Below, in pieces: positions 1 through 64,000 of a stretch of DNA of 64,000 nucleotides (its first letter is position 1; each line of letters starts with the position of its first letter). The stretch comes from Desertivirga arenae (lineage in GTDB: Bacteria; Bacteroidota; Bacteroidia; Sphingobacteriales; Sphingobacteriaceae). Made by a program: the position numbers and the translations under genes. The notes beneath the pieces are model-generated. The model saw nothing but the letters and a program-made list of their open reading frames with translations. It was not told the DNA's origin and searched no databases. The stretch is from positions 310,001 through 374,000 of the forward strand of contig NZ_JAFEWE010000003.1 of assembly GCF_017355785.1 (NCBI RefSeq), given 5' to 3'.

Positions 1-1
1 C

Positions 2-58
2 CTATGGTTGATATTCCTGATCTTTAGCTTTTCAGTGATAACAAAGATCTACTCATGA
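2..58 (+). CDS. 3' end of an upstream gene (partial)
   Basis: This frame is open from the window edge and ends in TGA. The TGA overlaps the ATG of the symporter gene as ATGA, the usual arrangement for translational coupling. The 18 visible residues are strongly hydrophobic and end in a basic lysine, as a last membrane helix would. Another frame is also open but stops at base 27 without touching the next gene. Family unknown; too little is visible to say more. Confidence 0.4.
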   Translation, partial: LWLIFLIFSFSVITKIYS

Positions 59-1725
59 GTACACTTGACTGGCTTGTTTTAGGCGCCACACTTTTACTCA
101 TTGTTATTTACGGTATCTATAAGAGTCGAGGCAGTAAGAACCTTGACTCTTACTTTCTGGGGGGCCAATCTCTTCCCTGGTATCATGTAGGCCTTTCTGT
201 TATGGCTACCCAGGCAAGTGCCATTACTTTTCTTTCTGCACCTGGCCAGGCTTATTCAGACGGCATGCGATTCGTGCAGTTCTATTTTGGGCTCCCCCTG
301 GCCATGATTGTGCTTTGTATTACGTTCGTGCCCATATTTCATAAGCTCCGAGTGTTCACTGCTTATGAATTCCTTGAGCAACGATTCGATTTAAAAACCC
401 GCGTATTCACCGCTTTTTTGTTTTTGATACAAAGAGGCTTATCAACTGGAATCTCTATCTACGCTCCCGCACTGATCCTGTCCGAAATCCTGCATCTGAA
501 CCCCACGTACACTACCCTTTTCATGGGTGGACTGGTTATCGTATATACTGTTTATGGAGGAACAAAAGCAGTTTCTTATACGCAATTGCTGCAAATGAGC
601 GTCATCTTTAGCGGACTATTCATCGCTGGTGTAGTAGTAGTTTATTTGCTTCCAGATAGTGTTGGCTTGGGTAAGTCCCTGCACATCGCGGGTAGTATGG
701 GGCGCATGAACGTGATCGATTGGAAGTTTGACTGGGAAAATCGCTATAATGTTTGGAGTGGGATCATTGGGGGCTTTTTCTTACAGCTCTCCTATTTCGG
801 TACGGATCAGTCACAAGTTGGAAGGTACCTTACAGGAAGCTCAGTAAATCAAAGCCGACTGGGCTTGATTATGAATGCTCTCATCAAAATTCCTATGCAA
901 TTCCTGATACTTTTGATTGGAGTTCTGGTATTTACATTCTACCAATACCATCGCCCTCCGATTTTTTTCAACAGTTACGAGGTAAACAGAATATATCAAT
1001 CTCCCTATTCCAAAGAATTTAAGGCTCTTGAAACTCAATATAAGGTTGCATTCGAACAAAGACGCAAATTGGTATCGGCCTTTGATAAAGATATTACCAA
1101 TACTTCACTTAATGCTCAGGTTAAAGTGGCTGATTTGCAAATGAAAGCTGTGAGAGATGAGGCTTTGAAGTTAATGGAGAAAAACAGCTCTTTAGCAAAT
1201 ACCAATGATACAAATTATGTTTTCCTAACCTTCGTTACACAATATCTTCCCAAAGGTCTTGTGGGGCTCCTGATTGCTATTATCTTTCTTGCCTCCATGG
1301 GTTCAATAGCCAGTGCTTTCAATTCGCTGGCCTCAACAACCTCAATAGATATTTATAAACGCCTTATTAATCCGAATGCTCATGAATTGCAGTACTATCG
1401 TTTTTCAAGAGCATGTACAGTACTTTGGGGACTCCTAAGTATCGCTATGGCTTTGTATGCCGGAAAAATGGGAAATTTGATTGAGGCCGTAAATATTCTT
1501 GGATCTCTCTTTTATGGAACAATCCTAGGAATATTTATCGTAGCGTTCTATTTCAAAAACATCAGAGGGAAGGCGGTTTTTTATGCAGCAATACTAACTG
1601 AAGTTTTGGTTTGTCTGGCTTACTATTTCGAAGTGATGGCTTATTTGTGGCTAAACGTGCTGGGTTGCGTCTTAGTGATTGTGATTGGTTGGATTTTGGA
1701 AAAACTACAAAAGCCGGGAACTTAA
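55..1725 (+). CDS. Sodium:solute symporter (SSS family)
   Basis: This is a 556-residue inner-membrane protein with about 13 hydrophobic segments. It should carry a small organic solute (sugar, sialic acid or similar; substrate not readable) into the cell with sodium. The N-terminal part shows the family signature: a GGQSLPWYHVGLSV stretch around residues 36-50, then ATQASAITFLSAPGQAY around 52-68, which lines the sodium and substrate site. A charged, soluble insertion at about residues 320-385 is rich in Lys/Glu and looks helical; it sits between two membrane segments, as in many Bacteroidetes members. The start ATG overlaps the stop of the preceding frame, so it is probably the last gene of an operon that begins outside the window. 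A hairpin covers its stop codon. Confidence 0.9.
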   Translation: MSTLDWLVLGATLLLIVIYGIYKSRGSKNLDSYFLGGQSLPWYHVGLSVMATQASAITFLSAPGQAYSDGMRFVQFYFGLPLAMIVLCITFVPIFHKLRVFTAYEFLEQRFDLKTRVFTAFLFLIQRGLSTGISIYAPALILSEILHLNPTYTTLFMGGLVIVYTVYGGTKAVSYTQLLQMSVIFSGLFIAGVVVVYLLPDSVGLGKSLHIAGSMGRMNVIDWKFDWENRYNVWSGIIGGFFLQLSYFGTDQSQVGRYLTGSSVNQSRLGLIMNALIKIPMQFLILLIGVLVFTFYQYHRPPIFFNSYEVNRIYQSPYSKEFKALETQYKVAFEQRRKLVSAFDKDITNTSLNAQVKVADLQMKAVRDEALKLMEKNSSLANTNDTNYVFLTFVTQYLPKGLVGLLIAIIFLASMGSIASAFNSLASTTSIDIYKRLINPNAHELQYYRFSRACTVLWGLLSIAMALYAGKMGNLIEAVNILGSLFYGTILGIFIVAFYFKNIRGKAVFYAAILTEVLVCLAYYFEVMAYLWLNVLGCVLVIVIGWILEKLQKPGT

Positions 1726-1736
1726 ATTCCCGGCTT
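1711..1736. terminator. Hairpin at convergent gene ends
   Basis: A perfect 10-bp inverted repeat (AAGCCGGGAA / TTCCCGGCTT) has a 6-base loop that contains the symporter stop codon. It sits between two convergent genes. The T-rich side is better on the minus strand (GTAGTTTTT), so it may serve both, more strongly the minus-strand gene. Confidence 0.65.
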
Positions 1737-1753
1737 CACTATCTCATTGAAGA

Positions 1754-2599
1754 TTATCTGTTTGCTTCTGCTATAAGCTTTTTATTTAACGCTACATAGT
1801 CGGGATTTTTTTGTGCCTCAGCCTTTTTCATAGAGCTTTCTGCAGTTGCAATCGCCGCCTTTTTATCGCCTTTCTTCAAAAGGATCTTGGCTTTCAAATG
1901 TTCGATATAATATGCATCGGGTTGAGCTTTCACAGCTTCATTTACCCATGTTAGGGCTTTGTTTAAGTCTAAGCCTTTTTCGTAATAATAGCTTGCTGCC
2001 TGGAAATAAGGCTTCTTTTCTCCCTGCATAGCAGCGTCAACATTAGCCCGGATCTTATTATCAATATCTGCTTTTACATTAAATCCTACAGCAACATTAG
2101 ACCATAATAGCTGAACATCAACAGTATTGGATGTTTGAGCTCCAAACATTACGGTAAAGGACTCCACTGCGAAAGGTAATGTTTGTGGTTTTGCAGTAAA
2201 ACGAAGTAAATCGTCTCCCTGGTTATATCCCATCGCTCCCCACAATTTCAAATTTTTACTAAGGATAAAAGTCCATTCAGATTGACCAGGAATAGTATAC
2301 AACGCGTATTCTCCAGCAGGTACTGCTTTACCATCAATACTTACGTCCTCACCGAATTTGATCTTTGTAGGCGAGTTTGCTCCGGTTCTCCAAACCTGGC
2401 CATAAGGCACAAGGTCTCCGAAGATCGTCCTTCCTTTCATGCTTGGACGGGAATAATTAATAGAGATGTTTGACAGTGCAAAATCCTGACTGATAGTTTG
2501 TGTGGGACTAGGAGCTGGAAGTTTAAGATCCTGAGCATAACTACTAACCGTTAGAGCAACAGCTAAAAAAGTAGATGCCAATCCTTTTTTTAAATTCAT
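1754..2599 (-). CDS. DUF2911 protein with C-terminal TPR
   Basis: The 281-residue exported protein has a signal peptide (residues 1-22, cleavage near SYA-Q). A DUF2911 domain follows at roughly 30-175. Its marks are the SINYSRPSMKGRTIFG stretch and the VWRTGANSPTKI and PAGEYALYTIPG motifs. The C-terminal 80 residues read as one or two tetratricopeptide repeats (EAVKAQPDAYYIEHLKAKIL). The family is common in Bacteroidetes and has no established biochemical role. It is transcribed alone. A TAACTTTG -7 box lies just upstream at 2626-2633, giving a short leader. Family assignment is confident; function is unknown. Confidence 0.88.
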   Translation of the reverse strand: MNLKKGLASTFLAVALTVSSYAQDLKLPAPSPTQTISQDFALSNISINYSRPSMKGRTIFGDLVPYGQVWRTGANSPTKIKFGEDVSIDGKAVPAGEYALYTIPGQSEWTFILSKNLKLWGAMGYNQGDDLLRFTAKPQTLPFAVESFTVMFGAQTSNTVDVQLLWSNVAVGFNVKADIDNKIRANVDAAMQGEKKPYFQAASYYYEKGLDLNKALTWVNEAVKAQPDAYYIEHLKAKILLKKGDKKAAIATAESSMKKAEAQKNPDYVALNKKLIAEANR

Positions 2600-2625
2600 G
2601 CTTTATTTGTGTTTGGTGATTTCCT

Positions 2626-2633
2626 CAAAGTTA
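2626..2633 (-). promoter_or_regulatory. Bacteroidetes-type -7 box (TAACTTTG)
   Basis: Matches the TAnnTTTG consensus on the minus strand, 27 bases before the DUF2911 start. No convincing -33 TTG/TTTG is seen at the usual 17-23 base spacing, so confidence is moderate. Confidence 0.4.
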
Positions 2634-2698
2634 AAAACACATTTGGAAAAGTACTACCAGTCTATTGAATATGTGAAAGCAATGAGAAAGCCAGGAAA

Positions 2699-3553
2699 CT
2701 AGTCGCCCTGCTCTTCTTCTGTTTTATCTTCATTCAGACGAATCTCATAATCAGCAATAGTTATAAGTCGCTGTTTATACAAACCACCAACCGCTTGCTT
2801 AAATGCCTTCTTACTCATTTTAAGGTGGTGCCTGATATCTTCCGGCGCACTTTTATCCCCTAACTTAAGTACTCCTCCATTCGCTTTAAGGATGTCAAGC
2901 AGCGTATCTCTAGATTCAAGGATAAAATCAAATCCTATGGGGCGTAAGCTTAAATCTATTTTCTTATTCTCCCTGATCTTTCGGATAAATCCAACCCTTG
3001 ACTCACCTAGTTCCACATCCTCATACACTTCATTCCTGTACAATAAGCCAATGTATTTATTATTAATGATGCAGGTGAAGCCCAATTCGCTACTTTCAGC
3101 TACTAATAAACTAACCTCTTCTCCCTCCTCCAACTCCTCAGGCTCAATCTCTACAAACTCTTCCAAGTAAGAACTGGCCACAATACGTTCATCCATCTCA
3201 TCTCGAAACACGTGAACAACATAGCTTTCACCACTATGCATGGGCCTTCTCTGCTCGCGCTTGGGCACAAATATATCCTTATCTATGCCTATATCAAGGA
3301 ATACTCCTTTTTCATTTTCTCCAACTACTTTCAAGTAGGCAAAATCTCCTACGCATGCCAGAGGCCGGTCTAAAGTTGCAACAAGCTTGCCTTCTTTATT
3401 GTGATACACAAAAACGAAAAGAGATTCTCCAATTGCGATATCTTCTTTTACCTGGTGAAAAGGCAGCAGGGCTGTATCTGTTCCATCTGAAAGAACCAGA
3501 CCTTCTGCATTTTTACCCAAAACACTTAAATTATTATATAAACCAATTTGCAT
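2699..3553 (-). CDS. CvfB-family S1-like RNA-binding protein
   Basis: The 284-residue cytoplasmic protein has the length and order of the CvfB/YitL family: consecutive S1-like OB folds over about residues 1-215 and a winged-helix domain at about 220-275. The segments GDFAYLKVVGENEKGVFLDIG and IGLLYRNEVYEDVELG are the beta strands of the second and third OB folds. The KANGG...MSKKAFKQAVGGLYKQ segment near residues 224-260 is the winged helix. In Gram-positives CvfB binds RNA and affects virulence gene expression; the role here is inferred only from family. The tail is acidic (DKTEEEQGD). It is a single gene, with a TAGCTTTG promoter box at 3575-3582 about 22 bases upstream. Confidence 0.88.
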   Translation of the reverse strand: MQIGLYNNLSVLGKNAEGLVLSDGTDTALLPFHQVKEDIAIGESLFVFVYHNKEGKLVATLDRPLACVGDFAYLKVVGENEKGVFLDIGIDKDIFVPKREQRRPMHSGESYVVHVFRDEMDERIVASSYLEEFVEIEPEELEEGEEVSLLVAESSELGFTCIINNKYIGLLYRNEVYEDVELGESRVGFIRKIRENKKIDLSLRPIGFDFILESRDTLLDILKANGGVLKLGDKSAPEDIRHHLKMSKKAFKQAVGGLYKQRLITIADYEIRLNEDKTEEEQGD

Positions 3554-3574
3554 TTTCTTTAGCTACGTTTATCG

Positions 3575-3582
3575 CAAAGCTA
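3575..3582 (-). promoter_or_regulatory. -7 box (TAGCTTTG) of the CvfB-like gene
   Basis: A full match to TAnnTTTG on the minus strand, 22 bases before the start codon. The -33 element is not clear. Confidence 0.4.
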
Positions 3583-3633
3583 AACATTGCAATCGGGAAC
3601 AGGTTGGAAAATTTAATTTGGTTCTTAAAAGCC

Positions 3634-3864
3634 TTACAGTTTCAGAAGCTCATCAAGCTTCTCACCAACAGCTTTTAGTAATCCAAGACTTAACTCAAAT
3701 TTGCTGATATGGTTATTCCATTTACCTGTATTTTTATCTTTCCAAATGGCGTAAACAGTACCATACATAATAACTTTCACTTCAACACGCTCTGGCGTTA
3801 CCTCACTGCTTTCTAAAAATGTGGTGTAAAAACGATTTTCAAATTCAACCTTAAAATCTGTCAT
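3634..3864 (-). CDS. Small conserved protein after SPL-like gene
   Basis: A 76-residue protein beginning MTDFKVEFENRFY. A longer reading from 3978 is open, but it would overlap the preceding gene by 50 bases and its first 38 residues look like out-of-frame translation, so the internal ATG is preferred. The protein mixes beta-rich (VEVKVIMYGTVYAIWKDK) and helical (LGLLKAVGEKLDELLKL) segments, with no signal peptide or membrane helix. It starts 64 bases after the SPL-like gene on the same strand and may be cotranscribed. A TATATTTG box also lies 8 bases upstream of this ATG, which would give an almost leaderless transcript. I do not recognise the family. Confidence 0.6.
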   Translation of the reverse strand: MTDFKVEFENRFYTTFLESSEVTPERVEVKVIMYGTVYAIWKDKNTGKWNNHISKFELSLGLLKAVGEKLDELLKL

Positions 3865-3928
3865 AGCAAGGGCAAATATAGAATTAAGGACATTTTCGAT
3901 GGAATGATTTTTTCCACTCCTTAGCAAG

Positions 3929-5026
3929 TTAGGTCCAGTAGAGTATATTGGATTGAGGAAAGCGGCTTGGAATCTCATTATAAAAAAACTCCTTCAATTC
4001 CTTCATCATCTCTTTGGGGTAGACATACTTTGTACCACCAAACTTGTTCTTTTTCACAATCCTTAGCCCCTCATCCATCTCGAGAGTTGTATTAGGATAC
4101 CACTTTAAGAGAATATCTTTCGAGCCCGGAGTAAACCGGTGGGTAATTAGCTCAAATGTTAGGTCACAGGCAAAATCAATGGAAGCCTGAAGATGATCTA
4201 ATAAACTTGTATATTCTTCTTTCCAATTTGGGATAGGCATAATAGGTGCCAATACTACTCCAACGGGATATCCTCCACCCCCATCTATCTTTGGTAAGGC
4301 TAGCTTCCTCAGTGCATTAATCCTTGCTGCGATATTAGGAGTACCACTTTCAAGTTTTCGTGCTACAGAAGTGGCATTCAAGCTTATCCGTGCACGGGTG
4401 TTTCCATTATGGGAAAGAGATAAAAGCGGATCTACAGCATCAAATTTTGTCACAAACCTCAGCTGGACATTACTTATGCCTCCGAAAAAGTTGATGGTCC
4501 TGGCAAGTCCTCCGGTAAGATGCTCGAGACTCAAAGGATCGGTATAGCAACTTGCTTCAAATGTTGTAAGCTTTTCAGGATCAATATAATTCCTCAGATT
4601 CTCCAAGATATCAGGAAGGTTTGCAAACACCCTTATCGCAGGCGGACCAGAAAGGCTTCCTGCCAGGTAGCAGTATTGGCAATGAGCAGGACATCCTTCT
4701 GCTAAATGAAATTGCCAGTCGGCAGAAGGTGGTATTGGCCGTAATCTAAAGGCACTTGGGGGAGCAACAACTACCGCCATTGTAGACTTGGCTATCTGGT
4801 AAGTCTCTCTTTCGGTTTTTCCCTTCAAGCCAGTAACACGATTGTTCTTACTTATGTCTACCTTTAAATGAAGGTCATCGATTCGCTGTAACAATTCTTT
4901 ACCATAAGGAAGTTGCAGTGTCTCAGCGTTGAATACTACTCTTCGGGGTTTCCAAAGCTTGAATGGTTTTACCTCAGCCCCCGGCTCTGTTTCCGGTAAT
5001 TCAATCATTCCTATCCTGTCTTCCAT
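3929..5026 (-). CDS. Spore photoproduct lyase-like radical SAM protein
   Basis: The 365-residue protein has a radical SAM CxxxCxxC motif (C112, C116, C119 in CPAHCQYC), which binds a [4Fe-4S] cluster and S-adenosylmethionine. Downstream the sequence follows the spore photoproduct lyase pattern closely. The TFEASCYTDPLSLEHL segment carries Cys160, which aligns with the hydrogen-donating Cys141 of Bacillus subtilis SplB, 41 residues after the cluster versus 44. LRFVTKFDAVD and ARISLNATSVARKLESGTPN are also family segments. The lyase repairs 5-thyminyl-5,6-dihydrothymine in germinating spores; this host is not expected to sporulate, so the substrate is open. About 110 residues precede the motif, as in SplB-like proteins. 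No photolyase gene lies nearby; only the small 76-residue gene follows. Confidence 0.85.
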   Translation of the reverse strand: MEDRIGMIELPETEPGAEVKPFKLWKPRRVVFNAETLQLPYGKELLQRIDDLHLKVDISKNNRVTGLKGKTERETYQIAKSTMAVVVAPPSAFRLRPIPPSADWQFHLAEGCPAHCQYCYLAGSLSGPPAIRVFANLPDILENLRNYIDPEKLTTFEASCYTDPLSLEHLTGGLARTINFFGGISNVQLRFVTKFDAVDPLLSLSHNGNTRARISLNATSVARKLESGTPNIAARINALRKLALPKIDGGGGYPVGVVLAPIMPIPNWKEEYTSLLDHLQASIDFACDLTFELITHRFTPGSKDILLKWYPNTTLEMDEGLRIVKKNKFGGTKYVYPKEMMKELKEFFYNEIPSRFPQSNILYWT

Positions 5027-5130
5027 GCCCTAACATCTCAAATAACAAGCCATAGCTGGTTTTAGACCTGAAGGATTAAAGGAATATTAACGGGATAAAT
5101 AGGATTGATTAAAGTAATTAATCACATATT

Positions 5131-5148
5131 TGCACAAAAACTTGTGCA
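5131..5148 (+). promoter_or_regulatory. Inverted repeat at the usp promoter
   Basis: A perfect 7-bp inverted repeat, TGCACAA-AAAC-TTGTGCA, lies directly after a CATATTTG -7-like box (one base off the TAnnTTTG consensus), about where transcription of the universal stress gene would start. It could be a repressor operator or a hairpin at the 5' end of the mRNA. The binding factor is unknown. Confidence 0.45.
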
Positions 5149-5214
5149 CTCAATTGTACTACCTCCTTTGGAACAAAGCGTATGGCGTACTGTTAAATAG
5201 ATATTTCTTATTAA

Positions 5215-6042
5215 ATGAAAACCATTCTCATCCCTTTTGATTCTTCTTCAACTTCAAGAAACACAATAGAATACGCCTGCCATTTATTGAAGCAGATGAA
5301 GACTGAAAAGGTGTTTATATTACAGGCATTAGAGCTGACCATATTTGATTCATTTTCTCAAACCAATACAGATGAACCTGTTGAACAGCACCATAATGCT
5401 GAGCTGGAGCTTCAGGAAATAGCTGAAAAACTGCAGGCCTTTGCCGGTCCTGATACCGTTGTAAAGTATGCTACGAGTAATTTTTCGTTATTGAGGGCTG
5501 TCCACCAAGCAATTGTAACAGTACAACCCGATGTAATTATTGCCGGAAGTGACAGTGAAGATGAAGAAAGTCCTATTGGTGATGAAGTAATATCTATCGC
5601 AAAATCCAGCCCTGTTCCGGTATTGGTTGTCCCGTCGGCTTGTAAGTACCAAACCATAAAGAACGTGCTTGTTCCCTGCAATTTTAAGGATCTTTCTAAT
5701 TTGGAGTTACTTAGTGGATTGCAAGCAATTGAAAGTCAGGAAGAGGTAAAGCTTGAACTACTGAATGTAAGCTCGAAACCAATTCAACCAGGCAGCAAGG
5801 AAGAGATCGAGGCTAGCATAGAGGAATTATTGAAGGATCATGATTACAATCTCAATTACTCCTCAAACGATAATATAGTTGACGGTATCCTGGAATTTGC
5901 TGAAAGCAATCCGGTTCAGGTCGTAATCGCCTTACCTGGAAAACACAGCTTTTTCTATCGTTTAACCCATAGCAGCATTACTCAGGCGCTAACACAAAAC
6001 TCAAGCAAACCTGTGTTATTGCTAAAAGAGACCGAGGAATAA
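5215..6042 (+). CDS. Tandem universal stress protein (UspA family)
   Basis: The 275-residue cytoplasmic protein consists of two UspA folds in tandem (about 1-140 and 145-275). The first opens with MKTILIPFDSSSTSRNTIEYA and ends with the ATP-loop-like region IAGSDSEDEESPIGDEVISIAKSSPVPVLVVP. The second opens IKNVLVPCNFKDLSN and ends SSITQALTQNSSKPVLLLKE. The G-2x-G-9x-(S/T) ATP signature is incomplete in both halves, so nucleotide binding is uncertain. Such two-domain Usp proteins are common in Sphingobacteriaceae and are induced by stress. It is transcribed alone, with a possible operator at its promoter. Confidence 0.9.
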   Translation: MKTILIPFDSSSTSRNTIEYACHLLKQMKTEKVFILQALELTIFDSFSQTNTDEPVEQHHNAELELQEIAEKLQAFAGPDTVVKYATSNFSLLRAVHQAIVTVQPDVIIAGSDSEDEESPIGDEVISIAKSSPVPVLVVPSACKYQTIKNVLVPCNFKDLSNLELLSGLQAIESQEEVKLELLNVSSKPIQPGSKEEIEASIEELLKDHDYNLNYSSNDNIVDGILEFAESNPVQVVIALPGKHSFFYRLTHSSITQALTQNSSKPVLLLKETEE

Positions 6043-6111
6043 ACGGCGCCAGGTCCTTGCTCCAATTCAAGATTAAGTAAGAAAAGCAATGTGATCATCA
6101 GAATGCTTTTT

Positions 6112-8937
6112 CTACTTGACGACATTGATCACGGCTCGACCTATTCCTATTTTTCCGTTCATGTCAGAGCCTTCAATAATGATGGAATAACGACCAATAT
6201 TATCAGAGGTATAGAAAGATACCTGAGCCTCGCCGTTCTGATTAGTAATTATATTTGGAGCCCAAAAAACAGTAGAGCGAATATCGGTCATATCAGGATT
6301 TGAAACCGGAGAATATTTAGGAGAATAAAAAGATTTGGGCTGAATAAATGCCAGGGGCTTGTACAAAAAGGTGCCGGTAGTTTTTTTGAGAAAAGGACCT
6401 ACACCTCCACGGGTTGTTATTTCCACGAACGATTGAGCAAAGGGGTCTACTAATGGGTGTAAAAAAGCGCTTGAATATTTCATTTGATAGCCGCCACTGC
6501 TCATTACCTCAATACCTTTGATTTCAGAAGCATCGTAGTAATCAAAATACTGCTTGAAGAATTCATAGATAGGCTCAGCCCCGGAATAAAAAAATTCTGT
6601 GTTTACTCCATCAATAATCACATGAAGGAAATTACCATTAATTGCAAAGAAACGATCTCCTGTTTTTGTAGTTCTAACTGAGAATCCCTTCACATTTTTT
6701 TCCAACAACTGCAGCAGAGTTGTTCTACCCTGATTTTCCAATTCTTTTTCATCAATAATAACGTCAGCTTCCCCCGGGCCATTTAAGTTCTTAGAGTCTT
6801 TAACTACCTTTTTTGCTTTTATAACAACTTCTTTTAGCAGCTTATTTCCAGTCTTCAGGCCTTCGTTGCGCAACTGGACCTGCTTTCTTGCCGCCTCCAT
6901 TTTAATGGAATCTATATTTAGAAACCATGGCATCTTTGAAGAACTGTTTGAGGTAAATACAGGTGGAACAAAAGATTCTACTTCGATTTCTGCGGCTGAG
7001 TTTTTACCTTTCTTATTTTTAACTTGAATGAAATATGCTGCCGAATCTGCATGAGTTATCCCGCGAAAGGTAAAGCTACCCAGGTTATTGGTTAAGGTAT
7101 CTTTAAAGACGAAAGGCTTCTTCGAGACCAGTAAAACATTAGCACCTTGTACTGGCTTATTAACCAGGTTCGTGATTCTCCCTTTTACTGTAAATTCTGG
7201 TTCTGCTGCAAATTTAGGTATAGTTGGAGGTTGAAAAGCTTTAGTCCAGTCGTATGAACCCCAGCCCTGCGTAAGTAACAACAGATCAAGCTCTTTCCAC
7301 CTCTGCAGATCGAAGCTTCCCACTAAGTAATAGCCGGGCTCTTCTAAATGACCTTTCAATTCAGACTCCAGCAGTATATGTGAAATCATCGAGGCTTGCG
7401 ACTTTTCCTGCTGATACAAAACATCGTCTGTTACAGCTAGTGAGAAACTCCCAACCAGGGGCGCACCTCCTTTGTCGACCGCTTTTATCGCAAGGGTGAC
7501 ACTGTCTCGCTGCTTGAAGACTTTCTTACTTGTCTCAATATTAAAAGTAATATTGTCTTTATGATCCGCGAATATTAGCCTTTGATTCAGAACAGTCTTA
7601 TCTGCCCCTGCCAAAGTAAATCGAACGATACCCTGCGGAAAATTCTTTTTATCAATTTGAAATTTCGAACTGGTTTTATTAAGAATGAAGGATGAGGCAT
7701 AACAAATTATTCCCCGAGCTTCTCCCATCAGATAGTATCGTGCATTTGCCTCCACTAATTCCGCACTGGCATTGATGCTTATTGAGCACGTATCGCTTTC
7801 AAGAGGATTATCTACACTAAAATTAATGCCCTTTACCTCAACTCCAGGTAACATAAACTTCTTAGCTAAGCCTTCAGGCTTGTCAACCTTTGCCCAATAA
7901 ATTTCGCCAGCTTCCGGTGTCAATTGAAATACCCCCATCCCCTTCGGTGATCCATTTATTATTGCAACTTCCCGTGATTTACTATCATATATTATGCCTT
8001 TTACAACAACCCCCAATCCTTCTTGAGATACAGCTTTAAAAGCAACACGGCCTGGTAATCCTGCCACCAGCTTCCCTCCTTCAGGTAAGAATTGTAAATC
8101 TATATCATTTCCTTTTCCAATACGTAAAGGGATTATTAGCTTCCTGTTTCCCTCTCCCTTTCGCAGGTCTTCAATTGTCACTGCTAGCTTTCCAGCTTCA
8201 GCTTTTGCATCCAGATCAAAAGTAAGATCTAACTCCCCCTCTGCATTGGTTTGCACTTTACGCTTTGCAACAGTCTTGTTCTTATTACTCAAACTAAGTT
8301 GTAATTCTCGTAATCCTACCGGTACCCTGTCAAGCTGATCTATTTTAAACTGAAGTTGTAATTTTTCTTTTTGAAGCCCTTCATCTGTTCTTGTTCTTAA
8401 ATTAATGGACCAGACTTTCGCCGAGATTGTACTTACATAAAACGGCTTAGAGTAGATAGCGCTCTCGCTAAAATTCCTCATCCAATTGGTATAGGCCCTT
8501 AAGGTGTACCATCCTTGTGGAAATTCATTTTCAGACAGGGGAATCTGCCCCACCGAAAGTCCCAGATAAACAGGAAGCATGATTCGTTTCACCACCCTGT
8601 TGCTATCATTGGCAATTTCCATGTACATAATTCCACTCTTGCTTGTGGACGAAAGGAATGCAGCATTAAACAGGTAGGTCTTGCACCATAAGGTATCATT
8701 CGTATTATAACTTTCTTTATCTGTGTGAACATACAATTTCTCCGCAGCTTGCTCTTCTGTAAAACGATTTACAATCTCTACCATCTGTCTTAAACTTGCA
8801 GTGTCTGCGTTTTGAGCTTTAACTAATCCTAAACCGCAGATCTGAGGCAAAATGTAAAACAGGAAAAACACTACTTTACAGGAAGCTCTGTTGTGGTGCC
8901 GACAGACGTTAACACAGATGTTATTCAGGGAAGACAT
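6112..8937 (-). CDS. MG2-domain envelope protein with TonB plug-like region
   Basis: A large 941-residue exported protein with an N-terminal hydrophobic segment (residues 22-38) ending in KAQ, a likely signal peptide. The order fits the Bacteroidetes MG2/plug family. First is an alpha-2-macroglobulin-like MG2 domain (EKLYVHTDKESYNTNDTLW, about 65-165), then further Ig-like domains. A carboxypeptidase regulatory-like domain follows (FTVKGRITNLVNKPVQGANV, about 570-640), then a TonB plug-like segment (EADVIIDEKELENQGRTTLLQLLEKN, about 720-850). No 22-strand barrel follows, so it is not a receptor by itself. Related proteins accompany outer-membrane secretion and uptake systems; the specific role is unknown. 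It lies downstream of the barrel gene, but a terminator separates the two. Confidence 0.8.
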   Translation of the reverse strand: MSSLNNICVNVCRHHNRASCKVVFFLFYILPQICGLGLVKAQNADTASLRQMVEIVNRFTEEQAAEKLYVHTDKESYNTNDTLWCKTYLFNAAFLSSTSKSGIMYMEIANDSNRVVKRIMLPVYLGLSVGQIPLSENEFPQGWYTLRAYTNWMRNFSESAIYSKPFYVSTISAKVWSINLRTRTDEGLQKEKLQLQFKIDQLDRVPVGLRELQLSLSNKNKTVAKRKVQTNAEGELDLTFDLDAKAEAGKLAVTIEDLRKGEGNRKLIIPLRIGKGNDIDLQFLPEGGKLVAGLPGRVAFKAVSQEGLGVVVKGIIYDSKSREVAIINGSPKGMGVFQLTPEAGEIYWAKVDKPEGLAKKFMLPGVEVKGINFSVDNPLESDTCSISINASAELVEANARYYLMGEARGIICYASSFILNKTSSKFQIDKKNFPQGIVRFTLAGADKTVLNQRLIFADHKDNITFNIETSKKVFKQRDSVTLAIKAVDKGGAPLVGSFSLAVTDDVLYQQEKSQASMISHILLESELKGHLEEPGYYLVGSFDLQRWKELDLLLLTQGWGSYDWTKAFQPPTIPKFAAEPEFTVKGRITNLVNKPVQGANVLLVSKKPFVFKDTLTNNLGSFTFRGITHADSAAYFIQVKNKKGKNSAAEIEVESFVPPVFTSNSSSKMPWFLNIDSIKMEAARKQVQLRNEGLKTGNKLLKEVVIKAKKVVKDSKNLNGPGEADVIIDEKELENQGRTTLLQLLEKNVKGFSVRTTKTGDRFFAINGNFLHVIIDGVNTEFFYSGAEPIYEFFKQYFDYYDASEIKGIEVMSSGGYQMKYSSAFLHPLVDPFAQSFVEITTRGGVGPFLKKTTGTFLYKPLAFIQPKSFYSPKYSPVSNPDMTDIRSTVFWAPNIITNQNGEAQVSFYTSDNIGRYSIIIEGSDMNGKIGIGRAVINVVK

Positions 8938-9067
8938 GGAGCAGGTTTAATAATTATTGTTAGTATTAAATTAAGAAAAACTTTATTAATTAGTTTTATC
9001 AAAGTCGATAAAGATCAAGACTTTGACCTTCTTTTTCCGAATTAAGCAAAGGCCCAATAACAAGAAA

Positions 9068-9091
9068 GGCTGCCCTTGTCAAACGGCAGCC
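9068..9091 (-). terminator. Terminator after the OMP_b-brl gene
   Basis: The hairpin GGCTGCC / GGCAGCC has a 10-base loop. Read on the minus strand it is followed by TTTCTTGTT. It lies 37 bases past the barrel gene's stop codon. Confidence 0.7.
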
Positions 9092-9127
9092 CTCTATAAT
9101 TTAAAGTCGTTTTAATAAATCAGCCCG

Positions 9128-11767
9128 CTAGCCGAACTTCCTAACTCTTAGTACAAACGACATTAGGAAATATCTTCCAAGCCTGTTACTACGGCTGTCA
9201 ATTATTTCATCACCAAATACATCCCTGCTAATACCTGTATTCTCATTGAACAAATCAAAGGCATAGAATCTTAACGCACCCATATTCCCTTTAAGAAAGC
9301 GATATTCCGTATAAAGGTTAAGGATAGATGGATTAGGATTTCCAGAGCTAAACCCTTTATTGATTGTTTTATTGATCGAATAACCCAGGGTCAGGTCTTT
9401 GAAAAAATAATTCCTTCCTTCTATGCTAAAATTATAACGGTTAGTGGTCCGGTCATCGAGATTAGGTAAAGAGTACTCTGTTGTATTGAACGAATAATTG
9501 GTATTAAATTCAGTATCCATTATATCTTTAATATCCAATCTGAATTTGATTCCCTGATCAGCAACATAGTTTTTCGCAATATTCTTCAGGCCGTTATTGA
9601 AGCCAACATTATTACTAAAATTTCCACCTCCATAAAAAGTGACTGTATATTTCCTTTCATCAAAAGGGATGGCGTAAGAGTAATTTCCACGAAGAGAGTA
9701 AAACCCATCAGTATTTACATAAGTGGTATACTGCCTCAAGCTGGTGGGATCAAAAGTACGTGTGTTTACTATTTTATTGTCAATCTGGTTGTAGTTAAAG
9801 TTTGCGAAGAACATATTACCTTTCTTCCAGTCAGACTGATTGTACTCCACATTAACAGTATGATTAAATTCAGGATCCAGCTGACTATTTCCAACTACTA
9901 TATTATTGCGATTAGTACTGTCTACAATAGGTTGTAATTGATTAAAACCAGGCTGACTACTCCGACCGAAATAATTCGCTGTTAATGATTTCTGTTTCGT
10001 GAACTTATAAACGAAACGACCAGAAGGTATCCAATTAAACGTTTCTTTCGATGTTCTAATATTTCGTGTGAGGTCGTTTCCTTTTAATGTTACAGGTTGG
10101 GCGTTAACTCCAATTGAATAATTGTATTTCTGCTTAACGTGCCTTAAATTGAAACCAATCCTGTTAGTAATAAACTGGTAGTTGTAATTATTACTTTGCT
10201 GTTCATTGAAAACTTTTTCTTCTGTAGAAGGATTAATATCACTTAAGTCGCGACCATTCTTAGTATTTGAATAATTGTAAAAATACCTCAGATCAAGAAA
10301 AGTTGCTTTAGATAATGGCTCCGAATAAGTTACATTAGCATTAACTCTAAAGTTATCATTGAAATTCTCTATGTATTGATATTGTCTGGCATAAGAGACA
10401 AAACCAAGGGAATCTTTTACATCATCATTCCTTGAATCGCGGTCGTTATCTCCTTTATTATAAGCCGCGCTTGCCCAAAAACTAACATTTCGGCCAGGCT
10501 TCAGAAACTTGTGGTTGAAGAAGAAATTGGAGCCAATATTTCGCGAAAAAGAATTTGCAGCCTGATTAAACGTCCTTCTTATGCTGATGGTATCTCTATT
10601 ATTAATGGTGTTATTATTCCCTCCATTGGAATTATCTCCGTTATTGAAGCTCACAAATGGCGATACCTTCAAGTAGTTTAGTGTATCGAATTTTAATTCA
10701 ACATTCCCCGAGAATTCGTGATTACGGTTGATCGTGTTATTGTTATTATTTGCATCAACTATTCTTGTAAATCCACTATAAAAAGTCTGCTGATAACTTG
10801 AAGAAATCGTGTTATTATCACTATTATTAAAACGGTAACTCCAATCGGCATTTACCTTCTTACCCCACTCGTTCTTATAATTAAGACCGACACTTCTGTT
10901 ATTGGTTATCCCATTACCATTTCCGCCTCTTATGTTGGTGTTGTTCAATGAAAGGTCATAAGAAACTTGCCTTTCACCCTTAAACGCATTTCCCCTAACA
11001 CTGGCAATGTACCTTCCTTCATTACCCATTCCACCCGTTCCTCTTGCGAAATATCCTTTCTTTTTGTCAGGCTGTATATTGATATTTAAGATCTTCTCAG
11101 GCTCATCTGCTTTTATTCCGGTCACTTTAGCCTGATCACCATAGTCGTCAATTACCTGTAAGTTCTGAACAATATCAGCGGGTAAGTTCTGTATGGCAGT
11201 AGCAACGTCAGAGCCAAAAAAATCCTTACCATTTACACGGATCTTGGTTATGGGTTTTCCCTGAGCTGTTACCTTTCCATCCTTGTCAACAGTAAGTCCA
11301 GGAAGTTTTTTAATCATCTCCTCTACAGCGTCGCCATCCCTTACTTTAAATGCTTTTGCATCAAACTGAACAGTGTCTTCTTTAATCCTTATGGGCGGAG
11401 TTCCGGAAATCACGACTTCCCTAAGCGTATTAGAATTCTCTCTCAATTTTATAGTCGGGATAACAAGCACTTTTTCTCCCTTAGTGTTATTCACCGGTCG
11501 TGTGGTATTTTTAAAACCAATATAAGCTGCCTTTAGTTGAAAGCTTAAGAACTTGACGTTATTTAACACGAATCCACCATTAAGATCAGTAGAGGTAGAT
11601 ACACTGTCTTTACCATTAATGAGACGAATAATTGCTCCTGGTAAAGAGTTCCCCGCGGTATCCTGAACAACGCCTTTAACAGTATAAGCAGACTGTGCAA
11701 AGGTTGTTCCCGAAAGAAAAAGCAATAGGAATACAGAAAACTGAAATTTTAGTACAGTCTTTTTCAT
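9128..11767 (-). CDS. Outer-membrane beta-barrel protein (OMP_b-brl_3, TonB-dependent type)
   Basis: The 879-residue protein has a signal peptide (1-24, ending TTFAQ) and a carboxypeptidase regulatory-like domain (about 27-105, YTVKGVVQDTAGNSLPGA). A TonB plug follows (about 125-215, including KKLPGLTVDKDGKVTAQGKPITKIRVNGKDFF). The remainder, about 640 residues, is a barrel with the Asn-rich alternating strands of OMP_b-brl_3 (RYFYNYSNTKNG, FANFNYNQIDNK). It ends in an aromatic/basic strand (YFLMSFVLRVRKFG) typical of barrel C-termini. There is no SusD-like partner next to it, so it is a stand-alone receptor or assembly protein; the ligand cannot be read. A TAGTTTTG box at 11865-11872 may be its -7 element. 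Confidence 0.87.
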   Translation of the reverse strand: MKKTVLKFQFSVFLLLFLSGTTFAQSAYTVKGVVQDTAGNSLPGAIIRLINGKDSVSTSTDLNGGFVLNNVKFLSFQLKAAYIGFKNTTRPVNNTKGEKVLVIPTIKLRENSNTLREVVISGTPPIRIKEDTVQFDAKAFKVRDGDAVEEMIKKLPGLTVDKDGKVTAQGKPITKIRVNGKDFFGSDVATAIQNLPADIVQNLQVIDDYGDQAKVTGIKADEPEKILNINIQPDKKKGYFARGTGGMGNEGRYIASVRGNAFKGERQVSYDLSLNNTNIRGGNGNGITNNRSVGLNYKNEWGKKVNADWSYRFNNSDNNTISSSYQQTFYSGFTRIVDANNNNNTINRNHEFSGNVELKFDTLNYLKVSPFVSFNNGDNSNGGNNNTINNRDTISIRRTFNQAANSFSRNIGSNFFFNHKFLKPGRNVSFWASAAYNKGDNDRDSRNDDVKDSLGFVSYARQYQYIENFNDNFRVNANVTYSEPLSKATFLDLRYFYNYSNTKNGRDLSDINPSTEEKVFNEQQSNNYNYQFITNRIGFNLRHVKQKYNYSIGVNAQPVTLKGNDLTRNIRTSKETFNWIPSGRFVYKFTKQKSLTANYFGRSSQPGFNQLQPIVDSTNRNNIVVGNSQLDPEFNHTVNVEYNQSDWKKGNMFFANFNYNQIDNKIVNTRTFDPTSLRQYTTYVNTDGFYSLRGNYSYAIPFDERKYTVTFYGGGNFSNNVGFNNGLKNIAKNYVADQGIKFRLDIKDIMDTEFNTNYSFNTTEYSLPNLDDRTTNRYNFSIEGRNYFFKDLTLGYSINKTINKGFSSGNPNPSILNLYTEYRFLKGNMGALRFYAFDLFNENTGISRDVFGDEIIDSRSNRLGRYFLMSFVLRVRKFG

Positions 11768-11864
11768 TGAAAGCTAGTTTTGAGGCAATGAAAGCAATCT
11801 TGTGAGCAAGATTTAAGTTTGCTTCAGTGTGTGTATGTTTACACAAGCTGCTTTCATTTAGCCA

Positions 11865-11872
11865 CAAAACTA
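11865..11872 (-). promoter_or_regulatory. -7 box (TAGTTTTG) upstream of the barrel gene
   Basis: Matches TAnnTTTG on the minus strand, about 98 bases before the start codon, implying a leader of roughly 90 bases. No good -33 box is seen. Confidence 0.3.
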
Positions 11873-11970
11873 CAACTATGCTTTTATTTTAATCCCGCAG
11901 TAATCATGATGTTACACTGGAAAAATTTCAAAGACAAATGCCTGGGTATTGAAAACTTGTAACAGATGGA

Positions 11971-12681
11971 CTAGGATGCCACAATAGCGTCCTCTATTCC
12001 TCCAAGAACCTCATCTATTAAGCCGAAATCTTTAGCTTCCCGGGCAATCATCCAATAATCGCGATCTGCGGCATCATGAATGGTCTGGTAATCCAAACCG
12101 GTGTGTTTTACATAGATTTGATAAAGTTCCTGCTTCAGCTTTAGAACCTCTCTTGCCGTGATTTCAATATCCGATGCCTGTCCCTGCACACCTCCAAGTG
12201 GTTGATGAATCATAACCCGGGCATGGGGAAGAGCAGCTCTTTTTCCAGGAGCCCCCGCACATAATAAGATAGATCCCATAGAAAGCGCTGTGCCCGTACA
12301 AATTGTAGCTACATCTGGCGTAATATATTGCATGGTATCATAGATACCCAGCCCTGCGTAAACAACACCACCTGGCGAGTTGATGTAGATCTGAATATCT
12401 CGCTTGGTGTCAATTGATTGAAGAAATAGCAGTTGAGCTTGTATTATATTGGCTACTCTATCATCTATGGCATCGCCAAGAAATATTATACGGTCTATCA
12501 TAAGCCTGGAAAACACATCCATTTGTGCTACATTCAATTGGCGCTCCTCCACTATGTAAGGTGTCATTCCAACTGCCAACCGGCTTTTCTCAACTCGGGA
12601 AATAAAACTATCTACGGTCAGGCTATTAATACGATGGTGCTTAAGAGCATAATTTCTAAATTCTTCTTTTTCTGTTTTCAT
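11971..12681 (-). CDS. clpP: ATP-dependent Clp protease proteolytic subunit
   Basis: A 236-residue ClpP, the serine peptidase that forms a tetradecameric chamber with a ClpX/ClpC-type ATPase. All catalytic residues are present and correctly spaced: Ser134 (in TALSMGS), His159 (MIHQP) and Asp208 (DRDYWM), the same 25- and 49-residue intervals as in E. coli. The oxyanion strand region SPGGVVYAGLGIYDTM is intact. Compared with the usual Bacteroidetes ClpP, the active-site motif reads ALSMG rather than AASMG, and there is a longer N-terminus of about 40 residues. No clpX or tig gene is adjacent, so this may be a second clpP paralogue. No signal peptide. Confidence 0.93.
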   Translation of the reverse strand: MKTEKEEFRNYALKHHRINSLTVDSFISRVEKSRLAVGMTPYIVEERQLNVAQMDVFSRLMIDRIIFLGDAIDDRVANIIQAQLLFLQSIDTKRDIQIYINSPGGVVYAGLGIYDTMQYITPDVATICTGTALSMGSILLCAGAPGKRAALPHARVMIHQPLGGVQGQASDIEITAREVLKLKQELYQIYVKHTGLDYQTIHDAADRDYWMIAREAKDFGLIDEVLGGIEDAIVAS

Positions 12682-12773
12682 AATCTATTGCTATTGATAC
12701 TTTTCGGTAATAAAAGGACATACCACGGCCAGGCGAAAAATTTCGCATTTTAAGAAATGGAAATAATGGGATA

Positions 12774-13046
12774 TTATCTTTTTGGGAATAAAGAGGAGAT
12801 CAAGCTCCGGAAGCCACTGTGTTCTTTTTCAGTAAATAATTTCTGGTGAATAGATTCTATTTCCTGTCGCAGCATTTTTCTTCCATATTCCCGGATCAGG
12901 TGATGACTATTTTGCTGCGCTACCACATTTGAGGCAAAAGAATGATCAATGATTTTCCTTACCTCTAGAAGAAGTTCTTCCTCGACTGCCAACTTTCCCT
13001 GAAGATGGTCATCAATATACTTTATTTCATTCAAGGAAGTCCTCAT
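12774..13046 (-). CDS. Small soluble partner of the ECF sigma factor
   Basis: A 90-residue protein whose start overlaps the end of the sigma factor gene by 20 bases, which implies translational coupling. The N-terminal part (NEIKYIDDHLQGKLAVEEELLLEVRKII) resembles the first helices of Bacteroidetes anti-sigma factors. IREYGRKMLRQEIESIHQKLF matches the linker that normally precedes their membrane helix. Here the protein ends with the basic sequence SSLFPKR and has no membrane segment, zinc-finger Cys/His set or periplasmic domain. It could be a cytoplasmic anti-sigma or a regulator derived from one; the resemblance is by eye only. Confidence 0.72.
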   Translation of the reverse strand: MRTSLNEIKYIDDHLQGKLAVEEELLLEVRKIIDHSFASNVVAQQNSHHLIREYGRKMLRQEIESIHQKLFTEKEHSGFRSLISSLFPKR

Positions 13047-13572
13047 ATTGTAATGCTTTTTCCTTAACTGTATCTCTTACCTTTTCAAGACACTTATATT
13101 TTTGTACGGTAGCTGATCGTTCCGTTTTAAATCCAAAGGTTTGGGCGACTTCTAACATGCTAAACCTATCGTAATAGAATGACTTCAGAAGCTGTAAACA
13201 CTTTTGTCCGGAATACTCCAACAGAGCCAACAGGCGCCCCGAAGAAAAGCTTTCATCCTGAAAGTCTTCAATTTCTGGAAACAAGTCAGTCTTAAGATCT
13301 GAGTTAAAACCATTGGACCCAAAGGCTCTAAGCCATAAATGCTTTGCTATCCCAAACACGTACGCCTTGTCAGAAATAAGCTTTCCCTCGTTACAGGCGG
13401 CTTTTTCATACCATATTACAAGTGCGTCCTGAAAAATATCTTTTGCCTGATCAAAACCACCTCCCCTCCTGCTAATAAACTTTGCTACCATAGGAAATGC
13501 CTCTTTGTATAAAGCTAAAAGTCTATTTTCCCGGACGTCTATGGCGTGCTTCTGATTTACAAATTCCTCCAT
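13027..13572 (-). CDS. ECF-type RNA polymerase sigma factor
   Basis: The 181-residue protein has a region 2 pattern (LYKEAFPMVAKFISRRGGGFDQAKDIFQDALVIWYEK, about 22-58) and a sigma-70 region 4 helix-turn-helix (GQKCLQLLKSFYYDRFSMLEVAQTFGFKTERSATVQKYKCLEKV, about 125-170). It should bind core RNA polymerase and direct it to a small regulon. The downstream 90-residue gene overlaps it and is its probable regulator; no membrane anti-sigma or SusCD locus adjoins. The target promoters cannot be identified from this window. Confidence 0.88.
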   Translation of the reverse strand: MEEFVNQKHAIDVRENRLLALYKEAFPMVAKFISRRGGGFDQAKDIFQDALVIWYEKAACNEGKLISDKAYVFGIAKHLWLRAFGSNGFNSDLKTDLFPEIEDFQDESFSSGRLLALLEYSGQKCLQLLKSFYYDRFSMLEVAQTFGFKTERSATVQKYKCLEKVRDTVKEKALQYEDFLE

Positions 13573-13785
13573 TTTGCTTCGAGTTTTCTTATAAGTGCAA
13601 GTTCAAGATAAATTATCACCTCTCATCAGAAAAATTTTTATTAAAAGGTGATTTATCTATGAAATTCCAAAAAGGTGCAGTAGGTAGAAATCTGCCTAAC
13701 AGAGAATAACTGTTGAACATATAAAAGGTCCTTTTAGAAACCTAACCTCTGCCTGTCAGTTATATATCATTAAAGAATCTTCATT

Positions 13786-14097
13786 ATGGAAACAAGCTAT
13801 ACGCCCGTTGAATGGGTTTACCGGGAAGTAATTGAGGAAGAAATAATAAAAGAAACTTCGGGAAGCATTTTTTATTTCTGCGATGATAGTTCCGTTTGCT
13901 CCGAAAAGGGTATTATTAAAACCCTCTCCGAATCTGGTTCCGGCGTGTTTATAACACTCCATTCAGGAGTCCTGATAAGAGTTGACCGTATAATTACTTT
14001 ATTCGGTAAACCAGGTGCTGCTTATGAAGCATATGATGCATTTTCTAATGCCTGCCTGGACTGTACAGGAGGATACGATATGGATTCATTAGATTAG
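13786..14097 (+). CDS. Conserved hypothetical protein (103 aa)
   Basis: A short acidic cytoplasmic protein. It begins METSYTPVEWVYREVIEEEIIKETSG, followed by a beta-rich core (SIFYFCDDSSVCSEKGIIKTL, VFITLHSGVLIRVDRIITLFG), and ends in an acidic tail with CLDCTGGYDMDSLD. Four cysteines are present (in FYFCDD, SSVCSE and CLDC) but they do not form an obvious zinc site. No signal peptide or membrane helix. It is transcribed alone in the gap between the divergent sigma gene and the GNAT gene. I do not recognise a named domain. Confidence 0.7.
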   Translation: METSYTPVEWVYREVIEEEIIKETSGSIFYFCDDSSVCSEKGIIKTLSESGSGVFITLHSGVLIRVDRIITLFGKPGAAYEAYDAFSNACLDCTGGYDMDSLD

Positions 14098-14193
14098 AGG
14101 AACATATCAATAAAACAACCACCGATACATTACTAAAAATTCAATAAACAATATCATTTAATATAAATTAAGTAGATTTTTTGTCTTTTTTTA

Positions 14194-14207
14194 TGTACTT
14201 TAGTACA
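14194..14207 (+). promoter_or_regulatory. Palindrome upstream of GNAT gene
   Basis: TGTACT-TT-AGTACA lies 23 bases before the GNAT start codon, after a long T-rich run, and overlaps a TACTTTAG sequence resembling the -7 box. It is a candidate repressor operator; the regulator is unknown. Confidence 0.4.
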
Positions 14208-14230
14208 AAACAAGAACAAAACAAGACAAA

Positions 14231-14734
14231 ATGATTGAAGAAAAGGTGAATTTTCACAAAAGCACCCAGACGGAACTAGAAACAACAACAGAATTCCTTA
14301 GAACAACAGGAAAAGACAAAAAATTCAGCGATTTAATCAAGGAGCTTGATGAAAACCTCCAAGCTATTTACAATCACCAGGGATACAGATACGATATAGA
14401 TATTTCGGTGGCAGAACTTGATACGGTTGTGCTCGCTTCTATTGGAGGGATAACTATCGGAGGAGGTTGTTTCAAATTAATTAATGACGCTACGGCGGAA
14501 GTTAAGCGAGTATTTGTAAGTCCCTATTTCAGAGGCTTAAATGTTGGCTCGGGATTGATGGAAGAAATAATTGAATGGGCAAAAGAGCTGAATTTAGAAG
14601 CATTGGTATTAGAAACGGGAGAGCTTCAGCATCAGGCACTTCAATTATTCAGAAAATACGGATTTGCAAAAATTGAAAATTTTGGGCCCTACATCGGAAT
14701 GAAAGGCAGTATATGCATGGGCAGACGCCTTTAG
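14231..14734 (+). CDS. GNAT family N-acetyltransferase
   Basis: The 167-residue cytoplasmic enzyme uses the GNAT fold to move an acetyl group from acetyl-CoA to an amine. The acetyl-CoA-binding motif A is at about 97-120 (VKRVFVSPYFRGLNVGSGLMEEI), with the R/Q-x-x-G-x-G/A loop read as R-G-L-N-V-G-S-G. Motif B follows near 140-155 (ALQLFRKYGFAKIENF). The first 50 residues are helical and unusually long and charged for the family (TTEFLRTTGKDKKFSDLIKELDENLQAIY). The substrate is not predictable. It is transcribed alone, with a possible operator upstream and a clear terminator downstream. Confidence 0.88.
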   Translation: MIEEKVNFHKSTQTELETTTEFLRTTGKDKKFSDLIKELDENLQAIYNHQGYRYDIDISVAELDTVVLASIGGITIGGGCFKLINDATAEVKRVFVSPYFRGLNVGSGLMEEIIEWAKELNLEALVLETGELQHQALQLFRKYGFAKIENFGPYIGMKGSICMGRRL

Positions 14735-14756
14735 TTACCACTACCTACTATCAACA

Positions 14757-14784
14757 CTGGATTTGGTTTTCGTACCAAATCCAG
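14757..14784 (+). terminator. Terminator after GNAT gene
   Basis: A perfect 11-bp stem, CTGGATTTGGT / ACCAAATCCAG, has a 6-base loop and is followed by ATTTTC. It lies 22 bases after the GNAT stop. Confidence 0.75.
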
Positions 14785-14922
14785 ATTTTCATCTACCACA
14801 TTCATCATCAAATTGTATGGTAACATTCCCTTATTCGGGATAAAAGACTAGTAAAACCTGACCAACTATTAGGATTGTTCAGTACAGGCATGTAAATTGC
14901 TTCATCTTATCTATTGAAAAAC

Positions 14923-15291
14923 ATGAGTGCGAGAATTTTAATTGTAGCCGAGGATTTGGCGATGAGGGAGTCGCTGGACCTATTTTTAACGTTTGAAGGT
15001 TACGAAACCTTTACCTGTACACGATATTCAGATATCCACAATTTCATACATAATTTTACACCTCACCTTATTTTGCTACATATTTCCAATTGGAGATTGC
15101 GAAACCGGGAAACACTGGAGTATTTGAAATTAAGTACCTATCAGAAATCGGTGCCGATCATCCTTGTCTCGGATATGGATTCAAACAAGGAGCGAGTCCT
15201 GAACCATCTTATCGTTACACCTTTTGACGAAAAGAAAATTCTTGACAAGATCCATGTGCAATTAGCGAAACAAGGTTTTGTTGAAGGCTAA
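14923..15291 (+). CDS. Receiver-like protein lacking the phosphoacceptor Asp
   Basis: A 122-residue single-domain protein with the CheY receiver fold pattern: ARILIVAEDLAMRESLDLFLTFEGYE at the N-terminus, PHLILLHISNW as beta-3, VPIILVSDMDS as beta-4 and a final helix. The position normally occupied by the phosphorylated aspartate is His53 (LLHI), the conserved acidic pair is EDL, and the conserved Lys before PF is Thr (TPFDEKK). It therefore cannot be phosphorylated in the usual way and may act as a pseudo-receiver or protein-binding module. ATG at this position is chosen over a TTG nine bases upstream. No output domain and no kinase nearby. Confidence 0.78.
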   Translation: MSARILIVAEDLAMRESLDLFLTFEGYETFTCTRYSDIHNFIHNFTPHLILLHISNWRLRNRETLEYLKLSTYQKSVPIILVSDMDSNKERVLNHLIVTPFDEKKILDKIHVQLAKQGFVEG

Positions 15292-15330
15292 TACTGTTTA
15301 TAGAAATCCTGTTAAAAGCTTAAACCTGAA

Positions 15331-15364
15331 TTGGAATATTACCTTTGCTATCAACCTACCTTTG
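15331..15364 (+). promoter_or_regulatory. Promoter of the DMT permease gene
   Basis: TTG at 15331-15333, a 23-base spacer and TACCTTTG at 15357-15364 match the Bacteroidetes promoter consensus, 27 bases before the start codon. A second TACCTTTG lies at 15340-15347. Confidence 0.55.
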
Positions 15365-15390
15365 CAGGTTTTAGAAACAGGGAATATTAA

Positions 15391-16299
15391 ATGAACAATA
15401 AGGAACCTTTAACACTAACAGGATTTCTGATTGCTTTTGTCGGTGCAGTTTTATTCTCGACAAAAGCAATAATGGTGAAGCTCGCTTTTAATCATATAAA
15501 GGTTGATGCGCTTTCACTCCTTACCTTACGGATGGTGTTCTCTCTTCCATTTTATGCCATTGCTGCCTTTCTGATTAACAAGCAAAAATCAAATACTCAG
15601 TTGAGCTCCAGACAGTGGTGCTATCTTGTAATCCTGGGAATCTTTGGGTATTACCTCAGCAGCTTGTTCGATTTCATCGGACTTCAATACATTTCAGCTG
15701 GCCTTGAAAGGCTTATTTTATTTCTCTATCCCACGTTTATTGTTCTTATAAATGGTCTTTTTTTCAAGCAGAAAATTAATCGAAACCAGAAGATTGCACT
15801 CCTGCTTACGTATATCGGAGTAGTGTTTGCTTACTTTGCGGAGTTAAAGGTGGATACAACAAATCCTAACTTCCTTTGGGGTAGCTTTCTGATTTTTGTC
15901 TGTTCAATCACTTATTCTATTTACATAGTTGGTAGTGGCCGGATTATTCCTCAAATAGGAGCACCCAGGTTCACAGCCTATGCGATGATAGCAGCTACCG
16001 CTGGAATCTTTATTCATTACCTTATAAGAGGCAACTATACTATACTGCAACAGAATGGCGATTTATGGGGGTATGGTTTGGCTTTAGGCGTTATTGCAAC
16101 TGTAATACCATCCTTTATGCTTTCTGCAGCGATTAAAAGGATCGGATCTAACAATGTCGCTATTATTTCAAGCATCGGCCCTGTCTCCACTATCATTCAG
16201 GCACATTATTTCCTAGGTGAAAAGTTTCTAACAGAACAGGTGATAGGAACAACCCTTGTGGTGATAGGAGTACTTTTACTCAGCCGGAAAAAAGAATAG
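15391..16299 (+). CDS. DMT superfamily transporter (EamA domains)
   Basis: The 302-residue inner-membrane protein has ten hydrophobic segments arranged as two EamA repeats (about 10-145 and 160-297). Family marks are TLTGFLIAFVGAVLFSTKAIMVKLAF at the start of repeat one, and the IGLQYISAGLERLILFLYPTFIVLINGLFF and SIGPVSTIIQAHYFLGEKFLTEQVIGTTLVVIGVLLL segments at the ends of each repeat. It probably exports or takes up a small metabolite such as an amino acid or nucleoside; the substrate cannot be read. It is a single gene with its own promoter and ends in the basic SRKKE. Confidence 0.92.
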   Translation: MNNKEPLTLTGFLIAFVGAVLFSTKAIMVKLAFNHIKVDALSLLTLRMVFSLPFYAIAAFLINKQKSNTQLSSRQWCYLVILGIFGYYLSSLFDFIGLQYISAGLERLILFLYPTFIVLINGLFFKQKINRNQKIALLLTYIGVVFAYFAELKVDTTNPNFLWGSFLIFVCSITYSIYIVGSGRIIPQIGAPRFTAYAMIAATAGIFIHYLIRGNYTILQQNGDLWGYGLALGVIATVIPSFMLSAAIKRIGSNNVAIISSIGPVSTIIQAHYFLGEKFLTEQVIGTTLVVIGVLLLSRKKE

Positions 16300-16335
16300 A
16301 ATAGAGAAAACAGGCAACTCGTAAAATAACAGAAA

Positions 16336-16359
16336 AGGGGCAAGTAGTTGTTCGCCCCT
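16336..16359 (-). terminator. Terminator between convergent genes
   Basis: AGGGGC / GCCCCT has a 12-base loop. Read on the minus strand it is followed by TTTTCTGTTATTTT, so it mainly ends the PRC-barrel transcript. Confidence 0.65.
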
Positions 16360-16369
16360 CTTAGTAGCC

Positions 16370-17149
16370 TTAGTAATTACTGCCGGAGTTACTTTCGGGA
16401 TTAGAATTGGCGTTTTCATATGTTGAGATGAAATCCTCCCTATCAAGCTGATCATAATCAAATTCAGGAGCATTTCTTAAAGACGCGGTAGATTTCAAAT
16501 AATTTACCGACATACCCTCCCACTCTACTCTGTCAACAAATTTGGTAGGCGCTAGAAGCTTGTCTCCAGAATACCAGTTTCCTGCTTCAATAACCATATA
16601 CGGAATACTCCAATCGTTATCATTTAGCAGAAAGTCGTGAAGCTCGCCAATGTTATCTTCAGAAGTCCTAACGCTGAAATCTGTTAAATGCTTAAAGCTT
16701 CGAAGATGCCTGGGGCTTTCTTCCCGAGTTTCACCCCTATGTGCTTCCATAGCAATCCGTTCCTCAAATGGAATATCGGGAGCAATTACACCTCCAACCA
16801 TCCCTGTTGTCAGGAACCCTATTCCTCCGCGATCCAGGGGCCATGAATAGTGATTGTGCAAATCCGTTTCCTGCTCTCTTGTAACAGGCTTTTCAGTGTC
16901 TATATCGGGACTGTGCTTAACCTGATCTGTTGTAAGATCAACAGGAAAAGTGCGATTGTCCCAATCTGGAGCATGAAGTGCAGCGGTTGATATAAGAACC
17001 TTTCTACCCATTAACCAGTTGCCTGTTTCAACTACTAAATAACGCAAGGTCCAGGCCTGATCATCGAAGTAAAAGTCTTTAACCTTACCAATCTCGCCGT
17101 CTGTAGCCCGTATGGAGAAATTGCGCAAACTGAGAATACTACGTAACAT
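16370..17149 (-). CDS. Two-domain PRC-barrel protein
   Basis: A 259-residue soluble protein with two PRC-barrel domains: residues about 1-75 (MLRSILSLRNFSIRATDGEIGKVKDFYFDDQAWTLRYLVVETGNWL) and about 130-205 (FSVRTSEDNIGELHDFLLNDNDWSIPYMVIEAGNWY). These are joined by a charged linker, and the tail is rich in Asn/Ser. PRC-barrel domains occur in photosynthetic reaction centre H subunits and RimM; free-standing pairs like this are stress-associated in many bacteria, with no proven activity. The ATG used here has a perfect AAGGAGG five bases upstream, so the upstream in-frame ATG at 17170 is rejected. A Shine-Dalgarno this strong is unusual in the phylum. A 33-residue membrane ORF lies just upstream on the same strand. 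Confidence 0.88.
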   Translation of the reverse strand: MLRSILSLRNFSIRATDGEIGKVKDFYFDDQAWTLRYLVVETGNWLMGRKVLISTAALHAPDWDNRTFPVDLTTDQVKHSPDIDTEKPVTREQETDLHNHYSWPLDRGGIGFLTTGMVGGVIAPDIPFEERIAMEAHRGETREESPRHLRSFKHLTDFSVRTSEDNIGELHDFLLNDNDWSIPYMVIEAGNWYSGDKLLAPTKFVDRVEWEGMSVNYLKSTASLRNAPEFDYDQLDREDFISTYENANSNPESNSGSNY

Positions 17150-17154
17150 ATTGA

Positions 17155-17161
17155 CCTCCTT
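17155..17161 (-). promoter_or_regulatory. Strong Shine-Dalgarno of the PRC-barrel gene
   Basis: AAGGAGG with a 5-base spacer to the ATG at 17149. It decides the start codon of the gene. Confidence 0.7.
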
Positions 17162-17244
17162 TTTTATCATAAAACCCTTTTAACTCAGGAATAGTTTTAG
17201 TGATTATTCCTAACAGCCAGGGTGTTGGTGGTCAACCATTACTA

Positions 17245-17346
17245 TTAATAGGCCTTGCCAGTTTTAATAAAATGAATTACAAAGCAAATGGCAAAAAGAA
17301 AATATAGTACTAATACAGCTCCTGAAAAGTTAGTCTTGGTTTTCAT
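17245..17346 (-). CDS. 33-residue single-span membrane protein
   Basis: A short reading frame beginning MKTKTNFSGAVLVLYF and ending HFIKTGKAY. It has a charged N-terminus, a hydrophobic core of about 19 residues (SGAVLVLYFLFAICFVI) and a basic tail, as a single membrane helix would. AAAGGAG sits five bases before the ATG, the same ideal spacing as in the PRC-barrel gene 95 bases downstream on the same strand, so the two are likely cotranscribed. No database comparison was possible. The ribosome site and membrane pattern together are the support. Confidence 0.55.
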   Translation of the reverse strand: MKTKTNFSGAVLVLYFLFAICFVIHFIKTGKAY

Positions 17347-17351
17347 AACAA

Positions 17352-17358
17352 CTCCTTT
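17352..17358 (-). promoter_or_regulatory. Shine-Dalgarno of the small membrane ORF
   Basis: AAAGGAG, 5-base spacer to the ATG at 17346. It is the main sign that this short ORF is translated. Confidence 0.55.
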
Positions 17359-17533
17359 TTTGATACTACTAAAGTAAGGTGGCAGTCTAATTAAAAGATT
17401 GATCTTCATCACTGCTGGCAGAGATTTACATCAAGTGAAGGCTTTAAGAATAAAGGGTGAATCTTATATAATTTGGATACGATAGGCAAACAATTGGGCC
17501 AACACCAAGTTGTTTTTGAAAACGAATAGAAAG

Positions 17534-17761
17534 ATGGAAGAGAATAAAAAAGAAAACCAGAAGGCATCCAATACCATAAAAGATCCAGATGATTGGACAA
17601 CTGGAAATGAACCCTTAACAGGAGCCCAGGAATCTTACTTAAAGACTCTTGCAGCAGAGGCTGGAGAAGAACTGGAAGATGACCTGACAAAAGCGGAAGC
17701 CTCAAAAAAAATTGATGAACTACAACATAAAACAGGACGAGGTCTGGAAAAGGAGGATTAG
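17534..17761 (+). CDS. DUF3072 small protein
   Basis: A 75-residue acidic soluble protein. The stretch KDPDDWTTGNEPLTGAQESYLKTLAAEAGEE followed by DLTKAEASKKIDELQHKTGRG is the DUF3072 signature, covering nearly the whole protein. The family occurs widely as small stress-associated proteins of unknown function. The ATG here is preferred over a TTG 24 bases upstream. It is divergent from the small membrane ORF and PRC-barrel pair, and all three are candidates for the same stress-related neighbourhood. It ends 2 bases before the convergent lipoprotein gene. Confidence 0.85.
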   Translation: MEENKKENQKASNTIKDPDDWTTGNEPLTGAQESYLKTLAAEAGEELEDDLTKAEASKKIDELQHKTGRGLEKED

Positions 17762-17763
17762 TA

Positions 17764-18612
17764 TTACTTTCCTCCAACCAGTCTTTGTTTCGTTACATTA
17801 AATCTCGCATTGACCCCTATTGCGAAAATAAAATTGTCTTGAGGGTATTCAGAATAGGTGAGATTTATTGATCGTGTTAACTGCATTTTTACCTTTATTG
17901 GCAACCAACCCAACTCTGCTACCAACCCTGGCTCCCACATTAAGCTTTTCGGATGGGCCTGTACAAATTGCAAATCGTTCAAGTCACTCTCAAGACTTGG
18001 GTACCCCCTCGAGCTTCCCTTGAAACCTATATCAACAAAGCTTAATTTTCCTGAAAACGCCAGGTCAAAAACTTTGCTCTTGTATCCCAGGCTAGGTTGT
18101 ACAAAAACTTTCGTAAAAGAGTTTTCTATTGTTCGATACAGACCAAAGCTATTAGTGACATTCCCTTTTCCAACCCCGCCGTAAATTTCGAACACGCCTT
18201 TCCTGTAAGACTCTCCCTTAGTTAATGCGGTAAAATATCCAAACGCCCCTTCGTAGTACGTCCCATCGCCCCAGTCTTTGCTTTCATTGCCTTCAGTAGT
18301 ATTCGACGTTTCAACTGTCCCCTCTTCTGCGGTTGCGCTAAAGATACTCGCCATAACAGCAGTATGTTTTCCAAACGCCCAGGCTCCTTGAAATTCACCG
18401 CCCGCATGTTCCCACCCAAGACTATCATGCAGATTGAAACTCAGCTCGTCCTTTTCAGTGAATAAAGGTGTAAAATTTGAACTCGGAGCATAGTAGTAAT
18501 GATTGCAGCCGCTTGAAAACAAAATAAAAGCAAAACCAATGAATGCAAGATATGAGCCGGAAAAGATTTGCCCTATTTTATCAGAGATAAAATTTGTTTT
18601 GGAATTAACCAT
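17764..18612 (-). CDS. Barrel-like outer-membrane lipoprotein, hypothetical
   Basis: A 282-residue protein with an N-terminal hydrophobic segment followed by a lipobox (FSSGC, about residue 36), so it is probably lipidated. The rest alternates polar and hydrophobic residues with many aromatics and glycines (GKHTAVMASIFSAT, FEIYGGVGKGNVTNSFGLY, KVFVQPSLGYKSKVFDLAFSGKLSFVD, NFIFAIGVNARFNV), the look of a small outer-membrane beta-barrel. Many Bacteroidetes lipoproteins with HYYYAP after the cysteine share this pattern; the function is unknown. It is transcribed alone, convergent with DUF3072. Confidence 0.75.
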   Translation of the reverse strand: MVNSKTNFISDKIGQIFSGSYLAFIGFAFILFSSGCNHYYYAPSSNFTPLFTEKDELSFNLHDSLGWEHAGGEFQGAWAFGKHTAVMASIFSATAEEGTVETSNTTEGNESKDWGDGTYYEGAFGYFTALTKGESYRKGVFEIYGGVGKGNVTNSFGLYRTIENSFTKVFVQPSLGYKSKVFDLAFSGKLSFVDIGFKGSSRGYPSLESDLNDLQFVQAHPKSLMWEPGLVAELGWLPIKVKMQLTRSINLTYSEYPQDNFIFAIGVNARFNVTKQRLVGGK

Positions 18613-18725
18613 TGTGATAAGTAAAATTCGGTATCTAATATAATAAATTAATTTTTATACTCATGAGCTTGTAAATGTTTATGTGTTAGAACTTTAAGCT
18701 ACACATCAGTGAAATATGAAAACAA

Positions 18726-18971
18726 GGAGCAAATGAAAACAAATCATGTAAGTTTCTAAGTGATATTCCCTAACCGCTTTACATGGTACATTATCCGCTT
18801 GTTTATTTTTACGTAGCCTGGATCAGTAATAATAAAGGAATCACCCTGCTGCAAGCCTCGCCCTATGCATTACTAATTCTAATAGGCTCGGTTGTGTTAG
18901 CGTACGCCGCATTTAAATGGTACGATGAACCTGTTCGTAAATGGTTAAAGAAGAGGTCTCTGTTTGGCTAA
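18726..18971 (+). pseudogene. Decayed 3' end of an acyltransferase_3 (OafA-like) gene
   Basis: Frame reading gives CKFLSDIP-stop-PLYMVHYPLVYFYVAW and then two hydrophobic segments ending in YDEPVRKWLKKRS. This is the C-terminus of membrane acyltransferase_3 proteins, where the motif normally reads GDISYPLYxVHYPLxY and the protein ends after a membrane helix with a conserved basic tail. Here Ser-Tyr has become Pro-stop (CCC TAA) and the first roughly 300 codons are absent. The fragment from the ATG at 18783 could still be translated but would be a two-helix remnant. It is an old deletion scar. Confidence 0.7.
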
Positions 18972-18999
18972 AGCAAAAAACACATATCATCTTTCTTGC

Positions 19000-19037
19000 A
19001 AAAGAGATCGCAAGTTAGACCACTTGCGATCTCTTTT
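19000..19037. terminator. Bidirectional terminator
   Basis: A perfect 16-bp stem, AAAAGAGATCGCAAGT and its complement, has a 6-base loop, with A/T-runs at both ends. It lies 8 bases past the stop of the AhpD-like gene on the minus strand. Confidence 0.85.
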
Positions 19038-19044
19038 AAGTAGC

Positions 19045-19497
19045 TTAAGCAAGGCTTTCCCCTATTAATAAGTGTGTGCTTAGCACAATCCTGTTCCAGA
19101 GATTGATGGTAGTAACTGCCATTATAATATCAGCAATCTGGGTTTCGCTAAAAAACTGTAAGGCCTTTGTGTAGGTCTCCTCTGTTAATCCTTTTTGATG
19201 GATCAACGTTATCTCTTCCGTTATTGCCAACACAACCTTTTCCTCTTCCGTAAAAACACCCTCAACTTCTTTCCAGGCATTTAGCAAGAAAATACGTTGG
19301 TTAGTTTCGCCACTTTTAATTGCGTCTTGCGTGTGAATATTAATACAAAACGCACAACCATTTATTTGGGAAGCACGGATTTTAATGAGTTCCTTAGTTG
19401 TTTTAGAGATAGAACACTGTGAAAGATAGGTTTCTAAACCAATCATTGCTTTCAGAGCATTTGGAGCTACTGCTTTAATGTTAAATCGTTTTTGCAT
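19045..19497 (-). CDS. Carboxymuconolactone decarboxylase family (AhpD-like) protein
   Basis: The 150-residue cytoplasmic protein has the CMD/AhpD fold. The catalytic CxxC (C48, C51 in NGCAFCINIHTQDAIKSGE) and the following His-containing helix are intact, which predicts alkylhydroperoxidase-like disulfide chemistry. Length and the RASQINGCAFC start of the motif match the single-domain family. The Crp/Fnr-type gene lies 66 bases upstream on the same strand, a pairing often seen in Bacteroidetes, so the regulator may act on this gene in response to oxidative stress. A strong terminator follows. Confidence 0.92.
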   Translation of the reverse strand: MQKRFNIKAVAPNALKAMIGLETYLSQCSISKTTKELIKIRASQINGCAFCINIHTQDAIKSGETNQRIFLLNAWKEVEGVFTEEEKVVLAITEEITLIHQKGLTEETYTKALQFFSETQIADIIMAVTTINLWNRIVLSTHLLIGESLA

Positions 19498-19563
19498 TTT
19501 ATTTCTTTTTGAATTGTTGAATACAAAATTGAAAAATGCTAAAACGGAAAAACTTAAACTGGT

Positions 19564-20139
19564 TTAAGAAATATACCTCTTACGGATCTCGCTTAAATAC
19601 TCTGGTGTGAATCCCAGATAGGAGGCGATTAAGTACTGGGGAACACGTTGTACAAATTCGGGATGATTTCTAACAGCCTGGGCATAAAACTCTTCTTTCG
19701 AAAACGAAAAAAGATATTGGATTCGTCTTTGAGCCGCTGCAAAAGCCCGCTGGTATACAAACCGGAAATACCGTTCCATTATCGGAAATGCCTTTAGTAG
19801 TTTTTCCTGATTGTCTTGTGTTATATAAAGTATCGTAGATTGCTCTACAGCTTGAATATAAAAATCTGAGGGCATTTTGTTTTCGTAGGCAAAGTTGTCG
19901 GTAAGCCACCAGGTTTCAATCGCAAATTCAGTGGTTTGTTCTGTCCCTTTTTCGTTGATAAAAAACTTCCGCAGCAAGCCTGTTAATACAAAGTAATGAT
20001 GTTTGCAAATTTGGCCTTCCTCTAGTAAGTTTTCTTTTTTACCTACTTGCTTGGTATCAAAGAACTTTTTTATTTCGTCAAATTCATCATCAGAAACGTG
20101 TACGAACTTTTCTATATGTTTTTTAAGAATATCCAACAT
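19564..20139 (-). CDS. Crp/Fnr family transcriptional regulator
   Basis: The 191-residue protein has a cyclic-nucleotide-binding-like beta-roll (about 10-115, with NLLEEGQICKHHYFVLTGLLRKFF and TEQTTEFAIETWWLTDN). A C-terminal helix-turn-helix follows at about 145-190 (YAQAVRNHPEFVQRVPQYLIASYLGFTPEYLSEIRKR). No FNR-type N-terminal cysteines are present and the cNMP-contact residues are not conserved, so the ligand is unknown. It is likely a regulator of the adjacent AhpD-like gene. A 19-base palindrome about 78 bases upstream is a candidate operator. Confidence 0.9.
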   Translation of the reverse strand: MLDILKKHIEKFVHVSDDEFDEIKKFFDTKQVGKKENLLEEGQICKHHYFVLTGLLRKFFINEKGTEQTTEFAIETWWLTDNFAYENKMPSDFYIQAVEQSTILYITQDNQEKLLKAFPIMERYFRFVYQRAFAAAQRRIQYLFSFSKEEFYAQAVRNHPEFVQRVPQYLIASYLGFTPEYLSEIRKRYIS

Positions 20140-20216
20140 TTGGGTTAAAAGAGTTTTAAGGTTGCAGGTAAGGAGTAGCCTAAGCCTATCTGCTGTTACC
20201 TGCTCGAATATAGCAT

Positions 20217-20235
20217 ATTTACGTAATGCGTAAAT
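20217..20235 (-). promoter_or_regulatory. Palindrome upstream of the Crp/Fnr gene
   Basis: ATTTACG-TAATG-CGTAAAT, 7-bp perfect arms with a 5-base spacer. It is a candidate binding site for the regulator itself or another dimeric protein. It does not match the classical CRP box. Confidence 0.45.
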
Positions 20236-20318
20236 GTGGTTTTAACGATAGAACATGGGAGTTCAGATGGTTATGACTCGGGGGCTTTAAGAAGCCATTT
20301 AGTACTCTCCTATTTGGG

Positions 20319-20894
20319 TTATATTTTGACAACGATGATTAGGCCCGTCGACCAATTCATTTTGGTTAATCTAATATCGTCTCGGCCTGCCAGGTAGGAC
20401 ACTAAACGATCAACGTTTTTTTGGTGCCCCTCAGGCCAGTTTGATTGCGGAAGCATATCATCAATAACATATATTCCACCAGTCTTCAGTAATTCTATAG
20501 TTTCGTCTAACATTTCATATTTCCCTGGCCAGGCGTCGGCAAATATGAGATCAAACTTCTTATCCTGATTGTTCTTAATCCAACTGTTTCCATCTTCGCA
20601 AACGATGCATACCCGGGAATCATTTTGAAAATGCTTTTTTGCTATCGCCAAATAAACTTCGCTATTGTCAATTGATGTTACACGAGAATTTTTATCCATT
20701 GCCTCCACTATCCAGGAAAGAGAAAGGCCAGTCCCCGTACCAAGTTCTAGAAATTGCCCATTCGGCTTACTAGTCACTAATGTTCGTAGCAAACTTCCTG
20801 TTTGTAGATCAGAAGGCATTGAGAAATTGATACTCGTTGATTCTTTGTGTATCAATTCGTAGCCGTCAGGTAGGGTAATAAGATTGTCGTTCAT
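20319..20894 (-). CDS. SAM-dependent O-methyltransferase-like protein
   Basis: The 191-residue cytoplasmic enzyme has a class I methyltransferase fold. Motif I is FLELGTGTGLSLSWIVEAM (about 55-73), followed by the acidic end of strand 2 (VTSIDNSEVYLAIAKKHF). Motif post-II is FDLIFADAWPGKYE, and GGIYVIDDMLP holds the metal-site-like Asp pair of catechol O-methyltransferase relatives. The small-molecule substrate is not predictable. It is transcribed alone, with a long upstream gap. Confidence 0.88.
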   Translation of the reverse strand: MNDNLITLPDGYELIHKESTSINFSMPSDLQTGSLLRTLVTSKPNGQFLELGTGTGLSLSWIVEAMDKNSRVTSIDNSEVYLAIAKKHFQNDSRVCIVCEDGNSWIKNNQDKKFDLIFADAWPGKYEMLDETIELLKTGGIYVIDDMLPQSNWPEGHQKNVDRLVSYLAGRDDIRLTKMNWSTGLIIVVKI

Positions 20895-21166
20895 TTCCTT
20901 GTGATAATGGTAATGTTTAAATTTAAGAATACTGGAATTTCCTTTGTTTGCTCGAATCTATGAAGATTATTTGTAAGTTGAAAATACGGTGATGCAGTTG
21001 TGATGAAAGGTTTTGGACTTAGAAACGTGTCTGGGAAAATGTAGGTCACCTGATAAAAAATCCCTGAATAGTACCATTGGATCCGTCAAACCTACCATAA
21101 GCGATATACCAAAGACAGTAGTTTTGCAGCAGGACGCACCTTTTTAATTATTCCATTCCAATAAGT

Positions 21167-21676
21167 ATGAAAAATTACCTTTTAAAGTTTAAAACAGCGG
21201 ACAAAAGTCCGGCACGTAACACTCTGGAGTTTTCGTTTTACTCAGGTCTCGGAGGATTGCTAGCAATTTCTATTATAGCAGTATTATCCGAAAGGACATC
21301 GATTCCGCTTATTATGGCTCCCTTTGGTGCATCCTGTGTACTTGCGTTCGGAGTTCCGGATAGTCCCCTGGCACAACCAAGAAATATTCTAGGTGGACAC
21401 CTTATATCAAGCTTAATAGGTGTTTTATGCTATTCCATTTTGGGTAATTCCTGGTATTCCCTGGCTATCGGAGTTGGTCTTGCCATTTTTATCATGCAAC
21501 TAACCCAAACAACTCATCCTCCCGCTGGAGCAGATCCATTAGTAATTATTTTGGCTGGAGCATCTTGGAAGTTTCTAATAAATCCCGTATTATCTGGTTC
21601 ATTAATTTTAGTTGTTGTAGCTTTAATTTTTAACAACATTCATTCTAAACGTAAATATCCTAAGTATTGGAAGTAG
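21167..21676 (+). CDS. HPP family membrane protein
   Basis: The 169-residue inner-membrane protein has four hydrophobic segments and the eponymous motif TTHPPAGADPL at about 122-132. PFGASCVLAFGVPDSPLAQPRNILGGHLISSLIGVL is the other conserved block. HPP proteins have been linked to nitrite transport in chloroplasts and cyanobacteria; in this context the substrate is unknown. A TAGTTTTG box at 21119-21126 may be its -7 promoter element. The DUF1801 gene begins 11 bases later on the same strand. Confidence 0.9.
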   Translation: MKNYLLKFKTADKSPARNTLEFSFYSGLGGLLAISIIAVLSERTSIPLIMAPFGASCVLAFGVPDSPLAQPRNILGGHLISSLIGVLCYSILGNSWYSLAIGVGLAIFIMQLTQTTHPPAGADPLVIILAGASWKFLINPVLSGSLILVVVALIFNNIHSKRKYPKYWK

Positions 21677-21687
21677 TTAGCAATAAA

Positions 21688-22059
21688 ATGGTGGAGGAAC
21701 TTCATAATTACTATCTGAATAAAGAAGAGCCAAACAAGAGCAGCTTACTTGCGTTACGAAGTATTATTCTTGGCCAAGACACAAATATTACCGAAACGCA
21801 GAAGTGGGGAATGCCTTGCTTCTGCTATAAGAAAAAAATGTTTTGCTATTTGTGGATCGATAAAAAGACGGACGAGCCGTATATTCTTATGGTAGAAGGA
21901 AAATATCTTGACTACCCCGAATTGGAAGAAGGTGCGCGTTCACGAATGAAAATTCTTAGAGTTAATCCAAACCAAGATTTGCCTATAAAGACAATTGAAA
22001 ACATTTTGCAAAAAGCTTTAGACTTATATAAGAGCGGAACAATAAAAATTAAACAATGA
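21688..22059 (+). CDS. DUF1801 domain protein
   Basis: A 123-residue cytoplasmic protein matching the DUF1801 (YdhG-like) pattern: an N-terminal helical part (MVEELHNYYLNKEEPNKSSLLALRSIIL), then TETQKWGMPCFCYKKKMFCYLWIDKKTDEPYILMVEGKYL and a C-terminal helix (KTIENILQKALDLYKSG). The fold is shared with proteins of the frataxin-like group; the function is unproven. ATG at this site is chosen instead of a TTG that would overlap the HPP gene. Probably cotranscribed with HPP. Confidence 0.83.
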   Translation: MVEELHNYYLNKEEPNKSSLLALRSIILGQDTNITETQKWGMPCFCYKKKMFCYLWIDKKTDEPYILMVEGKYLDYPELEEGARSRMKILRVNPNQDLPIKTIENILQKALDLYKSGTIKIKQ

Positions 22060-22244
22060 CCGATTGAAAAGCACATAGGCGTAATTGCATCATGCAAAGA
22101 TACTTATCGACCAACATCCTAATCACCAGCAGTCTTTAATAACCTTTTTACTACCTTTAAGAAAGTTTTGTATAATGACTTCGCATAAAACACTTTAAAG
22201 TTAGCTCTGATAGTGATAACCCGACACATTTACTAAAGACCGAC

Positions 22245-22757
22245 ATGAACAAGGAAGTATTATTTACCGAACGACAAAGATTTAATCAATGGTGGCTATG
22301 GTTAATTCTGTTAGGAATTAATGGATTATTCATTTTCGGAGTATATAAGCAAGTTCTAGGTGGACAACAATTTGGTGACAAGCCAATGAGCAACGAGGGC
22401 CTATTATTTGCAACTGGCTTAACTATTATGCTTACTGTTCTGTTTATCAATTTCCGCCTCGAAACTCAGATAAAAAGGGATGGAATCTATGTAAGATTCT
22501 TTCCTTTTCATTTTTCTTATAAACATTTCACATGGGACAAAATCTCAAAATCCTTTGTAAGAAAATATCGGCCCCTAAGCGAATATGGTGGCTGGGGCCT
22601 ACGACTAGGACTTTTTGGAAAAGGTAAAGCATATAACGTGTCAGGCGACAAGGGTTTACAACTTGAGTTTACTGACCATAATAGATTGCTGATCGGAACA
22701 AATAAGCCAGAGGAACTGACGGCAACACTTGAGGAAATAGGACAACTGCGGACGTAA
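22245..22757 (+). CDS. Two-helix membrane protein (DUF6141-like)
   Basis: A 170-residue protein with two membrane helices near the N-terminus (WWLWLILLGINGLFIFGVY and GLLFATGLTIMLTVLFINF) and a cytoplasmic beta-rich domain resembling a PH-like fold. It ends in LEFTDHNRLLIGTNKPEELTATLEEI. The sequence fits my recollection of the DUF6141 group, but I could not check. The W at IRDW-type position (FTWDKISKSFVRKYRPLSEYGGWGLRLG) is typical of such PH-like membrane-adjacent domains. Function unknown; single gene. Confidence 0.72.
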   Translation: MNKEVLFTERQRFNQWWLWLILLGINGLFIFGVYKQVLGGQQFGDKPMSNEGLLFATGLTIMLTVLFINFRLETQIKRDGIYVRFFPFHFSYKHFTWDKISKSFVRKYRPLSEYGGWGLRLGLFGKGKAYNVSGDKGLQLEFTDHNRLLIGTNKPEELTATLEEIGQLRT

Positions 22758-22816
22758 GAATCATATTCAGCTAACAGGTGTTGCAAAAATGGCAGGTAAA
22801 GCATTTTAATTACGAT

Positions 22817-23158
22817 ATGAAGAACAATCAAATTAACTACGTTGAATTCAAAGCTAAAGACCTTGGCGAAGTAAAGGAATTTTATACAAGGGTGTTTAAT
22901 TGGACTTTTACTGACTATGGTCCAGATTACATAGCCTTTTCAGAAAGCGGATTAGAAGGAGGTTTTGAAAAGTTCGACGGTGAAGTACTGAACGGCGCTT
23001 TAATTGTCCTTTATCATGAGAATTTAGATGAAATTAAAGAGGAAGTTATTCGGGCCGGGGGAAAGATCTCAAGAGATATTTTTTCTTTCCCGGGTGGCAG
23101 GCGATTTCATTTTATAGACCCTTCTGAAAACGAGCTTGCGATTTGGTCTGACAAGTAG
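22817..23158 (+). CDS. VOC family (glyoxalase-like) protein
   Basis: A 113-residue vicinal-oxygen-chelate protein with one VOC module: NYVEFKAKDLGEVKEFYTRVFNWTF at the N-terminus, ALIVLYHENLDEIKEEVIRAGGKISRDIFSFPGGRRFHFIDPSENELAIWS at the C-terminus. A Glu near ENELAIW is the usual C-terminal metal ligand position. Such small VOC proteins act as dimers; the substrate is unknown. ATG here is preferred to a GTG 39 bases upstream. Confidence 0.88.
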   Translation: MKNNQINYVEFKAKDLGEVKEFYTRVFNWTFTDYGPDYIAFSESGLEGGFEKFDGEVLNGALIVLYHENLDEIKEEVIRAGGKISRDIFSFPGGRRFHFIDPSENELAIWSDK

Positions 23159-23221
23159 TACCCGGGTTGAGTTTGCTATTTGTAGTACATTTCGATGCGC
23201 CTTAATTTAAATGCATTTCAA

Positions 23222-23953
23222 ATGTCTTTTATTACCGACACTTTAACGTCCATAGCTCATCGTCCCTGGGCTCTGCCGAAGGGACGATGGAGCTATTATC
23301 AAGAATGGAACAATGCACTTTTCTTACACTATGTTGTTCCTGTCGAGATCTTGAGGTCTTTGGTTCCTGGTATGCTTGAACTGGACACTTATCAAGGTCA
23401 GGCGTGGGTGTCTGTGGTCGCTTTCAAAATGGAAAATATAAGGCCCCGAAGGTTTCCGGCTCTTTCTTTTCTCTCAAACTTTTGGGAAATAAATGTGAGG
23501 ACCTATGTGATCAAAGGCAATAAAAGAGGCGTTTATTTTTTAAATATTGAGGCGGAAAAACTTCTATCCGCTTTTATCTCACGAAATCTTTCTGGGCTCC
23601 CTTATGAAAAGTCAAACATCTCTGTCTCTACTTCCAGCAGTTCCAACTTATTTATAGCCTCTAATATCGCTAAGGACTTTAAATTGAAGGCTGATTTTGA
23701 AGTTCAGGAGAAGATAATAGCTAAAAGTAACTTAGACAACTGGCTTACTGAGAGATACTGTTTATACTTACCACGGGAAAATAAATTATTTAGGTATGAG
23801 ATTCACCATGAGGAATGGGAAATAGCAAAAGTCCTTTTGAAGCGACTTGACATAAACTATAAAATAGAGAAACTGGAAATATCATCCACCCCAGATTTAG
23901 TTCACTATTCAAAAGGTGTTCGGGTATTAGCCTGGCAACGAAGTGAGTGCTAA
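23222..23953 (+). CDS. DUF2071 (YqjF-like) protein
   Basis: A 243-residue cytoplasmic protein of the YqjF/DUF2071 (acetoacetate-decarboxylase-like fold) group. The conserved WNNALFLHYVVPVEILRSLVPGMLELDTYQGQAWVSVVAFKM block is at about 30-72, followed by FWEINVRTYVIKGNKRGVYFLNIEAEKLL. B. subtilis YqjF is used as a nitroaromatic-responsive gene, with no proven enzyme activity. A second ATG 27 bases upstream (23195) is in frame and is an equally possible start. Confidence 0.85.
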   Translation: MSFITDTLTSIAHRPWALPKGRWSYYQEWNNALFLHYVVPVEILRSLVPGMLELDTYQGQAWVSVVAFKMENIRPRRFPALSFLSNFWEINVRTYVIKGNKRGVYFLNIEAEKLLSAFISRNLSGLPYEKSNISVSTSSSSNLFIASNIAKDFKLKADFEVQEKIIAKSNLDNWLTERYCLYLPRENKLFRYEIHHEEWEIAKVLLKRLDINYKIEKLEISSTPDLVHYSKGVRVLAWQRSEC

Positions 23954-23969
23954 AATTACACGTCATATA

Positions 23970-24003
23970 ACAGATCACCCTCCAGAAATGTAGGGTGATC
24001 TGT
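23970..24003. terminator. Hairpin after DUF2071 gene
   Basis: A perfect 12-bp stem, ACAGATCACCCT / AGGGTGATCTGT, has a 10-base loop 17 bases past the stop codon. It lacks a U-run on the plus strand, so termination is likely but not certain. Confidence 0.5.
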
Positions 24004-24062
24004 CACAAAGAACAATAGTATTCTCCACTCAACACTTAAACTTTAAAGAAAACTTAGTACAT

Positions 24063-24470
24063 ATGATGCCATTAAACCGACGCTACATGCACTTCAACTT
24101 CATAGCGGGTGACAATTTTGAATTGAATAGTTTGAACGACATAGAGAAGTTTCTAGAAACCTACCCAGACTTTCAGACTGTTGTTCTTGCTAATGAAGAT
24201 GAACTCAACGTATTGTTGGAATTAATGGGGATAAATGAATTCTTGAACCATGACTTAGAAAGTAAGGAGTTTTCGAAATACTGGAATCTATCGGACTTCA
24301 GACTTCCCGAATTTAATGATCAACAATTTGAACAGTTCTACAAAAAGTGGCTCACTATCTCCAGAAGAGACAATAATATGGACGAGTATTGTAGTCTAAT
24401 CTTTCTTCAAGGATTAAGTAAAAAATGGAACATCCTTAAGTATCGACTGGTTCTTTTGAGTAGAATCTAA
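24063..24470 (+). CDS. Hypothetical acidic protein (135 aa)
   Basis: A 135-residue soluble protein without signal peptide or membrane helix. It is acidic and helical (LNSLNDIEKFLETYPDFQTVVLANEDELNVLLELM, FNDQQFEQFYKKWLTISRRDNNMDEYCS). The context of helices with scattered aromatics is compatible with a small immunity or regulatory protein, but I do not recognise any family and give no function. It lies among single plus-strand genes, with a hairpin before it and a decayed gene after it. Confidence 0.6.
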   Translation: MMPLNRRYMHFNFIAGDNFELNSLNDIEKFLETYPDFQTVVLANEDELNVLLELMGINEFLNHDLESKEFSKYWNLSDFRLPEFNDQQFEQFYKKWLTISRRDNNMDEYCSLIFLQGLSKKWNILKYRLVLLSRI

Positions 24471-24491
24471 CATCACTCGACCCAAGTCCTA

Positions 24492-24638
24492 TTACTTAAA
24501 AAATTCTCCGGCTTCCTTCACTATGGATTCCATGAGTTCCTTAGCGCTGGTATGTTTTAAAACAGGTGCGATTTGCCCGCCCCAGAATAGGATCATAGAG
24601 CGATGAAGGTAATTTAAACTCCAGAGGATTAAGCCCTC
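24492..24638 (-). pseudogene. Decayed 3' end of a nitronate monooxygenase-like gene
   Basis: The minus strand reads NYLHRSMILFWGGQIAPVL followed by KHTSAKELMESIVKEAGEFF, Lys and stop. This is the C-terminal end of 2-nitropropane dioxygenase/nitronate monooxygenase proteins, where xWAGQxAxLLK and a final Glu-rich helix are conserved. Upstream in the same frame there is a TGA at 24641-24639, and no further homology before the DUF4269 gene. About 90% of the gene is missing. The identification rests on about 40 residues by eye. Confidence 0.55.
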
Positions 24639-24702
24639 TCAAAAAGAATCTTTAAAATTGACTTTTATAATTTTAACTTTCGAAAGGTAATGAAATTGCG
24701 AT

Positions 24703-25227
24703 ATGAATTTTGAGAATATTGATTATTTACAATTCGGTACTGCCCGTCAACGGAAAGCAGATTCAGTGTTAGTGAATAACAACGTTTTCTCAAAGCTTAA
24801 GAGGTTTGATCCTATCCTGGCAGGTACAATTCCTATCAACATTGATATTGAAAACAGCGACCTTGATATTATTTGCTACTTTTTAGACAAGCAAGAGTTT
24901 CAAGAAACCATAGTCGATAATTTTGGAACCGAAAAGAACTTTATAATTAGAGAGCGGCTGATTTCTGGCACCCTATCTATTGTTGCCAATTGTTTTATAG
25001 AGGAGTTTGAGATTGAGATTTTCGGACAAAATATACCGACCAAGCAGCAGTTTGCATATAGGCATTTAGTAGTCGAACATAATTTGCTTATGAAACACGG
25101 CGACAAGCTTAGACAGCAGATAATTGAATTAAAACGACAAGGATATAAGACAGAACCAGCGTTTGCCTTAGCCCTTGGTTTAACTGGCGACCCGTATATT
25201 GAACTGCTAAAATTTGAAAGCCAATAA
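24703..25227 (+). CDS. DUF4269 nucleotidyltransferase-like protein
   Basis: A 174-residue cytoplasmic protein matching DUF4269 throughout: YLQFGTARQRKADSVLVNNNVFSKL, then PILAGTIPINIDIENSDLDIICYF with the DxDxx pattern of a nucleotidyltransferase active site. A second acidic strand (EIEIFGQNIPTKQQFAYRHLVVEHNLL) and a C-terminal helix with GLTGDPYIELL complete it. Family members look like small MNT-type nucleotidyltransferases; the substrate is unknown. Single gene. Confidence 0.86.
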   Translation: MNFENIDYLQFGTARQRKADSVLVNNNVFSKLKRFDPILAGTIPINIDIENSDLDIICYFLDKQEFQETIVDNFGTEKNFIIRERLISGTLSIVANCFIEEFEIEIFGQNIPTKQQFAYRHLVVEHNLLMKHGDKLRQQIIELKRQGYKTEPAFALALGLTGDPYIELLKFESQ

Positions 25228-25290
25228 CAGAATCCTGAACAACCAAGAGCACTTAAATGAAGGTATTTTTTAACTCCCCTCCTATTAAAG

Positions 25291-26271
25291 TTAAAGTTTT
25301 GACAATAACTCCATGGCCTTTTTTTCTTTTTCGGCTAAGCTCCTTAAAATAGCTGAGGCTTGTTCAATGTAAACGAAATCCTTTGTTCGGCTAACTTGCT
25401 CGAAAAGATTGGCAATTGAAGTCCAAAGTGCTGCAATTTCTACGAAATCCTCATATGCTAATCTTAGTGTGTCAAGTCCAAGCAGTTGGTAACTTTCTTT
25501 CAAAAAGTCCCTGTAAAGATTCCTGAATAAAGCTCCTCCTGTTCCAGCTTTTTCCATCATCATCCCTGAGATTCGAAATTCACTTTCAATGTTGTTACTT
25601 GTTTTGTACCATTTGATTATTTCACTGCTTGTTTTTTCTATTCCTTTATAACCAACATTCGCAATAGGCGGGTTCAGGAAGTCAATAGCATTATTTCGGA
25701 TTGCTGTAATAATTGCGGAGCTAAGTTCGAAACTTCTGCCAGACCTATTTATGGTATAGTGCAAACTTTTGGAAGACATTGGCCCTTTTTCAGCTCTAGC
25801 TTTTGTTAGATTTTCAAGACTGGCTTTTACTCGTACGCCTTGCTGGACGGTATCAATCAGGTAAGCACTTTCCTCATCGTAGCCATAAATTGCCACGTAA
25901 TGTCCAGCAAAGTGAATTGGATTAGAAAAATAATCCAGGTGAAAACAGTCTAACTTGAGGCCAACCACCTCTCCTTGGTCAAGATGCTGCTTTACATTAT
26001 CCCAGGCCTTTTGCTTTGACGAAGTTTCTTTAACACTTAAATTAAGATTTAAATTTTTCGCAATGTTCTGAGTCAAAAGATCCGTCTTTACTCGCCCTCC
26101 AATAAAAGGAAAACTCATTGTTTTCATCTTCCAAAAGATGAACCCAAGTCCTTCGCCTAAGCCAAAAAGCATAGGTTCAGAAAGTTCAATATCAAGTTGT
26201 TTCAGTAAAGTACCGGTAGCAGTGGTCTCGCAATGCTCACCATGAAATGCTTCTATGCTTAAAGTCATCAT
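25291..26271 (-). CDS. BtrH N-terminal domain / DUF4872 protein
   Basis: A 326-residue protein with the BtrH N-terminal pattern. It begins FHGEHCETTATGTLLKQL (Cys14, the likely active-site Cys region) and continues PMLFGLGEGLGFIFWKMKTMSFPFIGGR. DUF4872 covers about 180-325 (SSAIITAIRNNAIDFLN, then LGLDTLRLAYEDFVEIAALW). BtrH moves an acyl side chain from an acyl carrier protein to an aminoglycoside in butirosin synthesis; family members outside antibiotic clusters have unknown substrates. No carrier-protein or aminoglycoside genes are near. An ATP-binding protein gene lies 77 bases upstream on the same strand, so they may form a pair. Confidence 0.82.
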   Translation of the reverse strand: MMTLSIEAFHGEHCETTATGTLLKQLDIELSEPMLFGLGEGLGFIFWKMKTMSFPFIGGRVKTDLLTQNIAKNLNLNLSVKETSSKQKAWDNVKQHLDQGEVVGLKLDCFHLDYFSNPIHFAGHYVAIYGYDEESAYLIDTVQQGVRVKASLENLTKARAEKGPMSSKSLHYTINRSGRSFELSSAIITAIRNNAIDFLNPPIANVGYKGIEKTSSEIIKWYKTSNNIESEFRISGMMMEKAGTGGALFRNLYRDFLKESYQLLGLDTLRLAYEDFVEIAALWTSIANLFEQVSRTKDFVYIEQASAILRSLAEKEKKAMELLSKL

Positions 26272-26348
26272 TTGTATTGCATCAAACTTATGGAAGCTGT
26301 GTGACAGCAGTATGTCAGCAGGTATAATTTCATATAGTCAAAATACAC

Positions 26349-27095
26349 CTACTCCTCCTCAGCAAGGATATGATCGATGTGCCTTCTGTAATTGTTTAAG
26401 AAATCTCTGGTAATTTTAAAATGCTGAGTATCCTCATATCTTGTGCGACGTAATTCACCCTGATCTATTTCATAAATTGTAGCATTGGGGTACGACAGAA
26501 GTATGGGAGAATGGGTTGCAATGATGAATTGGGAATGGCGTTCTACCAATTGGTGAATAATGGATAGGGCTGACATTTGACGGTTTGGGGAAAGAGCGGC
26601 CTCTGGCTCATCAAATATATAGAGCCCCTTCCCTCTCAAACGGTTCGATAGTAGGTTTAAAAATGATTCTCCATGAGAGCATTCGTGTAAAGACTCCACT
26701 CCATATTGTTTAACAAAATTGTCCCTGTCCGGGTAAGCATCCTCCAAAAAAGTAGCCACGTTATAGAAGCTTTCAGCTCTTAGAAAAAAATAATCCCTCG
26801 GCTTGCTGTAACTCTTGATTGTTTTGAAATAGTTATAGAGTGCAGATGCATTGGAATGGGTACTGAATTGAGTATTCTTACTTCCTCCTTCAATGGTAAA
26901 CCCCAGGCTTAATGCAATCGCCTCAATTAATGTTGATTTCCCTGCCCCATTTTCACCTATTATAAAGGTTACATCGGCATCAAATTTTATTGAAGACAAG
27001 TTTGACACCAGCGGTAAATTAAAGGGGTAAATGTTAAACGAAGGAACCTCTTCTCTCTTAAATAGGATCTCTTTTAAATAGGGTTTGGCTTGCAT
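26349..27095 (-). CDS. AAA-type predicted ATPase (COG3910-like)
   Basis: A 248-residue cytoplasmic ATPase of the ABC/SMC-like class. Walker A is GENGAGKST at 47-55, an SHGES signature is at 140-144, Walker B with its Glu is LYIFDEPEAALSP at 158-170, and a switch His is at ATHSPILL. It has no coiled coil and no transmembrane part, so it matches the small stand-alone COG3910 ATPase group rather than a transporter or SMC protein. Its substrate or partner is unknown. It sits directly upstream of the BtrH-like gene on the same strand. Confidence 0.9.
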   Translation of the reverse strand: MQAKPYLKEILFKREEVPSFNIYPFNLPLVSNLSSIKFDADVTFIIGENGAGKSTLIEAIALSLGFTIEGGSKNTQFSTHSNASALYNYFKTIKSYSKPRDYFFLRAESFYNVATFLEDAYPDRDNFVKQYGVESLHECSHGESFLNLLSNRLRGKGLYIFDEPEAALSPNRQMSALSIIHQLVERHSQFIIATHSPILLSYPNATIYEIDQGELRRTRYEDTQHFKITRDFLNNYRRHIDHILAEEE

Positions 27096-27205
27096 TGATT
27101 AAAGTTAGCAATAATAAAACAAGTTAGGTCTAATTCCCCCGGCATGAGCAGTTCAAAATGAGAAAGGCGCCTCTTCAAACTACCGTGATCATATTCCCTC
27201 TCCAT

Positions 27206-28879
27206 TTACTTTGATCCGACTTTAGCTTTTGCCAGCTCAATAGCAGTTTTCATATCTGGAATGCCGTAACCATAAGGAAGCGTAGGATTGCTGGCCCGAT
27301 TGCCAGATTTACGGATGATTTCCATTAAATCTCTATTAGTTAAGGCGGGGTAGGCTTGCCATAAGCAGGCAACCAGTCCGCAAATGATCGGACTAGCATA
27401 CGATGTGCCGCTTCTCATTTCAGGGCTGCCATAAGTATTAATTACACTAGCACCTCCACCCAGGGCCATTACATCAGGTTTAATACGTCCATCAGCAGTC
27501 ATTCCCCAGGATGTAAAGAAGTCCTGATTGCCTTTGCTATTAACCGAACCTACTGCGAGTACTCCCGGCGAATCTGCCGGTGTACCCACCCATTTTTGTT
27601 CATTTCCGGCACAGTTTACAATAAAGATTCCCTTTTTAAAGGCCATATTTGCTGCTCTGGTGGCAAAAGCGGTTTGACCGTCCATATCAGCAGCAACGTA
27701 CCCTTTCGTGTTATAATAAGACTGGAAGTCGCTATAAGATAAAGAAGAGTTAACCAAATCTACCCCGGCACTGTCTGCAAATTCAATAGCACTCGTCCAA
27801 TAATCCTCCTCTATAGGATATTCGGTGGCACTATCTTCTGTACGAAGCAACCAATAGCTTGCTTCAGGTGCCGTACCAACATAGGTTCCTGGTTTGTTTA
27901 CCGCCATACATGAGGTTACCCATATCCCATGAGAATCGATACTATAGGGATCATCATTTTCAAACACGAAAGATTTGGCCGCTTTAATGTGGATATTGCT
28001 AAAGGCCGGATTATTTTTCAAATTCACGAAACCGGCGTCAATCACAGCGATATCTATTCCCGCACCTTTAAAGCCCTTCTGATGCAATGCTTCTCCGGCT
28101 ACCATATTGATATTTAGTGCAGCGGAGCCGTAGTCAATGACTGTGCCTAAATTGCCAAGACTTCCTGCTTGCGAAACATCAACATATCTAGCCTCATTCG
28201 AGTTTTTTTTCCTTTTGCCCACATACACCAATTTCACCTCTTTCACAAATGGCAAGGCCTTGTATTTGTCAATCAGAAACTGGTCTTGGACGTTCACCGT
28301 AACTGTATTTAGCCATTTACTTTGAGTAACAATGGTACCTCCTATACCGGCTATCGCCTTCAGGTATTGTTTCGATATAGGTAAGTCGCTTTCTTCAATA
28401 GAAATCCCTCTCTTACGGCGCCTTTCAATGGCCTTTGCTGATAAGAAGGCTTCAGGTCGACCTACCGAAAATTCAGATTCTCCCTTATCTGTTAAAACAA
28501 GTCTGAATTTGAAGTCATTCTCATCAGTAACGATGATCTTGCACCTGGCTTCAGCCTTTCCAGCTGCCAACTTAGCAAAAACATAGGTAGTGCCGGCCGC
28601 TTTAGGCCATAAAAGTCCCGTGGGAGTAATCTCGGCAATAAGTGGATTTTCTATACGCCATTCTACATTATCAGAAGTGGCTTCCGGAATATTTTCAAAG
28701 ATGAGATCAAGGCGCCGACCAATAAAAGGTATGTTCTCTATAATCAAACTATCTGTAATGAAGTGAATGGATGGTTCCGGCTTTTCCGGTAATTCTGGTA
28801 CTTCTTTTTTCTTACATGCAGTCAAATAAAGAAGCGATACAAACAGAGCTGTGATCAGGTTTCGGATAGATAATTTCAT
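27206..28879 (-). CDS. Subtilisin-like S8 peptidase lipoprotein
   Basis: The 557-residue exported protease is lipidated at a lipobox (LLYLTAC, Cys22). After an acidic proline-rich spacer and an Ig-like (Big_2-type) domain at about 40-120, a propeptide region leads into the S8 domain. The catalytic triad is Asp281 (AVIDAGF), His317 (DSHG) and Ser493 (GTSYASPIICG), with the oxyanion Asn at NCAGN. The C-terminus GYGIPDMKTAIELA closes the fold. It is anchored to the envelope and should cut extracytoplasmic proteins. Single gene; no secretion-signal (Por) domain is seen. Confidence 0.92.
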   Translation of the reverse strand: MKLSIRNLITALFVSLLYLTACKKKEVPELPEKPEPSIHFITDSLIIENIPFIGRRLDLIFENIPEATSDNVEWRIENPLIAEITPTGLLWPKAAGTTYVFAKLAAGKAEARCKIIVTDENDFKFRLVLTDKGESEFSVGRPEAFLSAKAIERRRKRGISIEESDLPISKQYLKAIAGIGGTIVTQSKWLNTVTVNVQDQFLIDKYKALPFVKEVKLVYVGKRKKNSNEARYVDVSQAGSLGNLGTVIDYGSAALNINMVAGEALHQKGFKGAGIDIAVIDAGFVNLKNNPAFSNIHIKAAKSFVFENDDPYSIDSHGIWVTSCMAVNKPGTYVGTAPEASYWLLRTEDSATEYPIEEDYWTSAIEFADSAGVDLVNSSLSYSDFQSYYNTKGYVAADMDGQTAFATRAANMAFKKGIFIVNCAGNEQKWVGTPADSPGVLAVGSVNSKGNQDFFTSWGMTADGRIKPDVMALGGGASVINTYGSPEMRSGTSYASPIICGLVACLWQAYPALTNRDLMEIIRKSGNRASNPTLPYGYGIPDMKTAIELAKAKVGSK

Positions 28880-29168
28880 TATAAGATGTAGTTATGCTTT
28901 GATAAAGTTTCAGGATATAAAGGTAAGATTATAATGTTGGGGAAGATTCTATTTCTTAACAAAACGTCAATTTTCTAACGCTTGTAATTGCTCAGCTCTC
29001 CCTCGTGTGGCCCTTTCATAAGCAACCAGTTTACGAAGATATATGTTAAAACTGGACCAGAGTAATAAAGAGTAACCTCAACATATTTGTATCAATCTAT
29101 TCAATAACAATAAATACAATGGAAAAATAAAAGGTTGATATTATGCCAGCCTTCCTTTATCTAAAATT

Positions 29169-29432
29169 ATGAAAGTAACTGTTTGGGACACGTACGTCCA
29201 GAAAAAGAATGGAACAACTATGCATTTTGATATCGTTGTTCCAGATGATATTACCGAAGAAAATGTTGTTTATGAAATGGGGAAGAAGTACCTCCTAAGT
29301 AAAGGCCAGGAAGGTCAACCCCTGAGTTCAAAAGAATGTCTTTACTGCCACCAGGAATCTGCAACGGATGAAATGATAGAAAGTATATCAGAAAAAGGAT
29401 TCTATATTATTGAAATGGAAGGATGTGATTAA
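29169..29432 (+). CDS. DUF2024 protein
   Basis: An 87-residue cytoplasmic protein. It begins MKVTVWDTYVQKKNGTTMHFDIVVPDDI, with a CxxC (CLYCHQE) at about 58-61, and ends FYIIEMEGCD, the DUF2024 pattern. Structures exist for the family but no activity is known; the CxxC suggests a redox or metal site. It starts a short plus-strand group followed by an SDR gene 102 bases later. Confidence 0.85.
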   Translation: MKVTVWDTYVQKKNGTTMHFDIVVPDDITEENVVYEMGKKYLLSKGQEGQPLSSKECLYCHQESATDEMIESISEKGFYIIEMEGCD

Positions 29433-29534
29433 TATTTCGAACTTGAAATACGTCCTATCTAACTATACATTCGTCCTACTGGCTCACTTCTTTCTCATCC
29501 TACTTTTGTTTCAATAGAAAAAAAGATAATCATC

Positions 29535-30131
29535 ATGAAAATAATAATGGTAGGTGCTTCAGGAACAATGGGAAAGTTTATTTCTACTGTCTTAGAAAAA
29601 GAACATGAGATAATTAAGGTAGGCTCGACAAGTGGGGATATCGTTGCCAATATTAATTCTGTAGAATCTATTGAGGAGATGTACGAGCAGATCGGTTCAT
29701 TTGATGCTCTTATTTGTACTGCCGGCCCAACCTACGTTGGGCCTTGGAACACATTAACCGATAAGGAATTCAGAAAAGGTATTGAAGGAAAAATGATGGG
29801 GCAAATTAACCTGGTTCTGATTGGTCAGCATTATATAAGCCCCACTGGCTCCTTTACCCTAATTACGGGGGCAGCAACTCATGAACCTCAACGAAATTTT
29901 GCTAACGCATCGGCAGCTAATGGCGCAGTAGAAGCTTTTGTTCGCGCGGCCGCTATAGAACTTAAACCTGGAATTCGGATTAATGCGGTTAGTCCAACTG
30001 TTATTGAAGATTCTCCGCAATATTTCCCTTACTTCCCCGGAGAGGTTCCGACAACAATGAGGGCCCTGGAGTATGCCTTTCGCAAGAGTGTTTTCGGTTA
30101 TGGGACAGGTCAGGTAATTACTCCGCATTAA
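29535..30131 (+). CDS. Atypical short-chain dehydrogenase/reductase
   Basis: The 198-residue cytoplasmic protein has a Rossmann NAD(P)-binding start (MKIIMVGASGTMGKFIS) and the SDR order of strands (DALICTAGPT, SFTLITGAAT, GIRINAVSPTVI). It is shorter than typical SDRs, and the active-site Tyr-x-x-x-Lys is absent: at the expected place the sequence reads NASAANGAVEAF. The same substitution is known for the PRK07578-like subfamily, whose activity is unproven. It may bind nucleotide without the classical reductase chemistry. Single gene after DUF2024. Confidence 0.85.
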   Translation: MKIIMVGASGTMGKFISTVLEKEHEIIKVGSTSGDIVANINSVESIEEMYEQIGSFDALICTAGPTYVGPWNTLTDKEFRKGIEGKMMGQINLVLIGQHYISPTGSFTLITGAATHEPQRNFANASAANGAVEAFVRAAAIELKPGIRINAVSPTVIEDSPQYFPYFPGEVPTTMRALEYAFRKSVFGYGTGQVITPH

Positions 30132-30163
30132 CTGTTTTCAAGGGGGGCAAGAATTTTCAAGCG

Positions 30164-30274
30164 TTAAATAAAAGTTAGAGTGTATCCCAATATTGCTATG
30201 CCGAAAGTAATAAAGGCAGTATTAAGCTTTTTGAAGTAAAAGGTTCCACTCACTTGTTTAAGCCATTGCTCCAT
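30164..30274 (-). CDS. 36-residue predicted membrane peptide
   Basis: This frame begins MEQWLKQVSGTFYFKK and ends in a hydrophobic segment (LNTAFITFGIAILGYTLTFI), the form of a single-span peptide with a basic cytoplasmic start. AAGGA lies about 8 bases before the ATG, and a TGA immediately precedes it. It lies alone in a 296-base gap between an SDR and the YncE-type gene. No relative could be checked, and it could be a chance frame; translation is the weak point. Confidence 0.35.
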   Translation of the reverse strand: MEQWLKQVSGTFYFKKLNTAFITFGIAILGYTLTFI

Positions 30275-30388
30275 TCAGCGAATCCTTCGCCGCTTTATTT
30301 TATTCGGACATATCACTCGGTGTTATCTTACTGAATTCGTTAATCATTTCACATCCTTTCCTTAATATTTTCTTTATATAGGTTCCCA

Positions 30389-30396
30389 TAACTTTG
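30389..30396 (+). promoter_or_regulatory. -7 box (TAACTTTG) of the YncE/phosphoesterase gene
   Basis: A perfect TAnnTTTG match 31 bases before the start codon. A T-rich stretch (TTTTCTTT) stands at -33 distance but no TTG. Confidence 0.4.
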
Positions 30397-30427
30397 CCTA
30401 CTATTTCGGATACTACAATCTTTAGGC

Positions 30428-32863
30428 ATGAAACAACCTTGCAAGATTCTTACACCGCTTATTTTCGCTTTAAGCATAGCTCATTCTTTTGCTCAAGTAC
30501 CAGGGAAAGTTAATAACACTCAAAGGGTGTTACTTCCCAATGGTTGGTCTTTAAGTCCCGCTGGCCGTTCCTTACCTCTTGGAGACCTGCCTCTTAATAT
30601 TCAGCTTTCCAGAAATGAAAAATTTCTTGCAGTAACCAATAACGGACAAAGTACCCAATCTATAAAGCTAATAGATGTAAACACGGAGAAGGTACTTGAT
30701 GAAAAAGTGGTTGGCAAATCCTGGTATGGTCTGCAATTCGGTGATAAGGATGATAAACTTTATGTTTCTGGAGGTAATGATAATATTATCCTGGTTTACC
30801 CAATATCTCATAAAAAGTTAAGTAACCCAGATACGGTTAAGCTGGGCAAACCTTGGCCTGTGAAGATTAGTCCTGCTGGTCTTGCAGTAGACGAAGTATC
30901 ACAACGCCTTTATGTGGTCACCAAAGAAGATAATAGCCTTTATACTATAGATCTTAAAAGCAGGAAAACGATCCACAAGCAACGGCTTGAATCGGAAGCC
31001 TATTCATGTATCCTCTCTCCTGATAAAAACATTTTGTATATATCTCTTTGGGGAGCTAACAAACTGGCCGTTTATAATATTAAGCAGGAATCAATTCTTG
31101 AAACAATTACTACCCAATATGCTCCTAACGAGCTTTTGTTAAATAAAAACGGATCAATCTTGTATGTAGCCAATGGTGGTGATAACTCAGTGTCAGTGAT
31201 TAATACCTCTACCCGAAAAGTTATTGAAGTTATCGGATCATCAGTGCACCCAACTCATTTAACAGGTTCTACTACTAACGGATTGGCCCTATCTGATAAC
31301 GGAGATCATCTTTTTATTGCTAATGCCGATAATAATTGCCTTGCAGTATTCAATGTGTCAGAACCGGGACATAGCGTTAGCGAGGGTTTTATTCCGACTG
31401 GCTGGTACCCAACTAGCGTAAAGTATACTAAAAATAGAATCTGGGTGGCTAACGGAAAGGGGTTTACCAGTTTCGCAAATCCAAAAGGGCCACAGCCTTT
31501 GAAAAATAAGGACGACGATAGCGACCTGCATGAGGGGTCGACCGCAAACAAGAAGCTGCAATATATTGGAGGTCTATTTAAGGGGACTCTCTCTATTATA
31601 GATTACCCTAATCAGAATGAACTGAAAAACTACACGCAACAAGTTTATACTAACACTCCGTTCAACCGGAGGCTGGCAATTGAACAAAAGAATAATCCGA
31701 TTCCTTTTAAAAAAGCCGATGTCAGTCCGATAAAATATGTTTTTTATATTATCAAGGAAAACAGGACCTATGATCAGGTACTTGGTGATGTAAAGAAAGG
31801 AAATGGGGATCCCAGCCTGTGTTTGTTCCCTGAAAAGGTTACACCCAACATCCACGCGCTAGCCAACCAGTTTGTTCTTTTAGATAACTTTTATGTTGAT
31901 GCAGAAGTAAGTGCTGATGGTCATAATTGGAGTATGGGTGCCTACGCTAATGATTATACTGAAAAAACGTGGCCGACGCAGTACGGAAAGCGTGGAGGTA
32001 GTGGAGACTATGGAGGTAAACGGAAGATCACTTATCCGAGAGATGGCTTTATTTGGGACTATTGTAAAAGAGCCGGCATCTCTTATCGCTCATACGGAGA
32101 GTTTACTGATGGCAAGACTGTGGTAACCCCGGTATTAGATGGGCATTTCTGTCCTGGATACCCGTCCTTCGACTTCGAAATAAAAGATACTACACGATTC
32201 AGCATTTGGAAAAGGGACTTTGAGGATTTGCTTGCAAAAGATATGGTGCCGAGATTTAACACGATTAAATTTCCCAACGATCACACCAGCGGGCAGAAAA
32301 AAGGAAAGATCTCTCCGACTGCTGCAGTGGCTGATAATGACCTTGCTGTAGGCTTATTTGTTGATCATTTATCGCACAGTAAAATTTGGAAAGAGTCGGC
32401 AATCTTTATTCTGGAAGATGATGCACAAAACGGCCCCGACCATGTGGATGCACATCGGTCACCTGCCTTGGTTATTAGTCCTTATACTAAACGAAATGAA
32501 GTAGTAAATACCATGTATAGCACTTCGGGCTTCTTGCGAACCATGGAACTTATTCTTGGGCTCCCTCCTATGAGTCAGTACGACGCTGCAGCCACCCCAT
32601 TGTACAATTGCTTTACAAATAAGCCCGATTTCAGCCCCTACAATTATAAAAATCCCGGGGTTGACCTGGAAGAACGCAACCTGATGTCTAATGAAAGTTC
32701 TAAAGTATCAGAGTCATTTAACCTTGCCCGGGAAGATGCCGCACCAGATAAAGAATTAAACGAGGTTGTTTGGAAGTCGGTAAAAGGAGAAAGTTCCGTA
32801 ATGCCGGCACCAAGACGAAGCGCCTTCGTTTTTTATTCGGGCGAAAAGGACGACGATGATTAA
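30428..32863 (+). CDS. Fused YncE-type beta-propeller and phosphoesterase
   Basis: An 811-residue exported protein: signal peptide to about residue 22 (AHSFAQ), then a seven-bladed YncE-like propeller over about 30-400 (repeats such as LYISLWGANKLAVYNIKQESILETI and LYVANGGDNSVSVINTSTRKVIEVI). The C-terminal half (about 430-760) is a phosphoesterase domain of the acid phosphatase/phospholipase C type. Its marks are IKENRTYDQVLGD, which carries a metal-site Asn-Asp, and later LEDDAQNGPDHVDAHRSPALVISPY, with the metal-binding acidic and His residues. Proteins of this layout are common in Bacteroidetes and probably dephosphorylate an extracytoplasmic substrate. Single gene. Confidence 0.9.
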   Translation: MKQPCKILTPLIFALSIAHSFAQVPGKVNNTQRVLLPNGWSLSPAGRSLPLGDLPLNIQLSRNEKFLAVTNNGQSTQSIKLIDVNTEKVLDEKVVGKSWYGLQFGDKDDKLYVSGGNDNIILVYPISHKKLSNPDTVKLGKPWPVKISPAGLAVDEVSQRLYVVTKEDNSLYTIDLKSRKTIHKQRLESEAYSCILSPDKNILYISLWGANKLAVYNIKQESILETITTQYAPNELLLNKNGSILYVANGGDNSVSVINTSTRKVIEVIGSSVHPTHLTGSTTNGLALSDNGDHLFIANADNNCLAVFNVSEPGHSVSEGFIPTGWYPTSVKYTKNRIWVANGKGFTSFANPKGPQPLKNKDDDSDLHEGSTANKKLQYIGGLFKGTLSIIDYPNQNELKNYTQQVYTNTPFNRRLAIEQKNNPIPFKKADVSPIKYVFYIIKENRTYDQVLGDVKKGNGDPSLCLFPEKVTPNIHALANQFVLLDNFYVDAEVSADGHNWSMGAYANDYTEKTWPTQYGKRGGSGDYGGKRKITYPRDGFIWDYCKRAGISYRSYGEFTDGKTVVTPVLDGHFCPGYPSFDFEIKDTTRFSIWKRDFEDLLAKDMVPRFNTIKFPNDHTSGQKKGKISPTAAVADNDLAVGLFVDHLSHSKIWKESAIFILEDDAQNGPDHVDAHRSPALVISPYTKRNEVVNTMYSTSGFLRTMELILGLPPMSQYDAAATPLYNCFTNKPDFSPYNYKNPGVDLEERNLMSNESSKVSESFNLAREDAAPDKELNEVVWKSVKGESSVMPAPRRSAFVFYSGEKDDDD

Positions 32864-32926
32864 AAGAGCTAATGCAGTTTTATTGATCGAACCCGAAAGG
32901 GTATGAAATAATTCGGAGAAAAACGA

Positions 32927-32953
32927 AAGGGCTAATATATGTTAGTAGCCCTT
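32927..32953. terminator. Terminator between convergent genes
   Basis: AAGGGCTA / TAGCCCTT, an 8-bp perfect stem with an 11-base loop, lies between the propeller gene and a convergent hypothetical gene. Confidence 0.7.
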
Positions 32954-32962
32954 CTTAATGGT

Positions 32963-33583
32963 CTACTCCATTGATACTTTAACAACTTCTTTAAGTGGAA
33001 AATACGCTTTTGCAGACGGGACATAGGCTTCGATTTCGGTCCAACTAATCGATACCTTCTTTCCAACCAGGTCGCCGGGGTTTCCTGCAAACTTATCAGC
33101 ACCATCAAACTGTCTCAACCATATAAAAGTCTTCTCTTTACCACTTTGATCCGTAATTACAATATGGTTAAATTCTTTAGTCTCAATACGTTTGATCTTT
33201 CCGCTTGTCGTTCCTGCTTTGTCAGTCTCTCCTTTATCAATCTCCTCCTTGGCCATGACCATAGAAAGAGTCATAAATGCCTGACAATTTTGGTTAAGAA
33301 GGTTCTTACCTACATCTATTCCTACTTCTCGCATAGCAGCTTTATCTGTAATTTCCACCTTTCTTTCGGTAGCTAAAGGGATTAATAATGATGCTTGTCT
33401 CGAAAAGCAATTCATGAAGGCGTTAGTGGCCTCGTCCTTTGTCTTAATCTGCGACATATCTATTTTATTGAGACATGCACAAATAGAATCCGTTACTTTT
33501 TGTTCAATCGGGCCAATCTTATTCTGGGATTTAACAACAGAAATAGAAAGAAATAATGCAAGTGATAATGCCAGGTGTTTCAT
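32963..33583 (-). CDS. Exported hypothetical protein (206 aa)
   Basis: A 206-residue secreted protein with a signal peptide (MKHLALSLALFLSISVVKSQ, cut near residue 19). Mature residues start NKIGPIEQKVTDSICACLNKIDMSQIKTKDEATNAFMNCFSRQ, a helical part with three cysteines. They finish with a beta-rich domain (KRIETKEFNHIVITDQSGKEKTFIWLRQFDGADKFAGNPGDLVGKKVSISW) that looks like an OB or SH3-like fold. The family is widespread in Sphingobacteriaceae but unnamed to me. The start at 33583 is preferred to 33616 because it gives the clean signal peptide, and a good promoter ends 15 bases upstream. Confidence 0.78.
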   Translation of the reverse strand: MKHLALSLALFLSISVVKSQNKIGPIEQKVTDSICACLNKIDMSQIKTKDEATNAFMNCFSRQASLLIPLATERKVEITDKAAMREVGIDVGKNLLNQNCQAFMTLSMVMAKEEIDKGETDKAGTTSGKIKRIETKEFNHIVITDQSGKEKTFIWLRQFDGADKFAGNPGDLVGKKVSISWTEIEAYVPSAKAYFPLKEVVKVSME

Positions 33584-33597
33584 TGAAGTATTTTCAG

Positions 33598-33627
33598 CAA
33601 ATATAACAACTAGCAAGTTTCACAAAA
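33598..33627 (-). promoter_or_regulatory. Promoter TTTTG-N17-TATATTTG
   Basis: Both elements of the Bacteroidetes consensus are present at correct spacing, 14 bases before the chosen start codon of the exported hypothetical protein. Confidence 0.6.
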
Positions 33628-33788
33628 GTCTTCCATGTGATAATTTAAGTTCAATAAATAAGAATATTTAACAAAGTTTCTTCCAGCCCTGACCTATTCA
33701 CCCGTCCTTATCCACTTTTCTCTGTCACTATAAGCCTCTATTTTTTCGCAGCCTACCAGGGTAAGTATATAAAGGTAATCGGGGCCAA

Positions 33789-35099
33789 TCAAGCACCAGT
33801 AATGGGTTGCCTAAAAATTAATTTGAACTCAGTCCAATCACCACTACTCTCTAAGGAAAATCTAAATTGATGGTTTATAAGGATCTCTTTTGTTAACATC
33901 AGGCCAACGCCCTGACCATCCTTCTTTGTGCTAAAGAATGGGGAGAAGAGCTGTTCAGATACTTCAGGAGGTATGTTGGTTCCTGTATTTGATATCATCA
34001 AACAGTTTGTGGTAGTGGAGATCCTAATGGTTCCTCTATTGGGACTTGCTTCAATAGCATTCTTTATCACGTTGATAAAAACTTGTTCCATTTGCCGGCT
34101 GTCTGCATGCACCGAGAGCTTTTCCTGTTCTAACTCCCATAGCCAGTTAAGTTCTTTCTTTTGGATTTCAGTTTCCATCAGAGTTTGAACTGAGTGTAGA
34201 GTGGAAAGCAGATCCAGATCCTGCAATTCCGGCTCGGGCACTTTCACCACCTTTGCAAAGTTTGACATCAGACTACTCAGGTTTTTGTTCCTTGCTATGG
34301 AGATTTGTAGTGCATTCGAATAGTCATTTTGGTCGTCCTCCTGTAACTGATCCTGGTAATTCAAGCAGGAGTTTAGTATAGAGTTAATTGCACCTATTGA
34401 ATTGTTCACTTCGTGCGACATCATTTTAACTACCCTCTCGTATGCTGCTTTCTCCCGGGCATAAATTTCTTTGGTTAGTTCTTCTATAGTATAAAATGAC
34501 CTTGTAAATCCCCTGTCGCTAAATGTAGCATGTTGGCACTTGAACGACTGTATTCCATTGAGGATAACTACTTTTGATCCATTTACCTCTAGTAGGGCTA
34601 AACTTGATGCCAGCTTTCCAGGAAGGGAAGCTATAACTCTTCCCTGTACCTCCTCGGGATGAACATTCATTATACTCCTGGCTGTTGGATTTATAGACGA
34701 TATCCTTCCATCAAAATCAAGAATAATGATTCCTGTGGGAGAAGCTTCGATCAGCTTCTCTAAGAACAAGCTCTTTTCCATTTGCTTGAGCCTTTCCTCC
34801 CGGAGCTGATCCATCATCAGATTATAAACCGAAATCAATCCATCCATCTCTTCATGGCCTACCTTGTTCAACTTAGTACTAAAATCCTTGTCTTTTAGCG
34901 ACTCTATCCCAGAGGATATAAGATCAAAGGGCTTGCTAATGAACTGGTACATCCAAACCGAAAAAGCTAAGAAGATTAACAGTGAGGCTTCGCAGAGCAA
35001 AAAAAGATCGCGGTTAACCGGATAAATTCTTATTAAAAGAAAAATGAACAAGACATGCACTCCCAGGCTAAACCAAAGGAATTTAGTTTTGAGCTTCAT
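33789..35099 (-). CDS. Sensor histidine kinase (NtrY-like)
   Basis: The 436-residue membrane kinase has two membrane helices (about 6-26 and 32-52), a HAMP-like linker and a PAS domain (about 108-190, EASPTGIIILDFDGRISSINPTARSIM). The HisKA core has His229 (MMSHEVNNSIGAINSI), and the C-terminal ATPase contains an N box (INVIKNAIEAS) and GVGLMLTKEIL. It is the last gene of the seven-gene operon and overlaps the NtrC-type regulator gene by 17 bases, its obvious partner. The periplasmic loop between the helices is very short, so it probably senses the membrane or the transporter rather than a soluble ligand. Confidence 0.92.
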   Translation of the reverse strand: MKLKTKFLWFSLGVHVLFIFLLIRIYPVNRDLFLLCEASLLIFLAFSVWMYQFISKPFDLISSGIESLKDKDFSTKLNKVGHEEMDGLISVYNLMMDQLREERLKQMEKSLFLEKLIEASPTGIIILDFDGRISSINPTARSIMNVHPEEVQGRVIASLPGKLASSLALLEVNGSKVVILNGIQSFKCQHATFSDRGFTRSFYTIEELTKEIYAREKAAYERVVKMMSHEVNNSIGAINSILNSCLNYQDQLQEDDQNDYSNALQISIARNKNLSSLMSNFAKVVKVPEPELQDLDLLSTLHSVQTLMETEIQKKELNWLWELEQEKLSVHADSRQMEQVFINVIKNAIEASPNRGTIRISTTTNCLMISNTGTNIPPEVSEQLFSPFFSTKKDGQGVGLMLTKEILINHQFRFSLESSGDWTEFKLIFRQPITGA

Positions 35100-36459
35100 A
35101 GGGAATCTTATACTTTTCGAGTTTACGGTATAACGTGCCGCGACTTAAACCTAATGCTTTCGCTACCCGGCTGATATTATTCTGGTAAAACTCCATCGCC
35201 TGCTTGATCATGGCCAATTCCATCTCGTCAATTGAAAAACTACCTACCGCTAATCCTCCTTTTGGAGATGAAGAGCCTTGTCTTTTCTCCAAATGTTCTT
35301 CAAAATGCTTCACTTCCAGCGTATCGCTCTCAGTGAGCAGCACCGTACGTTCTACGAGGTTCTTCAACTCCCTGATATTACCCGGTAAAGGCAAAGATTT
35401 CAACCAGGTATAGGCCTTCTTCTCAATCTCTAATCGCGGCCGCTTATAGATCTCTTTAAGATTTTTTAGAAAATGGTTTGCCAGTAAAGGAATATCCTCT
35501 GCCCGCTCCCGCAATGCGGGAAGTTTGATAATGATCAGATTTATGCGGTAGTAAAGATCTTCCCTGAATTTACCCTCGGCAACCATTGCTTTTAAGTCAC
35601 GATTAGTGGCACATACCACACGTGTATCTACTGTCCGGGTGCGACTATCGCCCAAAACTTCATAGCTCTTGTCCTGCAGAACGCGTAGCAACTTCACCTG
35701 ACTACCAGGATCGAGGTCGCCAATTTCGTCGAGAAAGATTGTCCCTTTGTTCGCCATTTCAAAACGACCGATCCTGTCGTTCCGTGCATCCGTGAAAGCT
35801 CCGCGCTTATGCCCGAACATTTCACTTTCAAAAAGTGTAGAGGAGATACCGCCAAGGTTCACTTTTACAAATGATTTGTTCTTACGGTGACTGTTGTTAT
35901 GTATGGCCTCTGCTATGAGTTCTTTCCCAGTGCCGCTTTCACCAGTAATAAGCACAGAGGCATCTGTAGCACTCACGCGGGCAATCGTTTGTAATACGTC
36001 CAATAGTTGAGGATCTTCACCTACGATATCCTCGAACCCGTATTTCTCATTTAACCTCCGGCGGTTAAGCGAGGAAACAAATTCCTGCCCTACCGCCAAA
36101 TTTAAAGCGGTTCTTAATGATTGAATTACATGGGCATTTTCCCAGGGCTTATTAATAAAATCAGCAGCTCCCGCCTTCATCCCCTCCACTGCGAGACCGA
36201 TTGAGCCCCAGCCGGTCATCAGGATAACCGGGAGGTTTGGCTTCATCTTCTTTATCTCCTGAAGCGTATTTAAACCATCCCTGCCACTTGTTTCCCTTGA
36301 AAAGTTCATATCTAGCAGCACCGCTTGGATCGCCTTCTCCTTTAGGGTATTAAACGCCTCATCCGGATCTTCGGCCGTTACCGACTTGAAGCCCTCCTGC
36401 TTTAGAAGTAGACTTAAAGAAGTACGCACCGCAATATCATCGTCAATTATTAAGATCAT
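35083..36459 (-). CDS. NtrC-type sigma-54-dependent response regulator
   Basis: A 458-residue regulator with a receiver domain (Asp50 in LLDMNF; Lys104 in KPW), an AAA+ central domain and a C-terminal Fis-type helix-turn-helix. The AAA+ part has Walker A GESGTGKE at 173-180, a GAFTDA loop at 220-225 and Walker B GTIFLDEIGDL. The Fis helix is NNISRVAKALGLSRGTLYRKLEKY. GAFTDA replaces canonical GAFTGA, a form frequent in this phylum. It should activate sigma-54 promoters when phosphorylated by the kinase encoded downstream. Gap to the upstream permease is 5 bases. The likely target is the operon's own promoter. Confidence 0.93.
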   Translation of the reverse strand: MILIIDDDIAVRTSLSLLLKQEGFKSVTAEDPDEAFNTLKEKAIQAVLLDMNFSRETSGRDGLNTLQEIKKMKPNLPVILMTGWGSIGLAVEGMKAGAADFINKPWENAHVIQSLRTALNLAVGQEFVSSLNRRRLNEKYGFEDIVGEDPQLLDVLQTIARVSATDASVLITGESGTGKELIAEAIHNNSHRKNKSFVKVNLGGISSTLFESEMFGHKRGAFTDARNDRIGRFEMANKGTIFLDEIGDLDPGSQVKLLRVLQDKSYEVLGDSRTRTVDTRVVCATNRDLKAMVAEGKFREDLYYRINLIIIKLPALRERAEDIPLLANHFLKNLKEIYKRPRLEIEKKAYTWLKSLPLPGNIRELKNLVERTVLLTESDTLEVKHFEEHLEKRQGSSSPKGGLAVGSFSIDEMELAMIKQAMEFYQNNISRVAKALGLSRGTLYRKLEKYKIPYEAQN

Positions 36460-36464
36460 AATGG

Positions 36465-37631
36465 CTAGTCTTCATGAAGAACATAAGCAGGCTGAATTCT
36501 GGAAGCTTTTAAACTGGGATAAACAGCACAACTAAGCATGAGTAAATATAGAAATAAAGCCGAGATGAGGATACCAAGCGTTCCGTAATAGACATCCATG
36601 TAAGGTTCAAAGTACCTCAAGGCGATAAGATTTATGGCAATGAGCAGTCCAGGAAAAATACCGAGAGTAGTAACTACCATTGTTTCTCCCAGAAACTGTT
36701 TTAGAATATCTATGGCATTGGCTCCCATGGCCACCCTTAAGCCAACCTCGGCTTTTCGTTGCGCAATATTGTAGCTAAACATTCCTGATACTCCCAAAAA
36801 CACATTGATCACCAGAAAAACAAATACCACGAAAGCTACGGCTAATTGCATATAGTCTAATTTATGCGCGTACTTTTTAAGAAGACTTAAGGAAATACTT
36901 TGCTTGATCTGAATAAGGTCGGGAGAAACAGCCATTACTGCTTTTCTCACTTTCTCGTCCATTAGCTGAATATCTTCGGCCTTTGACGATTTGATTAAGA
37001 ACTCGGTTGCCACCCCTTCCCGCGGAATAAAAAACCCTGGCTCTGCGAAAGCTGATACATTTTCCCTAAAGGTTTCGCTTATACCTATTACCATTGCAGG
37101 TTTGCCTTCTATCAGAATTTTACGACCTAGCGGATCTATATCCTTGAATTGCTGGATGGCGAGGTCTTTAGTAATAACAACAGGCTTTGTATAAAGGCTG
37201 GAGTCTGATCTATTAAACCATCTCCCCTTCAACATTTCAAGTCCCATTACTTTCTCATATTCCTCATCAACCGCAAAGGCCCTCACTTTTGTCACTTGTT
37301 TATTGTATTCAATCTTCTGCTCGTCTCCCCAATTATGAAAGGGGACTGCATTGGTTTCGCTGATGCCTTCGATCTCTTTCACATTTTTAAGTTGCTGCTT
37401 TACCAGGTTACTGAACTTCAGTCGTTGGTCGTCGGGCACTTTGGTAAGATCAAGATCTAAAACCCAGATCTTCTCGTAATTATAATGGAGTGGTTTAAAA
37501 TAGTGACTGAATTTCTTCAGGTTCATCCCCACAAAGAAGAACAAGGCCAGAAAGGATATAAAGAGTTGAAGAAGCAGGAAAGAGTTCTTCCTTTTCCTAT
37601 TTGCCATCATTTTAAAAAGGTGCTTAATCAT
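36465..37631 (-). CDS. ABC transporter permease, FtsX/MacB type (second)
   Basis: The 388-residue membrane protein has one N-terminal helix, a long extracytoplasmic MacB_PCD-like domain (about 45-255), and the three C-terminal FtsX helices (LAVAFVVFVFLVINVFLG, MVVTTLGIFPGLLIAINL, LGILISALFLYLLMLSC). AQRKAEVGLRVAMGANAIDILKQFLGET is the conserved coupling segment to the ATPase. It overlaps the other permease gene by 8 bases (ATGATTAA arrangement), so the two are coupled and probably form a heterodimer. Confidence 0.92.
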   Translation of the reverse strand: MIKHLFKMMANRKRKNSFLLLQLFISFLALFFFVGMNLKKFSHYFKPLHYNYEKIWVLDLDLTKVPDDQRLKFSNLVKQQLKNVKEIEGISETNAVPFHNWGDEQKIEYNKQVTKVRAFAVDEEYEKVMGLEMLKGRWFNRSDSSLYTKPVVITKDLAIQQFKDIDPLGRKILIEGKPAMVIGISETFRENVSAFAEPGFFIPREGVATEFLIKSSKAEDIQLMDEKVRKAVMAVSPDLIQIKQSISLSLLKKYAHKLDYMQLAVAFVVFVFLVINVFLGVSGMFSYNIAQRKAEVGLRVAMGANAIDILKQFLGETMVVTTLGIFPGLLIAINLIALRYFEPYMDVYYGTLGILISALFLYLLMLSCAVYPSLKASRIQPAYVLHED

Positions 37632-38880
37632 TGTTCTGTCCTCCTTTCAATGCAAATACAGGATCTAATTTCGACATTTTCCATGCTGGATATACTCCAC
37701 TCAACAGGCCGAAGATCAGGCAGCTGAAAATACTCAGACCAACTACTCTCCAATTAATCGCCAAGGTATCTGAAGGCATTTTAAACAAGGGATCAAAGGT
37801 ATTGATGATCTCGACCAGAACGTTTGCCGCGTAAACTGCTAAAGCTAAACCTAATAATCCACCTGCGAGCGTTAGAATTACATTCTCGACCACAAATTGC
37901 CCCACTAAAGTACTGGATGTAGCGCCGAAAGATTTGCGTACGCCGATTTCTTCTGCCCGCTCACCAATCCTGCTCATGTTTAAGTTTATCAGACTTATGG
38001 CTGGTATTAACATGAATAGCAATAAGATAACAAAGATCATGATGGCAGTCTTTCCATATTCTGGCTCCTGGTCGTCATAGGAACTTGATTTAGCAAATTG
38101 TTCAAGAGGTGTAAAGGCATACACCTTTACCGAATCGGCCCCCGAGATCTTATTGTTCAACAATCTCATTCGCGAGCGCAACTCCTTCCGTACCTCCTGC
38201 AGATCACTAGACCTGGCAAGCAGCATAGCACTGTAATTTCCCGTGATACTTCCCATTGTGGCGTTCGGGTTGGCATCCAACGAAAGAGGAAAATACATAT
38301 CTCCATAAGCCATACTGAAAGGAGCTGCCGCTCCAACAACTCCGATCACTTTGAAATGCTTACCGTAAATGGTCAACTCTTTTCCTGTGGCATCACTATC
38401 GCCGAAAAAATGCTCTTTCGTTTTTATATTGATCACCACTACCCTCGATGCATTTTCTACTTCTTTGGCCCTGAATGGCCTGCCTTCTTCGAAATTGAAT
38501 TTGGTGATATCCCAGAAGTTTTGATCTGCATAAACTACCATATGTCCGGTTGGCTTCTGATTTTGAAATGAAACATAGCTATTCTTAGCAATAAAGGAAA
38601 TCAACTCAGTGCTTTGCAGGCTTTTTAAATGCTCCTTCAAAAAGTGAATACTGGCGCCCCCGCTTTCCGCTTTTCCCTTATTGTATGCCGTTACTTTATC
38701 AAGGATAAGGGTATGTGTTCGGTTAGGTTCAGCTGAATTTTCGCCGATGATCTGATCAATAAAAGAGGTAAAGACGGTAATGATCATTATGGTGAAGCTC
38801 ACACCTAAAAGCGAAAGGATGGTGTAATACTTCTTCCGCATCATTACCTTGACAGCCAATTTGATATAGTTCTTTAACAT
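37624..38880 (-). CDS. ABC transporter permease, FtsX/MacB type (first)
   Basis: The 418-residue partner permease has an N-terminal helix (KYYTILSLLGVSFTIMIITVFTSFI), a MacB_PCD-like periplasmic region to about residue 290, and FtsX helices (IFVILLLFMLIPAISLINL and further). The coupling segment is IGERAEEIGVRKSFGATSSTLVGQFVVENV. Fourteen bases separate it from the ATPase gene. Together with the adaptor and channel it should form a MacAB-TolC-like pump for peptides or envelope stress products. Confidence 0.92.
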   Translation of the reverse strand: MLKNYIKLAVKVMMRKKYYTILSLLGVSFTIMIITVFTSFIDQIIGENSAEPNRTHTLILDKVTAYNKGKAESGGASIHFLKEHLKSLQSTELISFIAKNSYVSFQNQKPTGHMVVYADQNFWDITKFNFEEGRPFRAKEVENASRVVVINIKTKEHFFGDSDATGKELTIYGKHFKVIGVVGAAAPFSMAYGDMYFPLSLDANPNATMGSITGNYSAMLLARSSDLQEVRKELRSRMRLLNNKISGADSVKVYAFTPLEQFAKSSSYDDQEPEYGKTAIMIFVILLLFMLIPAISLINLNMSRIGERAEEIGVRKSFGATSSTLVGQFVVENVILTLAGGLLGLALAVYAANVLVEIINTFDPLFKMPSDTLAINWRVVGLSIFSCLIFGLLSGVYPAWKMSKLDPVFALKGGQNND

Positions 38881-38895
38881 AAATTTAATTAACCT

Positions 38896-39564
38896 TTAAT
38901 TGATCTGTTGACCGTCGAAAAAACGGATGATACGTTTAGTTTTGCTTGCCATATGCTCGTCATGAGTAACCATCACTATGGTGGTCCCCTCGGTCTTATT
39001 CAGGTTAAGCATAATGTTCATCACTTCTTCCCCCATCTGGCTATCCAGATTTCCGGTGGGTTCATCTGCAAGAATGATTTCAGGCTTGCCGACAATGGCC
39101 CGGGCGATGGCTACGCGCTGCCTTTGACCGCCTGAGAGCTGGCTTGGGTAATGCTTTGTACGCGCACGTAAGCCAACTTTTTCCAGTGCTTCCAGAGCTC
39201 GCTTTCTCCTTTCCGAACCAGATACTCCCTCCCGATAAAGCAATGGGAGCTCAACATTATCTACCACGGAGAGATCGTTGATCAGATGAAAGCTTTGAAA
39301 AATAAAGCCCAGTTTGAAATTTCTGAAAGCAGCAAGCTTTTTATTATTAAAAGAGTTCAGCTGCTGACCACCAATACTCAATTCACCAGAAGTGGGTGAA
39401 TCCAAAAGCCCGATGATATTGAGCAGCGTACTTTTCCCACAACCAGAGGGCCCCATTACGGCTACAAACTCGCCCCGCTCTATCTCAAGATTAACTTTAT
39501 TCAGAGCTATGGTTTCAATGGTTTTAGTGCGATATATCTTATCAATATTGGTTAGCTGTATCAT
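38896..39564 (-). CDS. ABC transporter ATP-binding protein (MacB/LolD type)
   Basis: The 222-residue ATPase is about the usual family length from this ATG (MIQLTNIDKIYRTKTIETIALNKVN). It has Walker A GPSGCGKST, the Q loop region IFQSFHL, signature LSGGQRQRVAIARAI, Walker B LADEPTGNLD and switch His in VTHDEHMA. A further in-frame ATG 57 bases upstream (39621) would extend it by 19 poorly conserved residues and reduce the gap to the TolC gene to 14 bases; both starts are possible. It energises the pair of FtsX permeases encoded after it. Confidence 0.92.
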   Translation of the reverse strand: MIQLTNIDKIYRTKTIETIALNKVNLEIERGEFVAVMGPSGCGKSTLLNIIGLLDSPTSGELSIGGQQLNSFNNKKLAAFRNFKLGFIFQSFHLINDLSVVDNVELPLLYREGVSGSERRKRALEALEKVGLRARTKHYPSQLSGGQRQRVAIARAIVGKPEIILADEPTGNLDSQMGEEVMNIMLNLNKTEGTTIVMVTHDEHMASKTKRIIRFFDGQQIN

Positions 39565-39635
39565 AGGACGAGCGTTTAGATCAGGATTGCCAGCCTTGAA
39601 GATAGTGATTTGCGTTTTCATGTCGATTAATTTTG

Positions 39636-41108
39636 TTATTGCATGTTTTTTAAGAACGAGAGCTTCTTGCCTTGTTCGAAATCATAAAGGGTTAATACCC
39701 GTAGGTTGTAATAAGAAGTCCAGAAGCTTTTGAGTGAAAGAATGTAATCCCGTCTGGCCTGATCTTTTTCCTGCAGGGCAATATTAAGGTCTGTTATGCT
39801 GAGATCTGCTAGCAGGTAACGTTTTTTGGCGATCTCGAATCTTTCGGCAGCGGTTTGGTCAGCATCCTTATTGGTTTCCATCTGTTCTTTGATCACGTTT
39901 AGCTGTTTCACCTGGGTGATGATCTCCTGGTCGAAGTCAAGCTTTGCCTGTTCTACCCCAGCTTTTACCAGTTTTTTATTAGCCTGTGCCGTTTTTACTT
40001 TTGAAGCACCCTTCCCCCAGTCGGCAATAGGAAGCGAAAAGCCCAGTCTTATCACCTGTTGATCCTTGGCGTTGCGGAATAGTCCGGCCGCATCACCAGC
40101 AGCATTGGTTAATCCGAAGGAGCCATAAAGATTAGCTTTCAGCCCCGCCTCTCCTTTTGCTTTCAAAATTTCTTTGTCGGCTTCTAAAAGAGATCGGGTA
40201 AACTCTACTGATTGTTGTCTGTTCTCCCGGGCCTCCTTTAATGCCTGAGTTTCTGGTATGTCAACTTTCGGCAGGGTTTCGGGCAATAGCAGTTTCAAGG
40301 GATTCAGGGAAGAAAAACCCATAAACGATTTTAGCTGCAGGGCGCTGGTTTCTGCATTTACCTGGGCTTGAGCTACTGCTTTCCGGGCGTTCAGATAACC
40401 TAGCTTCAATCGAAGAAGTTCATCTTTCGAGAGTCTGCCAAGCTTAGCTTTAACCTCCCCGATCTTGTAGAGGGTTTCGTGGTTTACTAAGTTCTTTGTT
40501 GCTATTTCGGCATTGATCTGCGCCAGGAGTTGATTAAAGAACAGCTCTGTACTTCCTCTGGAAATGCTCTCCAGATCTTCAGCATACCTGCGCTGCGACT
40601 CTTCGTACCGGAGAGGTTCGATCTTTTTATCCCATGAAAACGGGTTGAAGGCGAACAGGGGCTGATTAAAGCCAATAACAAGGGGATTACCATTATAGCG
40701 GGTTTGACCACGCTCGAAATCTCTAAAGCGAAGCATATTAGACCCGAGGAAAAGCTGACCGCCTGTTAAACCGATATTCTGGGTTAGGCCTAAATTAAGT
40801 TGGGAATTATCGTTAACTACGGGTTTAAACTCTACTGTTCCTTCAGGCTGTACGACAGGGATATTTGTCTTACTAAATTGGGGTAAGAAGCCTTCCAGAT
40901 TAAACTGGGGATTATAGTTGGCCTTGAAAGTTTTATACTGCCAATATTGACTTTCAGCCAGAGTTGCCGCTTTTACTACGGCCGTTGATCTTTCCCGGGC
41001 TATGCTAATTACCTCCTTCAAGCTTAAATTCACTGTATCAGAATACGCTTGTGAAAGTGCTGAAAATGGAAGCGCCACTATTGCAAAAGCGATGAGATCG
41101 CATTTCAT
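39636..41108 (-). CDS. TolC-family outer-membrane channel
   Basis: The 490-residue protein has a signal peptide (residues 1-20, ALSQ) and the long heptad-rich helices of the TolC/OEP family (NLSLKEVISIARERSTAVVKAATLAESQYWQYKTFK, then ERFEIAKKRYLLADLSITDLNIALQEKDQARRDYI). The two halves are related repeats, as in TolC. It should form the trimeric outer-membrane exit duct. Encoded between the adaptor and ATPase genes of the operon. Confidence 0.9.
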   Translation of the reverse strand: MKCDLIAFAIVALPFSALSQAYSDTVNLSLKEVISIARERSTAVVKAATLAESQYWQYKTFKANYNPQFNLEGFLPQFSKTNIPVVQPEGTVEFKPVVNDNSQLNLGLTQNIGLTGGQLFLGSNMLRFRDFERGQTRYNGNPLVIGFNQPLFAFNPFSWDKKIEPLRYEESQRRYAEDLESISRGSTELFFNQLLAQINAEIATKNLVNHETLYKIGEVKAKLGRLSKDELLRLKLGYLNARKAVAQAQVNAETSALQLKSFMGFSSLNPLKLLLPETLPKVDIPETQALKEARENRQQSVEFTRSLLEADKEILKAKGEAGLKANLYGSFGLTNAAGDAAGLFRNAKDQQVIRLGFSLPIADWGKGASKVKTAQANKKLVKAGVEQAKLDFDQEIITQVKQLNVIKEQMETNKDADQTAAERFEIAKKRYLLADLSITDLNIALQEKDQARRDYILSLKSFWTSYYNLRVLTLYDFEQGKKLSFLKNMQ

Positions 41109-41134
41109 ACTTATAAGATTAAGATTTGACGGCC

Positions 41135-42397
41135 TTATTTTATTTGGATGGCATTTAAGTGCATAAATTCCTGCATATCAGAAGTTATTACCCTTTCACC
41201 TTCTTTAATTCCTGAAAGGATTTCAACATATTCAGAATTGCTTTCACCCATTTTTACCCTCCGGGCAGAAGCAGTGCTCCCCTGTAAAATGAATACTATC
41301 TGCTCTTGAGATCCGCTAAAAGCCGGACCGTTTTGAACTCTAATAGCGTTGTTTTTAAAGGAAGTGATGACAAATACATCTCCCTTAAGATTCGGCCGTA
41401 GTTGTTTTGCATCCTTCTTTTTAAGACCAATGGAAAATTTTATAGTTCCATTCTCTATGGCAGGTTGGACATTGATTATACTGCCTCTCAGATTTGTATT
41501 CCCTAGTCTGACGATCACATCCTTTCCCGGTCTCACCTCGCTGCCGTAATTATCAGAAATACTAGCTTCTACTTTGTAACTACCTAGATCCGCTATTCGC
41601 ACCAACTCTGCACCCTGGTTCACCTCGGCGCCAACCTTATCATTGATCCAGGTGATCACGCCCTTTCGGGGAGAATTAATCGCTGTTTGTCGGATCTTGG
41701 ATTGAAGCTCTCTGATGTCTTTATCCCGTATGTTTATTTCATAGCCCAAACTTTTCAGATCTGCCTTCATTATGGCCTTTTGATTCGCCATCTGATTAAT
41801 TAACTGCCTCAGCTCTAGTCGCGCTACTTTTAGGTTTAGTTGAGCTTGTTTAAGGCTTTCCTCTGTCCCACCACCAATACTTAGCAAAGATTGTTCATGT
41901 GCCACTGCGGTTTCCAGGCTTTTAATCCGGACTTCTTTTATCGAACACTGAGTCTCTAATTCGTTAAGACTCTTTTGCAGACTTAGTTCCAGCTGGTTAA
42001 TCTTATTTCGGTTAACCTGCTGCTCTTCGTTTAATTTCTCAAAGGCAATGAGGGAAGATTCTTTGCTTAACTGGAGAATAGGTTCGTAGGCTAATACGGT
42101 TTCACCAACGCTATGTAATACCTTTTCGATTTTGGAACTTACGGGACTGGTAATTAAGACTTCGTATTCAGGAAGTACTACTCCGGACGCTGCTATGGTT
42201 GCCTCCATCGCTCCTCTTTCGGCAACAGAAACCCTCAGCGCTGCTCTTTTTATAGAAGGCTTCACCAAGTTTTTGAATTGTGTGAAAGCAAAGATTATTA
42301 TGGTTATAATAATAGCTGTGACAAGATAAGTTTTAAGCTTTTGCCGGTTAAGCTGGTTTGATGTGATTGCACGATCCATAGTATCAGAGTTTGACAC
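41135..42397 (-). CDS. HlyD-type periplasmic adaptor
   Basis: The 420-residue protein has an N-terminal membrane anchor (TYLVTAIIITIIIFAFTQF, about 24-42), a lipoyl-like domain and a long coiled-coil hairpin over about 100-225 (NEEQQVNRNKINQLELSLQKSLNELE). A beta-barrel domain (ISDNYGSEVRPGKDVIVRLGN) and a membrane-proximal domain end it. It links the FtsX permeases to the TolC channel. As the first gene of the operon it is nearest the candidate sigma-54 promoter. Confidence 0.92.
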   Translation of the reverse strand: MSNSDTMDRAITSNQLNRQKLKTYLVTAIIITIIIFAFTQFKNLVKPSIKRAALRVSVAERGAMEATIAASGVVLPEYEVLITSPVSSKIEKVLHSVGETVLAYEPILQLSKESSLIAFEKLNEEQQVNRNKINQLELSLQKSLNELETQCSIKEVRIKSLETAVAHEQSLLSIGGGTEESLKQAQLNLKVARLELRQLINQMANQKAIMKADLKSLGYEINIRDKDIRELQSKIRQTAINSPRKGVITWINDKVGAEVNQGAELVRIADLGSYKVEASISDNYGSEVRPGKDVIVRLGNTNLRGSIINVQPAIENGTIKFSIGLKKKDAKQLRPNLKGDVFVITSFKNNAIRVQNGPAFSGSQEQIVFILQGSTASARRVKMGESNSEYVEILSGIKEGERVITSDMQEFMHLNAIQIK

Positions 42398-42403
42398 TAT
42401 AGT

Positions 42404-42420
42404 TTCAATTGCAATACCAG
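42404..42420 (-). promoter_or_regulatory. Candidate sigma-54 promoter of the efflux operon
   Basis: Minus strand reads CTGGTATTGCAATTGAA: TGG at the -24 site and TTGA at -12 in the spacing of TGGCACG-N4-TTGCA, with GA instead of GC at -12. It lies 7 bases from the adaptor start codon, which would give a very short leader. The downstream genes encode an NtrC-type activator. Support is by spacing and context. Confidence 0.45.
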
Positions 42421-42469
42421 ACTTAAGTTGCTATGAATTAGAATCTTAATAAAAGACACTGAATATAAA

Positions 42470-42487
42470 CTGTTCAATTATGGACAG
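42470..42487 (-). promoter_or_regulatory. Palindrome at enhancer distance
   Basis: CTGTTCA-ATTA-TGGACAG, arms matching at 6 of 7 positions, lies about 50 bases upstream of the candidate -24 element. That is where an NtrC-type activator commonly binds. It may be the site of the operon's own response regulator. Confidence 0.45.
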
Positions 42488-42606
42488 TCTGTTACGATAT
42501 GAGACGGTATTTTTTAACAGTATGAAATCGCGTAAATATAGAAGTTGCATAACGAATTTTTAATCCTATTTTCCTTGGTATTTTCCGACTCTTAACTTCG
42601 CCCATA

Positions 42607-43017
42607 ATGAAAAAGATTACCCTCATATTCCTTGTTGCAATACTATTTTGCCTAACCGCCTGTGATCCTGTACATAGCTTTGCAGTTTACAACGCTTCTG
42701 CGAAAGAGAGAAAATTACAAGTTATAGGTATTTCAAAAGACTCTATTCTAATTCAAGAACAAACTTCAAAAGGCAATTTCGGAAAATCTACAATGATTGC
42801 TGTTGACTTTAAAACTGAAGAAAAACCTTCATTTGAATTTATATTGCCACCAAATAAACAAGCGCATTTGGAGTTTGGGTTTGGCATAAAGCCGGTAACC
42901 AAATTAATCATCGTCGACCAAAGCGATACTATTAGGGTCAAACAACGGATTGGAAGATTGAAGAAAAAGCCTTTTTATAGGATTGGCGGAAACTTCCGAC
43001 TTACCCTCAAAGACTAA
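42607..43017 (+). CDS. Lipoprotein, hypothetical (136 aa)
   Basis: A 136-residue lipoprotein: signal sequence with lipobox LFCLTAC at residue 19, then a beta-rich soluble part (FAVYNASAKERKLQVIGI, FEFILPPNKQAHLEFGFG, TKLIIVDQSDTIRVKQRIG) with a basic C-terminus. No family recognised. It is divergent from the efflux operon and shares its upstream region, so its expression may be linked to it, but the palindrome is closer to the operon. Confidence 0.75.
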   Translation: MKKITLIFLVAILFCLTACDPVHSFAVYNASAKERKLQVIGISKDSILIQEQTSKGNFGKSTMIAVDFKTEEKPSFEFILPPNKQAHLEFGFGIKPVTKLIIVDQSDTIRVKQRIGRLKKKPFYRIGGNFRLTLKD

Positions 43018-43125
43018 CCCATTGGATGAGTTATAATTTTCAAGAGTTTTCGCTCTTTCAGTTTTCTTTAAAGAAGTTCTTAGTGCTTGGTAAAAGTCCT
43101 AGCTTTGTAGTCCCAGTTGATTTTT

Positions 43126-44910
43126 ATGTTTTGGCCTTTCCTTAGATCTCTGAGCATTTTATTGTTCGTTTTGCAGTTTACTCACATCAATACCTACGCA
43201 CAAATTGCCCGGAATACTTCTCTTTATGAAGACTTTGAAGCTTTTCAAAAAGAAAAGAACCGTCTTTACTATTCAGGCATCCAATACGAAAGTCAGTTGC
43301 TACTTCGAGAAGGAACTAAAGCTTTTGTTAAGGAGGAAATGGAATTCTATTTAAGTTGGCAGCGTCGACTTGCACATTATGAAAGTGGTCATCTAAGCAT
43401 GGAAGACCAGTTGTCATTAATTGCTTTAAAAGATCTTATAAGTCGCGAGCTTGCAATCAAGCAATGCAGACCTGAATTACTACCTGTGAACCAGTACAGC
43501 TCCTGGATGCTTAAGCTGCCTGAAATGGCTCAAGGAAACCACCAGTCTTTCAAAACAATTACCGACTATCAGTTATGGTTGAATAAAATGCTAGCCTTCA
43601 AACCATGGACGAAAACAGCAATGGAAAATATGCGGGAAGGAATAAAGCTGGGTATTGTACTTCCGAAAGTAATTGTTTTAAAGGTTATCGCGCAAATAGA
43701 TAGCATAACGAATTTCCAAACCAGTGTATTTTATGCCCCATTGTCTCGGATTCCGGGAAATTTCCCTGAAGATGTCAAGCTTAAGCTGAAGCAAGATTAC
43801 GATAATGCTATAAGAAAAACTATTTTGCCTTCTTACCGAAAGTTCAGGGTATTTTTATCAGAAGAATACCTACCGGCAGCAAGCCTATATCCAGGCCTTT
43901 CAGGAGTAAAAGATGGGCGAGCTATGTATCCAAAATACATGTATTATTACACCGGGTTGGAGCTGAAGCCTGAAGGGATCTATGAAATAGGACTGAACGA
44001 GTTTAAGAGGATTACAGGCGAACTTTCTTCATTAAGAGAAAAAGCAGGATTTGAGGGAAGTAATCAGGAAATGTTCTTGTATATGAAGAGGAATCCCCAA
44101 TTCACGCCTTTTAAAACAGTACAAGAGGTCTTACTCTCCTATAAAGCAATTTCAGATAAGGTAATTAATAAACTGCCTGTTTACTTCACAGAGTATGAAA
44201 ATATAAACAATGATCTGAAAATTAAAGGAATTCCATCCTACCGTCTAGGTTCAGCGCCGCCATATTATGATAACAACACTTTTTATGTTCCTTTAGGAAA
44301 ACCTGAGGAAATAAATACAACGGGCTGGCCTATGGAAGCCCTTTTTCTGCATGAAGCGATTCCTGGTCATCATTTTCAATTATCCCTTCAAACAGGAAAT
44401 AAAGAGCTTCCTTCATTTCGTCGTTATGGCAGGTTGCCAATATTTGTTGAAGGCTGGGGCCTATATTCGGAATCGCTGGGCGACAGCCTGGGTTGCTACC
44501 AGGATATCTGGCAAAAAATTGGCGCTAAAGGTTTTGAGCTTCACCGTGCTATTCGTTTGCTTGTTGATGTGGGACTGCATACTGGAAAAATGACTAGAGA
44601 ACACGCCATTAAACTAATTAGTGATAATGAAGCTTTGCCTGCCGATATAGCAGAATTGGAAGTTGACCGGTACATGGTATTGCCAGGGCAAGCCTTGAGT
44701 TATAAATTAGGTGAAATGAAGATCATCGAATTAAGAAACAAATACCAGAAGCTTTTAGGCGGTAAATTCAAACTATCTGATTTTCACTATCAGCTTTTGA
44801 AAAATGGCTCGATTCCTTTTAGTGCTGTTGAGTTAAGTATGGATGATTGGGCAAAGAAATTGATTGACGCTCCATTTACCGGTTATAAGGCTCTTCGCTC
44901 ACCCAATTAA
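43126..44910 (+). CDS. DUF885 metallopeptidase
   Basis: The 594-residue exported enzyme has an N-terminal signal (LRSLSILLFVLQFTHINTYAQ). The DUF885 zinc motif HEAIPGHH spans residues 409-416, followed by GWGLYSESLGDSLG with the third metal ligand Glu, and the C-terminal ELEVDRYMVLPGQALSYKLGEMKI is typical. It should cut small peptides in the periplasm. The start at 43126 (ATG) is used rather than a TTG 9 bases upstream. A TAGCTTTG box at 43100-43107 may be its -7 element. Its last 35 bases overlap the convergent DoxX-like gene. Confidence 0.9.
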   Translation: MFWPFLRSLSILLFVLQFTHINTYAQIARNTSLYEDFEAFQKEKNRLYYSGIQYESQLLLREGTKAFVKEEMEFYLSWQRRLAHYESGHLSMEDQLSLIALKDLISRELAIKQCRPELLPVNQYSSWMLKLPEMAQGNHQSFKTITDYQLWLNKMLAFKPWTKTAMENMREGIKLGIVLPKVIVLKVIAQIDSITNFQTSVFYAPLSRIPGNFPEDVKLKLKQDYDNAIRKTILPSYRKFRVFLSEEYLPAASLYPGLSGVKDGRAMYPKYMYYYTGLELKPEGIYEIGLNEFKRITGELSSLREKAGFEGSNQEMFLYMKRNPQFTPFKTVQEVLLSYKAISDKVINKLPVYFTEYENINNDLKIKGIPSYRLGSAPPYYDNNTFYVPLGKPEEINTTGWPMEALFLHEAIPGHHFQLSLQTGNKELPSFRRYGRLPIFVEGWGLYSESLGDSLGCYQDIWQKIGAKGFELHRAIRLLVDVGLHTGKMTREHAIKLISDNEALPADIAELEVDRYMVLPGQALSYKLGEMKIIELRNKYQKLLGGKFKLSDFHYQLLKNGSIPFSAVELSMDDWAKKLIDAPFTGYKALRSPN

Positions 44911-46114
44911 ATGGTCTTTCAATCAACTGAAAGTGTTGCTTTACCAACTTCACCTTTAAGCTTTGGTCAAAATATACTCCTTTCAAATTCAAGTGTTCAG
45001 GGTCTCTTAGCGTATACTGGAAGCAATGAAAGGTACCAGGTTCATCTTTAAATGCTATACTTATTTCATGCCTTGTGGTATCAACTTTCATGTCACAAAA
45101 CTCCAGTTGCTCACCCGTCAACCTGATAGCTGAATAGTCTTGCCGCTGTATTACAAGCTGTTTCCAATTCGTTAACGGCCGCTCTGATTCAAAAGTTTCC
45201 ACCTCGTACACCCCGTACAAAGGCAATTTTGGTGCACTGTCTCCATAGTACTTTCTTTGTTTATTGATTGAGAAAAGAGAATAAGCAATTGGCAGGATTA
45301 TAATAACATATTTTGATAGAACCATTGCTCTGTTTGCCCACTTTCTGGTTAATAAAGGTCTTTCAATTTCGTTTAGTCGGACAGCTTCTTTAGTGATGAA
45401 GAATTTATACAATTGTGTCAAATTTGGCGTAAGCAAAAAGAGGCTCATTACAAATAGCGCTGTAGAAAGGATTTTAACCGGTACATCAAAGAAGTAGTTA
45501 ATAGCCATTACATTAGCAGAAACAGCAAGACAGATGAGAGCTCCAAGCGTTGTAGTCTTCCTGAAAAACAGCAAAGCGGCAAGTAACTCGAGAATTCCCA
45601 TAAAAAAATTATAGCCTGATGAAAAACCAAGAAAGGTCCATGCTAACCCCATAGGTGAGGAATTCCCATAAGTAGAGAGTAATCGAATCAGGTCTGGCGA
45701 TGAGAATTGAGGTTTAATAACTTTTATCAATCCATAATGAATAAAAGTAAATGCCAGATAATACCTTAGCCCGACAAGCAACCAGTAATATAAACTATAA
45801 TAATGCTGCTTTGATCTTTCCAAAAGCGACCAAATAGTTGCTCCTGATAGAGATATCATAAAAATTAATAATAGCAACACGTAATGATAGGTAGTGTCAC
45901 CGCTGCCCCCTCGACGTATTGTTGGAAGGATATAATTTAAGTTTAATACACTATTAGATATCCGAATAACTGCAGCTGAGATGATCTTATTGAAAACTGC
46001 AGGTAATGGTATTAATTGGTTAAACAGTAAAATAAAACAGCTAAAAAAGATGAATGAGAAGCGAAAGCTAACTTTTTCAATCAGGCTCCAGCTTCGTTGT
46101 GTAGGTTGTGGCAT
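44876..46114 (-). CDS. DoxX-like integral membrane protein
   Basis: The 412-residue inner-membrane protein has about eight helices in its first 290 residues and a beta-rich C-terminal extension (KLPLYGVYEVETFESERPLTNWKQLVIQRQDYSAIRL). The YYLAFTFIHYGLIKVIKPQF and GYNFFMGILELLAALLFFRKTTTLGALICLAVSANVMAINYFFD segments follow the DoxX/DoxD arrangement. The function of this group is unclear; DoxX relatives are linked to redox or thiol stress. Its 3' end overlaps the convergent DUF885 gene by 35 bases. Confidence 0.82.
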   Translation of the reverse strand: MPQPTQRSWSLIEKVSFRFSFIFFSCFILLFNQLIPLPAVFNKIISAAVIRISNSVLNLNYILPTIRRGGSGDTTYHYVLLLLIFMISLSGATIWSLLERSKQHYYSLYYWLLVGLRYYLAFTFIHYGLIKVIKPQFSSPDLIRLLSTYGNSSPMGLAWTFLGFSSGYNFFMGILELLAALLFFRKTTTLGALICLAVSANVMAINYFFDVPVKILSTALFVMSLFLLTPNLTQLYKFFITKEAVRLNEIERPLLTRKWANRAMVLSKYVIIILPIAYSLFSINKQRKYYGDSAPKLPLYGVYEVETFESERPLTNWKQLVIQRQDYSAIRLTGEQLEFCDMKVDTTRHEISIAFKDEPGTFHCFQYTLRDPEHLNLKGVYFDQSLKVKLVKQHFQLIERPFNWVSEEPYNR

Positions 46115-46179
46115 CTCGTATAATTCGGATTAATATACCAATATTTGTAGAGAAAGGAAAGCCCTGCACTGTGGAAAAT

Positions 46180-46521
46180 ATGAAAAATGCAACCGAGAAT
46201 AGAAAAAACCAAGGCTGAACTGAAGTTATAATTGACAGTGATTGCGGCTTCAACAAATTCTATTTTGTTGCTGAACTATTGAGAAAAGAGTTGGATGTGA
46301 ACTATACAAAATTTGGGGACTTTGATTCCTTATATTGGGACTTCAACTACCGGGACGGCCGATTAACCCTTCATTATAACATTTATACTGGGGTTAGTCT
46401 TTTTCCTACGGTGTTCGAAGATGCTAAAGAAGCAGAGAATGAGCTTGTAATACAAGTTGGAGCATTGCTTCTTAAAAAGCTTTCAGAATTTGATGGACTT
46501 TTGGACGAAATAATACAATGA
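46180..46521 (+). pseudogene. Gene with in-frame TGA, small immunity-like protein
   Basis: An ATG starts MKNATENRKNQG, then a TGA, then TEVIIDSDCGFNKFYFVAELL continues in the same frame to KELDVNYTKFGDFDSLYWDFNYRDGRLTLHYNIYTGVSLFP and ends DEIIQ. The downstream part is an apparently intact, conserved-looking soluble protein of about 100 residues, so either the gene carries a nonsense mutation (TGG to TGA) or translation starts after the TGA from a non-ATG codon (a TTG at 46279 gives 80 residues). The DFDSLYWDFxxxxxxLTLHY pattern recalls small immunity proteins, from memory only. Confidence 0.45.
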
Positions 46522-46600
46522 TGCGTATCTTAATAAAGAAGGCTAATATGAAAATAAGAAACCTTACAGCTCTTGAAATAGATAGAGAGGCCTTGTCTTA

Positions 46601-47113
46601 CTAATCGAGATCATTTGCTTTCTCAAACATAATTCTCGCCTTACTCCTGTTTACCTCCACCTCTCCGAGACAGCGATGGATTTTCAACCGACTTCTTGCC
46701 AGGTTAGCAATTTCAGTTATGGCCTGCTCTGATTTTTCCGACTTGCCTTTTAGATGTATCGCCTCTAACTGAGCTTCGAGAATATCAACATTTTTCAATT
46801 CAAGCAGTCCTTTATAGTACTCCAAACTACTTCTCTTGAGGGCTTCTGCATTCTCAATCGTGCTAATATCCGCCTGATGAACTTTATTTATGGCTGCACG
46901 AAGCCGATCAGCTTGGGTCTTACCAATTTGTAGGGCTATTTCGGGATTCTTATCGATTAAGGCTTGTAGTCTCCTGCTTTCCGTACTGTCGGCTGATAGA
47001 ATCAAGAAAATTTCTCGTTCTGTGGAATCCAGGAGAGCCTCAAATTCCTTCGCTTTTCCTGACTGGCAGGAAGTGAAAACGAAAGCAATAACTGCTAAAA
47101 ACAACCATTTCAT
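46601..47113 (-). CDS. Small lipoprotein with coiled-coil region
   Basis: A 170-residue lipoprotein: signal sequence MKWLFLAVIAFVFTSC with lipobox, mature part mostly helical (KEFEALLDSTEREIFLILSADSTESRRLQALIDKNPEIALQIGKTQADRL, then EALKRSSLEYYKGLLELKNVDILEAQLEAI) with heptad-like leucines. No named family. The longer reading from 47296 would overlap the AraC gene by 80 bases, so the lipoprotein ATG is chosen. It follows the AraC gene on the same strand. Confidence 0.72.
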   Translation of the reverse strand: MKWLFLAVIAFVFTSCQSGKAKEFEALLDSTEREIFLILSADSTESRRLQALIDKNPEIALQIGKTQADRLRAAINKVHQADISTIENAEALKRSSLEYYKGLLELKNVDILEAQLEAIHLKGKSEKSEQAITEIANLARSRLKIHRCLGEVEVNRSKARIMFEKANDLD

Positions 47114-47216
47114 AAGTAACAATAACTTGGTAAACACGTCTAAGTAAGGATTGTTGTATTTACGAGAAAGCCCGCATTCTTCATTTTCGGCTTTGGCAAC
47201 CGATATACCATTAACT

Positions 47217-48008
47217 TTACAAGTTGGAGCCAAGAGAACCAGGTGTAACCTTAAAGTATTTTTTAAATGTATAGATAAATGAGCTGGGATTCTCATAGCC
47301 TAGTTTAAAGGCGATCTCTTTAACCGTATAGCCCTCTCCTAATAACTTTACTGCTTCTATTAATCTATATCTTAAAGTCCACTCGGAGAATGAGAGGTCC
47401 GTTTCCTTTTTAAATAATCTGGTGAGGGTCTTGCTGCTTATACAACATAAGTCGGCATAATAGTTTATCGAATGACTGAATTCTTGAGTTCTCTCAATTG
47501 CTTCTTTAACTTTTTTTATTGTGGGATGAATGCTTAAGGGTAAAAAAGTTACACTGGGTTTAGCGAAAGAAAGTTCATCAAGGAAAACACGTTCTATGCG
47601 TTCCTGCTGGACACTGAGTGGAAAGACATTGTTGAAGGAGGTGATTTTTAAGATCAGACTTTTGCAAAAATCAGGGATGTCAAAAGCAAAGCAGGCTGAA
47701 GCCAATTCAGATGCAAGAGAAGGAGTTATGAAAATAGAATTTACACTGGCCTGCTCAGGAAAATAAACCTGGTGAATTACGTCACTGGGAATCCACATTG
47801 CTTGCAACGATCCAACAACCCATATTCCCTCCGGTACCTCGACCTTCATCATTCCTTTGTTGCAATAGAGTAATTGAGCCCGGGGGTGCTGGTGGGCGGA
47901 GGCGCATTGTGCATTCGCAACCTCCTTCGAGAATGATATCAGGGGACGAGAGGAATCTGTATTGAACCCCGCATCAACCTCTAAGATTGTCCTCTTATCA
48001 TTATTCAT
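47217..48008 (-). CDS. AraC family regulator (cupin type)
   Basis: The 263-residue regulator has an N-terminal cupin-like sensor (SFSKEVANAQCASAHQHPRAQLLYCNKGMMKVEVPEGIWVV, about 25-70) and a C-terminal double helix-turn-helix of the AraC type (YYADLCCISSKTLTRLFKKETDLSFSEWTLRYRLIEAVKLL, then YTVKEIAFKLGYENPSSFIYTFKKYFKVTPGSL). It is divergent from the methyltransferase gene over 57 bases, so it may regulate that gene. Ligand unknown. Confidence 0.9.
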   Translation of the reverse strand: MNNDKRTILEVDAGFNTDSSRPLISFSKEVANAQCASAHQHPRAQLLYCNKGMMKVEVPEGIWVVGSLQAMWIPSDVIHQVYFPEQASVNSIFITPSLASELASACFAFDIPDFCKSLILKITSFNNVFPLSVQQERIERVFLDELSFAKPSVTFLPLSIHPTIKKVKEAIERTQEFSHSINYYADLCCISSKTLTRLFKKETDLSFSEWTLRYRLIEAVKLLGEGYTVKEIAFKLGYENPSSFIYTFKKYFKVTPGSLGSNL

Positions 48009-48065
48009 TGGCTAAATATCGACACTCTGTAGCTTTTGAATGTCGGAATTTTGAAAAAAAAAGAG

Positions 48066-48848
48066 ATGGAAAGAAATATCGAGATTCACCACCAGGAAAT
48101 TAAGGAGCAATTTAAGAAGCAGGCCGAAGGCTACAGTTCTCTTAGCGCCCACAAGCAGCATCTGGATCAGCTAGTCCGATTGGCATGCCCATTAGCAACG
48201 GATAAGGTTCTTGATGTAGCTTGCGGTTCGGGTATTGTTGCTACGGCATTTGCAGAATGTGCGGCCCACGTAACAGGGGTCGATCTTACCCCGGAAATGC
48301 TTGAACAGGCATATCGGTTAAAGAAAAATAAGGGCTTAACTAACATTGAATTTGTTATCGGTGACGTGAACCTGCTACCTTTCGAGGGTGGCGTTTTCGA
48401 TATTGTTGTAACAAGGTTCAGCTTTCATCATATGATATCAACCAACCAGGTACTATCAGAGATGATAAGAGTTTGTAAACCTGGGGGAACTATTCTGGTT
48501 GCAGATGTTGCTATTCCGGAAGATAAAAGAGATCAATATGATCAAATGGAATTATTAAGAGATCCCTCTCATGTCTCTGCTCTAACTCCAAATGAGTTCA
48601 GAAACCTCTTTGCTACCCAAGGCCTGTCTGAAATATTTGAGGATCATTACCTAATGGAAATCGATCTGGAGGAGCAATTAAATGCATCGTCTTCTGAAGC
48701 AGAGGAACAATTACGACTCATGATTACAAAAGACATTGGAATAGACTCACTTGGAATAAAGGCAACACAACAAAAGGATTCTGTAAAAATATATTACCCC
48801 ATCCATATCTTCACGGCAAAGAACCTTGCTGCTTTTGATCTTAAATAA
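48066..48848 (+). CDS. Class I SAM-dependent methyltransferase
   Basis: A 260-residue enzyme with motif I VLDVACGSGIVATAF (about 45-60), the acidic end of strand 2 in VTGVDLTPEMLEQA, and motif post-II IEFVIGDVNLLPFEGGVFDIVVTRFSFHHM. The C-terminal part lacks a recognisable substrate domain; a UbiE/COQ5-like small-molecule substrate is likely. ATG at 48066 is preferred to a TTG upstream. Five bases separate it from the SnoaL-like gene, so they are cotranscribed. Confidence 0.9.
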   Translation: MERNIEIHHQEIKEQFKKQAEGYSSLSAHKQHLDQLVRLACPLATDKVLDVACGSGIVATAFAECAAHVTGVDLTPEMLEQAYRLKKNKGLTNIEFVIGDVNLLPFEGGVFDIVVTRFSFHHMISTNQVLSEMIRVCKPGGTILVADVAIPEDKRDQYDQMELLRDPSHVSALTPNEFRNLFATQGLSEIFEDHYLMEIDLEEQLNASSSEAEEQLRLMITKDIGIDSLGIKATQQKDSVKIYYPIHIFTAKNLAAFDLK

Positions 48849-48853
48849 AGTTT

Positions 48854-49246
48854 ATGATACAAGATTTTGATAGAACTGCTCCAGAAGGAGCCGTTGCATA
48901 TTTCCGGCATTGCATAGTAACCGGACACCTTGAGGGAGCATTAAGCTGTTTCGATAAGCATGCAGTATACATTGAAAGAGACGGTCAGGAAATAAGAGGT
49001 TTAGAGAATATCAAAAAATCACTTGAACACCTTTGTTCCTGGAGACCATCTATAAAAGGCAGTAAACATAAACTGACCATTGTAGAAAATCTGGCGATAT
49101 GGGTTGATCAGTGGACGTTAGAAGCTACAAGTCCTACTGGAGATGCAATTACTATGAATGGGGCCACTGCTTGCATGATGAAAAGAAATGAAGGTGGACT
49201 GTGGCTTTGGTTGGTAGACAACCCATTTGCTGCTGATATCTTTTGA
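48854..49246 (+). CDS. SnoaL-like (NTF2 fold) protein
   Basis: A 130-residue protein with the NTF2-like polyketide-cyclase fold: AVAYFRHCIVTGHLEGALSCFDKHAVYIERDGQEIRGLENIKKSLEHL, then LTIVENLAIWVDQWTLEATSPTGDAITMNGATACMMKRNEGGLWLWLVDNPF. The small barrel can hold a hydrophobic substrate; the actual one is unknown. It is coupled to the preceding methyltransferase and lies before an SDR, a group that could act on one small molecule. Confidence 0.87.
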   Translation: MIQDFDRTAPEGAVAYFRHCIVTGHLEGALSCFDKHAVYIERDGQEIRGLENIKKSLEHLCSWRPSIKGSKHKLTIVENLAIWVDQWTLEATSPTGDAITMNGATACMMKRNEGGLWLWLVDNPFAADIF

Positions 49247-49358
49247 TAGAGACCAAAAATCATCTAAAGGGACTTTGGTTACAAGTCTCCTTGATTCGGT
49301 TACAGATGGATAATGTTGAGTGCAGACCTTTGCCCTATAACATTTTATATAACATCTG

Positions 49359-50126
49359 ATGAATAACCAAACTATGTCTTCAAATCCATCCATTGCATTG
49401 GTAACTGGAGCAAATCAGGGAGTGGGTAATGAGATTGCCAAAGCCCTTGCAGCTAAAGGGTACGTGGTATATTTAGGGTCTCGTAAGCTAGAAAACGGTG
49501 AAAAGGCGGCGGCTGCTATCGGGGAAAATGCTAAAGCAATTCAACTCGATGTAACGCAGCAAGAGAGCATTGATGCAGCAGTAGGAAGAATCCAAAATGA
49601 ATATGGTCGTTTGGATCTTCTGGTGAATAATGCAGGAATATCCCATGGCGGCACAGCACCAAAAAGTCCGGAGGAACTTATGGCCACCGGGCGTGCTGTA
49701 AACGTATCAATTGATGAAGTGCGCACTGTTTGGGAAACTAATGTCTTCGCCGTTATCGCCGTCACACAAGCTGCCCTCCCCCTGCTTCGCAAGTCGCCAG
49801 CGGCCCGAATTGTAAATGTTTCCAGCGGTCTAGGTTCTTTAACCTGGATCTCTGACCCGGAATGCTGGGCCAGAGAGCACTTTGGCATTGTGTACGCTGC
49901 TTCTAAAACAGCACTGAATGCCGTAACGCTAGCTTTTGCAATTGAGCTGGAAAAAGAAAACATTAAAGTTAATGCCACGAGTCCTGGCTATACAGCTACA
50001 GCCTTAAATAATTTTCAGGGTACAGACAGCCTCGAAGTGGGATCGCGTGAACCGGTAAGGGTAGCACTGGAAACCGATGGCCCTACAGGTAGTTTTACTG
50101 GCCCTGAAGGTCCAATGCCCTGGTAG
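49359..50126 (+). CDS. Short-chain dehydrogenase/reductase
   Basis: The 255-residue oxidoreductase has the NAD(P) motif TGANQGVG (about 16-23), NNAG (LLVNNAGISHGG), catalytic Ser in NVSSGLGS and Tyr179/Lys183 in YAASK, all intact. The shape is a classical SDR; substrate unknown. An alternative ATG five codons in is possible. It lies 112 bases after the SnoaL-like gene and before an AraC gene, and a stem-loop follows it. Confidence 0.92.
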   Translation: MNNQTMSSNPSIALVTGANQGVGNEIAKALAAKGYVVYLGSRKLENGEKAAAAIGENAKAIQLDVTQQESIDAAVGRIQNEYGRLDLLVNNAGISHGGTAPKSPEELMATGRAVNVSIDEVRTVWETNVFAVIAVTQAALPLLRKSPAARIVNVSSGLGSLTWISDPECWAREHFGIVYAASKTALNAVTLAFAIELEKENIKVNATSPGYTATALNNFQGTDSLEVGSREPVRVALETDGPTGSFTGPEGPMPW

Positions 50127-50157
50127 GATCCCCAAAAAATATTTTTATTTGAATACT

Positions 50158-50184
50158 AACCGGTGACCGGTAAGGTCGCTGGTT
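50158..50184 (+). terminator. Stem-loop between SDR and AraC genes
   Basis: An 11-bp stem, AACCGGTGACC / GGTCGCTGGTT (two G-U pairs), has a GGTAA loop and is followed by ATCTTATTATCTTTAA. It may end the SDR transcript. It also lies only 19 bases before the AraC start, so a leader regulatory role is possible. Confidence 0.6.
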
Positions 50185-50202
50185 ATCTTATTATCTTTAA
50201 TT

Positions 50203-51120
50203 ATGAAAAGCCAGGCACCGAAAATTGTTAAATTGGAGTCCATTACAGAGATACACCGTTTGCTGGAACTTCCGGGCCCTTCTCATCCGCTTATTACATT
50301 GTTAGATACCCGGGAGGAACGCGTTAACCTTAGTCGTCTCCCTGTTAGCTATGTAACAACACTCTATAAGATTTCTTTTATTAGTAAGTTGGGTGGCAAG
50401 TTCAGGTACGGACAGGGCTTTTATGATTTTGATGAAGGAAGTATGGTATTTACGGCTCCCAATCAAATTGTTGGCAGCACAGAAATTTATAAGGGGAACG
50501 AGGGTTATTCCCTTATTTTTCACCAGGATTTTTTGCATGGCTACCCTCTCGCAGCTAAGATCAAACAATACGGCTTTTTCTCTTACGCCTCGAACGAAGC
50601 ACTGCATCTCTCTGAGCAAGAAAGAACGACAATTTCCTCTGTCTTTAACATTATTCGTGAAGAGCTTGACAGCCGGATAGATGACTTTAGCCAGGAGGTA
50701 GTTATTGCGCAAATAGAATTGCTATTGAGCTACGCTAAGCGTTTTTATAAGCGACAGTTCCTAACCAGACAAGCAGCTTCAAGCGATCTGCTACAGCAAG
50801 TGGAAGAAGTGCTCAGCGCTTACTTCAAAGAAGGAAAGACCCTTGAACTAGGGTTACCTACAGTCCAATTTTTGGCGGAGCAATTAAACTATACCGCTAA
50901 CTATCTAAGTGATATGCTCCGATCACTCACCGGACTTAGCGCACAGCAGCATATTCATGAGAAGTTGATTGAGAAGTCGAAGGAATTACTATCTACAAGC
51001 TCATTGACGGTTAGTGAAATAGCATATCAGTTGGGCTTTGAGCACTCCCAATCCTTTAGCAGGTTATTCAAAAACGTGACCAGACAGTCTCCTGTGCAGT
51101 TTAGAACCTCGTTTAATTGA
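50203..51120 (+). CDS. AraC family regulator
   Basis: The 305-residue regulator has an N-terminal domain of about 190 residues and a C-terminal AraC DNA-binding domain (FLAEQLNYTANYLSDMLRSLTGLSAQQHIHEKLIEKSKELL, then LTVSEIAYQLGFEHSQSFSRLFKNVTRQSPVQFR). No membrane helix. It is downstream of the SDR on the same strand; a stem-loop separates them. Probable regulator of that group; ligand unknown. Confidence 0.9.
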   Translation: MKSQAPKIVKLESITEIHRLLELPGPSHPLITLLDTREERVNLSRLPVSYVTTLYKISFISKLGGKFRYGQGFYDFDEGSMVFTAPNQIVGSTEIYKGNEGYSLIFHQDFLHGYPLAAKIKQYGFFSYASNEALHLSEQERTTISSVFNIIREELDSRIDDFSQEVVIAQIELLLSYAKRFYKRQFLTRQAASSDLLQQVEEVLSAYFKEGKTLELGLPTVQFLAEQLNYTANYLSDMLRSLTGLSAQQHIHEKLIEKSKELLSTSSLTVSEIAYQLGFEHSQSFSRLFKNVTRQSPVQFRTSFN

Positions 51121-51145
51121 TCGGATTGGTTATTGAAAAATACCC

Positions 51146-51664
51146 TTAATTATTCAAGTTAAGATACATGGACTGCTCGTTTCTGTCGATCTTGTCAATT
51201 TTACCAAGATAGTTATAGGAAACCTTGGCAAGGCTAATCTTTTCAACTCTGCCACGAATGTCGTAGGATACTTTTTGCTCTCCCACACTTTCAACTCTGC
51301 CATGGATATCATAGCTTATTTTCGTGTCACCTATTTCGCTTAAACGGTCCTGGATATCATAAGAAATACGCTCGTTATCAATTTTGTCAATTCTGCCATG
51401 AAGGTCATAAGAGACTACTACGTTGCCTACTTTGTCGATTCGCCCCTGAAGGTCGTATGATATTGTCCCGTTTGCAAGAATGCTATAACCTGTGATTTCT
51501 CCTCCTTTTGATAAACAGACAAAAAATGAGGTCTTTTCAACTTTGAAACTCAACTCATTCTTCTGTCCTGAGATAAAAGCTGAAACTTTATTCTGGGCCT
51601 TTAGTGCTTTAGGAATTGAAATAAATGAAAGAGATAGAAAAATAAGCAGTACCGAAGTTTTCAT
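51146..51664 (-). CDS. Exported protein of six 16-residue repeats
   Basis: A 172-residue secreted protein: signal peptide to about residue 23 (PKALKAQ), a short beta-rich lead (residues 25-66), then six tandem repeats of exactly 16 residues (68-163). Each begins with I/V-S-Y-D/N and follows the pattern xSYDxxGRxxKIxxxx (ISYDLQGRIDKVG, VSYDLHGRIDKID, ISYDIHGRVESVG). A short tail SMYLNLNN closes it. The repeats should form a stack of beta hairpins. The YD start recalls YD/Rhs-type repeats but the period differs. Function unknown; single gene. Confidence 0.85.
   Translation of the reverse strand: MKTSVLLIFLSLSFISIPKALKAQNKVSAFISGQKNELSFKVEKTSFFVCLSKGGEITGYSILANGTISYDLQGRIDKVGNVVVSYDLHGRIDKIDNERISYDIQDRLSEIGDTKISYDIHGRVESVGEQKVSYDIRGRVEKISLAKVSYNYLGKIDKIDRNEQSMYLNLNN
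51176..51463 (-). repeat. Six 48-bp tandem coding repeats
   Basis: 288 bases = six units of 48 bases in the repeat protein gene. Units are diverged at the nucleotide level but keep the Tyr-Asp and Gly-Arg codon positions, so the array is old and under protein-level selection. Confidence 0.8.
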
Positions 51665-51757
51665 AATATCTAAATAAGTGTGTGTGTGTGTTGAGGGATT
51701 AATTTAATCTATTATATGGTTGATTTACTGAATGCAGCAGCAAAAACCTCAAAATAT

Positions 51758-51976
51758 CTATTCCGTCTTTCCTTTAAATGTCGCATAAATTGCCATTGCA
51801 TGTCCGTGTCCTAATTCAAATTCCTCTTTTAGCCAATTTGTAATCTCGGTGGCTTTTGTTTTAGGGTTAAGTTTTCCTTCGATAATAAACCCTTTTTCCT
51901 CTGCAAGCTTTTTAAAATCCTCTGGTGTTTTACCTGTTTTAGCTTTAATGTTTTCGATGTAGGCTTGAAATGACAT
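51758..51976 (-). CDS. DUF4287 protein
   Basis: A 72-residue soluble protein, MSFQAYIENIKAKTGKTPEDFKKLAEEKG, then KATEITNWLKEEFELGHGHAMAIYATFKGK, the complete DUF4287 pattern. In larger proteins this domain is combined with DUF5655; here it is free-standing. Function unknown. It lies between the repeat protein and the serine hydrolase, same strand. Confidence 0.87.
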   Translation of the reverse strand: MSFQAYIENIKAKTGKTPEDFKKLAEEKGFIIEGKLNPKTKATEITNWLKEEFELGHGHAMAIYATFKGKTE

Positions 51977-52135
51977 ATTCTGGTATTAAAGGTTATAATA
52001 GTGCTGTTTTTTTCTCTTAAATTAATCAAACTATTTCTATCTCTCTCCATTTCCCACCATTCTTGTTGCTTCCAGTTCGTTACCGTTTTGATATAGTATT
52101 AGCTTATTAACTGCTCCGGATTCGTCCATGATAAA

Positions 52136-53497
52136 CTAGAGCTCTGCAACTGCAGTATAAAAAAATTTAGTTTCCGACTCAGGGTATATTTCAACTTTGG
52201 CCTGACCTGTTAATTGGGCGTATACCTGTCCCTGATTAAACGTAATGCTAAACTTTTTACCAGGCAACATCGCTAAGGAATACTCTCCTTCAAGTACTTT
52301 TATTTGTGCGGGAGCAAGAACGGCGCTTTTTCTAAAGCGCATTATTTTAGGAATGGTGAAAGGTTTATCAAATAAGATATTTTCAATACTCTCAGCCAGA
52401 TGATACATACTAATAACATTGTACGAATTACTCAGCACGATTACTGTTTTGTTCTTTTCCGGATATCTTACGATAATGCTTGCATACCCTGGATAGCCAC
52501 CCGTGTGCATATACCATTTTCCTGAAAAATGTCTGTTGGGCATTATAAGCCAACCAAAACCGTAAGCCAGCCCCCCTAGCTTTGCGTTTTTTCCATTAAT
52601 GAGCTGTGAAGGTTGATAAGCCCGGCTCAGCGCTTCTTTACTAACTAATTTTTCGGTGTACAAAGCCTGGTCCCATTTAAATAGGTCCTCTGTTGTGCTA
52701 CTTATGCCATAAGGCCCTGCTACCCCATCGAAGTAATATTCGTACTTGTTGGAAAGCATTTCATCGTTAATAACAAAGGTTCCTTTTCCCGCATCGTAAA
52801 CATACCCGTTGGCATAATCTCTAATTTTAGACTTAGCCGCTCTTTGAGCATAAACTCTGGTATGATTCATCCCAAGGGGAACAAATATTTTTTCCTGTAT
52901 GTATTTACTGAACGCCATTCCAGAAACCTTTTCAACAATTAGAGCGAGCAGAACATAGTTGGTATTTGAATAAGAAAGCTGTTCTCCTGGTTTAAAATTT
53001 AGAGCCTGAGGACTTTTCTCGATACTTGCCAGAATATCTTTGTTATAATTAATTTGATTGATATTTATCCTCTTCTCATCCCAGCCTAAAAACTCAGGTA
53101 TACCAGATGTATGATTTAAAAGATTTTGGATAGTAACACCGGGGTAAGCAATTTTAGGAAAGTACTTTTGCAAACTATCAGAATACTCGAGCTTTTTCTT
53201 ATCGTGTAATTGCATGATAGCCATTGCAGTAAACTGCTTTGAAACTGATGCTAATTCAAACATCGTTTGGCTTGAAACCGCTTGCTTTGTTGCTAAATTG
53301 GCATACCCCATGGTTTTCTGATAAATGGGAAGCCCGTCTTCTGCTACTAATACCGAACCGCTAAAGGTACTGTCCGCACAAATTGTATTAAATAGAGAAT
53401 CGAGTTTCTTTACCTTCTGGGCATTTGCCCTCAAGCTACACTGAAATAATAAAAAATAAAGCAGAAGACTGAAGATGTGAATAGGTTTATTATTCAT
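52136..53497 (-). CDS. Serine hydrolase, beta-lactamase/penicillin-binding fold
   Basis: The 453-residue exported enzyme has a signal sequence ending near CSLRANAQ. The SxxK motif is Ser84-Val-Ser-Lys87, the YxN motif is Tyr176-Ser-Asn178, and HTGG (YMHTGGYPG) is the KTG equivalent. A C-terminal beta-rich extension (about 370-453) is of the kind seen in class C-like esterases. It may be an esterase, D-amino-acid peptidase or beta-lactamase; the residues alone do not decide. Single gene. Confidence 0.9.
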   Translation of the reverse strand: MNNKPIHIFSLLLYFLLFQCSLRANAQKVKKLDSLFNTICADSTFSGSVLVAEDGLPIYQKTMGYANLATKQAVSSQTMFELASVSKQFTAMAIMQLHDKKKLEYSDSLQKYFPKIAYPGVTIQNLLNHTSGIPEFLGWDEKRININQINYNKDILASIEKSPQALNFKPGEQLSYSNTNYVLLALIVEKVSGMAFSKYIQEKIFVPLGMNHTRVYAQRAAKSKIRDYANGYVYDAGKGTFVINDEMLSNKYEYYFDGVAGPYGISSTTEDLFKWDQALYTEKLVSKEALSRAYQPSQLINGKNAKLGGLAYGFGWLIMPNRHFSGKWYMHTGGYPGYASIIVRYPEKNKTVIVLSNSYNVISMYHLAESIENILFDKPFTIPKIMRFRKSAVLAPAQIKVLEGEYSLAMLPGKKFSITFNQGQVYAQLTGQAKVEIYPESETKFFYTAVAEL

Positions 53498-53566
53498 AGG
53501 ATAAAATTCTTGCGACTAACAAGTGTACTGAATTTTACTCCACAAAACAAGCACCCAAATGCCCTT

Positions 53567-55807
53567 TTACTCTAACAATTCGTCAAAATGAATAGGCAAC
53601 TTAGTGATGCGCTTACCTGTAGCGTGAAATACAGCATTGGCAATAGCAGCAGGCATAGCTACCAGGCCAATCTCTCCTACTCCTTTCACGCCTAATTCAT
53701 TTATCAACTCATCTTTTTCATCTGCAAAGATCACTTCCAATTGATTAACATCGGCATGCGTTGGAATATGGTATTCTCCCAGATTGGGATTTACATACTT
53801 CCCTAAGGTCTCATCAACGATCGACTCTTCATGTAAGGCCTTACTTATTCCCCAGATCATTGACCCACTTATCTGGCTCCGGGCCGTCTTTGGATTAATA
53901 ATTTTACCTGCAGCTACGGCTGTCACTGCTCGCGTTACTGTAATTATTTTCAACTCTTTATCCACCTCCACTTCTACAAAAGAGGCACTATGAGTCATCT
54001 TGCTATATTTCCTTAATTTCAAAGCATGCGGCTTCCCCATATTGGTGGTCTTTATAGCCTGACCTTTGTTAGCTGCAACGATAGCTTCAAAACTGATAAA
54101 GACAGAAGGATCAGATCGTAAGGAGATACGTCCGTTTGCAAATACTACCTCCTTTTCAGAGGCTGCTGCAAGTGGAGATCCCTTAATTCCCTTTGCTTTC
54201 TTTAACATTTTTTCCTTTAAGGCCTTTGCTGCTATAACGATAGCTACCCCAGTTGAGGAGGTCATGGATGAGCCGCCCTGAAACATGGAGAAGGGCTTTT
54301 TGCTATCGCCGTAATTGAATGTTACATCTTCAATGGATAATCCGAATTCATCGGCAGCAATTTGTGTCATTACGGTAAATGTTCCTGTACCAATATCTGT
54401 AACCGCATTGTTTACTACCAGTTTACCTTCTGCAGTGATCATTGCTTCAACGCGGGAAGGAAACTGGTAAGCATCCCATACTCCGGTTGCCATACCATAC
54501 CCCACCAGCTTATTACCACGGGGCATGCTCGCAGGTTGGGGATTTCGCTTATTCCAGCCAAATCGCTCTGCTGCCTGCTGATAGCATTCTCTTAGCGCCT
54601 TGCTGGTAAAGGGCTTTTTAGTTGAAGGATCAATTTCCGCATAATTGCGTAACCGCAATTCCAGGGGATCTACATTCAGCTTATAAGCCAGCTGGTCCAT
54701 GGTGCACTCAATGGCATGCATAGCAGTGGAACCGCCGGGGGCACGCATATCTATTGGTGTAGACAGGTCAAGCGGAACTACTTTATATTCAAAAAGCGTA
54801 TTTTTTGAAGGATATAGACGGTGGCTCCAGGAGGAGATCACTTCGGTATAATCCTCATAAGAAGATGTTTCAACAAAGGCGGAATGTTGCATTGCTGTAA
54901 GTTGCCCGCTTTCATTTGCAGCAAACTTCAACCGTTGAATATTCTGAGGCCGGTGCCCCAAAGAAAACATCTGCTGCCTGTCAAGGGTAACGCGAACATT
55001 CCTCTTCAGATGAAGTGCAGCCATTACTGAGAGAAAAAGCTGGTATTGCGGTCTTAAGCCTGAGCCAAAAGCCCCTCCAACGAAAGGAGCTAATACCCGG
55101 ACGTTCTTATATTGAAGCCCAAATACATTAGCGATAAAAACTTGGTTATTAATTGTCCCCTGCGTTTTATCGTAAATAGTAAGCTTTCCTTCGCCTTCGA
55201 ATACCGTAGTGGTTGCAAAGAGCTCGATGGGATTATGGTGCTCGGGACTATGACGGTACTCAGTATCAACTTTAAAAGGCGCTGCTTCATACGCCTTTTT
55301 AAAGTCACCCTCCGGCTTAGGTGGAGGCGGTTTTAATACAGTCGCCAAACCTTTTTTTGCGTCTCTGGCCTTGTGCAAGCTATTATTAATACACGTTTCG
55401 AAACCCTCCTGTTGATAGTCGACCTTTATAAGGGTAGCGGCATATCGCGCCGTCTCAAAGTCTGTTGCAACAACCAAGGCTATCGGTTGACCGTTGAATT
55501 TTATTTCATCATCATGCAAGGGTTTGAAGACAGTCCCCGGAGGGGCATCCATATCTGCATATTGAAGATCGAACCAAGCCAGCTTAGGCCTGTTTTGATG
55601 TGTTAACACCTCTACAACACCTTCCAATGCCTTTGCACCTGATATATCAATATTTAGAATTTTGCCTTTAGGAATAGTGCTGCTGACTACATAGCCGTAT
55701 AGCAGTCCGGGTACATTATATTCTGCTGCATATTTCGCAGTACCGGTTACCTTTTGCCGGCCCTCTAAGCGGCTTACTGGCTGCCCTACGCTTGGTTTAA
55801 CTGACAT
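53567..55807 (-). CDS. Molybdopterin-binding subunit of aldehyde oxidoreductase (PaoC-like)
   Basis: The 746-residue large subunit of a xanthine oxidase family enzyme. It binds the molybdenum cofactor: GGAFGSG (about 245) and the catalytic Glu712 in GVKGVGEIGL are present, and MRAPGGSTAMHAIECTMDQLA is the conserved centre. N-terminal VGQPVSRLEGRQKVTGTAKYAAEYN matches the family start. Together with the two genes upstream it makes a PaoABC-type heterotrimer oxidising aldehydes to acids. No cofactor-insertion chaperone is next to it. Confidence 0.92.
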   Translation of the reverse strand: MSVKPSVGQPVSRLEGRQKVTGTAKYAAEYNVPGLLYGYVVSSTIPKGKILNIDISGAKALEGVVEVLTHQNRPKLAWFDLQYADMDAPPGTVFKPLHDDEIKFNGQPIALVVATDFETARYAATLIKVDYQQEGFETCINNSLHKARDAKKGLATVLKPPPPKPEGDFKKAYEAAPFKVDTEYRHSPEHHNPIELFATTTVFEGEGKLTIYDKTQGTINNQVFIANVFGLQYKNVRVLAPFVGGAFGSGLRPQYQLFLSVMAALHLKRNVRVTLDRQQMFSLGHRPQNIQRLKFAANESGQLTAMQHSAFVETSSYEDYTEVISSWSHRLYPSKNTLFEYKVVPLDLSTPIDMRAPGGSTAMHAIECTMDQLAYKLNVDPLELRLRNYAEIDPSTKKPFTSKALRECYQQAAERFGWNKRNPQPASMPRGNKLVGYGMATGVWDAYQFPSRVEAMITAEGKLVVNNAVTDIGTGTFTVMTQIAADEFGLSIEDVTFNYGDSKKPFSMFQGGSSMTSSTGVAIVIAAKALKEKMLKKAKGIKGSPLAAASEKEVVFANGRISLRSDPSVFISFEAIVAANKGQAIKTTNMGKPHALKLRKYSKMTHSASFVEVEVDKELKIITVTRAVTAVAAGKIINPKTARSQISGSMIWGISKALHEESIVDETLGKYVNPNLGEYHIPTHADVNQLEVIFADEKDELINELGVKGVGEIGLVAMPAAIANAVFHATGKRITKLPIHFDELLE

Positions 55808-55823
55808 AGATTATCCTCTTATC

Positions 55824-56843
55824 TTAAAGTGATGGCTGAGCTCCAGGACGTTGAGTTGACGGATCTAAGGCCATCATACAATTTCTAACAATAGCCCTTT
55901 TGGCAAGCTCTATCTTAAACTGATTATATTTATATCCCTTGGCTCCCTGCAGTATAAGATCGGCTGCCTGAGCGAAATTTTCTGGTGTTACGGCCTTGCC
56001 TCTTAGCAGGTCTTCCGCTTCAGGAACACGCCAGGGCTTATGTGATACGCCGCCTAGAGCAATCCGAGCATCCTTAATTATCTCTCCTTCGAGTTCCAGA
56101 CCTGTGGCCACAGACACTAAAGCAAAAGCATAAGAATGGCGATCGCGTAACTTCAGGTATGAATAATTTTTTTCAAATCCCTTTGCAGGTAGATCGATAG
56201 ATGTAATAAGTTCACCTTTTTTCAAAGTGTTATCTATATCAGGACGATCACCTGGTAAGCGATGAAAATCTGCAAAAGGTATTCTTCTATCGCCATTAGG
56301 CCCTACAATATTGATCACCGCCCCCAGCGCTGCGAGTCCCACACACATATCTGAGGGGAAAACTGCTATACATTCTTCGCTTGCACCTAAAATAGCATGG
56401 ATACGATTATAACCTTTCAGGGCAGAGCATCCTGAGCCGGGCGATCTTTTATTACAAGGTGAATTAGCATCATAAAAGTAATAACAACGGGTTCGCTGCA
56501 ATAAATTCCCCCCATTCGTAGCCATATTGCGGATTTGAGCAGAAGCACCTGCAAGTATGGCTTTTGATAACAATGGATAACGACTTTCAATTACTGGATG
56601 ATAAGCAGTGTCAGCATTACTTAACAATGCACCTAATCTGACGCCACCTGTACCTGTTGATTTGAGCGCCTTTAGGTCATCGACTTGATTCAAATCTATC
56701 AGCAGATCAGGATGGCTTAAATCATATTTCCACAGATCGATAAGGTTAGTACCCCCTGCAATAAAAGAAGCACCACTATCCGCTGCAACGGCATTCAATG
56801 CTTCTCTGGTTGAATTGACGCGTAAGTATGAAAAGCTATTCAT
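55824..56843 (-). CDS. FAD and 4Fe-4S subunit of aldehyde oxidoreductase (PaoB-like)
   Basis: The 339-residue subunit has the FAD-binding motif FIAGGTNLIDLWK and the four cysteines of the PaoB-type [4Fe-4S] insertion (C120, C130, C139, C158 in RTRCYYFYDANSPCNKRSPGSGC ... ECIAVFPSDMC, written here in pieces because of length). The cluster is characteristic of PaoB rather than of ordinary xanthine dehydrogenase FAD subunits. The ATG here is 36 bases inside a longer frame and overlaps the end of the upstream 2Fe-2S gene by 8 bases, typical coupling. Confidence 0.9.
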   Translation of the reverse strand: MNSFSYLRVNSTREALNAVAADSGASFIAGGTNLIDLWKYDLSHPDLLIDLNQVDDLKALKSTGTGGVRLGALLSNADTAYHPVIESRYPLLSKAILAGASAQIRNMATNGGNLLQRTRCYYFYDANSPCNKRSPGSGCSALKGYNRIHAILGASEECIAVFPSDMCVGLAALGAVINIVGPNGDRRIPFADFHRLPGDRPDIDNTLKKGELITSIDLPAKGFEKNYSYLKLRDRHSYAFALVSVATGLELEGEIIKDARIALGGVSHKPWRVPEAEDLLRGKAVTPENFAQAADLILQGAKGYKYNQFKIELAKRAIVRNCMMALDPSTQRPGAQPSL

Positions 56844-57336
56844 TTGGGGTTTCTCCTTCCATAACTTCCATAATTGCATCTATAATTCCAATGCTGGCAC
56901 CGCATCGACAAAGGTTTCCGCTCATTAGTTCCTTAACTTCTTCCCGGGTTTTCGCTTTACCTTCCTTTAATAATCCAACAGCGCTGCAGATCTGCCCTGG
57001 CGTACAATACCCGCATTGAAAGGCATCATGATCTATAAAAGCTTGTTGTATTGGGTGTAGATCTTCTCCTTCAGCAATCCCTTCAATGGTAGTGATCGCA
57101 GCCCCATCTTTCATAACTGCAAGCGTAAGACAGCTTAAGACGCGCTTTCCGTCGCATAAAACGGTACAAGCTCCGCATTGTCCATGATCACAGCCTTTTT
57201 TGGTGCCGGTTAGATCAAGCCTTTCCCGGATTGCATCGAGCAGGCTGACCCATGGTAGCAGACTAAGTTCGTGGCTCTTCCCATTTATATTCAAACGGAT
57301 AAGTTGTAGACCAGTTGATTGATGAGTATGTTGCAT
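56836..57336 (-). CDS. 2Fe-2S subunit of aldehyde oxidoreductase (PaoA-like)
   Basis: A 166-residue iron-sulfur subunit with both clusters: plant-type C49, C54, C57, C69 and the second cluster C108, C111, C143, C145. It feeds electrons from the molybdenum site to FAD. Unlike E. coli PaoA it has no twin-arginine signal at the N-terminus (MQHTHQSTGLQLIRLNI), so the enzyme is predicted to stay in the cytoplasm. First gene of the three-gene operon. Confidence 0.92.
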   Translation of the reverse strand: MQHTHQSTGLQLIRLNINGKSHELSLLPWVSLLDAIRERLDLTGTKKGCDHGQCGACTVLCDGKRVLSCLTLAVMKDGAAITTIEGIAEGEDLHPIQQAFIDHDAFQCGYCTPGQICSAVGLLKEGKAKTREEVKELMSGNLCRCGASIGIIDAIMEVMEGETPNE

Positions 57337-57404
57337 AGCAGAAATCTTAGGTAAGTAACAGTGCGTCTAACCATATGTTCGGGTTCAATTGATTTAACAA
57401 GCAA

Positions 57405-58994
57405 TTAAATTAACTCAATTACCCGGGTGATTTTGATTTGTTCCTGGAAATGCTCGTCGTGAGAGACGACAATTAATGAGCCTTCATATTCCTGAATTGC
57501 TGCTACCAAAATATCAATATTCTGTATATCAAGGTTGTTCGTTGGTTCGTCTAAAATGATGACATCGGGTGCTTGTTCGCTGATAGTGAGACAGCATAGA
57601 ACCAGCCGCAATCTTTCACCGCCGCTTAACAAGGTGCAAAGCTTGTTCCAACTGTCTTTGCCGAATAAAAACCTGTTAAGTCTTATCTTAACTTCGTGCT
57701 CTTGAAGTCCCGTCTCATTGAACAACTGGGCTTGCTCGTACAGACTCACATTATCATCAATTAAAGAATAGTCCTGATCGATATATATTGCTCTATTTTG
57801 CTGACGTTTAAGTGTTCCCTTCTGAGGTTCGAGTTGACCAAGAATAATTTTAATCAGGGTAGTTTTGCCGGTACCATTGGCTCCCTTTAACAATACTCTT
57901 TCACCGCTTCGTAACTCAACATCCAGCTCATTTCTCCAGATTGGCTTTTGATTATAGGAAAAATTCATACCCTCTGCGCTGAACAAGAGCTTTCCCTTAT
58001 GGATGTGAGACCCATCAAATTCAAACTTCATTTTATCGATTTCAGGGATCTGTGAGCGCAATTCTTGAAACTCCTGGCGGATGCCGTTGATCTTTTCTGT
58101 ATGAACTCCCTTTAACTTCGCGGTACTGTTTTCGGCATTATTCCTTAACGTGTTCATCATGATCCGTGCAACTCCTGCTTTCTCTTGTTTTTTCTTACCA
58201 CGCGAGTCAAGCTTATTCTGGCGTTCTAAGGCTTCCCTTTCTTTTTCCTTCGCCTGCTTCAAGGCCTTTTCTTTGCTTTTCAGATCCTGGTTCAAGGCTA
58301 GTAACTCAATCTCTTTTTGCTCCTTATAGAAGTCATAATTTCCCCCATATATCGAGATATTGTTTGTACTTAGCTCGAAAGTAGTATTTAAAAGGTTGAG
58401 AAGTTTGCGGTCGTGACTTACTACCAATAAGGTTGTCTTGGTAGATCTGATAAATTCATAGAGCAATTGCCGGGCCTGAAGGTCGAGATGATTACTGGGC
58501 TCATCGAGCAAAACAAAGTCCGACTGATGAATACGGATCCCGGCAAGAAAAACCTTGGTCTTTTGTCCGCCGCTTAGGCTTTCAAGCCTCTGCCCCACAT
58601 CTATATCATTTAACTGCCAATAGCTTAAAGCGTCCTGGCAACGTTCTTCGATGGTCCAATCATCATCGAGCTTATAAAAATTTTCTTCAGTAGCATTTCC
58701 ACTAATGATTTCCTTTAAAGCTATAAGCTTCGTATCAATTTTTAAAGCCTCAGCAACTGTTAAATGATCAAACTGCCCGAATATTTGAGGGACATAGTAA
58801 GGTACGGCATCGGCCTTCAACTGTCCGGTATAGGGAGTTAATTCTCCTGCAATGATCTTTAATAATGTTGATTTTCCAGAGCCATTATTGCCAATTAAAG
58901 CAACTTTATTATGAGTGTTAATAGTAAGATGAATATTACTAAATAACAGCTCTTTATCAGGATGTATATAAGTGAGTTCGTGTAGAGTAAGCAT
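57405..58994 (-). CDS. ABC-F family ATPase
   Basis: The 529-residue cytoplasmic protein has two ABC domains, no membrane helices, and a charged linker between them (KEKALKQAKEKEREALERQNKLDSRGKKKQEKAG). Walker A motifs are GNNGSGKST and GANGTGKTT; the signatures (LSGGQKTKVFLAGI, LSGGERLRLVLCCL) and Walker B DEPSNHLD and DEPTNNLD are intact. ABC-F proteins act on ribosomes; some protect against antibiotics, others are housekeeping, and the subgroup cannot be settled here. A leader of about 95 bases separates a candidate promoter (59097-59129) from the start. Confidence 0.92.
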   Translation of the reverse strand: MLTLHELTYIHPDKELLFSNIHLTINTHNKVALIGNNGSGKSTLLKIIAGELTPYTGQLKADAVPYYVPQIFGQFDHLTVAEALKIDTKLIALKEIISGNATEENFYKLDDDWTIEERCQDALSYWQLNDIDVGQRLESLSGGQKTKVFLAGIRIHQSDFVLLDEPSNHLDLQARQLLYEFIRSTKTTLLVVSHDRKLLNLLNTTFELSTNNISIYGGNYDFYKEQKEIELLALNQDLKSKEKALKQAKEKEREALERQNKLDSRGKKKQEKAGVARIMMNTLRNNAENSTAKLKGVHTEKINGIRQEFQELRSQIPEIDKMKFEFDGSHIHKGKLLFSAEGMNFSYNQKPIWRNELDVELRSGERVLLKGANGTGKTTLIKIILGQLEPQKGTLKRQQNRAIYIDQDYSLIDDNVSLYEQAQLFNETGLQEHEVKIRLNRFLFGKDSWNKLCTLLSGGERLRLVLCCLTISEQAPDVIILDEPTNNLDIQNIDILVAAIQEYEGSLIVVSHDEHFQEQIKITRVIELI

Positions 58995-59096
58995 AAGAAT
59001 TTCTTTGAGAATAAATAAAATCGAGAAGCCCTCAGGCTAGTTCGGTACTTATTGTCTGAAAGAAATTAATCACATGCTTTTAAAATTTTGGTGCTG

Positions 59097-59129
59097 CAAA
59101 TATAGGGAAAGCACAATAAATAGTTACCC
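59097..59129 (-). promoter_or_regulatory. Candidate promoter of the ABC-F gene
   Basis: A TATATTTG -7 box with a TTTTTG at a somewhat long 24-base spacing. It gives a leader of about 95 bases. Confidence 0.4.
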
Positions 59130-59214
59130 AAAAACCAGCTATTTACACAGTTTATGAACTGACGGTTTCGTAGCCGGCAATAAAATTTGCAGTTTATGAG
59201 ACAGTAAAGAAGCA

Positions 59215-59248
59215 AAAAAGCCCTTAATCTTTCGATTAAGGGCTTTTT
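59215..59248. terminator. Bidirectional terminator after tRNA-Pro
   Basis: A perfect 15-bp stem AAAAAGCCCTTAATC and its complement has a 4-base TTTC loop and T-runs on both strands. It lies 23 bases past the 3' end of the tRNA on the minus strand. Confidence 0.85.
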
Positions 59249-59270
59249 CTTGAGATCTTATCTCTTTAAG

Positions 59271-59344
59271 TCGGGGTGGCAGGATTCGAACCTACGACCT
59301 CCACATCCCAAATGTGGCGCGATACCGGGCTACGCTACACCCCG
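59271..59344 (-). tRNA. tRNA-Pro (anticodon UGG)
   Basis: A 74-base cloverleaf on the minus strand. The acceptor stem is CGGGGTG / CACCCCG with discriminator A, the T arm contains GGTTCGAATCC, and the anticodon stem CCACA / TGTGG encloses TTTGGGA with anticodon TGG. The CCA end is not encoded. It has its own promoter and terminator. Confidence 0.95.
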
Positions 59345-59376
59345 ATTGGTGGTATCACCTTTTGTTTTTGGTGATG

Positions 59377-59406
59377 CAAATATAGAGTTTTTAAGGCTTT
59401 GTCAAA
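59377..59406 (-). promoter_or_regulatory. Promoter of tRNA-Pro
   Basis: TTTG, 18-base spacer, TATATTTG: a full match to the Bacteroidetes consensus, about 33 bases before the tRNA 5' end. Confidence 0.65.
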
Positions 59407-59627
59407 AATCTAAAACAAAGAAAATAGGTCTTTATAGTCTCCAGCACTGCATAGCTCTGATTAACAAGGGAATATTTTTTTGACAGAAGCCTAATTTCTA
59501 TGATCACAAACCATCTGACTACAAAATTGTCTTTTTGGTAGAACCCAAAATACAAGAAGCACGCGAAAGTTCTGCTTTGGTTTACGGGTTTTATTGTCAA
59601 TTATATAAATAGACTTCAAAAAACACT

Positions 59628-59915
59628 ATGCCTGGATTTAAAACACATTTTCCGATTAAAGGAGTAAGAACTGACGTGACTATTACTCCTCTCGAAGACA
59701 ATATCTTTTCTATTGCTCTTGAAAGTACTGATGCCTTCGACGAGGATACTAACCCCAGGAGCGAAACAGTAGCTAGCAGGAATGTACCCAACCTTCTAGT
59801 GCAAAAAACTAAAAACGGATGGGCTATTATGGATGAGGGTACCTTCGATCTTAACAGTGAAGATCTGAAAGCCCTTGGAAATGCTATCGAAAATCAAAAC
59901 AGCCGATTTTCATAA
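59628..59915 (+). CDS. Small hypothetical protein before App1-like gene
   Basis: A 95-residue soluble protein (MPGFKTHFPIKGVRTDVTITPLEDNIFSIALESTDAFDEDTN and VASRNVPNLLVQKTKNGWAIMDEGTFDLNSEDLKALGNAIENQ). It reads like an alpha/beta fold. Its stop is followed two bases later by the start of the App1-type phosphatase gene, so they are certainly cotranscribed and may interact. No family recognised. Confidence 0.75.
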   Translation: MPGFKTHFPIKGVRTDVTITPLEDNIFSIALESTDAFDEDTNPRSETVASRNVPNLLVQKTKNGWAIMDEGTFDLNSEDLKALGNAIENQNSRFS

Positions 59916-59916
59916 T

Positions 59917-61068
59917 ATGGCTTTTAAGGAGTTTTTGAATAAGCATCTGCTGCAGCTGGAGGATAAATTTGATGATTTTTTTTCGGCCTTAAAAACCCGG
60001 CTTGGCTTGAACGATCCTATACAGATAGTTCCTTATCGTACCTATGGTACAACCAACCGCCTTTTTATTAAAGGCCGGGTACTTCAGGATAAGCTACTTA
60101 AATCCTCCACCTCTCAGGATACGATATTTACCAACTTGGTAAATATGTACAAGCGTTTTGAAAGCGACGAAGTACCCCATGCTGTAATCCGTGTTAAACA
60201 CCAACATAAAGATCACTTTATCACTACCGATCATGAGGGCTATTTCGAGCTGAACATCTCTCCTGACGATATAATTGATCTTAATGAACTTTGGCAAACC
60301 GTTGAATTGGAACTTCATCAGGCTCCTTTTCCTGTTGAAGGAAAAAGTTTGGCTAGCTCCGAAATACTGATTCCCCCTTACGACTCGGAGTTTGGAGTGA
60401 TCAGCGACATAGACGATACTATCGTTCAAACCTCTGCTACCAATGTGCTGTCCATGGCCAGTACAGTTTTTTTGCGAAATGCACATACTCGACTCCCCTT
60501 TCCGGGTGTTTCTGCATTTTACCGGGCCCTTCAACTTGGTCGAAATGGCAAGAGGAATAATCCCTTCTTTTATGTATCTAGCAGTCCCTGGAATATGTAC
60601 GACCTTTTGAGGGAGTATATGGACTTGAATGATATTCCGCAGGGGCCTCTCCTTCTCAGGGATTTCGGTTTCAACGGTTTGCAGTTTAGTGGAAGCGGAA
60701 ACCACCAGGATCATAAGCTGAAACAAATAGATAATATCCTGACCACTTATCCCTTATTGAACTTTGTACTGATCGGAGATAGTGGGCAGGACGACCCGGT
60801 AATATATAAAGAAGTTGTAAAACGGTTCCCCGGCCGTGTTCTTGCCATCTATATTCGGGACGTACAGAACTTGCGAAAGGAAAAGGCAGCCTCTGCCATA
60901 GCAGAAGAAATAAGCCTTGCTGGTGTGGATATGTTGGTAATAGATACTGCAAAAGAGGCGGCAGACCATGCGTCTGAAAAGGGATTAATCCTTACGGAGG
61001 AGCTCCCCGCGATTAAAGTAGATAAGGATATGGATACCGGCGTTGCTCCTGGGAAGGCCGAGCTTTAA
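59917..61068 (+). CDS. App1-like phosphatase (DUF2183)
   Basis: The 383-residue protein has an N-terminal beta-sandwich-like region (about 30-140) and a DUF2183/App1 catalytic domain of the HAD superfamily with DxDxT (Asp164-Ile-Asp166-Asp-Thr168, in SDIDDTIVQTS). The second motif is FFYVSSSPWNMYDLL, and FVLIGDSGQDDPVIYKEV holds the acidic metal motif. App1 of yeast is a phosphatidate phosphatase; bacterial substrates are unproven. ATG here lies just after the stop of the small upstream gene; a longer start at 59875 would overlap it. Confidence 0.88.
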   Translation: MAFKEFLNKHLLQLEDKFDDFFSALKTRLGLNDPIQIVPYRTYGTTNRLFIKGRVLQDKLLKSSTSQDTIFTNLVNMYKRFESDEVPHAVIRVKHQHKDHFITTDHEGYFELNISPDDIIDLNELWQTVELELHQAPFPVEGKSLASSEILIPPYDSEFGVISDIDDTIVQTSATNVLSMASTVFLRNAHTRLPFPGVSAFYRALQLGRNGKRNNPFFYVSSSPWNMYDLLREYMDLNDIPQGPLLLRDFGFNGLQFSGSGNHQDHKLKQIDNILTTYPLLNFVLIGDSGQDDPVIYKEVVKRFPGRVLAIYIRDVQNLRKEKAASAIAEEISLAGVDMLVIDTAKEAADHASEKGLILTEELPAIKVDKDMDTGVAPGKAEL

Positions 61069-61139
61069 AAGAAAATGAACATAGGTTTTTTATTTGTAGC
61101 TGAATAAACTCTACATTTACGAGCTCCTATCAGTATACC

Positions 61140-62978
61140 GTGCAGAAATCACTCAAAATTATTCTTCCTTTAATTTTATTATTGGCAACTACCTGGTTTA
61201 AACTTCAGTTTCCCCAGATATTGGGAAGTGCCACTCCTTTTCTGCTATATACGGCCGTAATCGTTTTTTCAACGGTGTACTCGGGTTGGATTATTGGTAT
61301 CTTAATGGTTGCCTTGTCCTTACTCCCTATTATATATTACTTCCTCCCCCCGGAGAACTCCTTTGTTCTACAACCGCAGCATTACATTCAAATATTCTTT
61401 TATATAATACAAGATGGAATTGTGATAGCGATGAGTTACGCATTACAAAAGGCGAGGAAAAAAAACGCCCTGGTGGAAAACAGGTTCAAGGTACTTACTG
61501 AAAAAGCTGCAGATCTGCTTGTGCTGCGCGATGTAAACAATAAGGCATTCTACGTAAGTCCTAAGGTTGAAACAGTCTACGGCTACTCTCCTGAAGAGTA
61601 TGCGGATATGGCGATCGAAAAGATGGTCAGCCCCGATTACCTGCAATACTTCCTGCAAAATTTAAAAGAAATAAAAGAAGTGCCTAATTCCCACCGTATC
61701 GTACGGATACAAGCATACCGAAAGGATGGCGAAATAAGATGGATGGAAGGGGACGTTTATAACTTCCTGGAACAGCCCGGTATTAATGCCATTGTATCGT
61801 ACATAAAGGATATAACAGACAGGGTCAACCTGGAGCGGCAAAAAGACGATTTTATAGGTATTGCTAGTCACGAACTTAAAACTCCTCTGGCTAATATAAA
61901 AGGTTTTGTTAGTCTAGCTGAGAAATCAGCACAAGACAAGCCTGAAAATATAAAATCATTCCTGGGCAAAGCCCAGCACAACATAATAAGGCTGCAAAGA
62001 ATTGTAAACGACCTTTTAGATATATCTAAGATAAACACTGGTCAGCTGCCCTACTCCCTGGAAGTATTTAACTTTTCTGAACTTCTGCAGGATACTGTTA
62101 AAAGTCTCCGGATGCATCAGAAAAAGCACGAGTTCATTCTTTCTGCCCCGGAAAAAGTAATGATGAATGGGGATCGGTATCGACTCGAGCAGGTATTAAT
62201 CAATTTACTGGAGAATGCTGTAAAATATTCACCGGAAGCAGATAAAGTATTGGTTAGTGCTGAACTTTCTAACAACTATCTAATTGTTTCTATCCGGGAC
62301 TTCGGCATTGGTATATCAGAAGAACATGTTTCAAAAATCTTTAACAGGTTTTATAGAGTAGATAACACGTCGACTAAATACCAGGGATTGGGCCTGGGCC
62401 TGTTTATAGCTTCAGAAATCCTCAAAAAGCATAATGGAAGTTTCTGGCTTGATAGCAAGCTAGGAGAAGGATCTACTTTCTCATTCCTGCTGCCTTACGA
62501 ATTGGAAGCAAAGACCAATACTTACACAGATAATCAAACTTATTTCCGGACGGACTATATCGACATTGCCTATAACAAAGAGCAGAACTGGCTTGAGGCC
62601 GACTGGATTGGTTATCAGACCAAACAAACGGTGCAAGAAGGCTGTATGCATATGCTGGACCTCGTAAAATCGACTAGGGTAGAGAAGGTATTAAATAACA
62701 ACTCAAAAGTAAAAGGTAACTGGTCCGAAGCGTCGGACTGGGGAAGTACTTTTTGGTTCCCTCTGATGCAGGAAGCGGGTATCGAGTACTTTGCGTGGAT
62801 ACAATCGCCTGACATTTTCAGTCAGCTTTCAGCGTTGAAAAGCATTGAAATGAAGAACGGAAAGATTAATATCCACTTCTTTGAGGAAATGAGCGCAGCT
62901 GTTGAATGGCTTGAAGGCGTTAAAAGTGAAGCAGAAATTTCCCAATCTAAAATGATTCGAGATGACGGTAGTCAATAA
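61140..62978 (+). CDS. PAS histidine kinase with C-terminal STAS-like domain
   Basis: A 612-residue membrane sensor kinase starting at GTG. Four KdpD/DUF4118-like helices (about 5-100) are followed by a PAS/PAC module (about 113-230, ending YIKDITDRVNLERQ). HisKA has His244 in ASHELKTPLANIKGF, and the HATPase N box is near 355 (INLLENAVKYS), with GLGLGLFIASEIL. Beyond the kinase there is an extra domain at about 466-600 (YIDIAYNKEQNWLEADWIGYQTKQTVQEG) resembling the STAS/SpoIIAA-like proteins that usually stand alone. No response regulator is adjacent. A hairpin terminates it. Confidence 0.88.
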   Translation: MQKSLKIILPLILLLATTWFKLQFPQILGSATPFLLYTAVIVFSTVYSGWIIGILMVALSLLPIIYYFLPPENSFVLQPQHYIQIFFYIIQDGIVIAMSYALQKARKKNALVENRFKVLTEKAADLLVLRDVNNKAFYVSPKVETVYGYSPEEYADMAIEKMVSPDYLQYFLQNLKEIKEVPNSHRIVRIQAYRKDGEIRWMEGDVYNFLEQPGINAIVSYIKDITDRVNLERQKDDFIGIASHELKTPLANIKGFVSLAEKSAQDKPENIKSFLGKAQHNIIRLQRIVNDLLDISKINTGQLPYSLEVFNFSELLQDTVKSLRMHQKKHEFILSAPEKVMMNGDRYRLEQVLINLLENAVKYSPEADKVLVSAELSNNYLIVSIRDFGIGISEEHVSKIFNRFYRVDNTSTKYQGLGLGLFIASEILKKHNGSFWLDSKLGEGSTFSFLLPYELEAKTNTYTDNQTYFRTDYIDIAYNKEQNWLEADWIGYQTKQTVQEGCMHMLDLVKSTRVEKVLNNNSKVKGNWSEASDWGSTFWFPLMQEAGIEYFAWIQSPDIFSQLSALKSIEMKNGKINIHFFEEMSAAVEWLEGVKSEAEISQSKMIRDDGSQ

Positions 62979-62992
62979 ACACTATCGTCATC
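62961..62992 (+). terminator. Terminator at the kinase stop codon
   Basis: GATGACGGTAGT / ACTATCGTCATC, a 12-bp stem with one G-U pair, has an 8-base loop that contains the stop codon and is followed by TTTAT. Confidence 0.7.
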
Positions 62993-63032
62993 TTTATAGA
63001 GGAAGAACTTCAAGGAACGGAACCTAAAAGCT

Positions 63033-63689
63033 CTATTTCTTCTTTTGGTCTTTGTCTGCTTCCTTCTTATCCTCGTCTTTGATCTCTTTTACGTTGAAGT
63101 TATTACCTCGCAGTGAGTACTGCAATAGCTTTTTGCCGGTCGGATTTACGCCAGCAGTATCAGCTTCTTCGAATATTGGAAACTCTCTGAATAACTCACC
63201 ATCCTTAACAAAAACAGAGTCTTTACCCCTGTAAGATTTCCTGGTTGAAGAGGTCAGGTCGGGAAAACGTAACTGCTGTTGCGAACCGCTTTCGGTGAAC
63301 TCGTAAATATACATCTTCAAATAGCTGTCCTTATCCTGTCCTTTTGCCTGAATAAACAGTTCCGGGTTTCCGTCAGAATCCATGTCCATATTCCATACAT
63401 CAGTGATTTCACCTTCAAGCTCACCATTAATGGACTTGTATGCTGCCCGTGCAGAATCAGAACGAAGGATCATATAAGCTCCAACATACTCAGCTCCTCT
63501 TCCCCAGCTAAGAACATCAAAAGTTAGACCTGGCTTAACTTCAATGGCTTTGTGAAAACGAAAGGGTTCTGTTAATTTATTTGATTTTACAGTCGGTGCT
63601 GCTGGCTGTTTTGGTGCATCTTCAGAACTACATGAACTTGCTGCCAGAGCTAACGAAAATGCTGCGATTGAGTAAAATATCTTCATCAT
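63033..63689 (-). CDS. PliI-like lysozyme-inhibitor-family lipoprotein
   Basis: A 218-residue lipoprotein with lipobox LAASSC (about residue 20). The central region follows the PliI (periplasmic lysozyme inhibitor, invertebrate type) pattern: GEITDVWNMDMDSDGNPELFI, KSYRGKDSVFVKDGELFREFPIFEEADTAGVNPTG, then KKLLQYSLRGNNF. The usual GSGSYG loop that enters the lysozyme active site reads QDKDSYL here, so inhibition of lysozyme is not assured. The tail is Lys/Asp rich. Recognition is by eye from conserved blocks. Confidence 0.62.
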   Translation of the reverse strand: MMKIFYSIAAFSLALAASSCSSEDAPKQPAAPTVKSNKLTEPFRFHKAIEVKPGLTFDVLSWGRGAEYVGAYMILRSDSARAAYKSINGELEGEITDVWNMDMDSDGNPELFIQAKGQDKDSYLKMYIYEFTESGSQQQLRFPDLTSSTRKSYRGKDSVFVKDGELFREFPIFEEADTAGVNPTGKKLLQYSLRGNNFNVKEIKDEDKKEADKDQKKK

Positions 63690-63857
63690 TGTGTTGCTGA
63701 TCTAAGAAAGAACCTTAGCGGGATAAATGTGTGTATTTTTGTTCCGTCTGCAAAATATCAATAAATCCCCGAAAAGCAAACCATGGGAACATATCCTGAA
63801 AAGCCGTGTACGAGCCATATGCCCATACTGCGGCAATTTGACCCTTAATACAGATAG

Positions 63858-64000
63858 CTATTTGAATTTTATAACTACTTTTTTTCCTGCAATGTTCTCC
63901 AGTAAAGGTTTGAAGATCAACTGAGCATTCTCTTGGGTTTTACCCAGGATGTTCTGTTCCCGCGCATTAGCCTGGATTCGTTGCTCAGCCAGTTTATAAA
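63858..64000 (-). CDS. 3' end of a DUF4230 gene (partial)
   Basis: The minus strand is open from the window edge to a TAG. The 46 visible residues are helical and basic (YKLAEQRIQANAREQNILG, then QENAQLIFKPLLENIAGKK) and end in VVIKFK. This is how DUF4230 proteins finish: a helix, then a short final strand with FKPLLENxxGKKVxxxF. The 5' part, which would carry a membrane helix, lies outside the window. Confidence 0.65.
   Translation of the reverse strand, partial: YKLAEQRIQANAREQNILGKTQENAQLIFKPLLENIAGKKVVIKFK

What the first reader, a model, noticed from the sequence alone, without database searches (positions are those of the whole stretch)
51146..51664. Secreted protein with six exact 16-residue repeats
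Residues 68-163 divide into six units of exactly 16 with the frame (I/V)SYDxxGRxxKI. No gap or insertion interrupts the array, and the DNA units are diverged, so the periodicity is maintained by protein structure. It resembles YD repeats in start but has a shorter period and lacks the RHS core; it may be an unnamed solenoid.
Basis: seen in the sequence. Interest (0 to 1): 0.55.

Follow-up and report, generated by a model that had tools for sequence, protein, structure and literature searches.

The report
Small exported YD-type beta-sheet repeat protein
This bacterial gene encodes a small exported protein whose six 16-residue repeats are predicted to form the same kind of beta-sheet that builds the shells of much larger bacterial toxins and animal teneurins, but here it stands alone without a toxin, and its job is unknown.

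Summary
In detail: on the minus strand, 51146-51664 encodes a 172-aa protein with a signal peptide and six gapless units of exactly 16 residues (68-163), averaging 42% protein and 53% DNA identity.

No Pfam or NCBIfam model reaches its cut-off and there is no RHS core, but it does not look like a separate solenoid. Profiles of relatives find only teneurins in the PDB below E 0.05 (best 1.9e-6, summed over weak stretches). AlphaFold2 predicts one beta-hairpin per unit in an up-and-down sheet; fold searches rank teneurin, Rhs and Tc shells first. Aligned to 21-residue YD repeats of another Bacteroidota genome, two units lack five residues at one place, the turn between hairpins.

Relatives occur in Sphingobacteriaceae, Hymenobacteraceae, Marinifilaceae and Flavobacteriaceae. 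The four closest have 6, 6, 4 and 4 units (the last of each four imperfect); longer ones have 7-11 recognised. One gene pair differs by two gaps of exactly 48 bases. In one case a single-gene stretch is 94% identical between two classes with unlike flanks.

Verdict: a short-period, toxin-free variant of the YD repeat. Fold and export are predictions; function (a binding scaffold) is inference.

The parts
51146..51664 (-). coding sequence, 172 aa (P0001), exported YD-type repeat protein
   Evidence: relatives found
51596..51664 (-). signal peptide by eye, residues 1-23, cleavage expected at ALKA/Q
   Evidence: sequence; A23 and Q24 are invariant in alignment A5 and Q24 nearly invariant in A1; no signal-peptide predictor was run
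51464..51595 (-). N-terminal cap, residues 24-67, four predicted strands; conserved in the five closest sequences
51416..51463 (-). unit 1, residues 68-83
51368..51415 (-). unit 2, residues 84-99
   Evidence: 0.81 identical to unit 2 of L003
51320..51367 (-). unit 3, residues 100-115
51272..51319 (-). unit 4, residues 116-131
51224..51271 (-). unit 5, residues 132-147
51176..51223 (-). unit 6, residues 148-163 (YN and GK in place of YD and GR)
51149..51175 (-). short C-terminal tail, residues 164-172, low model confidence

Best explanation
The gene makes a small protein that is exported across the inner membrane by its signal peptide and folds as a short strip of the YD-repeat sheet. Each 16-residue unit is one beta-hairpin: strand (K)ISY, turn DxxGR, strand IxKI, then a tight turn (usually G-D/N/S) into the next unit. 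Units add head to tail into a single up-and-down sheet, started by an N-terminal cap of strands and, in many of the long relatives, ended by a helix. Compared with the usual 21-residue YD repeat the loop between hairpins is five residues shorter. With 16 predicted strands, no RHS core and no toxin domain it is unlikely to work as a toxin cocoon. It most likely works as a periplasmic or cell-surface binding scaffold: it offers a regular ladder of side chains to a partner protein, glycan or envelope component, and unit number sets the length. Shown by computation: array, conserved period, family, profile link to YD-shells. Predicted: export, fold. Inferred: binding role, final location, role of length. 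My odds: export 0.95, YD-type sheet 0.85, binding scaffold 0.5.
For: Array and period. In 25 array proteins (the window's and 24 relatives) 179 of 183 spacings between recognised units are exactly 16; the others are 13, 32, 33 and 50 (the recognising matrix was built from 15 of these 25). Profiles of relatives against PDB sequences: teneurin-3 at E 8.8e-6 and 1.9e-6; teneurins are 15 of 16 and 15 of 17 rows up to E 10. HHalign of a two-unit profile (142 overlapping pieces) to 24 canonical YD pairs: probability 91.3, one five-residue gap; letter-reversed control 0.3. Fold: AlphaFold2 mean pLDDT 82.8, ten-residue blocks of 86-96 from 61 to 160, 16 strands; an 11-unit relative gives the same strand pattern plus a C-terminal helix, pLDDT 79.2. 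Foldseek matches with E <= 0.001: 8 of 8 are teneurins for the window model; for the long relative 13 teneurins, one bacterial teneurin-like protein and two RhsP, of 16. VIA-align 2 for the long relative: rows 1-37 of the 50 shown are all Rhs, Tc, teneurin or teneurin-like chains (Z 8.6 to 6.0), then Z drops to 4.0. DxxGR is the hairpin turn in Tse5 (PMC10684867, passages) and each YD repeat is a pair of strands joined by a hairpin (PMC6425310, passages); in the model DIHGR, 119-123, falls between strands 114-118 and 124-127. Precedent for an exported YD protein that binds: Bd0109 of Bdellovibrio binds Bd0108 (PMC3818213 and PMC4267844, passages).
Against: The sequence link is a sum of weak stretches: the best single stretch has an E-value of 0.22 or 0.04, and the single protein reaches only E 0.012. 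Pfam's teneurin YD-shell model scores four of eight relatives at 9.4-13.2 bits against a cut-off of 50, and RHS_repeat does not appear. Global superposition on teneurin is poor (TM 0.46, rmsd 14.9 over 171 columns), and Z 7.2 lies in the range the tool calls common. No coordinates were available, so curvature, closure and the two faces were not measured. AlphaFold2 may lean on known YD structures. The profile of 13 Flavobacteriaceae-type relatives finds no PDB sequence up to E 1. Nothing here shows a ligand, and no neighbour gene of the window points to one.
Confidence: 0.62

Rival explanations
1. It is a parallel beta-solenoid with one coil per 16 residues, a fold unrelated to YD repeats.
For: Constant unit length without gaps is typical of solenoids (recalled); the period differs from the usual YD 21.
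Against: The model has two short strands per unit with the DxxGR stretch between them, and the fold searches return YD-shell sheets. By eye, the one-residue insertions in L064, L015 and the L033/L034/L040 group fall at the DxxGR turn, as expected of hairpins.
Confidence: 0.06
2. It is a closed porin-like barrel of the Bacteroides DUF4595 / BVU_2266-like kind, built of YD-like hairpins.
For: 4ghb and 3tzg appear in the VIA lists (Z 4.2, Z 4.0); 16 predicted strands would suffice for a barrel (inference).
Against: Recognised unit number runs from 3 (plus one imperfect) to 11, so strand number is not fixed; no DUF4595 or BVU_2266-like row for the window protein, and BVU_2266-like matches one of eight relatives, at E 0.25. 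Closure was not measured.
Confidence: 0.1
3. It is a decayed or orphaned fragment of an Rhs toxin.
For: Same repeat type; Rhs loci are known to leave orphan pieces (recalled).
Against: It has its own start, signal peptide and cap, with the same architecture in four relatives 43-56% identical to it. The own genome has no RHS_repeat match at E 0.001. Units 1, 2, 3 and 5 of the window match the same units of L003 best, so the array is old.
Confidence: 0.05
4. It is an immunity or decoy protein that binds effectors of competitors.
For: A DUF4595 lipoprotein of Bacteroides fragilis has been proposed as an immunity protein (PMC11854122, passages). Some relatives sit in cassette-like, repeat-flanked places, as accessory genes often do.
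Against: No PADLOC row for three family members; no toxin family among eight neighbours scanned with Pfam and no neighbour shared with any other locus.
Confidence: 0.08

Closest known systems
Teneurin YD-shell (Pfam PF25023; structures 6fay, 8fia and others)
   Same: YDxxGR-like motif, hairpin per repeat, up-and-down sheet; a stretch of the shell with consecutive 16-residue spacing aligns to the family without gaps.
   Different: About 800 residues and 78 strands forming a hollow tube with a plug (PMC5851990, passages); here 16 predicted strands, no plug, no core.
Rhs / YD-repeat proteins (Pfam PF05593; Rhs effectors, TcB-TcC)
   Same: Repeat motif and DxxGR turn (PMC10684867, passages); fold-search neighbours.
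   Different: Usual period 21 rather than 16; large shells with a protease core and variable toxin end (PMC10684867, passages); no curated match here.
Bd0109 of Bdellovibrio
   Same: YD-repeat protein with a predicted secretion signal that lacks the protease and toxin ends and binds a partner (PMC3818213, PMC4267844, passages).
   Different: Has its partner gene next door and a proposed pilus-linked role; its sequence was not compared here.
DUF4595 / BVU_2266-like porin-like proteins of Bacteroides (4ghb, 3tzg)
   Same: Small Bacteroides proteins that appear in the fold lists at Z about 4.
   Different: No sequence link at curated cut-offs; DUF4595 was not found in the own genome, but no control rang in that search.

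Membership tests
YD / Rhs repeat fold | YDxxGR(L/I) motif repeated in tandem | tested here: met
   among 116 seed units from 15 family members D is 105, turn G 73, R 97 (the seed pattern fixes Y/F and limits these columns)
YD / Rhs repeat fold | one beta-hairpin per repeat, sheet continuous from repeat to repeat | tested here: met
   by prediction only; fold matches
YD / Rhs repeat fold | significant sequence relation to known YD proteins | tested here: met
   profile to teneurin-3, E 1.9e-6 for the whole chain, best single stretch 0.04; hhalign 91.3 to canonical YD; the single sequence reaches only E 0.012
Rhs repeat family as curated (PF05593, PF25023, NCBIfam) | score at or above the curated cut-off | tested here: not met
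   for the window protein; for eight relatives
Rhs repeat family as curated (PF05593, PF25023, NCBIfam) | repeat period of about 21 | tested here: not met
   16 here; in three canonical arrays of G685, 24 of 70 spacings are 21 and most others lie near its multiples; no 16 among the 69 spacings listed
Rhs / Tc toxin proteins | RHS-associated core with protease motif and variable toxin end | tested here: not met
   the protein ends nine residues after the array; no such family
Rhs / Tc / teneurin shells | closed hollow shell | not testable with these tools
   no coordinates available; 16 predicted strands against 78 in teneurin
DUF4595 / BVU_2266-like | curated sequence match | tested here: not met
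   (no such row for P0001 up to E 10)
DUF4595 / BVU_2266-like | porin-like closed fold | tested here: inconclusive
   Z about 4
Type IX secreted proteins | C-terminal sorting domain | tested here: not met
   no NCBIfam row up to E 10; only nine residues follow the array

The most novel reading that the evidence does not exclude
Bacteroidota keep a distinct family of small, toxin-free YD sheets with a fixed 16-residue unit, some of them passed around as single genes. Their open sheet edges let several copies, or copy and partner, join edge to edge into a closed shell or ribbon, so that what toxins and teneurins build from one long chain is here assembled from short modules whose size is tuned by adding or removing 48-base units.
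Probability: 0.1. Interest if true: 0.65.

Novelty: new variant of a known kind. Interest (0 to 1): 0.36.

Why it matters
YD sheets are best known as giant toxin cocoons and teneurins. [quoted passage not shown] A family of exported YD sheets of 128-263 residues without toxin, core or plug, found in several families of one phylum, gives a tractable unit in which to study how the sheet folds, curves and binds, and it is a candidate model for how shells grew by unit duplication. If it proves to be only an inert envelope protein the interest is small.

Tried and rejected
Solenoid: rejected on the predicted strand pattern and fold matches. Toxin fragment: no RHS_repeat match in the own genome; 10 of the 31 genomes searched have one. 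Defence gene: no PADLOC row for three members. Operon logic: ORFs of 29 loci were compared; besides the gene itself five protein clusters occur in three or more loci: a TonB-dependent receptor and a predicted lipoprotein in the same 4 loci, a flavodoxin-fold protein in 4 (fused to UbiA in L083), a sensor-kinase/regulator cluster (by eye) in 3 and a lipoprotein-like one (by eye) in 3; the two Hymenobacteraceae share most of their local order. No neighbour of the window's gene is shared with any other locus. Promoter scan: 5 sites against 3.8 by chance, not used. DUF4595 in 61 genomes: one row, below cut-off; the frame I read there was the wrong one, so it tells nothing. Six of the 26 matching genomes (E 4e-4 to 7e-4, frames of 683-689 aa) look like chance; I read one, L022, metallopeptidase-like by eye, not the other five. 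Of the 29 loci L033-L061 my simple pattern found a unit-bearing frame in 18 and none in 11, of which L040 belongs by eye and L035 looks like chance; the other nine were not followed. One search found nothing; one search found nine named loci.

Integron cassette reading of the mobile copies (L066, L067): the stretch after the gene in L066 folds as a long hairpin (z -2.1 and -3.2 for the two strands) and its ends resemble attC boxes (recalled). The repeat before the gene in L067 also folds (z -3.4 and -3.2), the one before the gene in L066 does not (z 0.5 and -0.2). The integron-integrase model reaches its cut-off in 0 of 7 genomes searched, L065's record not being held; below the cut-off it matches 7 of 7, and its control rings below cut-off in all 14 genomes, as generic recombinases would. 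Left open.

Paper searches. Among the titles they listed (one search listed 20 of 59, 15 of 526, 10 of 15) I saw none on this family; that is a statement about those searches only. SGS1, a mosquito protein in the fold list, is known to me as YD-bearing only from a search listing.

Full report
Observation. The open frame lies on the minus strand, 51664 to 51146, 172 aa. After a signal peptide and about 44 residues come six units of 16 residues, 68-163, without a gap, then nine residues. Within the array the best self-match over shifts 10-30 is 38 identities, against at most 20 in 20,000 shuffles. Units average 42% identity in protein and 53% in DNA; dS could be computed for only 7 of 15 pairs and Tandem Repeats Finder sees nothing. 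So the units are old at the DNA level and the spacing has been kept.

Families. The window protein reaches no curated cut-off in Pfam or NCBIfam, and its best PHROGs row is E 0.036. Eight relatives reach none either; four of the eight score Pfam's teneurin YD-shell model weakly, 9.4 to 13.2 bits against 50, all within model positions 668-726. One row, DUF1949 for L016, comes within 0.2 bits of its cut-off, best on a 14-residue stretch; I take it for chance. PADLOC has nothing for three proteins.

Relatives. In the own family, 26 of 301 genomes match the single protein at E 0.001; six of these look like chance, which leaves 20 including the own genome, one of them (G092) with a short frame of two units. 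The two other genomes held of the own genus have no match at E 0.001. A profile of 19 members matches 30 of 395 genomes sampled over the phylum at 1e-5, the own genome included; a profile of the five closest matches 8 of 395 over the class at 1e-6, the own genome included. Named carriers: Sphingobacteriales MAG RYN_314, Pedobacter puniceum, Sabulibacter ruber, Rufibacter latericius, Marinifilum breve, Wenyingzhuangia sp., Labilibaculum filiforme, a Bacteroidales MAG and Spongiivirga citrea; families. The Pedobacter contig has the length of G083:C1, a genome of the own family, which makes that family Sphingobacteriaceae. Profile comparison joins the close relatives to a Flavobacteriaceae-type group (probability 97.7) and to a group with a longer turn (97.6).

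Anatomy across the family. In 25 array proteins 179 of 183 spacings are 16, the exceptions being 13, 32, 33 and 50 (the scoring matrix was built from 15 of the same 25). Ten further proteins, of the Flavobacteriaceae-type and longer-turn groups, scored 0-2 units in the same call. The window's gene and its four closest relatives carry 6, 6, 6 (window, L003, L004) and 3 plus one imperfect unit twice (L064, L068). The other twenty carry 7 to 11 recognised units; the Sphingobacteriaceae ones mostly share a C-terminal segment with Y, I and N, modelled as a helix in L006. L006 and L008 align with two gaps of exactly 48 bases; the five other close pairs compared show none of 48 (no gap in two; gaps of 30, 9 and 6 in the others). 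Units 1, 2, 3 and 5 of the window match the same units of L003 best (0.56, 0.81, 0.62, 0.56); unit 4 matches L003 unit 3 better than unit 4 (0.62 against 0.50), unit 6 matches unit 2 better than unit 6 (0.62 against 0.56), and the picture against L004 is mixed.

Fold. AlphaFold2 with 16 sequences gives mean pLDDT 82.8 and ten-residue blocks of 86-96 from residue 61 to 160, with two strands per unit. An 11-unit relative gives the same pattern. Foldseek against the PDB: all 8 matches at E 0.001 or better for the window model are teneurins; for the long one 13 teneurins, one bacterial teneurin-like protein and two RhsP, of 16. Superposition over the full length is poor (TM 0.46, rmsd 14.9), which would be expected if curvature differs, but curvature was not measured. 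VIA-align 2 gives Z 7.2 at best for the window (rmsd 5.1 over 101, Tse15) and 8.6 for the long relative (rmsd 4.2 over 184, an Rhs protein). In the second list rows 1-37 of 50 are all YD proteins and the next falls from Z 6.0 to 4.0. Z 7.2 is within what the tool calls common.

Sequence link to YD. The single protein's best PDB match is fly teneurin, E 0.012. Profiles reach teneurin-3 at 8.8e-6 and 1.9e-6 for the whole chain, summed over stretches whose best alone have E 0.22 and 0.04. The best stretch is gapless over 48 and 56 residues, so the teneurin shell contains consecutive 16-residue spacings there. I therefore read the unit as a YD repeat with a shortened inter-hairpin loop. DxxGR is the hairpin turn in Tse5 (PMC10684867, passages); by eye, one-residue insertions in this family fall at the same turn.

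Mobility of some relatives. The Labilibaculum and Wenyingzhuangia genes, from different classes, are 94% identical in DNA over 830 aligned bases that begin about 40 bases before the gene and end 25 after it; no other match joins the two 10.5-kb loci except repeats within the array. In both, a long direct repeat (435 and 567 bases) abuts the gene's upstream side. Repeats of 60 bases or more abut the gene in 7 of 29 loci and bracket it in 4 of 29; the window's gene has none. No integron integrase over cut-off was found. So this type of gene can move alone in some lineages; nothing shows that the window's copy did. The Wenyingzhuangia contig is short (20 kb), so a misplaced contig is not excluded.

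What it does. Evidence is thin. It is exported by sequence, single copy, patchy between species, and the own genome has no RHS_repeat match. In four alike loci it lies near a TonB-dependent receptor and a predicted lipoprotein, which fits an envelope location. An exported YD protein is known to bind a partner: Bd0109 binds Bd0108. I commit to an envelope binding scaffold at 0.5, well below my confidence in the fold.

Membership. It works like a YD sheet and is related to YD proteins by profile, but it fails the curated models, the 21 period and the core/toxin architecture, so I do not file it as an Rhs protein; I call it a short-period variant of the YD repeat.

Noticed in passing
L066 4688-5505 and L067 4704-5532: A gene of this family in Wenyingzhuangia (Flavobacteriia) and Labilibaculum (Bacteroidia) is 94% identical in DNA with unlike flanks and a long direct repeat directly upstream in each: single-gene transfer, possibly cassette-like; mechanism not found.
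   Followed up: partly
window 51678-51691: A (GT)7 run, (CA)7 on the coding strand, lies 13 bases upstream of the gene's ATG; such a run in a leader could vary in length between strains.
   Followed up: no
L033 1195-1734, L034 1498-2037, L040 1480-2010: Another architecture of the same repeat: an exported protein with a probably helical N-terminal part and four units of about 17 residues with a longer turn.
   Followed up: partly
L047, L051, L054: Exported proteins of about 400 aa with a few YD-like units followed by long tails rich in R, N, S and T.
   Followed up: no
L090, L092, L093, L094: In these loci the repeat gene lies near a TonB-dependent receptor gene and a predicted lipoprotein gene that matches no Pfam family (tested in L092); order varies, and L090 has a subtilase gene (PF00082) next to it.
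   Followed up: partly
G095 (L080, L081), G077 (L095, L096): Two genomes carry two copies of the repeat gene each, in G095 33 kb apart.
   Followed up: no
window 53567-57336: A probable molybdenum hydroxylase cluster: MoCo-binding, FAD-binding and 2Fe-2S subunits by Pfam.
   Followed up: partly
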